Positions 1-41,587 of a DNA stretch of 41,587 bases are shown piece by piece (position 1 is the first letter of the stretch; the number at the start of each line of letters is the position of its first letter). The translations under genes were made by a program, and so were the position numbers. The stretch comes from an uncultured Bacteroidota bacterium. Lineage in GTDB: Bacteria > Bacteroidota > Bacteroidia > 2-12-FULL-35-15. The notes beneath the pieces are model-generated. The model was not told where the DNA came from. It saw nothing but the letters and a program-made list of their open reading frames with translations, and searched no databases. The DNA lies in contig CAIXIP010000012.1 of assembly GCA_903919535.1 (NCBI GenBank), positions 1 to 41,587 on the forward strand, read 5' to 3'.

Positions 1-140
1 TTCTTCAGGCACGCTGTCATTCAGACTTCAGTGAGCGCGGTCCTGTTGAGTTTGTCGAAAAGTGTGTGTATGCTTCTCCGCCCCTTCGACAAACTCAGGG
101 TGACCTTCCCTCTTCGACATTTTAACACTTCGACTGATTC
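1..140. repeat. REP-like inverted repeat with TTCGAC cores
   Basis: A 12-bp exact inverted repeat, GAGTTTGTCGAA (48-59) against TTCGACAAACTC (85-96), is extended by CCT/AGG (42-44 with 97-99) across a 3-nt bulge. The loop is 60-84. Two further TTCGAC cores lie at 113-118 and 129-134. The string around 83-104 resembles the dispersed palindromic repeats that I recall as common in Bacteroidota genomes. It lies downstream of the purL stop and has no coding potential. The element may continue beyond the window edge, so its true boundary is unknown. Known: such strings are dispersed repeats. Inferred: REP/MITE-like origin. Confidence 0.6.
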
Positions 141-177
141 CCTTCAATAAATTTAGAACCCGCTTTTACTAGGCGTA

Positions 178-2406
178 TTATTTCAACAATTCACCCAAAG
201 CGCTATCAAATACAAGTTTTGCTTCAGCAACGGTCCCGAATGATTCTTCATCAATGATCATTTCTTTTCCTTTTACATCACCAAGGTATTCAAATTCAGC
301 ACGAGAATCCATCATCAAATCAATAAATTTATCTTCGTCTTCCTTTTTTACTGAAACAATAACTCTGCTTTGTGCTTCTCCAAACAAGAATGCATCTTTA
401 CGAATGGTTTCATCAGAACTAATATCGAAACCTAAACCATTAACCATAGCACTTTCAAGCAATGTAATAAACAAACCACCATCAGAACAATCATGAGCAG
501 ACTGTATGACACGTTCCCTGATAATTGTTTTTACCGCTTTTTGAACTTCAAATTCTTCATTTAAATCAAATGCTGGCGGAGGAGTGTTTTTTACTTTGTG
601 ATACGAGTATAAATATTCAGATGAAGAAATACAATTTTTCGAATACCCAACTAAATAGATCGAATCACCTTCATTTTTAAAACCAAGAGTCATGCGGTTC
701 GACTTATCTTTTAAAACGCCTAACATACCAATTGTTGGTGTCGGAAAAACAGGTCCTTCGTATGAAGATTGATTGTAAAAACTAACATTTCCTCCTGTAA
801 CAGGTGTTTCAAATTTGATACAAGCACTGCCCATTCCTTTTATCGCACCAACAAATTGCCAATACACTTCAGGATTATAAGGATTACCAAAATTTAAACA
901 ATTTGTAATTGCAGATGGATCACCACCACTACAAACAATATTACGGGCAGCTTCCGAAACAGCAATAGCACAGCCTATTTCCGGGTCAGCATTTACATAA
1001 CGTGCATTACAATCTACTTTTAATGCAATGGCTTTATCCGTTCCTTTAATGTTTACAATTGCAGCATCGGATGGTGCATTGGTACTCATATTAGCAGTTC
1101 CAACCATTGAATCGTATTGATTATAAACCCATTGTTTGGATGCAATATTTGGATGAGAAATTAAAAATTTAGAAACAGCAACTAGATCTGTGGGCTCTTC
1201 AACATTTTCAATCTTGAATTTTTTTGATTCTTTATAATAAGCTGGTTCTTTATAATCACGGTGATAAACCGGAGCTCCACCACCTAATACCAAGTCATGC
1301 GCTGGAACATCAGCTACTACTTCGTCACCAACAAAAAACTTAATGCGTTTTGAATCTGTTACTACTCCAATCATTGCGCAATTCAAATCCCATTTTTGAA
1401 AGATCTTCTCTACTTCTTTTTCTCTTCCTTTTTTCACAACAATCAACATGCGTTCTTGTGATTCAGAAAGTAATATTTCGAATGGTTGCATGTTCGCCTG
1501 ACGGGTTGGAACGCGGTCTAACCAAATTTCCATTCCATGTTCACCTTTTGCACTCATTTCGGATGTTGAGCATGTGATACCTGCAGCACCCATATCCTGC
1601 ATTCCAATAACAGCACCGGTTTTTATAACTTCTAAAGAAGCTTCCAATAATAATTTTTCCTGAAAAGGATCGCCTACCTGAACTGCAGGAAGATCTTTGG
1701 CTGAATCTTCGGTAATATCAGCAGATGCAAAAGTAGCACCATGAATTCCATCTTTACCAGTTGCAGAACCTACAATAAAAACAGGATTTCCAACACCATA
1801 AGATGTTGCAGAAGCTGTTTCACCTGACTTTACAATTCCCGCGCTCATAGCATTAACAAGCGGATTAACATTGTAACAATCATCAAAGAAAACTTCTCCA
1901 CCTACAGTTGGAATACCAAAAGCATTACCATAATCACCAATTCCTTTTACCACACCTTTTACCAACCATTTTGTTTTCTCTAATTTGATATCACCAAAAC
2001 GTAATGAATTTAATTGGGCAATTGGGCGAGCGCCCATAGTAAAGATATCACGGTTAATTCCACCAACACCTGTTGCAGCTCCTTGATAAGGCTCTAATGC
2101 GCTAGGATGATTATGTGATTCAATTTTAAAGCAACATCCTAAGCCATCACCAATATCAACTAAACCTGCATTTTCTTCGCCTGCTTCCGCTAAAATATAA
2201 GGTCCTTTTTTAGGCAGTTTTTTTAACCAAACAATCGAATTTTTGTAGGAACAATGCTCACTCCACATTACCGAAAAAATACTCAATTCAGTAAAATTTG
2301 GAGTGCGACCCAATATCACTTTAATTTTTTCATATTCATCGGGTAGCAAACCCAATTTTTGAGCTGTTTCAACTGTTGTTAATTCTTCTTTCGCTTCTGT
2401 AGACAT
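178..2406 (-). CDS. purL: Phosphoribosylformylglycinamidine synthase subunit PurL
   Basis: Fourth step of purine synthesis: ATP-dependent conversion of FGAR to FGAM in the cytoplasm, normally with PurQ (glutaminase) and PurS. Visible motifs are [10 protein letters not shown] near the N-terminus and the ATP/metal-binding stretch [19 protein letters not shown], followed by the duplicated AIRS-like halves. From the ATG at 2406 the protein has 742 residues, which is the length of the small, Bacillus-type PurL rather than the roughly 1300-residue fused enzyme. The longer frame from 2472 is rejected because a TAAATTTG promoter element lies at 2467-2460, inside that extension, and because MSTEAKEE leads directly into the conserved region. 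No purQ or purS is in the window. It is divergent from the membrane-protein gene. Confidence 0.97.
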
Positions 2407-2459
2407 ACTGTTCTCTATTTTGTTGTATTTGATAATTATTCGTTCCTTTTTTGAAAACC

Positions 2460-2467
2460 CAAATTTA
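2460..2467 (-). promoter_or_regulatory. TAnnTTTG promoter element of purL
   Basis: The minus strand reads TAAATTTG from 2467 to 2460, matching the Bacteroidota -7 consensus TAnnTTTG. It leaves a 5' leader of about 50 nt before the ATG at 2406 and excludes the longer purL start at 2472. No clear TTTG -33 element was assigned. Confidence 0.6.
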
Positions 2468-2519
2468 CGCAAAACCGCCCGATTGAAAGGAATATTTTAT
2501 TTTGAGTTTTCAACAGTAA

Positions 2520-3890
2520 TTGAATTGTTATATTTGGAGAAAATTATATAAAAACACCTTGGAAATCCTTTTAACTATAACATACACAACACTTTTCATA
2601 TTCATCATCCACAAGATGAAGTTTTTTGAAGTGGAAGGAATATCAAAAGGGTTCCTTTCAGGTATTTTTATTCTTAAAATATTTTTTGGATTATTGCTTT
2701 GGGCGATTTACACATTTTATTATACAGATCGCTCTACCGCTGACATTTACAAATATTTTGATGACAGTAAAATCCTAAATGACATTTTAAAAACAAATCC
2801 GATTCATTTCTTTAAAATTCTTCTTGGAATAGGAAATAATGCTCCCGAATTCGAACCATATTACGCGCAAATGCATTTTTGGGCAAGAAAAATTGACAGC
2901 AATATTTATAATGATAGCCACACGATAATTCGATTTAATAGCCTGGTGAGATTTTTCTCTTTCGGATACTACAACGTTCATACAGTATTTATTTGTTTTC
3001 TATCACTTATTGGTCTTACAGGAATTTACAAGACTTTTGCTATTTATTTGCAAGACAAAAAAACAGAATTATTATTTGTTGTATTTCTTTTACCATCAGT
3101 ACTTTTCTGGGGTTCGGGAGTATTAAAAGAGGGGCTGATATTTTTCGCATTAGGATTATTGATCTATCATTTCAATAAACTTTTCAGCACCAAATCCATT
3201 TTTATCTGTATTGGAGTTGCTTTATTATTAGCACTTTCAAAGTTTTATGTATGGTTGGCAATTGTCCCCAGCCTACTTTTTATACTATGGATAAACAAAA
3301 GCAACACTTCGAAAGTGTTCTTGAAATTCATTCTTGTAATAATTGTGATTGGTGCTGTTGGCTTAAATATTGATCGATTTACATCCATTCAAAACCCACT
3401 CGTTACCCTTTCGCAAAAACAAATGGAATTCAACCAACTGGCATCTGGTAATTTAACGGATGCAAATAACAATCCGATTGCAGTTGCTAAAAGTGCAATT
3501 AAAATTAAAACGTTAGAACCCACTTTATATTCATTTGCAAAAAACAGCCCTCAGGCAATTATAAATACAATATTCCGACCTTATATCTGGGAATTAAAAT
3601 CGCCACTGATGCTGATGGCAGGATTAGAGAATTTGCTAATTCTTGGATTTATTTTTCTCTGTCTCATTTTCATAAAACCGTTGACAGTGATCCGTTGGGA
3701 ATATGTTTTATTTTGCATGTCATTCGTAATCATTCAACTTTTGATCATTGGTGAAACCACACCAATAATTGGTGCTATAGCAAGATACAAAGTGCCGGCA
3801 CTTCCATTTTTGATGATCTCATTCTTATTTATGCTTGACAAAAACAAATTGTTAAAACGCATTCCGATTTTTGAAAAATTGCTTCGTTGA
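2520..3890 (+). CDS. Polytopic membrane protein of unknown function (Wzy/GT-C-like topology)
   Basis: I do not recognise the family with certainty. The product (up to 456 residues) is very hydrophobic, with about ten predicted membrane spans and one longer soluble loop around residues 75-135. The stretch PSVLFWGSGVLKEGLIFF near residue 190 resembles a motif seen in polysaccharide-polymerase or glycosyltransferase-type membrane proteins, but this is only a resemblance. The start is uncertain. The frame opens with TTG at 2520 right after a stop codon; another TTG is at 2559; the first ATG is at 2616 and would remove the first membrane span. A TATATTTG promoter-like element at 2529-2536 argues against 2520. 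It is divergent from purL and 40 bp upstream of the permease. Confidence 0.7.
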   Translation: MNCYIWRKLYKNTLEILLTITYTTLFIFIIHKMKFFEVEGISKGFLSGIFILKIFFGLLLWAIYTFYYTDRSTADIYKYFDDSKILNDILKTNPIHFFKILLGIGNNAPEFEPYYAQMHFWARKIDSNIYNDSHTIIRFNSLVRFFSFGYYNVHTVFICFLSLIGLTGIYKTFAIYLQDKKTELLFVVFLLPSVLFWGSGVLKEGLIFFALGLLIYHFNKLFSTKSIFICIGVALLLALSKFYVWLAIVPSLLFILWINKSNTSKVFLKFILVIIVIGAVGLNIDRFTSIQNPLVTLSQKQMEFNQLASGNLTDANNNPIAVAKSAIKIKTLEPTLYSFAKNSPQAIINTIFRPYIWELKSPLMLMAGLENLLILGFIFLCLIFIKPLTVIRWEYVLFCMSFVIIQLLIIGETTPIIGAIARYKVPALPFLMISFLFMLDKNKLLKRIPIFEKLLR

Positions 3891-3899
3891 TAATTTTTC

Positions 3900-3907
3900 T
3901 AAATTTG
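3900..3907 (+). promoter_or_regulatory. TAnnTTTG promoter element of the amino-acid permease
   Basis: TAAATTTG lies just after the preceding stop codon and 23 nt before the permease ATG at 3931. It suggests the permease-SDR pair has its own promoter rather than depending only on read-through from the membrane-protein gene. The best upstream TTTG (3870-3873) is 26 nt away, slightly longer than the usual spacing. Confidence 0.5.
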
Positions 3908-3930
3908 TTCATCACAAAAAATAATCATCT

Positions 3931-5856
3931 ATGAATTTCAATAGTTTATTTCGCAAAAAATCAGTACACGATATATTAAAACAGGTTGAGAAAAACGAGG
4001 CTGAAGGTGGACATGGCGCATTGGGTAAACATCTTGGAGTTCGTGACCTTACAGCTTTCGGTATTGCGGCAATTATTGGTGCTGGTATTTTTAGTACCAT
4101 CGGAAAAGCAAGTGCCGATGGTGGTCCTGCCGTAATATTTTTGTTTCTATTCACCGCTATTGCTTGTGGCTTTGCAGCCTTTGCTTATGCTGAATTTGCT
4201 TCTATGGTTCCTGTTTCAGGAAGTGCCTATACTTATTCTTATGTTGCATTTGGCGAATTAATTGCTTGGATCATAGGCTGGGCGCTTATCATGGAATATG
4301 CCATTGGAAATATTACTGTTGCGATTTCATGGAGCGATTATTTTACAGGATTACTTGATAGCCAAGGAATTCATTTACCGCAATGGGTTCAGATGGATTA
4401 CTTAACTGCGTCAAAAGGGTTTCATCAGGCAACAGCATTGCTTCAAAGCGGAAAAACATTCGAAAATTTAGATGCCGGATTGCAATCTGCTTATACTGCC
4501 TGGACAAGTTCTCCTGCAATTGGATCCTTACACCTGATTGCTGACCTACCAGCATTATTTATTATTGTGGCAATCACAGCGCTGGTTTATAGAGGAATGA
4601 AAGAATCCAAAAATGCAAGTAACTTAATGGTTGTTATCAAATTGTGTATCATTCTTTTAGTTATTGCAGTAGGTATTTTTTATGTAGATACAAATAACTG
4701 GCATCCATTTGCTCCAAATGGAATTGGTGGTATTTTAAAAGGTGTTTCTGCTGTATTCTTCGCCTATATCGGATTTGATGCTATTTCTACAACAGCAGAA
4801 GAATGTAAGAATCCACAACGAGATTTACCAAGAGGAATGATGTGGGCTATTATTATTTGTACAGTTTTGTATATCATTATCGCTTTAATCCTAACAGGAA
4901 TGGTCAAATACGACCAATTAAGTGTTGGGGACCCATTGGCCTTTGTTTTTGAAAAGTTGAATTTAAAATGGATGTCGGGCATTATTGCAGTAAGTGCTGT
5001 AGTTGCAATGGCAAGCGTTTTATTGGTTTTTCAAATGGGACAACCTCGCATTTGGATGAGCATGAGTCGAGATGGATTATTACCAAAAGCCTTTTCACGA
5101 GTTCATCCTAAATTTAAAACACCTTCATTCGCTACAATTGTAACGGGTTTTGTTGTTGCTATTCCAGCGTTGTTTCTGAACCTAACAATGGTTACTGACT
5201 TATGTAGCATCGGAACATTATTTGCTTTTGTATTAGTATGTGCAGGAGTTTTGGTAATGCAAAACAAAAAAGACATACCGCGAGGAAAATTTAAAACACC
5301 TTACATTAATTCAAAATTTATTATGCCTATTTTAATTATTGTTGCGGCAGTTTTATCATTTGCATATAACAAAGAAGCTTCCATTGCATTTCTTACAAAT
5401 GAGAAAAAAATTAATGATGCAACCACAATTGTAACATCATTAAATGTGAAACAAATAAGTGATATCAAAGAACATCTGATGACAACCGATAGCGCAACTT
5501 TTGTTGCTAATAAAAATGACGTTGAAACATATATGAGCAGCATGGATGAAACAAAATATGCATCCTTAGTTCAGGCATTGCCAATTGGAGAAGAATTAAA
5601 ATTCGAATCCGGTTTTAGTCTATTCAAACATAAGATTCCCATGTGGATATTTATTTTCATCTCATTTGGATTAGCCTTTTGGGCATTCAAAGAAAACCTT
5701 TCCTTAATACCATTGTTAGGATTAACAAGTTGCTTATATATGATGGCAGAATTAGGACTTTCCAACTGGATCGGATTTGGAATTTGGTTAATAACCGGTT
5801 TAATTATCTATTTCGGATATAGCAGAAAAAACAGCAAATTGAATAAAACAGCATAA
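3931..5856 (+). CDS. APC-superfamily amino-acid permease
   Basis: Proton-coupled amino-acid or polyamine uptake across the inner membrane is the expected role; the substrate cannot be read from the sequence. Residues 40-60 carry the APC TM1 signature IIGAGIFSTIG, and residues 276-295 carry the conserved FAYIGFDAISTTAEE segment. About 12-14 membrane spans are visible. At 641 residues it is longer than a typical APC permease because of two soluble inserts: about residues 145-200, and a polar stretch at about 480-565 between the late membrane spans (see findings). The SDR gene begins 4 bp after the stop, indicating co-transcription. I recall similar long permeases in other Bacteroidota. Confidence 0.92.
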   Translation: MNFNSLFRKKSVHDILKQVEKNEAEGGHGALGKHLGVRDLTAFGIAAIIGAGIFSTIGKASADGGPAVIFLFLFTAIACGFAAFAYAEFASMVPVSGSAYTYSYVAFGELIAWIIGWALIMEYAIGNITVAISWSDYFTGLLDSQGIHLPQWVQMDYLTASKGFHQATALLQSGKTFENLDAGLQSAYTAWTSSPAIGSLHLIADLPALFIIVAITALVYRGMKESKNASNLMVVIKLCIILLVIAVGIFYVDTNNWHPFAPNGIGGILKGVSAVFFAYIGFDAISTTAEECKNPQRDLPRGMMWAIIICTVLYIIIALILTGMVKYDQLSVGDPLAFVFEKLNLKWMSGIIAVSAVVAMASVLLVFQMGQPRIWMSMSRDGLLPKAFSRVHPKFKTPSFATIVTGFVVAIPALFLNLTMVTDLCSIGTLFAFVLVCAGVLVMQNKKDIPRGKFKTPYINSKFIMPILIIVAAVLSFAYNKEASIAFLTNEKKINDATTIVTSLNVKQISDIKEHLMTTDSATFVANKNDVETYMSSMDETKYASLVQALPIGEELKFESGFSLFKHKIPMWIFIFISFGLAFWAFKENLSLIPLLGLTSCLYMMAELGLSNWIGFGIWLITGLIIYFGYSRKNSKLNKTA

Positions 5857-5860
5857 AGAC

Positions 5861-6613
5861 ATGATCGCATTTATCACAGGAGCAACAGCAGGTATCGGAC
5901 AAGCAACAGCCGAATTGTTTGCAAAAAACGGGTATAACATTATTATTACCGGACGCAGAAAAGAGCGTTTACAAGAATTCTCAGCAGAGTTAAAATCGAA
6001 ATATAAAATTGATGTATTGAGTTTAAATTTTGATGTTCGCAATTTAAAAGAAGTTGAAGATGCAATAAATTCGATTCCAACTGAATGGAAAAAAATAAAT
6101 GTATTGGTCAATAATGCCGGATTAGCTGTTGGCTTAAACCCCATACAGGAAGGGGTTGTTGATGATTGGGAAAGAATGATTGATACCAACATCAAAGGAT
6201 TATTATATGTTACGCGCAACGTTTCACCAATAATGATTCAAAATGGTTTTGGACATATAATTAATCTTGGCTCAATTGCAGGCAAGGAAGTTTATGCAAA
6301 TGGGAATGTGTATTGTGCCACCAAACATGCGGTGGATGCACTAAATAAAGGAATGCGAATTGACCTTTTACCACATAACATAAAAGTTACTGCCATAAAT
6401 CCGGGAATGGTAGAAACAGAATTTTCAATTGTTAGATTTAAAGGAGATATTGATCGTGCAAAAAATGCATACAAAGGATTTCAGCCATTATTAGCTGAAG
6501 ATATTGCAGAAACTATTTATTGGGTAGCTAGTCGTCCGGCACATGTTAATATTAACGACATAGTGATTATGCCAACAGTTCAGGCAAATGCAACAACCAC
6601 AATCAAAAAATAA
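5861..6613 (+). CDS. SDR-family NAD(P)-dependent oxidoreductase (YdfG-like)
   Basis: Classical short-chain dehydrogenase of 250 residues, cytoplasmic. The Rossmann cofactor motif TGATAGIG is at 6-13, NNAG at 84-87, and the catalytic Ser138, Tyr151 and Lys155 (YCATK) are intact. GRRKERL at 31-37 after beta-2 favours NADP(H). The overall pattern resembles YdfG, the NADP-dependent serine/3-hydroxy-acid dehydrogenase, so a hydroxy-acid or amino-acid substrate is plausible; the preceding permease fits but does not prove this. The ATG is 4 bp after the permease stop, so the two are almost certainly one transcript. Confidence 0.93.
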   Translation: MIAFITGATAGIGQATAELFAKNGYNIIITGRRKERLQEFSAELKSKYKIDVLSLNFDVRNLKEVEDAINSIPTEWKKINVLVNNAGLAVGLNPIQEGVVDDWERMIDTNIKGLLYVTRNVSPIMIQNGFGHIINLGSIAGKEVYANGNVYCATKHAVDALNKGMRIDLLPHNIKVTAINPGMVETEFSIVRFKGDIDRAKNAYKGFQPLLAEDIAETIYWVASRPAHVNINDIVIMPTVQANATTTIKK

Positions 6614-6648
6614 TTTCTACAATATCTTTTACCGAATTGATTTTTGAC

Positions 6649-7413
6649 ATGAAGCTTCTGAACCGAATAAACAATAATTTTCACAACGCTAAAACTTTTT
6701 TATTTTTAGTTATATTAACTTTATCGACTACAATTTTTGCACAACAAGAAGTCTCTAATTACAAAGCAATTAAAATAAGACATCGCATCAGCGCAGGCCC
6801 TGTATTATCATTCTACAAAAACAACACCTTACATACGGTTAACACAAAAGCAAAAATTGGTTTTAATGCCGCATATAAATGCGAGATCGTTCTTAGTAGA
6901 AAAATAAATTTTTTAGTTGGGCTCGAATATATGAGCCAAGGATTAAAATTTAACGGATACTATTCAGCGCCTTATCATACTTATTTATTTGATCAAACGT
7001 TTTCTTATTCCCATGAAATAAGATTTCAGGAAGGGCAGCTACCGCTAGCTTTTAAAATTTCATTTAACTCGGAAAAAGATAATCGTTTTTCATCCTACTT
7101 TTTTATCGGTCCGGGCTTTAGGTACCTTTTAAAATCAACTGCGTTTATCGCATCTGATTCAACAGGATTAACTTTATTGGATGGAACTACTGACCTGACA
7201 TTTGAAAATCATATTGTCGACAAACACTTCAATGCATTTTTACATGCAGGAATAGGCATTCAAAAGAATTTTCACGATACAGGCAAAGCAATATTTTTAG
7301 AATTCACATACAAGTATAATATTTCACGTTTACATTATGTAGGCAACAAAAACACAAACGATCTAGATATCAAAAATAATAGTCTATCTATTTGTTTTGG
7401 CCTGCGGTTCTGA
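6649..7413 (+). CDS. Exported outer-membrane beta-barrel protein
   Basis: A hydrophobic segment at about residues 15-30 ending in TIFAQ|QE gives a standard Sec signal peptide. The mature part has alternating amphipathic strands (for example RHRISAGPVLSFYKN, KINFLVGLEYMSQGLKF, FFIGPGFRYLL) and finishes with SLSICFGLRF, a typical barrel-closing C-terminus ending in Phe. This matches the porin-like 'outer membrane beta-barrel' proteins of Bacteroidota (PorT-like fold); no ligand or partner can be assigned. The start is the ATG at 6649, giving 254 residues. The frame also opens at a TTG (6637), but a near-consensus TATCTTTT element at 6623-6630 favours the ATG. Confidence 0.8.
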   Translation: MKLLNRINNNFHNAKTFLFLVILTLSTTIFAQQEVSNYKAIKIRHRISAGPVLSFYKNNTLHTVNTKAKIGFNAAYKCEIVLSRKINFLVGLEYMSQGLKFNGYYSAPYHTYLFDQTFSYSHEIRFQEGQLPLAFKISFNSEKDNRFSSYFFIGPGFRYLLKSTAFIASDSTGLTLLDGTTDLTFENHIVDKHFNAFLHAGIGIQKNFHDTGKAIFLEFTYKYNISRLHYVGNKNTNDLDIKNNSLSICFGLRF

Positions 7414-7455
7414 CAGCACCAACAATTTATTTAATTCAATTTCGTTATCTCTATA

Positions 7456-8082
7456 ATGAAGCTAACAATAAAGATATCCACATTTCTATTTTTCATATTT
7501 ATCAGCCCTAAATTCTTAGGCGCGCAAAATTCATGGGATGTAAAAACCCTTGAAAAAGCAAATACAGCAAAAAATATCAACTACTTGACCTCAGAAGAAA
7601 AAAAAGTTATTCAATATTGCAACTTAGTTCGACTCAACCCAAAATTGTTTTTAGAAACCTTTGCTAAAAGTTATTTAGATTCAACAAAAGAAAACAACAG
7701 CTACACTAAATCTTTAATTAAAACACTTAAATCTGCAAAAAGCAGTGATGCTTTATCTCCTTCAGAAAACCTCTATTTATTAGCAAAAGGACACGCTATC
7801 GATTTTGGAAAAAAAGGGAAAACTGGTCACGGCAATTTTGATAAACGTTTTATGAAAATGATACAAGAGTGCAATTGTACTGTTGGAGAAAATTGTGATT
7901 ATGGAAACAATAAAGCATTGGATATTGTGATGAGCTTACTTATTGATAATGATGTACCTGATTTAGGTCACCGCATAAACATTTTAGACCCTCAATACAG
8001 AAACATTGGTGTTTCCATTCAAGCACATAAAAAATATGAATGGAACTGTGTTATGGATTTTAGTGGTGTGAGTTTAAAATAA
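7456..8082 (+). CDS. Exported CAP-domain (SCP/PR-1-like) protein
   Basis: Residues 1-23 form a signal peptide ending FLGAQ. The remainder, to residue 208, is a CAP domain: the early helix with NLVRLNPKLF, then GHAIDFGKKGKTGHGNFDKRF, GENCDYG, and the signature GHRINILDPQYRNIGVSI. The His residues of the first and third motifs and the Glu of GENCDYG form the usual CAP cleft. Bacterial CAP proteins are secreted or periplasmic, and their biochemical role is mostly unknown. The gene follows the beta-barrel gene by 42 bp on the same strand and is convergent with the chromate transporter. Confidence 0.88.
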   Translation: MKLTIKISTFLFFIFISPKFLGAQNSWDVKTLEKANTAKNINYLTSEEKKVIQYCNLVRLNPKLFLETFAKSYLDSTKENNSYTKSLIKTLKSAKSSDALSPSENLYLLAKGHAIDFGKKGKTGHGNFDKRFMKMIQECNCTVGENCDYGNNKALDIVMSLLIDNDVPDLGHRINILDPQYRNIGVSIQAHKKYEWNCVMDFSGVSLK

Positions 8083-8125
8083 ATCTGCTAGTTCAATATT
8101 TATTTCTCCGCTCATTTGCGAGCTC

Positions 8126-9436
8126 TTATATCAATAGGTAATGAATTAAGCCGAACAATGAACTTATTCCAATCCACAAGATTATATTTAATTTAAAACG
8201 ATAAATTGCAATAAAAGAAATCACAACCCATAGCGTTGAAATAATATCCATTCCTTCAATAGAAATAGTTGCAGGAAAAACTACTGCTTTGCCAAGATAG
8301 ATTGTAAGATTCAACACTACACCCACAACAGCTGCTGTTACCAGTCCGAGGATTTGTTTCACTGTTTTGTTTTCCTGCGTTCTTTCGATGATTGGAGCGC
8401 CAATAAAAATAAAAAAGAAACAAGGTAGAAAAGTATAAAATGTAGTAGTAACAAGCCCAAGAGTTCCCATCAATAAAGAATTTCCATAATGATTATGCCC
8501 AGCCATAAAACCAACGTATGCAAGCACCATAATCAATGGCCCAGGAGTTGTTTCACCTAAAGCAAGTCCATCAATCATCTGCAAATTTGTTAGCCAATGT
8601 AATTTTTCAACACTAAACTGTGCAACGTAAGGCAATACCGCATATGCACCTCCAAAAGTAACGAATGCTGCTTTTGTAAAAAAAACTGAAAGAGTTTTCC
8701 AAAACTCAAAATCTTTAATAAAAAAATAAAATAGTAACAATGGAATTACCCACAATCCAGAAGCTATAATTACTTGTTTCAAAAAACGGGCGAGTCGAAA
8801 ACCACTATCTGGATTAACTGTATTTCTATTCAAAAAATAGTCATCTTCAATTATAGATTTTTGTTCAGTTTTTTTTCTTTTTGAATCGAAAACTTCTGGA
8901 ATTAATTTCCGAGTAATTGCTGCAACAATAATGGCTCCGATAATTATAAGCGGGAATGGAATATTAAAAAAGAAAATGCAAACAAAAGCTGCAATGGCAA
9001 CAAAATAATGAAAGGAACTTAACAATGATTTTTTACCTATTTTGAACAACGCCAGAATAACAATAGCAATCACAGCTGGTTTTAAGCCATCAAACATTGC
9101 ATAAATCCATGGTATATTTCCAAACGTAACATAAACAAAACTTAAACCAAGCAGAATAAACATTGAAGGTAGCACAAAGAGAATCCCCGCTAAAAAACCA
9201 CCGAGCCTTCCATGTAACAACCATCCGATATATGTTGCAAGCTGCTGCGCTTCAGGCCCCGGCAATATCATACAATAACTGAGTGCATGAAAAAACTTGC
9301 TGTCGCTTATCCATTTTTTTTGTTGAACAAGATATTCGTGCATAATTGCAATTTGTCCTGCAGGCCCCCCGAAGCTAATAAAGCCAAGTTTAATCCAAAA
9401 CTTTAATGCGTCTTTTAGTGAAGGTTTTTGTGGCAT
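8126..9436 (-). CDS. chrA: Chromate-efflux family transporter (ChrA, two CHR domains)
   Basis: Inner-membrane protein of the CHR superfamily, whose characterised members export chromate; some relatives transport other anions. Both halves are present. The N-terminal CHR domain has FISFGGPAGQIAIMHEYLV and ILPGPEAQQLATYIGW; the C-terminal half has FVTFGGAYAVLPYVAQF and LGETTPGPLIMVLAYVGF. This makes it a full-length 'long' CHR transporter. The start is taken as ATG 9436 (436 residues). A GTG at 9448 is also possible and would overlap the photolyase stop by 4 nt. It is last in a four-gene minus-strand run behind the ATPase, lipocalin and photolyase genes. No chrB-type regulator is visible, so a resistance role is not established. 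Confidence 0.92.
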   Translation of the reverse strand: MPQKPSLKDALKFWIKLGFISFGGPAGQIAIMHEYLVQQKKWISDSKFFHALSYCMILPGPEAQQLATYIGWLLHGRLGGFLAGILFVLPSMFILLGLSFVYVTFGNIPWIYAMFDGLKPAVIAIVILALFKIGKKSLLSSFHYFVAIAAFVCIFFFNIPFPLIIIGAIIVAAITRKLIPEVFDSKRKKTEQKSIIEDDYFLNRNTVNPDSGFRLARFLKQVIIASGLWVIPLLLFYFFIKDFEFWKTLSVFFTKAAFVTFGGAYAVLPYVAQFSVEKLHWLTNLQMIDGLALGETTPGPLIMVLAYVGFMAGHNHYGNSLLMGTLGLVTTTFYTFLPCFFFIFIGAPIIERTQENKTVKQILGLVTAAVVGVVLNLTIYLGKAVVFPATISIEGMDIISTLWVVISFIAIYRFKLNIILWIGISSLFGLIHYLLI

Positions 9437-9444
9437 AAATTTGA

Positions 9445-10755
9445 TCACTGTGTTAATGCTTTTTTAAAAACTTCCAATACGCGTTTGCGCGCATAATCAT
9501 GCTCAACAATTGGTGACAAATAATCGGGATTAAAATTTTTGATCCATTTTTTTATGTAAATCAAATCTTTATCGAATTTTTTCAATTGTTCTGATGGATT
9601 AAAAACTCTGAAATAAGGAGCTGCATCACAACCGCAACCAGCTGCCCATTGCCAATTCCCGTTATTGGAAGAAAGTTCATAATCGAGAAGCTTTTCTGCA
9701 AAATACGCTTCCCCCCAACGCCAATCGATCAATAAGTGTTTTGTCAAAAAACTTGCAACAACCATTCGCACACGGTTATGCATTAAACCTGTTTCATTTA
9801 ACTCGCGCATTCCTGCATCAACCATTGGATATCCCGTTTCCCCTTTACACCATAAATCAAACTCTGCTTCATTATTTCTCCAAGGAATATTGTCGTATTT
9901 CTTTTTAAAACTTCTTTCAATAACATATGGAAAATGAAAAAGTATCATCATAAAAAATTCTCTCCAAATAAGTTCATTCAACCACTGCTCATTTAGTTCA
10001 CTTGCTTTTTTGACAAGCGATCTGACACTTATTGTTCCGAATCGTAAATGAACGCTCATTTTACTGGTTCCATTAATAGCTGGAAAATTTCGTGTTTGAT
10101 CGTAATTACGAATTATTTTTTCATCAATTTTTATAGACGGAAAAGTTGATTTTATGTTTTCAAAACCAATATCATTCAAAGAAGGAAAAGGAAAAGGTTT
10201 TGTTTTATGGAGACGATTCAATAAGCTTTCACTAGTAAATAATTCAATTTTTTGTTCCTTAAGCTTTTGTTTCCAGATCTTCGAATATGGAGTAAAAATA
10301 GTATATGGTGTTCCATCAGATTTCATCACTTCTGATTTTTCAAAAATAACCTGATCTTTAAATGAATGAAATAAAATATTTTTTGTTTTTAGAAATTCTG
10401 AAATTTTTAGATCGCGGTCTATTGAAAATGGTTCATAATCATGATTGCAAAACACTTCCTTAATATTAAAGTTTTTGCAAATCTTTTCAAAAACATTTAT
10501 AGGTTCATCATGCGACACAAAAAGAGACGAACCAAAATTTATTAGCTCCTTATTTAATTGCCCTATCGTTTGATGAATGAATGCAACACGTTTGTCCTTT
10601 TTTTCAGATAGGTTGCCAAGAATGTTTTTATCAAAAATAAAAACAGGAAGCACATTATCCGATTTTTTCAATGCTTCACAAAACCCATGGTTATCATCTA
10701 ATCGAAGATCTCTCCGAAACCAGAAAACTGTAATTTGTTTTTTAGTATTACTCAA
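9445..10755 (-). CDS. phrB: Deoxyribodipyrimidine photolyase (cryptochrome/photolyase family)
   Basis: Light-dependent repair of cyclobutane pyrimidine dimers is the expected role. The N-terminal antenna domain opens with VFWFRRDLRLDDN. The FAD domain carries WREFFMMILFHFP, GYPMVDAGMRELNETG, HNRVRMVVASFLTKHLLIDW and NGNWQWAAGCGCDAAPYFR, all diagnostic of class I photolyases. At 436 residues the length is normal. The start codon must be TTG at 10755: between the upstream in-frame stop and the conserved domain there is no ATG or GTG. The TTG overlaps the lipocalin stop region (8-nt overlap), suggesting translational coupling. Confidence 0.95.
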   Translation of the reverse strand: MSNTKKQITVFWFRRDLRLDDNHGFCEALKKSDNVLPVFIFDKNILGNLSEKKDKRVAFIHQTIGQLNKELINFGSSLFVSHDEPINVFEKICKNFNIKEVFCNHDYEPFSIDRDLKISEFLKTKNILFHSFKDQVIFEKSEVMKSDGTPYTIFTPYSKIWKQKLKEQKIELFTSESLLNRLHKTKPFPFPSLNDIGFENIKSTFPSIKIDEKIIRNYDQTRNFPAINGTSKMSVHLRFGTISVRSLVKKASELNEQWLNELIWREFFMMILFHFPYVIERSFKKKYDNIPWRNNEAEFDLWCKGETGYPMVDAGMRELNETGLMHNRVRMVVASFLTKHLLIDWRWGEAYFAEKLLDYELSSNNGNWQWAAGCGCDAAPYFRVFNPSEQLKKFDKDLIYIKKWIKNFNPDYLSPIVEHDYARKRVLEVFKKALTQ

Positions 10756-11275
10756 TTTGTGGAGTTTTTTGAAGCTTACTTATATCGAACCCTTTTTCTT
10801 TTAAACGAGAAATAATTAGTTGATAAACACTTTCATCCATTTTGGGAGAGCGAGAAAGTATCCATAAATATTTTTTGTTTGGATGACTAACTACAGCAAA
10901 ACTATAATCTCCGGCCAGATCAATTATCCAATATTTTGCTTTGAAAGGCCAAAAAAATTGAACTTTCAACTTTGCATTTCCAGAATTTTTCTCAACAAAC
11001 GCTTTCCCTTTGATATAAGCTTGTTTTCCTGTAATACTATTTTTATTGCATCTGTTCTCAACAATAACATATCCTTTTTCACTCATAGTATACTCGGCTG
11101 TAGTGCAATGACAACCTTTTTGAAAGGTTTGAGGATAAGAGGCAATTTCATACCACTTACCTAAATATTTATTTAAATCAACAGAAGAAACAGTTTGTAA
11201 GGTTTGAGATTTAATATTAGTAGTTGTCATGATAATTAATATTATTACTAGTTTAAAGTGTTTGTAGCTATTCAT
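10748..11275 (-). CDS. blc: Exported lipocalin of the Blc/apolipoprotein D type
   Basis: Bacterial lipocalins bind lipids or other hydrophobic ligands at the cell envelope. The product has 175 residues. Residues 9-19 form a hydrophobic export signal, followed by the lipocalin signature LGKWYEIASYPQTFQKGC (Gly39, Trp41) and the conserved FWPFKAKYWIIDLAGDYSFAVV and LWILSRSP strands. There is no clear lipobox Cys after the hydrophobic segment, so unlike E. coli Blc it is probably not lipid-anchored. It overlaps the photolyase by 8 nt and begins 30 bp after the ATPase stop. I recall Blc next to photolyase in other genomes, which suggests a shared stress response, but nothing here proves that. Confidence 0.93.
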   Translation of the reverse strand: MNSYKHFKLVIILIIMTTTNIKSQTLQTVSSVDLNKYLGKWYEIASYPQTFQKGCHCTTAEYTMSEKGYVIVENRCNKNSITGKQAYIKGKAFVEKNSGNAKLKVQFFWPFKAKYWIIDLAGDYSFAVVSHPNKKYLWILSRSPKMDESVYQLIISRLKEKGFDISKLQKTPQIE

Positions 11276-11305
11276 TTCTTTACAATAAAGCTATTTTCAT
11301 TACAA

Positions 11306-13915
11306 TTAATTTCCAAGTTTAAACCCCAAACTACTTCCCTTTGCACGTTGATTTTCTATAATAAATTCTTTTACATCACTTAAAACTAAGGTTTGCAAGT
11401 GTTCTAAAGTTCTTTCAGTTGAAGTCATTTCTGCTAATCGCAAATTTTGATTTTTAACCGCTTCAGCAACAACTTGTCTAACAGTTCTTGCATTACCAAA
11501 ATGTTTATCTCGATTAGTATAAATAAGATTGAAATATTCTTTTAAGTGTTCTTCTGCTTCTGTGTTAGGTGTAATTTTTTCTTTTGCAAGAATTGAAAGT
11601 GCTATCAAATACATTTCATCCGCTGAATAATCTAGGAACTGAAATGTTCTGTCAAATCTGGATTTTAAACCTGGATTTGATTCAACAAATTCATGCATAT
11701 TATCAGGATAACCAGCTACAATAACACCAAACTGTCCGCGCAGATCTTCCATACGTTTTAAAATTACCTGTATTGCTTCTTGCCCAAAATCATTTCCAAC
11801 ACTCTTATTCGCTAAAGCATATGCTTCATCAATAAATAATATTCCACCTTGCGATTCATCAACTTTTTCTCCAGTTTTAATTGCCGTTTGCCCAACCCAA
11901 CCTGCAACTAATTCTTCTCGGTCAACTTCCACAACATGACCTCGTTCCAACAAACCAAGCCCCTTATATATTTTCGCAACTATGCGTGCAACGGTAGTTT
12001 TCCCTGTCCCCGGATTTCCTGTAAAGATACTATGTAATGAAAACTTATTCAATACATCCCTTCCTGTTTCTTTATAAAAACGAACTAATTTCACCAACTC
12101 ATTGATCTCTTCTTTGATGTTGTTCATTCCTGTAAGAGCATTCAACTCAGCTAACCCTTCTTTTAATAGTTTTTCATTTACATCTAGCTTCAATTTCTTT
12201 TTACCACGGCCTTCAAATACCTTTTCAAAATCGACAAGCTCAATTGTTGAAAGAATTTCGTTTGATAATTCTGCCACATTTGATAGATTCATTAAGCGCA
12301 AACCCAGATTCATTTTAGCTTCATCGATGATTGAATAAACAAACCGTGCATTCCCAAATGCCTTATCTCGGTTCCGATAAGCCTCAATCAACATCTCATC
12401 TAAAAACATTTTTGCTTCAGAAGTAATCGTTACTCCTTTTTTCTTACTCGCCAAATCTGCGATTAATAACATTTCTTCCGGTAAATAATCTTCAAATTGG
12501 AAATACTGACTGAAGCGAGATTTTAAGCCAGGGTTTGAATCAATGAAACTTTGCATCTCTTTCGGGTAGCCTGCACACATAATAGCAATGTCACCAGTCC
12601 CATCGCTCATCTCTTTCAGTAATATTTCCAACACTTCCTGTCCGAAATCATTCGAATCTTCCTTTGCTCGAGTTAATGAATATGCCTCATCAATAAATAA
12701 AATTCCTCCTTTAGCTTCTTCTATTATTTTTTTTACTTTGGGAGCTGTTTGTCCGATGTATTGAGCCACCAGATCAGAACGATCAACTTCTTTCACATGA
12801 CCTTTTGAAAGCAATCCCATTTTGTTATATAATCGGCCTAACATATTTACTACAGAAGTTTTCCCTGTTCCCGGGTTTCCTGTAAAAATGCTATGAAGAT
12901 TTATTTTTCCAGCATCATCAAAACCTTTTTCTTTTCTTAGTTTAATAAAATTGATATAATTAATATGGTTTCGAATATTCTTTTTCACTTCATCCAACCC
13001 AATCAATTCATCAAGTTTAGCCAGTAATTGTTCAATGGTTTCTTCATTCACAATATCATTAATAACAGTTGACTGCACATTTGTTTGTTCTGCAATAGAA
13101 AATGGCTGCAAAACACCTTCTTCGCTTGTTTCACTCATTTCAAAGGGAAGCAACGCAACCAAAGTATCCATAAAAACAATTTCTACTGTATACTTATCAT
13201 CCTTCCAGGTACCTGCGGATTCGCTCCCCCAAGCCCCTTCAAACGTAAAAATTAATTCCTGACTTCCCTTTTCGATAAAACCTGTTCGTATACTTTGCCC
13301 TTTAGGTTGACCTGCATCATCACAAAAATTAAAGAAAAATTCGTAGTTCCAATCTTGATTGGTTTTAGTCTTAATTTTGAACTCTACCCATAAATATGGC
13401 GTCTCATTGCGATTGAGTTTTTTGAAATACGTTCTATCCTTAATGTTCCACCCGTCAAAAGGGCCAGGATATAATTTAACAGACTCAACGGTAAAATATG
13501 GATTCGATATGGTTGAGACTTTTCCAACATCTTCCACAAAATATTTTTTTGAGCCCACCAACTCCCCATCAATATATGCCTCCCATAAATACCCCCCCTT
13601 AAACCAATAGGCTCCCTCGTTAGGAGTTCCCCATCCATCTCTCACAAACACAACATTTTCATCCATTTTTATTTCACGTGAAGATTCCAAACAACATAAT
13701 TCGGTTCGCGCATTTCCAATCAATGAAAAAGCTTTGAGAGTAATTTTCGCATTCCAATCCTGCTCGTCAAATAACTTATTGTAAAATGAAAATTCGGTCC
13801 GCAAATAGGTTGTTTCCATCCTATCAAAAACAGTACGATATTTTTTAGTTGAATTTGCCATCCATTCATCTGAGGAATAGACCTTCATTTCCTTGAACTT
13901 ATATTTTTGTGACAT
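11306..13915 (-). CDS. Double AAA+ ATPase (CbbX/SpoVK-type) with duplicated N-terminal beta-domain
   Basis: 869 residues. Residues about 10-130 and 140-260 are two copies of a beta-rich domain: TTYLRTEFSFYN and QDWN in the first pair with TPYLWVEFKIKT and QDWN in the second, and GWGTPNEGAYW pairs with AWGSESAGTW. Two AAA+ modules follow. Module 1 has Walker A GNPGTGKT 346-353, Walker B GILFIDEAY 404-412, NPGLKSRF 461-468 and GNAR 521-524. Module 2 has the same motifs at 633-640, 691-699, 747-754 and 807-810. Both look catalytically intact. The family includes CbbX (Rubisco activase), SpoVK and EccA, so a protein-remodelling ATPase is likely. There is no signal peptide, hence cytoplasmic. The target is unknown. 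It is first in the run with lipocalin, photolyase and ChrA. Confidence 0.9.
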   Translation of the reverse strand: MSQKYKFKEMKVYSSDEWMANSTKKYRTVFDRMETTYLRTEFSFYNKLFDEQDWNAKITLKAFSLIGNARTELCCLESSREIKMDENVVFVRDGWGTPNEGAYWFKGGYLWEAYIDGELVGSKKYFVEDVGKVSTISNPYFTVESVKLYPGPFDGWNIKDRTYFKKLNRNETPYLWVEFKIKTKTNQDWNYEFFFNFCDDAGQPKGQSIRTGFIEKGSQELIFTFEGAWGSESAGTWKDDKYTVEIVFMDTLVALLPFEMSETSEEGVLQPFSIAEQTNVQSTVINDIVNEETIEQLLAKLDELIGLDEVKKNIRNHINYINFIKLRKEKGFDDAGKINLHSIFTGNPGTGKTSVVNMLGRLYNKMGLLSKGHVKEVDRSDLVAQYIGQTAPKVKKIIEEAKGGILFIDEAYSLTRAKEDSNDFGQEVLEILLKEMSDGTGDIAIMCAGYPKEMQSFIDSNPGLKSRFSQYFQFEDYLPEEMLLIADLASKKKGVTITSEAKMFLDEMLIEAYRNRDKAFGNARFVYSIIDEAKMNLGLRLMNLSNVAELSNEILSTIELVDFEKVFEGRGKKKLKLDVNEKLLKEGLAELNALTGMNNIKEEINELVKLVRFYKETGRDVLNKFSLHSIFTGNPGTGKTTVARIVAKIYKGLGLLERGHVVEVDREELVAGWVGQTAIKTGEKVDESQGGILFIDEAYALANKSVGNDFGQEAIQVILKRMEDLRGQFGVIVAGYPDNMHEFVESNPGLKSRFDRTFQFLDYSADEMYLIALSILAKEKITPNTEAEEHLKEYFNLIYTNRDKHFGNARTVRQVVAEAVKNQNLRLAEMTSTERTLEHLQTLVLSDVKEFIIENQRAKGSSLGFKLGN

Positions 13916-14075
13916 TCGAATATAATTTTATCTTTTCTAAAAATAAATTAAAAAAGAGAAGCTTTCATAAATGTTTAAAAATAAAATTCTTGTAGTACAA
14001 AGAAATTGTTGAATGAGTAATTTCCAAAAACAACTCATCACTTTTCATTGAGTAAAAGTATTAAGTGATATAATA

Positions 14076-14104
14076 CAAAAAACCCGCTACAAGGTTGTAT
14101 CGGG
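14076..14104 (-). terminator. Intrinsic terminator of the small lipoprotein gene
   Basis: The stem is CCCG-C-TACAA / TTGTA-T-CGGG (14083-14104) with a 2-nt loop GG. Reading the minus strand, the hairpin is followed by a T-rich run (complement of 14076-14082). It sits 46 bp past the stop of the lipoprotein gene at 14150 and separates it from the ATPase gene. Confidence 0.75.
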
Positions 14105-14149
14105 CTTTCCATTAATTAGACAAATCTCTCTCTAAACTAAATCTAATTA

Positions 14150-14539
14150 TTAATAATTGCCTTGGGCAATAGCTGGTAATGAAGGATTTGTTGTTGACCC
14201 TTCTTTAAATAATACGTTATCGATATAAATTTGTACTTGAACAACTTTATGAGATGGAGCTACATTTGAAGCTTCAACCGAAAATAAATGCCCTGAACTA
14301 AAATTAAAATTCACGACTGATGAAGTCCTGGTCATCGTTTCAGATTGCATTTCCATAACACCACTTGTGTTAGGAGCCAAATAATTTACGTTTACATTAC
14401 CTGACTCACACTGAATACGATATTCTACATTAATTGTTTTTGGAGCAATTGGATCTTGAGGAGTAAGCTTCTCCTCTTTTTTACAAGAAGTAGTGAAAAC
14501 ACTTACTAATACAACAAAAGAAAGGAGTAATTTCTTCAT
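14150..14539 (-). CDS. Small exported lipoprotein, unknown function
   Basis: 129 residues. Lys-Lys followed by a hydrophobic run and the lipobox TTSC gives a lipoprotein signal peptide with Cys19 as the lipidation site. KKEE directly after the Cys resembles the charged export signal of surface-exposed Bacteroidota lipoproteins, though this is inferential. The mature part is a short, Thr/Ser/Asn-rich, beta-strand-rich domain with no motif I recognise; the pattern (VQVQIYIDNVLFKEG) is compatible with a small beta-sandwich. It has its own promoter (14570-14577 with a -33 element) and terminator (14076-14104), so it is monocistronic. Confidence 0.75.
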   Translation of the reverse strand: MKKLLLSFVVLVSVFTTSCKKEEKLTPQDPIAPKTINVEYRIQCESGNVNVNYLAPNTSGVMEMQSETMTRTSSVVNFNFSSGHLFSVEASNVAPSHKVVQVQIYIDNVLFKEGSTTNPSLPAIAQGNY

Positions 14540-14569
14540 TTTTAGCTTTTACTGATATTAATTCGAGTA

Positions 14570-14600
14570 CAAAAGTAATGTTTTTTTCTCAAAAAGCAAA
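14570..14600 (-). promoter_or_regulatory. Complete Bacteroidota promoter of the small lipoprotein gene
   Basis: On the minus strand TTTG (14600-14597), 19 nt, then TACTTTTG (14577-14570). Both elements and the spacing match the Bacteroidota consensus TTTG-N(17-23)-TAnnTTTG. The predicted leader before the ATG at 14539 is about 25 nt. This is the best-formed promoter seen in the window. Confidence 0.75.
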
Positions 14601-14759
14601 TATTTGTCGTTCTATTTTAGTTTTTTGCCGACACAAACACTATGAACATCGACAAAGACTATTCATAAGCATTTCAATCATTTTCCTAGTAAAGTGTTGA
14701 ACGTCCATTCTGCATATTAGTTACATATCAATTTTTCAGACAATCGAAGCCTCTTCAGT

Positions 14760-15764
14760 TTACTCATTCATTACACCTTTTAATTTTTTATAGGCATCGT
14801 TAGTTTCTTTTTTCATTCGATCAACTATTTCCTTACAAGAAATAATATCGTGGATCAACTCAACACTTTGTCCCGCACACCATAATGTTTGATAATTTCC
14901 GGGCTTCACGGATTGTTCCATTTTTTTCATCCCACGAATTTGAACCAACATTTTAAAATATTTTTTTGTAGTTGAATTTTTTGAAAGCATTTTTTCCAGC
15001 CAGTTTTGCTTAAGCCCAATTTTTTGTGCGAATGGGGTATTTATAATTGTGCAAGGTGTTCCTGATATTTTTTCAGTCAATACAATATCGCTCATTTTTG
15101 AGTCAACTATTGATTTTTTATATTCATCATTCACTGATGCTTCAGTACATGCAATAAAACGAGTGCCGATGGAAACGCCTGTAGCGCCTAAAGCTAACAT
15201 TGATAATATTCCATCACCTGTAGCAATTCCTCCTGCAGCAATTACTGGTGTATTAGGAAATGTTAGATGCAAAGAAGGAATTAATATTTGTAAAGGATTT
15301 GGTCCTGCATGCCCCCCTGCTCCTTGGCCCACTGCAATAAAACCATCACAACCCAAATCAAAACACTTTTGCGCATGTTCAATATTAGTAACATCACAAA
15401 ACACTTTTGCTCCATAACTATGAGCTTGTTCAATTACTTGTTTGGGACTACCTAGTGAAGTAATATAGTAAGGCACTTTTTTTTCAACACATGTTTTCAA
15501 ATGCTTTTCATACAAAGGATTACTGCGTTGTACAATTAAATTCACACCATAAGTACCATTTACACTTAACTTACCTTTTTCTGTATTTAAATTATCTAAA
15601 ACTTTTTCCAATTCACCATCTTTACGATAATTTAAAGTTGGAAATGTAGCTGCAATTCCGCTTTTCATTCCGGCAATAATCATTGCTTCATTGCTCACCA
15701 AAAACATTGGTGCCATTATGATTGGGAAATCGATATTTAAAACAGTTGTAAGTTGAGTTTTCAT
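14760..15764 (-). CDS. Nitronate monooxygenase family FMN-dependent oxidoreductase
   Basis: TIM-barrel FMN enzyme of 334 residues in the nitronate monooxygenase (formerly 2-nitropropane dioxygenase) family; it oxidises alkyl nitronates in characterised members. Diagnostic stretches are the N-terminal FPIIMAPMFLVSNEAMIIAG, the central AVGQGAGGHAGP with the family's conserved His, and the phosphate-binding PVIAAGGIATGDGILSMLALGA followed by GTRF. The same family includes FabK-type enoyl-ACP reductases, and the neighbouring fatty-acid genes make a lipid role conceivable, but GGHAGP fits NMO better. It is divergent from the acyl-CoA ligase gene across a 121-bp gap. Confidence 0.88.
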   Translation of the reverse strand: MKTQLTTVLNIDFPIIMAPMFLVSNEAMIIAGMKSGIAATFPTLNYRKDGELEKVLDNLNTEKGKLSVNGTYGVNLIVQRSNPLYEKHLKTCVEKKVPYYITSLGSPKQVIEQAHSYGAKVFCDVTNIEHAQKCFDLGCDGFIAVGQGAGGHAGPNPLQILIPSLHLTFPNTPVIAAGGIATGDGILSMLALGATGVSIGTRFIACTEASVNDEYKKSIVDSKMSDIVLTEKISGTPCTIINTPFAQKIGLKQNWLEKMLSKNSTTKKYFKMLVQIRGMKKMEQSVKPGNYQTLWCAGQSVELIHDIISCKEIVDRMKKETNDAYKKLKGVMNE

Positions 15765-15804
15765 TTCTTGGAAAAAATTTAAGTGATAAATCGGTAAATT
15801 ATTT

Positions 15805-15812
15805 TATTTTTG
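15805..15812 (+). promoter_or_regulatory. Candidate TAnnTTTG promoter element of the acyl-CoA ligase gene
   Basis: TATTTTTG lies in the divergent gap between the NMO gene and the ligase gene, 73 nt before the ATG at 15886. A TTTA at 15778-15781, 23 nt upstream, could serve as the -33 element. The region is very AT-rich, so a chance match is possible. Confidence 0.4.
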
Positions 15813-15885
15813 GAAATGTAAAGGTACTATTTTGATAGATTGAATTAAAAATGAATCTTCTGAAAAAAATTAAATAAAAATACTT

Positions 15886-17655
15886 ATGGCTATAACACGT
15901 GTTTTCGAAATCATCCCACAATTACTTGAAAAGTATAATAAACCAAATGCTTTAGCTGCTAAGGAAAATGGGGAATGGAAAACATATTCAACTCAAGAAT
16001 TTGCTGACACTGTTAATTATTTAAGTTATGGTTTATTAGGATTGGGAATTGAAAGGGAAGACAAGATTGCTATCATTTCAAACAATCGCCCTGAATGGAA
16101 TTTCACCGATTTTGCTTGTCAGCAAGCTGGAGCTGTAAGTGTCCCTATTTATCCAACCATCAGCGAAGGAGATTTAAATTTTATTTTAAATGATGCCAAA
16201 GTAAAATACATTTTTGTTTCAAGTGCCGATCTATATAATAAAGTAAAAACAATTGCTGCAAATGCACCAAGCGTAAAAACAATATATACATTTAACAAAA
16301 TAGATGGAGCTAACCATTGGACTGAATTACTTGAAGCTGGCAAAAACAATCCGAAAGTAAAGGAAGTTGAGGCAATAAAAAGTTCAATAGGGCCAAACAA
16401 TCTTTTGACGATTTTATATACTTCCGGAACAACAGGAAACCCAAAAGGTGTAATGCTTTCCCATAATAATTTACTAAGTAATTCTATTGCAACCCAAACA
16501 CTTTGTCCTTTTAAAAGTCATTGGAAAGCACTGAGTTTTTTACCACTCAATCATGTGTATGAACGCATGCTTACCACCTTATATTTATATTTAGGAATCT
16601 CCATTTACTATGCCGAAAGCATTGAAACGATTGGCGCTAACTTAAAAGAGGTGAAACCAGAAGTGTTCTCAACTGTTCCTCGTTTGTTAGAAAAAGTATA
16701 TGATAAAATTGTAGCTACTGGATCTGAACAAACAGGAATAAAAAAGAAATTATTTTTCTGGGCTCTTGATTTAGGCTTACGTTATGAACTAAATGGTGCA
16801 AACGGCTGGTGGTACGAATTCCAACTAATGATCGCTAATAAATTAATTTTTTCGAAATGGCGTGAAGCCTTAGGTGGAAACATTGTAGCTGCTGTATCAG
16901 GAGGAGCTGCATTACAACCACGATTATCTCGCGTATTTAATGCAGCAAAAATAACTGCACTTGAAGGTTATGGCTTAACAGAAACATCACCTGTAATTGC
17001 AGTGAACAATTTTAATCCGAATGGAATATGTTTTGGAACAGTTGGCCCTGTGATTGATGGTGTTACTGTTAAATTTGCCGAGGATGGAGAAATTTTAGTT
17101 AAAGGTCCTAATGTGATGCTCGGATATTTTAACCGTCCGGATGCTACTGCAGAAGTTATTGATAGCGAAGGATGGTTTCACACAGGTGATATTGGAGAAT
17201 TAAAAGATGGCCGTTTTTTAAAGATCACTGATCGCAAAAAGGAAATCTTTAAAACATCAGGAGGGAAATACATTGCTCCAGTAATGATTGAAAACAAAAT
17301 AAAAGAATCACCCTTTGTAGAGCAAGTTATGGTAATTGGTGAAAATCAAAAATATGCCTCTGCACTAATTGTCCCAGCATTTGCATTCCTAAAAGAGTAT
17401 TGCAAGCGAAAAAACATCGAATACAAAAGCAACGATGAAATAATAAAAAACATCGAAATAAAAGCAAGAATTTTAGCAGAGATAGAAAAGGTAAATTCCG
17501 AATTGGCTCAATACGAAAAAATTAAACGTCCGGAATTAATTTCGCGCGAATGGACCATTGATAAAAATGAAATGACCCCAAAACTTTCACTAAAACGTAA
17601 AGTAATCATGGCTGCCAATAAGGATTTAATTGAAAAGATATATGGTGCTGAGTAA
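15886..17655 (+). CDS. fadD: Long-chain fatty-acid--CoA ligase
   Basis: Activates fatty acids to acyl-CoA through an acyl-adenylate and so feeds the beta-oxidation genes that follow. 589 residues, adenylate-forming superfamily. The ATP-binding P-loop ILYTSGTTGNPKGVMLSH is at about 176-193, YGLTETSPVI follows near 365, and the hinge region carries GWFHTGDIGEL and DRKKEIFKTSGGKYIAP. The last segment has a catalytic Lys environment (MTPKLSLKRKVI). Length and motifs match the AMP-dependent long-chain synthetases common in Bacteroidota (FadD15/FAA1-like). It is separated from the MarR gene by about 270 bp, so it is probably a separate transcript. Confidence 0.95.
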   Translation: MAITRVFEIIPQLLEKYNKPNALAAKENGEWKTYSTQEFADTVNYLSYGLLGLGIEREDKIAIISNNRPEWNFTDFACQQAGAVSVPIYPTISEGDLNFILNDAKVKYIFVSSADLYNKVKTIAANAPSVKTIYTFNKIDGANHWTELLEAGKNNPKVKEVEAIKSSIGPNNLLTILYTSGTTGNPKGVMLSHNNLLSNSIATQTLCPFKSHWKALSFLPLNHVYERMLTTLYLYLGISIYYAESIETIGANLKEVKPEVFSTVPRLLEKVYDKIVATGSEQTGIKKKLFFWALDLGLRYELNGANGWWYEFQLMIANKLIFSKWREALGGNIVAAVSGGAALQPRLSRVFNAAKITALEGYGLTETSPVIAVNNFNPNGICFGTVGPVIDGVTVKFAEDGEILVKGPNVMLGYFNRPDATAEVIDSEGWFHTGDIGELKDGRFLKITDRKKEIFKTSGGKYIAPVMIENKIKESPFVEQVMVIGENQKYASALIVPAFAFLKEYCKRKNIEYKSNDEIIKNIEIKARILAEIEKVNSELAQYEKIKRPELISREWTIDKNEMTPKLSLKRKVIMAANKDLIEKIYGAE

Positions 17656-17881
17656 AACAATTAGATTTTCATTTTACCAATTAAATTTTGGGCTTAATAA
17701 CCAACGAGTTCTTAATTATTGGAAACATTAGAATACTTTTCACTGTTGCGAAAAAGCACGAAACTAAAACAACATAGCCCTCAAAAAATATTTTTGTGTT
17801 GATTGTCATTAATAAGAATGATAAAAATCATACAAATCTCCTAAAATTTAAATTTACTTGCACCATAATAAATATTTTTTA

Positions 17882-17895
17882 TTATGCTTGCATAA
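17882..17895 (+). promoter_or_regulatory. Perfect palindrome TTATGC-TT-GCATAA, candidate MarR operator
   Basis: The 14-bp sequence is an exact inverted repeat with a 2-nt centre. It overlaps the -33 position (CTTG, 17887-17890) of the promoter whose -7 element is 17912-17919. A symmetric site at this position upstream of a MarR gene is the usual arrangement for an autorepressor operator. I did not find a second copy upstream of the acyl-CoA ligase gene or in the gaps of the operon. Confidence 0.6.
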
Positions 17896-17911
17896 CATAT
17901 TTATTTTTTCA

Positions 17912-17919
17912 TATATTTG
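17912..17919 (+). promoter_or_regulatory. TAnnTTTG promoter element of the marR-fad operon
   Basis: TATATTTG, with CTTG at 17887-17890 exactly 21 nt upstream, lies 8 nt before the ATG at 17928. The position fixes the MarR start at 17928; the longer frame from 17796 would run through the promoter. A very short or absent leader is implied. Confidence 0.7.
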
Positions 17920-17927
17920 CTCCTGAA

Positions 17928-18380
17928 ATGGAAAAAAAGCACACAGAAACAGTCGATTCTAAACTAAAGACTTCATGGCAAATAATCAGTAGAATGTATA
18001 ATGCAGAAGCGATACAACATGGCGGAACAATTGCAATGGGTTACTTTTTATTGAATATTGATAGTCAAGAAGGGTCATATGCTTCAGATATTGCACCAAA
18101 GCTTGGAATGGAAAGCACATCACTTTCCCGAATCATAAAAACGCTGGAAGAAGAAAAAATGATCATTCGCAAAACAGATAAGACAGACAAAAGAAAAGTG
18201 AAGATTATTCTGACAGAAAAAGGGAAAGGAAATAAAGACCTAGCTAAAAATATAGTTCGAAATTTCAATAAATTAGTTGAACAAAAAATAGGAAAAAAAA
18301 GAATTGAAGATTTCTCTGCTACAATAAATCAAATAACAAAACTTGCTGAAGAAAGACATAAACAAATAAAATTAGGTTAA
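17928..18380 (+). CDS. MarR-family transcriptional regulator, probable regulator of fatty-acid oxidation
   Basis: 150 residues, winged helix-turn-helix. The HTH region is SYASDIAPKLGMESTSLSRIIKTLEEEKMI, followed by the wing with RKTDKTDKRKVKIILTEKG; these match MarR. Flanking N- and C-terminal helices would form the dimer and ligand pocket. The gene lies 12 bp before the HAD/ECH fusion gene, so it is the first gene of the beta-oxidation operon. Inference: it represses the operon and is released by a fatty acid or acyl-CoA, as other transcription factors do for fad genes elsewhere. The start is ATG 17928, since the upstream extension has no MarR-like sequence and overlaps the promoter. Confidence 0.92.
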   Translation: MEKKHTETVDSKLKTSWQIISRMYNAEAIQHGGTIAMGYFLLNIDSQEGSYASDIAPKLGMESTSLSRIIKTLEEEKMIIRKTDKTDKRKVKIILTEKGKGNKDLAKNIVRNFNKLVEQKIGKKRIEDFSATINQITKLAEERHKQIKLG

Positions 18381-18392
18381 AACATATATATT

Positions 18393-20768
18393 ATGAACAG
18401 AACAATAAAAAAAGTTGCAGTACTAGGTTCCGGTGTTATGGGAAGCCGTATTGCCTGCCATTTTGCAAACATTGGTATTGAAGTTTTATTACTTGACATT
18501 GTACCTAAAGATGCAACTGCTGACAAAAAATCACGCAATAAAATTGTTGATGATGCATTAACATTTGCATTAAAATCAAACCCTTCTCCTATTTATCGTA
18601 AGGCTTTTGCTAAAAGAATTACCACAGGAAACTTTGATGACAACATGAAAGACATCGCAGATTCCGACTGGATCATTGAAGTTGTTATCGAACGATTGGA
18701 TATTAAAAAACAAGTATTCGCTAAAGTAGAAATGTATCGTAAACCTGGAACATTAATTACTTCCAACACTTCTGGCATTCCTATTCATTTAATGAATGAA
18801 GGACGAAGTGAAGATTTCCAAAAACATTTCTGTGGTTCTCACTTTTTTAACCCTCCACGTTATTTACGTTTATTAGAAATTATCCCTACACCGAAAACAT
18901 CACCTGAAGTTATTGACTTTTTAATGCATTATGGTGAATTGTATTTAGGCAAAACTACTGTTTTATGTAAAGATACACCTGCTTTTATTGCCAATAGAAT
19001 TGGGGTTTATGGTATCATGAGTTTATTTCACATGGTAGAAAAAATGGGGTTAACTATTGACGAAGTTGATAAATTAACAGGTCCTGTTTTGGGTCGTCCT
19101 AAGTCTGCAACTTTCCGAACATGCGATGTTGTAGGGTTAGATACATTGGTTCATGTTGCTAATGGCGTTGCGGATAGCTGCCCAAAAGATGAAGCAATTG
19201 AATCTTTTAAAATTCCAGGATTTGTATCCAAAATGGTGGAGAACAAATGGCTTGGAAGTAAAACAGAACAAGGGTTTTTCAAGAAAGCTAAAGGAGCAAA
19301 TGGCAAATCAGAAATTCAGTCGTTGGACCTTAAAACACTTGAGTATAAAACTTCTCAAAAAGCAAAATTTGCAACATTAGAAGCAACAAAATCAATTGAT
19401 AATTTACGTGATCGCATGAAAGTGTTAATTGCTGGAAAAGACAAAGCAGGTGAGTTTTACCGTGCTTCTTTCTATGGCTTATTCGCTTATGTAAGTAATC
19501 GCATTCCCGAAATAACAGATGAGTTATTTAAAATTGATGCTGCTATGAATGCAGGATTTGCATGGGAACTTGGCCCATTCGAAGCATGGGATGCACTTGG
19601 TGTTTCAGAAACTGTAAAAGCTATGGAAACCGCAGGAAACAAACCTGCACAATGGATCTTTGATATGCTTGCAAGTGGCGCAACAACTTTTTACAAAGTA
19701 GAAAATGGAAGCAAAAAATATTACGACATTCCAACGAAAGCATACAAAGTAATTCCTGGTACTGAATCATTTATTTTATTAGATAACATCCGTGCAAATA
19801 AAACCGTTTGGAAAAACAGCGGTGCAACTGTTACAGATATTGGCGATGGAATATTGAATTTAGAATGGAATACAAAAATGAATTCTATCGGTGGAGAAGT
19901 AATCGAAGGAATCAATAAAGCAATTGCTATCGCTGAAAAAGATTTCAGAGGATTAGTCATTTCAAATGAAGGAGCAAATTTTAGTGCGGGCGCAAATGTG
20001 GGAATGATATTTATGATGGCAGTGGAACAAGAATATGATGAATTAAATTTCGCAATCAAAACATTTCAAAATACAATGATGCGTGTTCGATACTCTTCTA
20101 TACCTGTGGTAGTAGCACCTCACAACCTTGCTTTAGGTGGCGCTTGTGAAATGAGCATGCACTCTGACAGAGTTGTACTTCATGCAGAAACATATATGGG
20201 ATTAGTTGAGTTTGGTGTAGGATTGATTCCCGGAGGTGGCGGAACAAAAGAGTTTGCGGTTAGACTATCTGATGAAATAAGAGATGGTGATGTTGAATTA
20301 AATAGTTTCCGTGATCGTTTTTTAACAATCGGACAAGCAAAAGTTTCAACCTCTGCCTATGAAGCATTCGACTTAGGATACTTGCGTAAAAACAAAGATG
20401 TGGTAGTTCTTTCACGAAATCGTGTGTTGGCAGAAGCAAAAGCAAATTGCATTGAAATAGCTGATGCAGGTTATACACAACCAGCTGCGCGAAAAGATAT
20501 TCGTGTACTAGGGAAACAGGCACTGGGCTTGGCTTATCTTGGAGCAAACTCAATGATGTCAGGGCATTACATTAGCGAACATGATGTAAAAATTTCACAA
20601 AAAATGGCTTATGTACTTTGTGGTGGAGACCTATCATCTCCTACTTTAGTAAGCGAACAATACTTATTAGATCTGGAACGTGAAGCATTTTTATCGCTTT
20701 GCGGAGAACGTAAAACATTGGAAAGATTACAAAGTATTATTTCCGGAGGAAAAATTTTAAGAAATTAA
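18393..20768 (+). CDS. fadN: 3-hydroxyacyl-CoA dehydrogenase / enoyl-CoA hydratase fusion (FadN-type order)
   Basis: Bifunctional beta-oxidation enzyme of 791 residues: hydration of trans-2-enoyl-CoA and NAD-dependent oxidation of L-3-hydroxyacyl-CoA. The dehydrogenase comes first: GSGVMG at 12-17 binds NAD, and His150 (HFFNPP) with Glu162 forms the expected catalytic dyad. The C-terminal crotonase domain shows NFSAGANVG and VEFGVGLIPGGGGTKE. This order is that of Bacillus FadN and opposite to E. coli FadB, where the hydratase is N-terminal. The second gene of the marR operon, followed after 48 bp by its usual partner thiolase. Confidence 0.95.
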   Translation: MNRTIKKVAVLGSGVMGSRIACHFANIGIEVLLLDIVPKDATADKKSRNKIVDDALTFALKSNPSPIYRKAFAKRITTGNFDDNMKDIADSDWIIEVVIERLDIKKQVFAKVEMYRKPGTLITSNTSGIPIHLMNEGRSEDFQKHFCGSHFFNPPRYLRLLEIIPTPKTSPEVIDFLMHYGELYLGKTTVLCKDTPAFIANRIGVYGIMSLFHMVEKMGLTIDEVDKLTGPVLGRPKSATFRTCDVVGLDTLVHVANGVADSCPKDEAIESFKIPGFVSKMVENKWLGSKTEQGFFKKAKGANGKSEIQSLDLKTLEYKTSQKAKFATLEATKSIDNLRDRMKVLIAGKDKAGEFYRASFYGLFAYVSNRIPEITDELFKIDAAMNAGFAWELGPFEAWDALGVSETVKAMETAGNKPAQWIFDMLASGATTFYKVENGSKKYYDIPTKAYKVIPGTESFILLDNIRANKTVWKNSGATVTDIGDGILNLEWNTKMNSIGGEVIEGINKAIAIAEKDFRGLVISNEGANFSAGANVGMIFMMAVEQEYDELNFAIKTFQNTMMRVRYSSIPVVVAPHNLALGGACEMSMHSDRVVLHAETYMGLVEFGVGLIPGGGGTKEFAVRLSDEIRDGDVELNSFRDRFLTIGQAKVSTSAYEAFDLGYLRKNKDVVVLSRNRVLAEAKANCIEIADAGYTQPAARKDIRVLGKQALGLAYLGANSMMSGHYISEHDVKISQKMAYVLCGGDLSSPTLVSEQYLLDLEREAFLSLCGERKTLERLQSIISGGKILRN

Positions 20769-20816
20769 TAATTCGATTTGAGAATTAAAACATCTCCTAT
20801 CTAAAATCAAATAAAT

Positions 20817-21992
20817 ATGAATGCATATATAGTAGCAGGTTTCCGTAGCGCAGTTGGCAAAGCTAACAAAGGCGGATTTCGTTTCACTCGTCCTGATGAT
20901 TTGGCATCGGATGTTATCAAATATTTAATGGCATCTGTACCAAATGTTAATCCTGATCAAGTGGATGACGTTATTGTTGGCAATGCGATGCCAGAAGCTG
21001 AGCAAGGTTTAAACATGGGAAGATTAATTTCTCTTCTCGCACTTAATACCGACAAAGTTCCGGGAATGACAGTAAACCGTTATTGTTCTTCAGGTTTGGA
21101 AACAATTGCTATCGCTGCAACACGAATTCATTCAGGAATGGCAGACTGCATCATTGCCGGTGGCGCTGAAAGCATGAGTTTAATTCCAATGGGTGGATGG
21201 AGAATTGTACCACATGCAGGAGTTGCTTTGGCACACCCTGATCACTACTGGGGAATGGGATTAACGGCAGAGGCTGTTGCAAATGAATACAACATTAACC
21301 GTGAAGATCAAGATGCATTTGCATTTAACTCACATCAAAAAGCAATTAAAGCAATTAAAGACGAAAAATTCAAAAATGAAATTGTACCTGTTAAAATCTC
21401 TGAAACCTACGTGGATGAGAACGAGAAAAAGAAAACGCGCGAATTTATTATTAGTGCCGATGAAGGTCCGCGTGCTGACACAACCATTGAAGCGCTCGCA
21501 AAATTAAAACCTGTATTTGATGCTAAAGGAAGCGTTACCGCAGGAAATTCTTCTCAAACAAGTGATGGCGCAGCTTTCGTAATGATTGTTTCTGAAAAAT
21601 TTCTTAAAGAAAATAATCTAAAGCCAATTGCACGTATGGTAAGTTATGCTGCAGCAGGCGTTCCACCTCGTATCATGGGAATTGGCCCAGTAGCTGCTAT
21701 TCCGAAAGCATTAAAATTAGCTGGATTAAATTTAAATCAAATCGATCTGATTGAATTGAATGAAGCATTTGCTTCTCAATCATTAGCTGTTATCCGTGAA
21801 TTAAAATTAAATCCGGAAATCGTTAACGTTAATGGTGGAGCTATTGCATTAGGCCATCCATTAGGTTGTACAGGAGGAAAATTATCGGTGCAACTATTCA
21901 ATGAGTTAAAACGAAGAGATAAAAAATATGGTATAGTTTCTATGTGCGTAGGAACAGGACAAGGTGCTGCAGGGATATTTGAAATGATGTAG
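20817..21992 (+). CDS. fadA: Acetyl-CoA C-acyltransferase (3-ketoacyl-CoA thiolase)
   Basis: Thiolytic cleavage of 3-ketoacyl-CoA to acetyl-CoA and a shortened acyl-CoA, last step of the beta-oxidation cycle. 391 residues, the usual length. The nucleophile is Cys90 in NRYCSSGLETIA; GGAESMS follows; NEAFASQ, His347 in GGAIALGHPLGCTGG and the second active-site Cys377 in CVGTGQGAAG are all present. It sits between the HAD/ECH gene and the acyl-CoA dehydrogenase gene with short gaps, which fits one transcript and a FadN/FadA-type functional pair. Confidence 0.96.
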   Translation: MNAYIVAGFRSAVGKANKGGFRFTRPDDLASDVIKYLMASVPNVNPDQVDDVIVGNAMPEAEQGLNMGRLISLLALNTDKVPGMTVNRYCSSGLETIAIAATRIHSGMADCIIAGGAESMSLIPMGGWRIVPHAGVALAHPDHYWGMGLTAEAVANEYNINREDQDAFAFNSHQKAIKAIKDEKFKNEIVPVKISETYVDENEKKKTREFIISADEGPRADTTIEALAKLKPVFDAKGSVTAGNSSQTSDGAAFVMIVSEKFLKENNLKPIARMVSYAAAGVPPRIMGIGPVAAIPKALKLAGLNLNQIDLIELNEAFASQSLAVIRELKLNPEIVNVNGGAIALGHPLGCTGGKLSVQLFNELKRRDKKYGIVSMCVGTGQGAAGIFEMM

Positions 21993-22045
21993 AACTAAAA
22001 ACTTTTAAATAATAATATTCATAATATAAAAATCCAACACCCAAT

Positions 22046-23839
22046 ATGTCAACAACAACTGAAACAACAACTTTAAAAGGAGGCGAATTCCTTATTAAAG
22101 AAACCGAAGCAAAAAATGTTTTTATTCCTGAAGAATGGAATGAAGAACAAAAAATGATAGCACAAAGTTGTCATGATTTTTTAGCACAACACATTTGGCC
22201 AAATCTTGACAGAATTGATGCACAAGAAGAAGGTTTGATGCCAGATCTATTAAACAAAGCCGGAGAGCTTGGTTTATTGGGAATTTCAGTCCCCGAAGAA
22301 TTCGGGGGATTCGGAAAAGATTTTACTACTTCAATGTTAGCAACAGAAATACTTGGTGCCGGACATTCTTTTGCTGTTGCAATTTCTGCACACACAGGAA
22401 TTGGAACATTACCAATTTTATATTATGGTACAGCTGAACAAAAAGCAAAATACATCCCTAAACTAGCCAGTGGAGAATGGAAAGCAGCATATTGTTTAAC
22501 AGAACCAAACTCCGGTTCAGATGCTAATTCAGGAAAGACAAAGGCTGTGCTTACAGCTGATGGCAAACATTATATTTTGAACGGGCAAAAAATGTGGATC
22601 ACGAATGGTGGATTCGCTGACGTATTTACAGTGTTCGCTAAAATTGATGATGATGAAAATCTAAGTGCATTCATTGTTGAAAAATCATTTAATGGAATTT
22701 CATTGAATCCAGAAGAACATAAGATGGGAATAAAAGGAAGTTCAACTCGTCAAGTATTTTTCAATGATTGCAAAGTGCCGGTTGAAAATTTATTATCTGA
22801 CAGACAAAACGGATTTAAGATCGCAGTAAACATATTGAATCTTGGTCGTGTTAAACTTGGAGGTGCTGCTATTGGCGCAAGTAAAGAAGTAACCAGCAAA
22901 TCTATTCAATATGCAAATGAGCGTCAGCAATTTGGAAGATCAATTTCTAAATATGGTGCTATTCGTCACAAAATTGCAGAACAAGCGATCCTAATTTATG
23001 CAAGTGAATCAGCTATTTACAGGGCTAGCCAAAATATAGAAGATGCAACAAAAGCTTTAATTGCAGGAGGAATGGACGATGCAAAAGCAAAACTGAAAGG
23101 CACAGAACAATTTGCCGTTGAAGCAGCTATAATCAAAGTGCACGGTTCTGAGGTGCTGGATTTTGTTGTTGATGAAGGTGTTCAGATTTATGGAGGAATG
23201 GGATATAGTGCTGAAGCCCCTATGGATAGAGCATATCGTGATGCACGTATCAATAGAATATTTGAAGGAACAAATGAGATCAACCGAATGTTAACGGTAG
23301 ACATGATGTTGAAACGTGCCATGAAAGGCGAATTAGATCTTATGGGACCAGCACAAAAAGTTGCTGCTGAATTAATGAGTATTCCTGATTTTGGTTCCGG
23401 TGAAGAAACATTATTCTCAAGAGAGAAAAAATACGTTGCCAATTTCAAAAAAGCAGTGTTGATGGTTGCGGGATCTGCAGTTCAAAAACTAATGATGCAA
23501 TTAGGAAAAGAGCAAGAGATATTAATGAACCTTGCCGATATGATAATTGAAACCTATATTTCAGAATCTATTCAACTGCGTGTTGAAAAACTAGTTGAAA
23601 TAAAAGGCGAAGAGGCATGTAAAGTTCAATTGGATATGATGCGTGTTTATTTAAATGATGCTGCAGATAAAATCCACAAAGCAGGCAAAGAAGCTATCAA
23701 CAGCTACGCTGAAGGCGATGAGCAACGAATGATGTTAGTTGGGTTAAAACGTTTTACCAAGACAGAACCTTTAAACACAACAGCTGCCCGCAGAAATGTT
23801 TCTGAGAAATTAATTGCAGAAAACAAATATTGTTTTTAA
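22046..23839 (+). CDS. fadE: Acyl-CoA dehydrogenase (VLCAD-like, FadE role)
   Basis: FAD-dependent first step of beta-oxidation, making trans-2-enoyl-CoA. 597 residues, longer than the roughly 380-residue short-chain type because of a C-terminal helical extension (about 420-597), as in VLCAD/ACAD9-like enzymes. Signature stretches are CLTEPNSGSDAN, GQKMWITNGGFADVFTVF, and YGGMGYSAEAPMDRAYRD followed by RINRIFEGTNEINR, whose Glu is the expected catalytic base. Electrons would go to ETF, whose genes are not in the window. It is the last gene of the operon, followed directly by a strong intrinsic terminator at 23863-23892. Confidence 0.95.
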   Translation: MSTTTETTTLKGGEFLIKETEAKNVFIPEEWNEEQKMIAQSCHDFLAQHIWPNLDRIDAQEEGLMPDLLNKAGELGLLGISVPEEFGGFGKDFTTSMLATEILGAGHSFAVAISAHTGIGTLPILYYGTAEQKAKYIPKLASGEWKAAYCLTEPNSGSDANSGKTKAVLTADGKHYILNGQKMWITNGGFADVFTVFAKIDDDENLSAFIVEKSFNGISLNPEEHKMGIKGSSTRQVFFNDCKVPVENLLSDRQNGFKIAVNILNLGRVKLGGAAIGASKEVTSKSIQYANERQQFGRSISKYGAIRHKIAEQAILIYASESAIYRASQNIEDATKALIAGGMDDAKAKLKGTEQFAVEAAIIKVHGSEVLDFVVDEGVQIYGGMGYSAEAPMDRAYRDARINRIFEGTNEINRMLTVDMMLKRAMKGELDLMGPAQKVAAELMSIPDFGSGEETLFSREKKYVANFKKAVLMVAGSAVQKLMMQLGKEQEILMNLADMIIETYISESIQLRVEKLVEIKGEEACKVQLDMMRVYLNDAADKIHKAGKEAINSYAEGDEQRMMLVGLKRFTKTEPLNTTAARRNVSEKLIAENKYCF

Positions 23840-23862
23840 TATTTATTGATTTTTTTAACTAT

Positions 23863-23892
23863 AAAACCTATGGCACTTGCCATAGGTTTTTG
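23863..23892 (+). terminator. Strong intrinsic terminator ending the fad operon
   Basis: Perfect 12-bp arms AAAACCTATGGC (23863-23874) and GCCATAGGTTTT (23879-23890) with loop ACTT, followed by a T-rich tract. It lies 23 bp after the acyl-CoA dehydrogenase stop. Confidence 0.9.
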
Positions 23893-23953
23893 TTTTTAAA
23901 ACAATGCTTTCTCAAGGTTGTATAAAATTATTTACTTTCATTAAGAAAACATT

Positions 23954-23961
23954 TATCTTTG
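23954..23961 (+). promoter_or_regulatory. TAnnTTTG promoter element of the MGMT gene
   Basis: TATCTTTG ends 9 nt before the ATG at 23971. A TTTA at 23931-23934, 19 nt upstream, can serve as the -33 element. It shows that the longer reading frame beginning with the TTG at 23959 is not the real start. Confidence 0.6.
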
Positions 23962-23970
23962 ATAAAGACA

Positions 23971-24462
23971 ATGGAATTATATACAACATACTACTCATCA
24001 CCTATTGGGCTAATTGAAATTACAGGCAATGAAGATGGAATTTCATCACTCTCGTTTGAAGAAAAAACAGAAAATAAAAACACAAAAATTCATGCATCAC
24101 TAAAAGAATCCGTTTATCAACTGGATGAATATTTCCAAGGAATCAGAAAGGAATTTGATTTAAAATTAAATCCGGAAGGAAGTAAATTCAAACAAAAAGT
24201 CTGGAAACAATTAATGAAGATTCCTTATGGAAAAACCAGATCCTACCTCCAGATATCAAAACAAATTGGTGATGCCAATGCTAATCGTGCCGTAGGCAAT
24301 GCAAATGGGAAAAACCCGATTCCGATAATTATCCCATGCCATCGTGTAATCGGCAACACAGGAAAACTAGTTGGTTACAGTGGTGGATTATGGCGAAAAG
24401 AATGGTTGCTAAACCATGAAAACAGTATAATCTTCGGTAAGCAAACTAAACTATTTCAATAG
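23971..24462 (+). CDS. ogt: Methylated-DNA--protein-cysteine methyltransferase
   Basis: Suicide repair of O6-methylguanine and O4-methylthymine: the alkyl group is moved to an active-site Cys. 163 residues from ATG 23971. The C-terminal DNA-binding domain shows KVWKQLMKIPYGKTRSY, the Asn of NRAVGNANGKNP, and the active-site PCHRVI with Cys123. The N-terminal part is a short RNase H-like domain. There is no Ada-type zinc or AraC domain, so this is the stand-alone Ogt/MGMT form. It lies 78 bp before the methyltransferase gene. It probably has its own promoter after the fad terminator. Confidence 0.95.
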   Translation: MELYTTYYSSPIGLIEITGNEDGISSLSFEEKTENKNTKIHASLKESVYQLDEYFQGIRKEFDLKLNPEGSKFKQKVWKQLMKIPYGKTRSYLQISKQIGDANANRAVGNANGKNPIPIIIPCHRVIGNTGKLVGYSGGLWRKEWLLNHENSIIFGKQTKLFQ

Positions 24463-24540
24463 GTTCAATTCTAGGTTTTCAAAAACTAATTTCATATTTC
24501 GAGTTTTAATTGTTTTATTTGCACCATAAAACGATGAACC

Positions 24541-25092
24541 GTGAGTCAGAAAGAATTTTTTTCAGCTTTTTTAAAACAAGGTAAAAACATTGGAGCAGTA
24601 GCACCAAGCTCTAAATTTCTTGTTAAAAAAATGGTTGACCCCATTGATTTTACAAATGTTAAATGCATTGTTGAGTTTGGACCCGGAACGGGTACCATTA
24701 CTCATGAATTGTTAAATAGAATGCCTTCAGATTCCATACTATTAGCTTTTGAGATCAACAAAGATTTTTGCGAAAAATTGAATGGAATAAAAGATTCAAG
24801 ATTAAAGATTATTAGCGATACTGCAGAAAATCTAGAGGAATATCTTAAAGAAAACAACATTCAGAAAGTTGATTATATCGTTTCTTCTCTCCCATTTGCG
24901 ATGATTCCAAATGGCATTGTTCGCAATATTTTGAGAGTTGCATTAAAAGTATTAAACCCAAAAGGTGCCTTTATTCAATATCAATATTCGTTAAACTCCT
25001 ATAGAAAATTAAAAAACACGTTTAAAAATGTGGATTTGAATTTCACCCCAATGAATATTCCACCCGCATTTGTTTTTATTTGTACCAATTAG
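24541..25092 (+). CDS. SAM-dependent methyltransferase, phospholipid N-methyltransferase-like
   Basis: 183 residues, class I Rossmann methyltransferase. SAM motif I is VEFGPGTGTIT (44-54); motif IV region is DYIVSSLPFAMIP. The N-terminus, EFFSAFLKQGKNIGAVAPSSKFLVKKM, is characteristic of PmtA-like phospholipid/phosphatidylethanolamine N-methyltransferases and related rRNA-adenine-methyltransferase-fold proteins. The substrate cannot be proven; membrane lipid is the best guess. The start must be the GTG at 24541, because an in-frame stop lies two codons upstream; the ATG at 24534 is in another frame. A near-consensus TTTATTTG lies about 20 nt upstream. The stop overlaps the stop of the opposing gene. 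Confidence 0.85.
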   Translation: MSQKEFFSAFLKQGKNIGAVAPSSKFLVKKMVDPIDFTNVKCIVEFGPGTGTITHELLNRMPSDSILLAFEINKDFCEKLNGIKDSRLKIISDTAENLEEYLKENNIQKVDYIVSSLPFAMIPNGIVRNILRVALKVLNPKGAFIQYQYSLNSYRKLKNTFKNVDLNFTPMNIPPAFVFICTN

Positions 25093-25565
25093 GGTGCATC
25101 TATTGATTCAAGTTCCTCAAATGAATCTATTTTCATTTCTTTCTTTTTTTTATTAACGGTATAATAAATAATTATCCCATTACTGTATATCTCTGTATCT
25201 ACCCTTTGACTTTGGGGAGAACCTGGCCTTCCGCTCCCATTTTGTTTTGTTGAACCAAATGTGATCTGGTAGATTCCTTTATCTTTTTTTGAAAAACTTT
25301 TTATTTGCTGGTATTTTGGAGAAGTGGCAGCTGGATCATCAACCTTTACAATGTTATAATTTATAGTATTACTTAAAGCACTTTTTACAGAATCAACACT
25401 CCATACAAAGGATTTTCCCTTTTTTAATTGAACCATAAAATTTGTTGTGGAAGTTGGTGAAGCACCATGATTAATAGTTTGCATGGTAGCTTTCATTAGT
25501 TTTAAATTCTGAGCAAAAATTGAAGCCGATGGAATTAAAAATAAAAAAAGAAGTTTTCTCATCAT
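25089..25565 (-). CDS. Exported protein of unknown function
   Basis: 158 residues. MRKLLFLFLIPSASIFAQ is a clear Sec signal peptide with cleavage after Ala-Gln; there is no lipobox. The mature part has no motif I recognise. It contains a Gly/Ser/Pro-rich stretch (QNGSGRPGSPQSQR) and alternating strands, and ends with a Lys-rich segment before an acidic tail. Three consecutive possible starts exist (GTG 25568, ATG 25565, ATG 25562). It begins only about 8 nt after the stop of the upstream lipoprotein gene, so the two form a transcription unit. Its stop shares four bases with the stop of the opposing methyltransferase gene. Confidence 0.7.
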   Translation of the reverse strand: MMRKLLFLFLIPSASIFAQNLKLMKATMQTINHGASPTSTTNFMVQLKKGKSFVWSVDSVKSALSNTINYNIVKVDDPAATSPKYQQIKSFSKKDKGIYQITFGSTKQNGSGRPGSPQSQRVDTEIYSNGIIIYYTVNKKKKEMKIDSFEELESIDAP

Positions 25566-25573
25566 CACTGATT

Positions 25574-26884
25574 TTAACGATTATACAAAATATTTATATC
25601 CAAAATTGTTTCTGCCGAATTTAAAAATTTATGCAACGTAGCTGTTGGATAATCAAATGTGCTGATACGATTTGTTTCAGCAACACATAATTCATTTGTT
25701 AGATCATCATATTTTAACTGAATGGCTGTATAGCCTGTCAAATAAGTAGTAAGACTACTATTCAAATATTCATATTTATAAATTGTCCCATTTGAATGAC
25801 CAATTAGATACGTATTTTCATCTATCTTAACGGCACTTAAAATACTTCCGGTGGGCAGAGCATAGTTGTAGGGATTCCATAAATTATTATTTATTCTGTC
25901 AAATAATTGCACTACAGCCTGACCAGAACTGTTTCCAAAAACAAAAACATTTTGAAGATCTTTCTCACAAAATGCAACAACATCCTGGCTTAAGGAGCAT
26001 TCTTGGAATGCAACTCCAGTTGAATAATAAGTATCAATTTTTTTTGTAACAGAAGTTTTGTCCCTTTCCTCGGCTATTAAGTATCCATTGTTGAAACAAA
26101 TTTTTTGTGTGTAAAACCCACTTTTCGAATTTGCATTAAAAATAGAATTCCCCAAATAGTCATAGCCTTTGATATAACCATCGTACCGAGATACATATTC
26201 ATTTTTAACATCTGCATAATAACCCGTAAAATAAGGATTAGAAGATGTATTTGCCATAACATTGAAAGGAATAGAATTATCATTTAGATTAATTCCAGTA
26301 AAACTCCCTGTGTAATTTCCACATATATATCCTTGTTGAAAATAACTACTAATTGAAGACCCGATATAGTCTCCTGAAAAACTATGATATGATGTAATGG
26401 AAGCAAAAGAGCTATCAATATATGACAAATGCGTTTGAGATACATTCGCAGCAGTAACAAAATAAATACTTTTTCTAACTTTTGGAATAGCTGTAAGATA
26501 TATTTTTTGATAGGTGTGTGAATCATTTTTGCCATCAGAAGCAGTGATCAATAAATAATAAAGTCCTGTTTCTAAATGAATATTATCGAGTGCATATTGA
26601 GTATTAATATTCATTGCAGGAGATGAAACGGGTATGGCTAAAGCAGGAATTACAACACTGTGGTTTATATCCACAAGACAAATAGAAAGAGATGTTATTT
26701 GCGTTTCATCAGTTACAGACGCTTTGACCTGAATAACATCCAACACATTATACGATTGATTTTCAGCTGGGGAGGTTATTGTAACTTCTGGACCAAAATT
26801 GTCGTCTGTCTTTTTTTTACATGAAAAAAAGAATGTGATGTGAATTAAGCAAAAAAGGAAAATTATTTTTTTCACTATACGCAT
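25574..26884 (-). CDS. Exported lipoprotein with Ig-like domain and a predicted beta-propeller
   Basis: 436 residues. The lipobox FFSC places the lipidated Cys at 22, followed by KKKTDD, a pattern found on exported Bacteroidota lipoproteins. Residues about 30-130 read as a bacterial Ig-like domain (GPEVTITSPAENQSYNVLD is a typical opening, and ASVTDETQI continues it). The rest (about 135-436) is a series of repeating strand-rich units with aromatic residues such as YFVTAANVS, FVFGNSSG and YLIGHSNG; I infer a beta-propeller, but blade number is not certain. Function unknown. It is the first gene of a pair with the exported protein, and divergent from dnaB. Confidence 0.75.
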   Translation of the reverse strand: MRIVKKIIFLFCLIHITFFFSCKKKTDDNFGPEVTITSPAENQSYNVLDVIQVKASVTDETQITSLSICLVDINHSVVIPALAIPVSSPAMNINTQYALDNIHLETGLYYLLITASDGKNDSHTYQKIYLTAIPKVRKSIYFVTAANVSQTHLSYIDSSFASITSYHSFSGDYIGSSISSYFQQGYICGNYTGSFTGINLNDNSIPFNVMANTSSNPYFTGYYADVKNEYVSRYDGYIKGYDYLGNSIFNANSKSGFYTQKICFNNGYLIAEERDKTSVTKKIDTYYSTGVAFQECSLSQDVVAFCEKDLQNVFVFGNSSGQAVVQLFDRINNNLWNPYNYALPTGSILSAVKIDENTYLIGHSNGTIYKYEYLNSSLTTYLTGYTAIQLKYDDLTNELCVAETNRISTFDYPTATLHKFLNSAETILDINILYNR

Positions 26885-27000
26885 TTTATAAAGTTAATCA
26901 TTTACAGTACTATACGCAAAAACTGCTCGTAAATAATGTTAATAAGATGTTTATCACTTGTTAAAAATTATATTTATGAGAAGTTGTTTTCATTTTTTGG

Positions 27001-27008
27001 TAAATTTG
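27001..27008 (+). promoter_or_regulatory. TAnnTTTG promoter element directly before dnaB
   Basis: TAAATTTG ends 4 nt before the dnaB ATG at 27013. Transcription from it would start at or within a few bases of the ATG, implying a leaderless or almost leaderless message. No convincing TTTG lies at the usual distance upstream, so the element rests on the -7 match alone. Confidence 0.5.
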
Positions 27009-27012
27009 TTCT

Positions 27013-28554
27013 ATGACTGAATTCACTACAAAAACTGATATAAACTCCCGCAGAAGATTAACAAAATCAAGTACCAACCAGCAATTGATGGAAATGGGTA
27101 AAATGCCACCTCAAGCAGTTGAATTGGAAGAAGCTGTGCTAGGAGCCTTAATGCTCGAGCGTGATGCGTTAACAAATATTATTGACATCTTAAAACCTGA
27201 AAGTTTTTATAAAGATGCTCACAACCGAATCTTTACAGCTATTTTCGAGTTATTTAAACGATCCGAACCAGTAGATATTTTAACTGTTACACAGGAACTT
27301 AAAAAAACCGGACAACTTGAAATAGTTGGTGGGGCATATTACATCACCCAGTTAACCAATCGTGTTGCTTCTGCTGCTAATGCAGAATTCCATGCACGCA
27401 TCGTAGCTCAAAAACATATCCAACGCGAACTTATCCGAATTTCCACTCAAACCATCAATGATGCTTATGAAGAGAGTTCTGACGTATTTGATCTTTTAGA
27501 TAGTGCTGAAAAAAACCTTTTTTCCATTGTTGATGGAAGTATCAAAAAAGAATACGTTCCAATGTCAAGCCTTATCAACACGGCCATTAAACAAATTGAA
27601 ATTGCAAAAGATAAAAAAGATGGATTATCTGGCGTCCCTTCAGGATTAATGGCTTTAGATCGAATCACATCTGGATGGCAAAAATCCGACCTAGTTATTA
27701 TTGCTGCTCGTCCGGCTATGGGTAAAACCGCTTTAGTACTATCAATGGCACGTAATGCTGCTGTTGAATTTAATCATCCGGTAGCCATTTTCTCTTTAGA
27801 AATGTCGGCCATACAGCTAGTAACTCGTTTGATAGCAAGCGAATCGGAACTAACTTCTGAGAAATTAAAAAAAGGTACGTTAGAGGATTACGAATTTCAA
27901 CAACTACAAGATAAAACACAAAAACTTGCCGAATCACCTTTGTTTATTGATGACACACCAGGATTATCCATTTTCGAATTAAGAGCAAAAGCTCGAAGAT
28001 TAAAAGAACAACATAAAATAGAATTAATAATTGTGGATTATTTGCAGCTAATGACCGCTGGTGGCTCTGGCAAAGGTAACCGTGAACAAGAAATTGCATT
28101 GATCTCTCGTTCATTAAAAGGACTAGCGAAGGAACTGGAAGTGCCTGTTATCGCACTTTCTCAGCTGAGCCGTGCAGTAGAAACACGTGGTGGTGATAAA
28201 CGCCCACAGCTTTCCGATTTACGTGAATCTGGTGCAATCGAGCAAGATGCTGATATGGTTATGTTTATTCACCGTCCCGAATATTACGGTATTACCGAAG
28301 ATGAGAATGGAATTGATTCAAGAGGAATGGCCGAATTGATCATTGCAAAACATCGTAACGGCCCAATTGAATCTGCCAAAACAAGATATATTGGACAGTT
28401 CACTAAATTCACTGATTTAGATAATTTAGATCAAAACCTTGATTACGGTTCCGCTGATGCCGGAATTACACCATCAACAGACTTTGGAAACTCATCTAGT
28501 TCTGTGATTCGTGGTTCCAAGATGAATGATATCGAAGAAGATCATCCATTCTAA
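27013..28554 (+). CDS. dnaB: Replicative DNA helicase DnaB
   Basis: Hexameric ATP-driven helicase of the replication fork. 513 residues. The N-terminal DnaB domain (about 33-135) starts PPQAVELEEAVLGALM. The RecA-like C-terminal domain has Walker A ARPAMGKT (232-239), IFSLEMSAIQLVTRLI, the Walker B IIVDYLQLMT, and the DnaB4/5 region LSQLSRAVETRGGDKRPQLSDLRESG with EQDADMV. No intein or insert is present. It is co-oriented with the exported gene 10 bp downstream and divergent from the lipoprotein gene, with a TAnnTTTG element just before the ATG. Confidence 0.97.
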   Translation: MTEFTTKTDINSRRRLTKSSTNQQLMEMGKMPPQAVELEEAVLGALMLERDALTNIIDILKPESFYKDAHNRIFTAIFELFKRSEPVDILTVTQELKKTGQLEIVGGAYYITQLTNRVASAANAEFHARIVAQKHIQRELIRISTQTINDAYEESSDVFDLLDSAEKNLFSIVDGSIKKEYVPMSSLINTAIKQIEIAKDKKDGLSGVPSGLMALDRITSGWQKSDLVIIAARPAMGKTALVLSMARNAAVEFNHPVAIFSLEMSAIQLVTRLIASESELTSEKLKKGTLEDYEFQQLQDKTQKLAESPLFIDDTPGLSIFELRAKARRLKEQHKIELIIVDYLQLMTAGGSGKGNREQEIALISRSLKGLAKELEVPVIALSQLSRAVETRGGDKRPQLSDLRESGAIEQDADMVMFIHRPEYYGITEDENGIDSRGMAELIIAKHRNGPIESAKTRYIGQFTKFTDLDNLDQNLDYGSADAGITPSTDFGNSSSSVIRGSKMNDIEEDHPF

Positions 28555-28564
28555 ACTTTAATTG

Positions 28565-29833
28565 ATGAAAAAATATTTTTTCGTTTTTCTATTCATTTCT
28601 TTTAGTTTGATCTCTCAAGCTGCCTACATTCTGATACCAATGGATCTGGATCAGAAAGACCATTTGAAAGCCTATGGAATTGCATACTGGACATTGAAAC
28701 ACGATGTGGAAGTTCACTGGTTATTGAATTATCGCGGTGGTAGTTTTATGATCAAGGATGCTAAGGAAATTGAAAATGAATGTACCATCCGTGGCGTTTC
28801 ATTTGAAGTAATTGCTGACTCAAAATCAACGGCTATTCTTACTGAAATTTCGGACCCCGAAGTAAACATGGAGGATGTAAAATTGGAGAAGGCTCCAAAA
28901 GTTGCAGTTTATTCTCCAAAAACAAAACAACCTTGGGATGATGCAGTAACTCTGGTTTTGAAATATGCTGAAATCCCTTATGACGTAATTTATGATGAAG
29001 AAATACTAAGTGAAAAACTAGCAACTTACGATTGGCTTCACCTCCATCACGAAGATTTTACTGGACAATACGGTAAATTTTGGCTCAGCTTCCGTTATGC
29101 ACCATGGTACCAGGAAGCGCAAAGAGCACAGGAAGAAAGTGCACACAAATTAGGTTTTGAAAAAGTCTCCCAAATGAAACTGGCTGTCGCAAAAAAAATT
29201 CGTGACTTCACTGCTGGTGGTGGATATTTATTCGCAATGTGTTCTGCTCCTGACAGCTATGACATAGCACTTTCCGCTGAAGGAGAGGACATTTGCGAAA
29301 GCATGTTTGATGGCGATGGAACAACTCCAAACTACAATCAGAAATTAGATTATTCAAAAACATTCGCATTTACAAATTATACACTTAGCACAAATCCAAG
29401 TGAATACGCTAAATCAAACATTGACACTTATCTTTCACGAGAAAAAAAATATGGTGTCAATAAAACAAATGACCTTTTCACATTGTTTGAATTTTCTGCA
29501 AAATGGGATGTAGTGCCAACAATGCTTTGTCAGAATCACGAACAAGTTATAAAAGGTTTTTGGGGACAAACAGTTGGTTTTGACAAATCATTTATCAAGC
29601 CAAATGTTTTGATCATGGGAGAAAACAAAGCCGCAAATGAAGCTAGATATATTCATGGCGATTATGGGAAAGGAACTTTTACATTTTATAGTGGGCACGA
29701 CCCTGAAGATTACCAGCACCGCGTTGAGGACCCTCCAACAGATTTGAGCTTGCATCCGAACTCCCCAGGATATAGATTGATCTTAAACAATGTCCTTTTT
29801 CCAGCTGCTAAAAAGAAGAAACAAAAAACGTAA
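28565..29833 (+). CDS. Conserved exported protein linked to dnaB (often labelled 'asparagine synthetase B')
   Basis: 422 residues. MKKYFFVFLFISFSLISQAA is a Sec signal peptide. The body opens with YILIPMDLDQKDHLKAYGI and has three conserved-looking blocks: IAYWTLKHDVEVHWLLNYRGG, LHLHHEDFTGQYGKFW, and HGDYGKGTFTFYSGHDPED; the C-terminus is Lys-rich (KKKKQKT). I recall near-identical proteins downstream of dnaB in other Bacteroidota, annotated as asparagine synthetase B. The N-terminal Cys of a class II glutaminase and the ATP-pyrophosphatase motif are absent, so that name is unsupported. The GGGYLFAMCS and SGHDPED elements hint at a class I GATase/ThuA-like fold. The start is ATG 28565 (a TTG precedes it). 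Function unknown. Confidence 0.85.
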   Translation: MKKYFFVFLFISFSLISQAAYILIPMDLDQKDHLKAYGIAYWTLKHDVEVHWLLNYRGGSFMIKDAKEIENECTIRGVSFEVIADSKSTAILTEISDPEVNMEDVKLEKAPKVAVYSPKTKQPWDDAVTLVLKYAEIPYDVIYDEEILSEKLATYDWLHLHHEDFTGQYGKFWLSFRYAPWYQEAQRAQEESAHKLGFEKVSQMKLAVAKKIRDFTAGGGYLFAMCSAPDSYDIALSAEGEDICESMFDGDGTTPNYNQKLDYSKTFAFTNYTLSTNPSEYAKSNIDTYLSREKKYGVNKTNDLFTLFEFSAKWDVVPTMLCQNHEQVIKGFWGQTVGFDKSFIKPNVLIMGENKAANEARYIHGDYGKGTFTFYSGHDPEDYQHRVEDPPTDLSLHPNSPGYRLILNNVLFPAAKKKKQKT

Positions 29834-29867
29834 TGTTTTTTTATTGCGTTGGGATTATTTTCTAAAT

Positions 29868-29910
29868 AAAAAAGCACCCGAAGAATATTTCTTCAGGTGC
29901 TTTTTTTCAA
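29868..29910. terminator. Bidirectional intrinsic terminator between convergent genes
   Basis: AAAAAAGCACC (29868-29878), one mismatch, GAAGAA (29880-29885), loop TAT, TTCTTC (29889-29894), then GGTGCTTTTTT (29896-29906). The A-run on one side and T-run on the other let it work for the plus-strand exported gene and the minus-strand yfhO gene. Confidence 0.88.
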
Positions 29911-29925
29911 TACTGATATTTCTAT

Positions 29926-32442
29926 TTAGTCTTTCTTCTTCCAAGCCATAAACAAGGCTCCACCAATAAATCCAAACAATAATAAACAAGATGCTAAAGA
30001 TATTTTTTCTCCGGTAATATATTTTGGTGGCTCAAATTTAAATTCAATTTTATGAGCCCCTGCTGGCACACGTATCGCACGCAAAACATAATCAGCTGCA
30101 AAATGAGGTTTTAATTCTCCGTCAACATATGCATTCCAACCTTCTTTGTAATATATTTCAGAGAATACAACCAATTGCTCAGAAGCGCAATTCGATTCAT
30201 ACTTTAAATTGTTTGCTCTATATTCAGTTAATTTAATTTTAGCACTTGGATCAGATTTTGGTACAAAACCTTCCAGTTCATTTTTGTAACGCTCATCAAC
30301 AATAATAGTGTTGGCTGGATTAATTTCACTCAATGTTTTAATTTCTTCATCAGCATTTTTCACCATTTTAATAGTATGAACAAACCATGCATTACCTAAA
30401 GCATATCGATTTTGCAATGGGGCAGCATCTGGATTGTAAATAATGTATTTAGTATTTAACATATTTAAAACACCTTGCTGAGCAAATGTTGCACGGATAG
30501 ATGAATCGGTTGGACTCGTTTTTAAAGTACTGCCAATTGCCTGAATGCTGTTTTGAATATGCGCATCAACCAAATCTTGATAGCGTCTCAATTTAGCAGC
30601 ATGGTATCCCCCTAATGATTTATGATAATAAGATGTACTCGTTTCATTAAAAGTATTTACTGCAATATTCAACACGCGATAATCAGGATCGGGGTCTTGC
30701 AATATAGCTTCATCAGCTGCTGTTTTTGGAAAAGGAATTTTTGCTTCTTGCTTGCTTGTAAAGTTTTTTTCATTTAAATAACTTTTATCAACTAAAGCAA
30801 GATCTATCAGAATAAAAACACCTAGCAAAGAGATTAAAATTGTTTTGTTGATTTTTGATTTTAAATACAACCAAATAGCTCCTGCAGCAACAGTTATAAA
30901 AAAGAAACTCCGTATCGCTTCCATTCTGAAAATTGCCATACGGGCTGTTTCTAAATTATCTATAAATTTTTGTGCTACCTCATCGCCATTACTCTTTGCG
31001 AAATAATCATATATTCGATTATCATTAACAGATGAAAAATCGTTTAAACTTGGCATTATGAAATAAAGTAGCGACAAACCACCTGTTAATCCAAAAGATA
31101 TAAAAAAAGCATTTTGAACAGTAATCTCTTTATTTGTAAATACTAATTTGATCTTTTTCTTAAAAAAATCAGGTTCTTTCAAAAACTTATCGATAGCAAG
31201 TATCGCTAAAACAGGAATAGCAAACTCTGCAAGAACTAATATCATTGATACTGCTCTGAATTTATTATATCCAGGGAAATGATCTAAGAAAATATCGGTG
31301 AGCCACATAAAATTTTTGCCCCAGGATAAAAATACCGATAAAATAGAAACTGTAAGTAACATCCATTTTAAACGACCGGGAATTATAAATAAACCCAAAA
31401 TAAATAAAAATATAATTATTGACCCTGAATATGGAGCATCAGTAAATGGTTGATCACCCCAATATTGGTTCATACTTCCAACACCTTCACGCATTTGAGG
31501 ATCAATATTTTTTAATGCGTTTTTATTTTCAGAAATATTAATACTGGATGAACGACCTTTAAAACCTGGTATCATTAAGGTCATCGTTTCGGATTTACCC
31601 AAACTCCACTGAGTTGCATAGTCTTTATCTAAACCAGAAGTTTTATTTTCTTTATCTGAAGTCAATTCCGATGGACCACGAATAGTAGATTTAGCATAAT
31701 CGTAAGTATTCCAAAGATTCGTGATATTACACCCTACAGCTAAAACAGCTGCTACAATGAATGCGGCTAATGTTTTTAAAATTGCAGAATAGTTTTTTTC
31801 CTTTAGGTATGCAACCCATTCGAAAATTACATAAATGGTTAAAAATAAAATCAAGTAGTAGGTAATTTGCACATGGTTACTCAATAATTCGAGGGACATA
31901 AACAAAGCTGTTAATGCTGAACCTAGCAAATATTTCCCTCGACAAATTAATATTACTCCTGCAAAAACAGGAGCCATAAATCCAATCGCAACGGCCTGAG
32001 TGTTATGTCCGGCATTAATAATCAGAAAGAAAAAGGCAGAAAACCCAAAAGCTATCGCCCCAACAATACTTAGCCATTTATCAACTTTTAACACAAGTAG
32101 CAATATAAAAAAACCAAGCATATAGGAGAACACCATATTTGCAGGTGTTGGTAACCATAACATGAATGCATAAAATAAAGGTGTAGTTAAATTAGAAGGA
32201 TAATGAATTGAAATCTGATAAGCTGGCATACCACCAAACATGGAGTTTGTCCACAATGGCTCTTCGTGGTATTGATCCCGAAAATCACCTATTTCTTTTG
32301 CCATCCCTGCGTGAAGTGTCATATCACTCTGAGTTATCACTTTGCCTTTTAACAAGGGCGTGAAATATCCTAATGTTAAAACAAGAAAAATTGCAATTGC
32401 GGCTACAACCGGAATAAGCGTTTTGAAGTTAAAATTTTTCAT
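29926..32442 (-). CDS. YfhO-family multi-pass membrane protein
   Basis: 838 residues with about 13-14 hydrophobic spans and a C-terminal soluble domain. The early QSDMTLHAGMAKEI and ending region with EIYYKEGWNAYVDGELKP are typical of YfhO proteins, a GT-C-type membrane glycosyltransferase-like family linked in Firmicutes to lipoteichoic-acid glycosylation. In Bacteroidota their substrate is unknown; a lipid-linked sugar transfer to a cell-envelope polymer is the guess. The start is ATG 32442 rather than the longer frame from 32469, because a TATATTTG promoter element occupies 32476-32469. It is divergent from the oxygenase gene and ends at a shared terminator (29868-29910). Confidence 0.92.
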   Translation of the reverse strand: MKNFNFKTLIPVVAAIAIFLVLTLGYFTPLLKGKVITQSDMTLHAGMAKEIGDFRDQYHEEPLWTNSMFGGMPAYQISIHYPSNLTTPLFYAFMLWLPTPANMVFSYMLGFFILLLVLKVDKWLSIVGAIAFGFSAFFFLIINAGHNTQAVAIGFMAPVFAGVILICRGKYLLGSALTALFMSLELLSNHVQITYYLILFLTIYVIFEWVAYLKEKNYSAILKTLAAFIVAAVLAVGCNITNLWNTYDYAKSTIRGPSELTSDKENKTSGLDKDYATQWSLGKSETMTLMIPGFKGRSSSINISENKNALKNIDPQMREGVGSMNQYWGDQPFTDAPYSGSIIIFLFILGLFIIPGRLKWMLLTVSILSVFLSWGKNFMWLTDIFLDHFPGYNKFRAVSMILVLAEFAIPVLAILAIDKFLKEPDFFKKKIKLVFTNKEITVQNAFFISFGLTGGLSLLYFIMPSLNDFSSVNDNRIYDYFAKSNGDEVAQKFIDNLETARMAIFRMEAIRSFFFITVAAGAIWLYLKSKINKTILISLLGVFILIDLALVDKSYLNEKNFTSKQEAKIPFPKTAADEAILQDPDPDYRVLNIAVNTFNETSTSYYHKSLGGYHAAKLRRYQDLVDAHIQNSIQAIGSTLKTSPTDSSIRATFAQQGVLNMLNTKYIIYNPDAAPLQNRYALGNAWFVHTIKMVKNADEEIKTLSEINPANTIIVDERYKNELEGFVPKSDPSAKIKLTEYRANNLKYESNCASEQLVVFSEIYYKEGWNAYVDGELKPHFAADYVLRAIRVPAGAHKIEFKFEPPKYITGEKISLASCLLLFGFIGGALFMAWKKKD

Positions 32443-32468
32443 ACAGATTTTTTTGAATTGAATAAGCA

Positions 32469-32476
32469 CAAATATA
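32469..32476 (-). promoter_or_regulatory. TAnnTTTG promoter element of the yfhO gene
   Basis: The minus strand reads TATATTTG from 32476 to 32469, 26 nt before the ATG at 32442. A TTTG on the same strand at 32496-32493 lies 16 nt upstream, one short of the usual spacing. It excludes the 32469 start. Confidence 0.6.
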
Positions 32477-32578
32477 AACTAAAAAGGACTTTCAAAAATT
32501 AGAGGTCAAAAATAAAAGAGTTAAAAATTGAAAAATATCCGTTTAGAAACGTTAGAACATGATTAAGTAACATTTCGC

Positions 32579-32586
32579 TATTTTTG
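32579..32586 (+). promoter_or_regulatory. TAnnTTTG promoter element of the oxygenase gene
   Basis: TATTTTTG ends 18 nt before the ATG at 32605. It overlaps the TTG at 32584 that would begin the longer reading frame, so the ATG at 32605 is the better start. Back-to-back with the yfhO promoter about 100 bp away. Confidence 0.55.
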
Positions 32587-32604
32587 CATGACAAATTACA
32601 CAAA

Positions 32605-33423
32605 ATGAAAAACTTATTAAATCCAGATTACCTAAGTGAAGAAAAAATAAAAGAATTACGCAAGCAATTTGAAAGTGCGGAACCTTGCAAACATATAGCT
32701 TTAGACAACTTTTTATTGGATACTGTTGCGAATACACTTTATGAAAACTTTCCTAAGTTGGAAACGCTAAACGTTAAACGTAAAAGTATTAACGAAAACA
32801 AATCGGAAGAGTATCATTTTGAAAAATTCCATTCACAATTCAGTGAAATGCGAGATTTCTTAAATACACCTGAGATGTATGAATGGATAAGCAAAGTAAC
32901 AGGTATTGAAGGTTTGCGATCGAGCGATGACTCACTTGGTTCAGGAGTCCATCAAGGCGGACAAGGTAGTTTTGTGGATGTTCATGTTGATATAAATATG
33001 AATCCAAACGCTCAACTTCACAGAAGAATTAATTTACTTATTTATTTAAACAAAAACTGGAAAGATGAATATGGTGGCGCATTGGAGTTTTGGGATAAAG
33101 ATGTAAAAAACTGTGTATCATCTGTCCTTCCAAACTTTAACAAGGCAGCAATAATGGTAACTGATGAAACGTCATATCATGGTTATTCGAAAATAAATAT
33201 TCCGGAAGGAGAAAGTCGTAAATCCTTTTATTGCTATTACTACACACCTGCAGGCAAAGATTTTGTTTACCGCGATTCTCGATTTAAATCAAGACCTGAT
33301 GAAAGCATAACAAAAACAGCTATCACAGAAGTAAAAGAAACTTTAAAAATAAACATCAAAAAGTTTTTGAAAGCGATTGGGATGAAATCACTTGACTTTC
33401 AGGATAAGAATAAGAAAAAATAG
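32605..33423 (+). CDS. 2-oxoglutarate/Fe(II)-dependent oxygenase (prolyl-4-hydroxylase-like fold)
   Basis: 272 residues. A jelly-roll domain in the C-terminal half carries the iron triad His127, Asp129 (HVD) and His192 (YHGY), with Arg205 (ESRKSFYCYYY) as the expected 2-oxoglutarate anchor. The order and spacing match 2OG-Fe(II) oxygenases of the P4H/PF13640 type. All key residues are intact. The substrate is not readable: relatives hydroxylate proteins, sugars or small molecules. There is no signal peptide, so it is likely cytoplasmic. It is divergent from yfhO and convergent with the helicase-nuclease gene, so there is no operon partner to suggest a pathway. Confidence 0.85.
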   Translation: MKNLLNPDYLSEEKIKELRKQFESAEPCKHIALDNFLLDTVANTLYENFPKLETLNVKRKSINENKSEEYHFEKFHSQFSEMRDFLNTPEMYEWISKVTGIEGLRSSDDSLGSGVHQGGQGSFVDVHVDINMNPNAQLHRRINLLIYLNKNWKDEYGGALEFWDKDVKNCVSSVLPNFNKAAIMVTDETSYHGYSKINIPEGESRKSFYCYYYTPAGKDFVYRDSRFKSRPDESITKTAITEVKETLKINIKKFLKAIGMKSLDFQDKNKKK

Positions 33424-33469
33424 GATTATTTAATAAGTTCAAAATTGGGATAAGAAGCAACCGCTCTTA

Positions 33470-36400
33470 CTAACATGAGACAACTTTCTCGTCTTCGATA
33501 TAAACTAATAATTTTTCGGAAACAGAATATCCCATTTCTACTAAGAGATCAGCATATTCAAGGATTTGTTTTTTGTGAGTCGCCTTTTCTTCTCCTGTTT
33601 TATAATCGATAATTACAGCAGATTTGCCATCTAAAATAACTCGGTCAGGACGAAAAGATTTTCCAGAAATGGTAATTATTTCTGCTTCATTTTTAATATT
33701 CAAACCTTGTTTGAAATAATTTTGCAGTTGCGGAAGTTCAATAATTCTCGAAAGTGTAACAATCAATTTTTCTTTTTCTTCAGCAATGATCAATCCTTCA
33801 GAAATCATCGAATTTAGGGAAGCTTCAAGATCGTCAATCGTTTTAATTTTCGCTAACGCTGTGTGAACCACAACACCGTAATCTTTTTTACTTTCTATCG
33901 CGTCCAGGTTCCATATACTTGGCGCTGCTGATCTCATTTTGATTGTATCTCGCCATTGATTTGAAGCAAATGTATCAAGATCAAAATTTAACGTTTCATT
34001 ACTCTGAATTTTATGAATATGGTTAGTTTCGGTACCGAATGTATAAACCGATTTTGTTTCTTGCCATTCGCCATTCACTTGATAATAATAGGCAAACATA
34101 TCACTTACCGTTCCTAAATTAGCCGGTGATTTAGAAGGTTTTCCGGTCAATACATACAAACTTTCTTCCGGTCGTGTAAGAGCAACATACAATACATTCA
34201 AATTATCCAATAACGATTTATTTTTCTCTTCCTCATAAAGATCACCATATGGAGTTTCATTTAACTCCTCAGAAGCAGGGACTAAAGCTGATTTTAATTG
34301 AGGAATTTTTTCATTTTCGATATCTACCCATAAATGTTTTTTACCTTTTTCAACTCTACCATTGGAAAATGGTAAAATTACAGCTGGAAACTCCAGACCT
34401 TTTGCGCGATGAATCGTCATGATTGTTACCGCATCCATTCCCTGCGGAACGATTAAAGAAGCTTTCTCCTTTTTATCTTCCCAATGTTCGATAAAATCAT
34501 TCAGATTATTATTTTGTTTTAAAGTGAAGTTCAATACTTCGTCCAAATAAAACTGAATATATGCGGAAGGTTTTGAATTTAATTTAAATAAGCGGATTAG
34601 TTCTTCACAAAGCTCATACAACGCCATTTTTTGCAGCGCATTTGCATTAAATTCAGAAGCAACTTTTTTAATTACAAAAGAAAAATCTTTCTGAGCCTGA
34701 TCCAATAAATATTGATTTAAATTCGAATCAGGAAGTTTTTTTGAACTGACAAAATAGGCTAATAATTCAGCGTGAATAATCTGATCTTTCGTATCATTCA
34801 AATATTTTAACAATGAATGAATAAAATTTATTTCAGCAGAATTGCTTAGCAACAATGAATCGGAGGAAATAACAGCAATTCCGTTTTGAGATAAATAATT
34901 TGCTACATCCTGTCCATCGGTATTTTTCCGAACAAGAATAGCAATATCTTTTAACAGATAATTTTTCTTTACTAAATCCTGGATAATCTCAAATGTTCTT
35001 TGCAAATGTTGCTCCCGAGCTTCTTCCTTTTCGGCAGTCAGAAACTCTATTTGCACAAATCCCCCAACATTTTCAGGATTAAAACCTTGCTCCAAACTAT
35101 CGTAGATACGTAGATATTTCGGATTTAATTTATTGGCAAGCGTTCTAAAAATCGCATTATTGAATTCTATTATTTCACGTTTACTACGGTAATTTTTATC
35201 AAGTACCTGTGGGTTGTAATTTCTTATCAAAGCTTCTTCTCGCTCAAGTACCAGTGGATTATCATTATGAGCAAACACATTTGGCAGACTTGCAAATTGC
35301 TCCACTTCTCCTCCACGCCATCTATAGATTGATTGTTTCCCGTCACCCACAAGCATCGTAAAATGACCTGTAGCAAGTGAATTATCAATCAAAGGCAATA
35401 AATTTTGGAATTGTAAAACTGATGTATCCTGAAATTCGTCAATCAAATAATTATTATATTTTTCGCCCAAACGTTCGTAAATGAAAGGGATAGGCTCATT
35501 CAATACAATCTTAGCGATCATTTTATTGAATTCGGAAATATGCAAAATATTATTTTGTGCTTTATATTCGTTCAATAGTTTTTCAATCTCATTTAAAACA
35601 GCCAATGAATAAATTGTTTTATTGATAAGGGCAAATAATATATAATCAGAGTATCCTTCTTCTTTAAGTATTTGAATGTTATTGAAGCTATCCAAAAGTT
35701 GAGATTTTAAGGCATCAATATCCGATTTGGCTTGTTCACTTACTTTTCCTGAATACCATTTATCTTCTCCTACAGTTGCCTGAACATAAGAATTTGGAGT
35801 AATGGACTTAATATTTCCGTTTGCTAATTTTTCAAAATAGCCTCCTATTCCTTTATCACCCTGATAAAAATCTTTATTTGTTAAACCACATTTTTTTATT
35901 ATTTGGGAAGCAACTTCCGATTCCTTTACAATATTATTTTCAAATAATTTTATTTCCTTTTGCAGTGTATCTTTTATCGAAAAGAAATCATCAACACCCA
36001 ATTCGCGCAATTTATCTATATGTATAGAACCTTCTTCCGACAATAAATTTTTAGCAAAATATAACAGGACATTTTCAATATGCCAGCTTTTTTCATCATC
36101 CGTTTTACTTTCGGTAAATTCTACTAAAGCTTTTGTGAGTTTTTCGTCTGTTCCTATTTGTGCTATCAATAGATCTATAGCTTGAGTAAGGAGTTTATCA
36201 GCATCCATTTCAAGATCAAAAGCCATTGGAATTTTAAGATCAAAGGCAAATGTTCGAACTATTTTATGCACAAAACTATCAATCGTCCCAATCGCGAAAT
36301 CAGAGTAATTATGCAACACGGCACTCAATACACTATTTGCTCTTTTCCGGATAACGATATCGTCTAATTGCTTTTTTGAATTAAGTTTTACGTGCTTTTT

Positions 36401-36658
36401 TAATTCAATCAAAAGCGTTTTTGTTCCACCCGACAATTTTGTATAGTCGTCTTGAGAAAGCTCCTTTAAAGCTTTGATAATACGCTCCTTCATTTCAGCC
36501 GCAGCTTTATTGGTAAAAGTGATCGCTAAAATGTTCCGATATGATTTAGGAGGATTTTCTTCGTCACTCAATGCCAATGCCAAATACTCTTTTACAAGTG
36601 TGAACGTTTTTCCGGAACCCGCAGAAGATTTGTAAATAGTAAAGTTTTTGTCTGACAT
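33470..36658 (-). CDS. AddA-like UvrD-family helicase-nuclease
   Basis: DNA double-strand-end processing for recombination is the expected role. 1062 residues. Superfamily I helicase motifs: SSAGSGKT at 11-18, ITFTNKAAAEMKER just after, DEFQDTS at 407-413, VGDGKQSIYRWRGG at 437-450, and MTIHRAKGLEFPAV later. The C-terminal PD-(D/E)XK nuclease is intact: upstream Glu, RPDR with Asp1005, and DYK 1018-1020. This combination matches AddA / exonuclease V beta of Bacteroidota. No AddB partner is found within the window. The ATG at 36658 is 68 bp from the divergent subtilase gene. Confidence 0.9.
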   Translation of the reverse strand: MSDKNFTIYKSSAGSGKTFTLVKEYLALALSDEENPPKSYRNILAITFTNKAAAEMKERIIKALKELSQDDYTKLSGGTKTLLIELKKHVKLNSKKQLDDIVIRKRANSVLSAVLHNYSDFAIGTIDSFVHKIVRTFAFDLKIPMAFDLEMDADKLLTQAIDLLIAQIGTDEKLTKALVEFTESKTDDEKSWHIENVLLYFAKNLLSEEGSIHIDKLRELGVDDFFSIKDTLQKEIKLFENNIVKESEVASQIIKKCGLTNKDFYQGDKGIGGYFEKLANGNIKSITPNSYVQATVGEDKWYSGKVSEQAKSDIDALKSQLLDSFNNIQILKEEGYSDYILFALINKTIYSLAVLNEIEKLLNEYKAQNNILHISEFNKMIAKIVLNEPIPFIYERLGEKYNNYLIDEFQDTSVLQFQNLLPLIDNSLATGHFTMLVGDGKQSIYRWRGGEVEQFASLPNVFAHNDNPLVLEREEALIRNYNPQVLDKNYRSKREIIEFNNAIFRTLANKLNPKYLRIYDSLEQGFNPENVGGFVQIEFLTAEKEEAREQHLQRTFEIIQDLVKKNYLLKDIAILVRKNTDGQDVANYLSQNGIAVISSDSLLLSNSAEINFIHSLLKYLNDTKDQIIHAELLAYFVSSKKLPDSNLNQYLLDQAQKDFSFVIKKVASEFNANALQKMALYELCEELIRLFKLNSKPSAYIQFYLDEVLNFTLKQNNNLNDFIEHWEDKKEKASLIVPQGMDAVTIMTIHRAKGLEFPAVILPFSNGRVEKGKKHLWVDIENEKIPQLKSALVPASEELNETPYGDLYEEEKNKSLLDNLNVLYVALTRPEESLYVLTGKPSKSPANLGTVSDMFAYYYQVNGEWQETKSVYTFGTETNHIHKIQSNETLNFDLDTFASNQWRDTIKMRSAAPSIWNLDAIESKKDYGVVVHTALAKIKTIDDLEASLNSMISEGLIIAEEKEKLIVTLSRIIELPQLQNYFKQGLNIKNEAEIITISGKSFRPDRVILDGKSAVIIDYKTGEEKATHKKQILEYADLLVEMGYSVSEKLLVYIEDEKVVSC

Positions 36659-36726
36659 TTTAGCTTGAATGGGTATTGCAAATTAAGCATAAATTGAGTA
36701 TTATTGTATAAGCAATACAAACATTA

Positions 36727-38409
36727 ATGAAAAACATTTTCACAGTCATTTTTTTTATTGTAATAAGTTCTAATGCGCTCATTTTTGCCCAAGAAACCAA
36801 TATTGTTCCAGGAAACTTATTGATCATGTTGAATTCTGACAATTCAGTACAAAAAATTGAAAAGGATATAGAATTTTTGAATGGTGTAAAAACCGATCTA
36901 AAAATGAAACGAATTCTTTCGGATGCCATGCATATTTATTTGTTTGATTTTAATTCTTCAACAATAAATAAAGAGCAAATCTTACAGGCAGTAAAAGTCA
37001 ATTCTCACGTAAAAATTGCACAATTTAATCATACATTTCAAGAGCGGGTAAATATCCCGAATGATTCATTATTTGGCAGTATGTGGGACATGGATAATAC
37101 CGGACAAAATAGTGGTGTTGTTGATGCAGATATTGATGCACCCGAGGCTTGGGATATTACTACCGGAGGATTAACTTCACAAGGCGATACAATTGTTGTA
37201 GCAGTGATAGACGGAGGATTTGATCTGACTCACAAAGATTTGAATTTCTGGAAAAATTATGCAGAAATCCCTAACAATGGAATAGATGATGATGGCAATG
37301 GATTTATTGACGATTTTGATGGTTGGAATGGCCAAACAGCAAGTGATAATTTTTCAGTGGCAAGTCATGGAACACATGTATCTGGGACAGTTGGTGCAAA
37401 AGGAAATAATGGGATTGGTGTTACTGGAGTAAACTGGAATGTAAAAGTTCTTGCAATTTCATATGGAAATTCAGGAGGTTCTTTTGAAGCAAATGTTGTT
37501 GCTTCCTATTCATACGCAATGCAGCAGCGCAAGCTTTATAATCAAACAAATGGAGCAAAAGGAGCATTTATTGTTTCAACTAATTCATCATTTGGTGTCG
37601 ACCTGGCAATGCCTTCAGCTTATCCTCTTTGGTGTGCAATGTATGATTCGCTTGGTTCTGTGGGTATTTTAAGTGCGGGAGCAACTGCAAATGCAAATTA
37701 CAATGTAGATGTACAAGGAGATATTCCAACTGCATGTACAAGCAATTGGCTGATTACTGTTACAAATACAACCCGTACAGATGCAAAAAATAATAGTTGT
37801 GGATATGGAACTACAAGTATTGACCTTGGTTCTCCCGGAACAAATGTTACCTCTACATATCCATCAAACTCATACTCTTCAATTTCCGGAACATCAATGG
37901 CTACCCCGCATGTTGCTGGAGCAATTGCTTTAATGTATTCAGTTCCTTGCGCAAAATTTATTGCTGATTACAAAGCCGACCCAGCAGGAATTGCACTATT
38001 AGTAAAAGATTCATTACTAGGTGCCGTAGACTTGATTCCGGCTTTAAGCGGAGGAGTTACCTTTACAGGAGGAAGATTAAATTTATTTAAATCTGTAAAT
38101 GCAATTCAAAATTATTGCAGCGGAAGTTCTATTAATGAATACAACGACAATTCAAATTTTGAAATTATAAGTGTTTACCCTAATCCTGCTACTAACATTC
38201 TAAACATTGTTTATAACAGCAACGAAACAGTTGAGATCAATATCGTAAATGTGTTAGGACAAGAAGTAAAACGCACACAAGCGGATTCAAGTGTAAAAGG
38301 AATTCAACATTGTCATATTGATATTAATTCATTAGAAAAAGGAATCTATTTTGTAAACATCATTTCGAAAAACAAAAAGTCGAATGTGCAGAAAGTGATT
38401 ATTTATTAA
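36727..38409 (+). CDS. Secreted S8 (subtilisin-like) serine protease with T9SS sorting domain
   Basis: 560 residues: signal peptide 1-22 (ending IFAQ), a prodomain-like region about 25-115, a subtilase domain about 140-460, and a C-terminal T9SS type A sorting domain about 479-560. The triad is Asp162 (AVIDGG), His214 (SHGTH) and Ser390 (GTSMATPHVAG). GIDDDGNGFIDD near 185-196 is an acidic loop typical of calcium binding. The sorting domain starts ISVYPNPATN and ends KGIYFVNIIS plus VQKVIIY, the standard form recognised for type IX export and surface release. The usual subtilase AGN oxyanion motif reads SAGATANAN (see findings). It is convergent with the PorE-like gene. Confidence 0.93.
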   Translation: MKNIFTVIFFIVISSNALIFAQETNIVPGNLLIMLNSDNSVQKIEKDIEFLNGVKTDLKMKRILSDAMHIYLFDFNSSTINKEQILQAVKVNSHVKIAQFNHTFQERVNIPNDSLFGSMWDMDNTGQNSGVVDADIDAPEAWDITTGGLTSQGDTIVVAVIDGGFDLTHKDLNFWKNYAEIPNNGIDDDGNGFIDDFDGWNGQTASDNFSVASHGTHVSGTVGAKGNNGIGVTGVNWNVKVLAISYGNSGGSFEANVVASYSYAMQQRKLYNQTNGAKGAFIVSTNSSFGVDLAMPSAYPLWCAMYDSLGSVGILSAGATANANYNVDVQGDIPTACTSNWLITVTNTTRTDAKNNSCGYGTTSIDLGSPGTNVTSTYPSNSYSSISGTSMATPHVAGAIALMYSVPCAKFIADYKADPAGIALLVKDSLLGAVDLIPALSGGVTFTGGRLNLFKSVNAIQNYCSGSSINEYNDNSNFEIISVYPNPATNILNIVYNSNETVEINIVNVLGQEVKRTQADSSVKGIQHCHIDINSLEKGIYFVNIISKNKKSNVQKVIIY

Positions 38410-38425
38410 AAAGCATTTGTAAATT

Positions 38426-38467
38426 AAAAAAGGAGGGCAGAAATTTAAATTTCTGCCCTCCTTTTTT
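38426..38467. terminator. Bidirectional terminator, 42-bp perfect palindrome
   Basis: Arms 38426-38446 and 38447-38467 are exact reverse complements with no spacer; the hairpin core GGAGGGCAGAAATTT is flanked by A and T runs. It sits between the convergent subtilase and PorE-like genes, 16 and 12 bp from their stops, so it serves both. Confidence 0.92.
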
Positions 38468-38478
38468 TTATTGCTTTC

Positions 38479-40494
38479 TTATTTACCTAAGATCACAAAT
38501 TCTGTTCTTCTATTTTTTGCTCTTCCCGCCTCAGTGCTATTATCAGCAATTGGTTTGGATGCTCCAAAACCTTTGAATGAGATCAATCTGTTTTCTGCAA
38601 TTCCTTTTGCCAGTAAAATATCACGAACAGTAAATGCTCTATCAGTAGATAAAGCAAGATTTGCAGCATCATTTCCTACGTTGTCAGTATGTCCGTTCAT
38701 TGCAATTTTTATGTTTGGATTGTTTTTCAGAAAGTCAATAAATTCTTCGATAACAATCAGTGAACGGGGATCCAAGTCAGCAGAATTCGTTTTGTAATAT
38801 ATATTATTTAAGGGGTACGTCTCATCTACTTTAATTGTGTCAACAGCAATATTTACGCTTCGGGGTTTTGCATTAACAATAGAATCCTTCATGATCAATT
38901 GCGAGCTGAAAGCATAATTATCTTTTTTAACAGTAACAATCAAATCGTGTTTTTCTTTGGTATTAACAACTGCAGCATAACCACCGGTTACAGTATCTAC
39001 CATGGCAAATGTAACCTTCTTAGTAACCGCATCTTTTATTTCTACCTTAAAATCTTTTTTCTCAACATTCGCTTGATCTTCTACTTTCCCTAATACAAAA
39101 GCAACTTCATCCGGACGAGCTTCTTTGTATAATTCGAATGAATAAATATCATACTTGCCTACTGATTTTCCTTTTACACGAGCCGGAACATTAGATGCGA
39201 AATATCCTAAACGGCCATCAGTACTAACAAAAAAACCTAGGTCATCTCCAGTTGTATTTATAGGAACACCTATATTTTTAGGCTCTGCCCATTTACCATC
39301 TGCAGTTTTTCGAGCTAAGAAAATATCATAACCTCCAACACCCGGAAGTCCATTCGAAGAAAAATAAAGTGTTTGAAAATCGGAATGCATAAAAGGTGAC
39401 ATTTCATCTCCACTTGTATTAATTGTAGTACCAAGATTTTCGGGCTTACTCCATTCTCCAGTAACTTCGTTTCGAATTGTTACATACAAATCAACACCAC
39501 CACGTCCACCTTTTCTATCACTTGCAAAATAAAGTGTTTTACCATCTGAAGCCAAAGAAGGCTGCGAATCCCAGCGTTCAGGGTCATTGATTCCCGAAAC
39601 TTTTTTGGGAACGGACCAATCACCACTCAAACTTGAAAAATCAGAAAAATAAATATCTGCATTTACTGCTCCTGCTTCATTATTTATTACCGTGAAAAAC
39701 AAATGCTTGTTATCAATCGACATGGTTGCTCCACCTTCATTTCCACCCTTATTAAAAGGATATAGCATTGCCTGTCCTTTATCAAATTCACCCATTTTAT
39801 TTCGGGTACTCTTGCTGAATAATTCTATTTCTTTATCTGAATCCCAAGCCATACCCTTTTGCACAAATGGAACTTTACGAGTAAATAACATCATGCTGTT
39901 ATCAGCACTTATCATAGGCAAATACTCATCTTTTTCTGTACAAATACCATTTACTGGAGTTGGATCAAACGGAACTGGGTTTTTATAAATTTCATTGAAT
40001 AATTTTGCATAGCGAATCATTTCCTTTGATTGCGAGAGATATGATTCATAACTTTTATTGAATTTGTTTTCATCATCATCTTTAAAATTCAAAAACAGTT
40101 TTAAATATTTTTCAGCTTCAACCCAATTTTCTTCTTCATAATAAATAAAACCCAAATAATAATATGGATCAGAATGATACTTCGGACAAATTTCAATTAC
40201 TTTTTTAAAGTAAGGCTCGGTGGGTTTAAATGCGGCATCTTCAAATATCAATGTTTTAATCCTTTCTTCGGCAAAAGCGAAATTGGCATCCACATAATCT
40301 GGCTCCATTTCCATAGCTTGTTTCAAAAATGCTAATCGTTCTTCTTTTTTGTATTTTTTATCAATTCCTTGTTCATAAAGCTTTACAGCTTTTTTATTAT
40401 CTATCTCCTGACATTTTTTTTCATCTTGTCCGAAAGTAGAAATAGCAATAACACTAAATAAAAGGAATACGATTGTTTTGATTTGAATATTCAT
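38479..40494 (-). CDS. PorE-like TPR / PD40 beta-propeller / OmpA-C protein
   Basis: 671 residues. Signal peptide (1-22, ending STFGQ), TPR-like helices about 25-165 (EMEPDYVDANFAFAEERI and YYLGFIYYEEENWVEAEKYL), PD40 propeller repeats about 190-455 (LYFASDRKGGRGGVDLY, LYFSSNGLPGVGGYDIF, LGYFASN), a carboxypeptidase-regulatory-like domain about 465-555, and an OmpA_C peptidoglycan-binding domain from about 563 (GHTDNVG, LSTDRAFTVRDILLAKGI, GRAKNRRTEF). This domain order is that of PorE, a T9SS component that ties the machinery to peptidoglycan. Related paralogues exist in Bacteroidota, so the exact orthology is uncertain. There is no lipobox. Confidence 0.85.
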   Translation of the reverse strand: MNIQIKTIVFLLFSVIAISTFGQDEKKCQEIDNKKAVKLYEQGIDKKYKKEERLAFLKQAMEMEPDYVDANFAFAEERIKTLIFEDAAFKPTEPYFKKVIEICPKYHSDPYYYLGFIYYEEENWVEAEKYLKLFLNFKDDDENKFNKSYESYLSQSKEMIRYAKLFNEIYKNPVPFDPTPVNGICTEKDEYLPMISADNSMMLFTRKVPFVQKGMAWDSDKEIELFSKSTRNKMGEFDKGQAMLYPFNKGGNEGGATMSIDNKHLFFTVINNEAGAVNADIYFSDFSSLSGDWSVPKKVSGINDPERWDSQPSLASDGKTLYFASDRKGGRGGVDLYVTIRNEVTGEWSKPENLGTTINTSGDEMSPFMHSDFQTLYFSSNGLPGVGGYDIFLARKTADGKWAEPKNIGVPINTTGDDLGFFVSTDGRLGYFASNVPARVKGKSVGKYDIYSFELYKEARPDEVAFVLGKVEDQANVEKKDFKVEIKDAVTKKVTFAMVDTVTGGYAAVVNTKEKHDLIVTVKKDNYAFSSQLIMKDSIVNAKPRSVNIAVDTIKVDETYPLNNIYYKTNSADLDPRSLIVIEEFIDFLKNNPNIKIAMNGHTDNVGNDAANLALSTDRAFTVRDILLAKGIAENRLISFKGFGASKPIADNSTEAGRAKNRRTEFVILGK

Positions 40495-40555
40495 TATTTC
40501 AAATATGTTTTTGAAACGATGTGAGTAATAGTGAGAAACCTTTTTGTTTTTTGTT

Positions 40556-40612
40556 ATTTCGACCGCAGGGAGAAATCTCTTTTCTAATTAGATTTCTCCC
40601 TGCGGTCGAAAT
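40556..40612. repeat. Perfect 23-bp inverted repeat (REP-like hairpin)
   Basis: Arms 40556-40578 and 40590-40612 are exact reverse complements around an 11-nt loop. The arm begins ATTTCGACCGCAGGGAGAAA. It shares the TTCGAC...CAGGG...GA scaffold with the repeat at 1-140 and resembles dispersed palindromic repeats I recall from Bacteroidota genomes. Located between rho and the PorE-like gene, it may also influence mRNA 3' ends. Confidence 0.75.
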
Positions 40613-40624
40613 GACATCTTATAA

Positions 40625-40652
40625 CAAGATTTTTATTCGATTAAAAATCTTG
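40625..40652. repeat. AT-rich 11-bp inverted repeat after rho
   Basis: CAAGATTTTTA (40625-40635) and TAAAAATCTTG (40642-40652) are exact reverse complements with a 6-nt loop, 14 bp past the rho stop. It is AT-rich and lacks a T-tract on the minus strand, so it is a possible 3'-end hairpin rather than a classical intrinsic terminator. Confidence 0.5.
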
Positions 40653-40665
40653 ATTCTAAATTCTT

Positions 40666-41587
40666 TTATCCGTTCATAGAAATTAAAAACTCTTCATTTG
40701 TTTGAGTATTCTTCATTCTGTCTCTCATAAATTCCATTGCTTCAACAGGATTCATATCCGACAAATGCTTACGCAAGATCCAAACACGTTGTAATGTTTC
40801 TTTATCAACCAATAGATCATCTCTTCGAGTACTAGATGCAACAATATCAATAGCAGGATAAACACGTTTGTTAGCCAATTTACGATCCAATTGAATCTCG
40901 GAGTTACCTGTTCCTTTAAATTCTTCAAAGATAACTTCATCCATTTTTGAACCGGTATCAGTAAGTGCTGTAGCAATGATTGTAAGTGATCCACCTCCTT
41001 CTACTTTACGAGCAGCTCCAAAAAAGCGTTTTGGTTTGTGTAACGCATTTGCATCTACACCACCACTTAACACTTTACCAGATGCAGGTTGCACCGTATT
41101 ATATGCACGCGCTAAACGAGTAATCGAATCTAATAAGATACAGACATCATGTCCACACTCAACCATTCTTTTTGCTTTTTCCAAAACAATATTTGCAATC
41201 TTCACATGACGATCAGCCGGTTCATCAAATGTTGATGCAATAACTTCCGCTTTTACACTGCGAGCCATATCTGTAACCTCTTCCGGGCGTTCATCGATCA
41301 ACAAAATGATCAAATAAGTTTCAGGGTGATTTGCTGCAATAGCATTTGCTATGTCTTTCAATAAAACCGTTTTACCCGTTTTTGGTTGCGCTACGATCAA
41401 TGCACGTTGTCCTTTACCAATTGGTGTAACAAGATCAAAAATACGGGATGACAAGTTTTGTTGAGGATGACCAGTTAACTTAAATTTTTCATACGGGAAA
41501 AGTGGAGTTAAATAATCAAAAGGAACACGATCACGCACAAATGCTGGTTCACGGCCATTTATTTTTTCCACTTTAATTAATGGAAAA
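40666..41587 (-). CDS. rho: Transcription termination factor Rho (C-terminal part, cut by window end)
   Basis: The reading frame is open to the last base of the window, so the N-terminal RNA-binding part is missing only because of the window. About 306 residues are visible. The ATPase core has Walker A in [18 protein letters not shown], Walker [16 protein letters not shown], the Q-loop/R-loop region [23 protein letters not shown], and [24 protein letters not shown]. The end, after a conserved [12 protein letters not shown], is typical. A GTG at 41571 is an internal Val, not a start. It reads leftward to the inverted repeats at 40556-40652. Confidence 0.96.

Follow-up and report, generated by a model that had tools for sequence, protein, structure and literature searches.

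Analysis of one gene from an uncultured Bacteroidota bacterium points to a motor protein with an architecture of its own. The gene lies in the window, which is the whole 41,587-nucleotide stretch of DNA that was analyzed, and its product is referred to here as the beta-AAA protein. The sequence suggests a double-ring threading unfoldase with a beta-sandwich receptor at the N-terminus and C-terminal tails that may dock onto the peptidase ClpP, and we give this combined reading close to an even chance of being correct. Membership in the SpoVK/CbbX/EccA clade of AAA+ proteins is clear from the sequence. The clade is known; for the protein's architecture, beta-domain, and tail, no description was found in the open-access literature. 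The beta-AAA protein is a widespread yet unstudied bacterial molecular motor. Its most informative feature is the invariant tail, which the original prediction missed.

Gene and domain organization

The gene had been placed at 11306-13915, which is exact; its strand is minus, and many stop codons interrupt the plus strand there. The frame is 100% open. It is the sole copy of its kind in the genome, which has no other AAA_lid_6 protein. The features of the gene and its product are as follows.

11306-13915, minus: whole gene (reading frame), 869-residue protein with the layout beta1-beta2-linker-AAA1-AAA2-tail
13526-13906, minus: beta-sandwich domain 1, residues 4-130 (hhalign and AlphaFold2 model)
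13133-13504, minus: second beta-sandwich domain, residues 138-261, a homologue of the first (hhalign E 2e-25, AlphaFold2)
13055-13132, minus: flexible linker between the beta-domains and AAA1, residues 262-287 (low pLDDT at 274-290)
12221-13054, minus: first AAA+ module and its lid, residues 288-565 (PF00004 and PF17866; bounds from the module tree)
12857-12880, minus: Walker A motif GNPGTGKT in module 1, residues 346-353 (invariant in 24 two-AAA rows)
12752-12760, minus: pore loop Y-I-G in module 1, residues 386-388 (all 69 two-module proteins have aromatic-x-G here)
11366-12184, minus: second AAA+ module and its lid, residues 578-850 (PF00004 and PF17866; bounds from the module tree)
11996-12019, minus: Walker A motif GNPGTGKT in module 2, residues 633-640 (invariant, 28 of 28)
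11891-11899, minus: pore loop W-V-G in module 2, residues 673-675 (first residue Y, F, or W in 28 of 28 rows)
11330-11365, minus: variable C-terminal linker, residues 851-862 (unconserved; pLDDT <50 from 856)
11321-11329, minus: L-G-F, residues 863-865, the invariant motif of the tail and a proposed docking tripeptide for ClpP ([LIVMF]-G-[FY] conservation)

The N-terminus is a tandem beta-sandwich

The N-terminus consists of two copies of one beta-rich domain, as originally predicted. In the window protein alone the repeat signal is significant but modest: direct alignment scores 65, while shuffled sequences average 30.5 (SD 5.0, maximum 53 of 500). With 30 relatives included, hhalign matches copy 1 to copy 2 over 118 columns with a probability of 99.7% and E 2e-25, and an HMM of copy 1 recovers copy 2 in every relative. 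The AlphaFold2 model of this region (mean pLDDT 88.6, pTM 0.82) has two separate, consecutive beta domains, not one single domain, and the strand order is the same in both. The strands run from E5-13 to E118-128 in domain 1 and from E141-151 to E251-261 in domain 2. The repeat was first drawn at residues 10-130 and 140-260; it is real, and its bounds are corrected to about 4-130 and 138-261.

Pfam places the N-terminus in no characterized family: for the window protein it returns just the two AAA plus AAA_lid_6 modules, and for a set of 28 beta-domains it gives no family beyond scattered chance hits. One relative shows weak similarity to DUF3859 (E 0.0024, below the family cut-off). A search of PDB sequences with the beta-domains found no match, and Foldseek returned solely generic tandems of the Ig, FnIII, or arrestin-like kind at a TM of about 0.3. 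On these two results a known fold family was ruled out, and because the TM is low we claim the general fold alone and draw no function from it. N-terminal domains in the SpoVK/CbbX/EccA clade have been proposed to recruit substrates (PMC10659427), and a role of the beta-domains as a substrate receptor would fit that proposal. The same paper mentions some CbbX-like proteins with a beta-prism N-terminus.

The beta-domain also occurs without an ATPase, as a pair or singly. The proteins concerned either start with a signal-like N-terminus (278 and 661 residues) or are small (153-224 residues). Secreted proteins with two beta-domains include those of 278 residues with a signal-like N-terminus (L084, L085, and L087) and one of 661 residues (L086). 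The genes of the ATPase-free proteins are located as follows.

L084:9475-10311, L085:8526-9362, L087:37-873, L086:8113-10098, L137:9637-10311, L138:9620-10081: ATPase-free beta-domain proteins

The beta-domain is therefore a general module and not one confined to AAA+ proteins. Whether or not ClpP is involved, the family would define a new receptor domain, a tandem beta-sandwich that some secreted proteins share.

The AAA+ modules belong to the SpoVK/CbbX/EccA clade

The assignment of both AAA+ modules to the CbbX/SpoVK type holds, and so does the observation that they repeat each other. PF00004 and PF17866 are found twice, and the NCBIfam matches are to SpoVK, CbbX, and EccA. Aligned with each other, the modules reach a score of 609, while no shuffled alignment exceeds 66, and the motifs GNPGTGKT and NPGLKSRF are identical between them. 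Features of the clade are GY in sensor 1, a sensor-2 arginine, and a criterion based on an asparagine (PMC10659427). AGYP is present in each module, with AGY in 69 of 69 two-module proteins for module 1 and 67 of 69 for module 2. The sensor-2 (second) arginine finger is found in FGNAR, which is invariant in both modules. In NPGLKSRF the asparagine is kept and an invariant arginine follows, by our count six residues on; position +4 is mostly lysine, and the paper may count a different arginine. Walker A, Walker B, AGY, SRF, the sensor-2 arginine, and the aromatic-x-G pore loops are kept in both modules of nearly all two-AAA members.

An identity as SpoVK, CbbX, or EccA was rejected, as every equivalog cut-off is missed per module. 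The SpoVK model TIGR02881 has a single-domain cut-off of 422.95 bits; the modules alone score 246 and 241, and the whole protein reaches 473.5 bits because the two modules add up. Scores against the CbbX model TIGR02880 (cut-off 459.25 bits) are 422 for the whole protein and 224 and 207 per module. The EccA model TIGR03922 (cut-off 466.65 bits), which has a TPR N-terminus, gives 398 with the AAA part alone matched. The window protein thus resembles the clade in its homologous AAA modules (about 39% identity to CbbX over one module), sensor 1 GY, sensor-2 arginine, AAA_lid_6, and variable N-terminal recruiting domain. It differs in having two AAA modules per chain instead of one, a tandem beta-sandwich N-terminus, a [LIVMF]-G-[FY] tail, and modules that score below the cut-offs. 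Relatives with solved structures are CbbX (3syk, 3zuh) and EccA1 (9lur).

The AAA duplication is ancestral

Full-length relatives are spread over many families of the class, and at least one family outside the class has them too. A match to module 2 at E 1e-25 or better is present in 118 of 396 genomes from the class, mostly in proteins of 860-940 residues with two modules. The beta-domain is also found in one-AAA proteins of about 600 residues (L052, L053, L054, and L075) and in proteins of about 1300 residues with a TPR N-terminus and three AAA modules (families f62, f80, and f91). These three-AAA proteins, which come from other Bacteroidota families (L088, L121, L130, and others), share a homologous beta-domain and modules 1 and 2 with the window protein. 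However, they have the TPR N-terminus, a single beta copy, a third module, and no GF tail, and ABC transporter genes often adjoin them.

In a tree of the modules, module 1 of the two-AAA proteins groups with module 1 of the three-AAA family (support 100/98), and module 2 groups with module 2 (99/98). The position of CbbX beside module 1 was disregarded, as it is a single long-branch outgroup. The module-by-module pairing indicates that the AAA duplication is ancestral and older than the split from the three-AAA family, and a recent duplication inside the window protein is ruled out. The one-AAA proteins correspond to module 2 and fall at two separate positions inside the two-AAA clade, indicating that module 1 was lost at least twice. 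The "double duplication" described earlier is too simple, and one specific to the window protein is unsupported: its AAA part predates the three-AAA split, and some relatives have one AAA module. The studied members of the clade have a single AAA module each, and the family is an old branch with several. Two three-AAA members (L122:7701-9995 and L089:8332-12177) have a degenerate module 2 or 3, with long branches and lost Walker motifs, or a missing module, showing that ring modules decay repeatedly.

The C-terminal tail may dock onto ClpP

All 42 non-redundant members with one or two AAA modules have [LIVMF]-G-F within their last 20 residues, compared to 7 of 462 other proteins of the same loci (about 1.5%). 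No second tripeptide of this kind occurs anywhere in 41 of these 42 proteins. Members that were fetched after the motif had been noticed carry it as well (32 of 32; 31 GF and 1 GY), and none of 19 three-AAA relatives does. In total 75 proteins have the motif, with a linker of 9-21 residues (mode 12) before it and 0-8 residues following it. The linker after the module-2 lid is unconserved and is predicted by AlphaFold2 to be disordered, with pLDDT <50 at 856-869. The tail sits on module 2, which is the module retained by the one-AAA versions. One of the one-AAA relatives (L055:8335-9375, minus) has an N-terminal membrane helix, no beta-domain, and the C-terminal sequence LIGYTN, and it is possibly a membrane-anchored version with the same docking motif. 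The motif is absent from a different protein of the CbbX clade (L185).

ClpX carries IGF loops, and ClpA and ClpC carry IGL or VGF loops, for docking onto ClpP. These known Clp motifs are located in an internal loop and not on a C-terminal tail. In HslU, PAN, and other ATPases, a motif at the flexible C-terminus below the last AAA ring docks the peptidase. The window protein differs from the latter in that its motif is not HbYX and need not form the final residues (0-8 follow). In the proposed mechanism it would work like the Clp/HSP100 proteins ClpX, ClpA, and ClpC, with N-terminal recruiting domains, aromatic-x-G pore loops, and a ClpP tripeptide on the last ring. It is not an HSP100 protein, however, and its tripeptide is on a C-terminal tail instead of a loop. 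The Clp C-terminal small domain (ClpB_D2-small, PF10431) matches three other genes in the genome and misses the beta-AAA gene. Clp ATPases dock into hydrophobic pockets of ClpP via the tripeptide (L/I/V)-G-(F/L) (PMC8745299), and LGF at residues 863-865 fits this pattern, though on a tail.

The same genome has one clear ClpP, an adjoining ClpX, ClpC, and ClpB. At the docking-loop position, identified by eye from known Clp loops, ClpC has VGF, ClpX has VGY, and ClpB has no such tripeptide. Other ClpX proteins have IGF or VGF where this one (L147) has VGY, suggesting that tyrosine is tolerated as the aromatic residue in this group. A clpP gene was detected with TIGR00493 in 38 of 40 genomes tested. 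One of the two misses is a genome that is 82% complete. The other, G073, is 99% complete; it was set aside as a counterexample, since both of its congeners carry clpP and an assembly gap is probable. Almost all of these bacteria have ClpP, so this co-occurrence is weak evidence and amounts to a failure to refute. No clpP gene is present within any of the fetched beta-AAA loci.

In the mechanism that we propose, the protein would be a cytosolic unfoldase of the SpoVK/CbbX/EccA clade that, by analogy with its family, forms a hexameric double ring. The tandem beta-sandwiches on the N-terminal face would catch a particular protein, and the two stacked rings, with intact catalytic motifs and pore loops, would thread it. 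Flexible tails ending in [LIVMF]-G-[FY] would dock the lower ring onto ClpP, akin to the loops of ClpX, ClpA, and ClpC, and the substrate would be passed into ClpP and degraded. Threading is well supported by the motifs. Docking by the tails is nearly as probable as not: the motif is exact, specific to the architecture, and at the position of a docking tail, yet the key claim hangs on just three residues, and so short a motif could bind something else. That the protein founds a new class of ClpP-dependent motor, with a twin ring, a tandem beta-sandwich, and tail-recruited ClpP, and so equips many Bacteroidota with one more Clp protease in addition to ClpXP and ClpCP, is a tentative reading that we put somewhat below an even chance. 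If the tails do dock ClpP, there would be degradative machines inside a clade described as having no peptidase link, an unrecognized Clp protease would exist across many families of Bacteroidota, and the partners of ClpP would extend past HSP100 proteins.

The main rival is a dedicated, non-proteolytic remodeling chaperone, a real possibility that we rate as rather less than even. Here the beta-sandwiches would recruit an assembly or enzyme, the rings would tug on it and so activate or disassemble it, and the tail would bind some partner that is not ClpP. Every member of the clade studied so far is a dedicated remodeler, with analogues in CbbX and Rubisco, SpoVK and MurG, and EccA and ESX substrates, and no association with a peptidase has been found in the clade (PMC10659427). 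The similarity of the individual modules to these three proteins and the variable contexts of an orphan gene also agree with remodeling. Remodeling does not explain why a tripeptide of the ClpP type is invariant on a disordered tail and confined to one- and two-AAA members. An improbable reading is that the tail regulates the rings of an unfoldase without ClpP, as a latch within or between subunits or as a grip for an unrelated adaptor. A short, hydrophobic motif on a flexible linker would suit such a role, but the linker length and the residues past the motif vary freely, and a tight internal latch would restrict them more. The motif is also a close fit to the known ClpP tripeptide, including Y variants that match VGY of the genome's ClpX.

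Gene neighborhood

Conservation of the genes around the beta-AAA gene stops at the genus and a few closely related families, and an operon partner was ruled out, as no neighbor cluster tracks the gene past its near relatives. No Rubisco or ESX gene was recognized nearby, in agreement with the original prediction. Its view of the gene as a candidate for an undescribed system was overstated, since this is an orphan gene across many Bacteroidota without a partner gene that travels with it. A phage or plasmid origin was also rejected; the N-terminus is unmatched in phage records, plasmids, and viral contigs.

The three-AAA relatives show a different arrangement. At 8 of 20 loci (L121, L122, L124, L126, L133, L135, L136, and L139; families f62 and f80), the gene is followed, within tens of bases and in the same direction, by genes for an ABC ATPase and a PF16949 permease. 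The neighbors are otherwise different between the f62 and f80 loci, and it is likely that the three-AAA protein, the ABC ATPase, and the permease form a functional unit of their own. By extension of this gene order, the beta-AAA protein might serve an ABC exporter. This is very improbable, as the two-AAA members do not have such a neighbor and the type of PF16949 permease found at the three-AAA loci is unmatched in the window's genome.

Directly downstream of the beta-AAA gene in the window are three minus-strand genes encoding a lipocalin (10748-11275), a photolyase-like protein (9445-10755), and a ChrA-like transporter (8126-9448). These genes (8126-11275) overlap or are 30 bases apart in an operon-like arrangement, and most relatives do not have this gene order. 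Just upstream is a gene for a 129-residue lipoprotein-like protein (14150-14539, minus), which among the near relatives examined is kept in just three loci (the window, L002, and L006).
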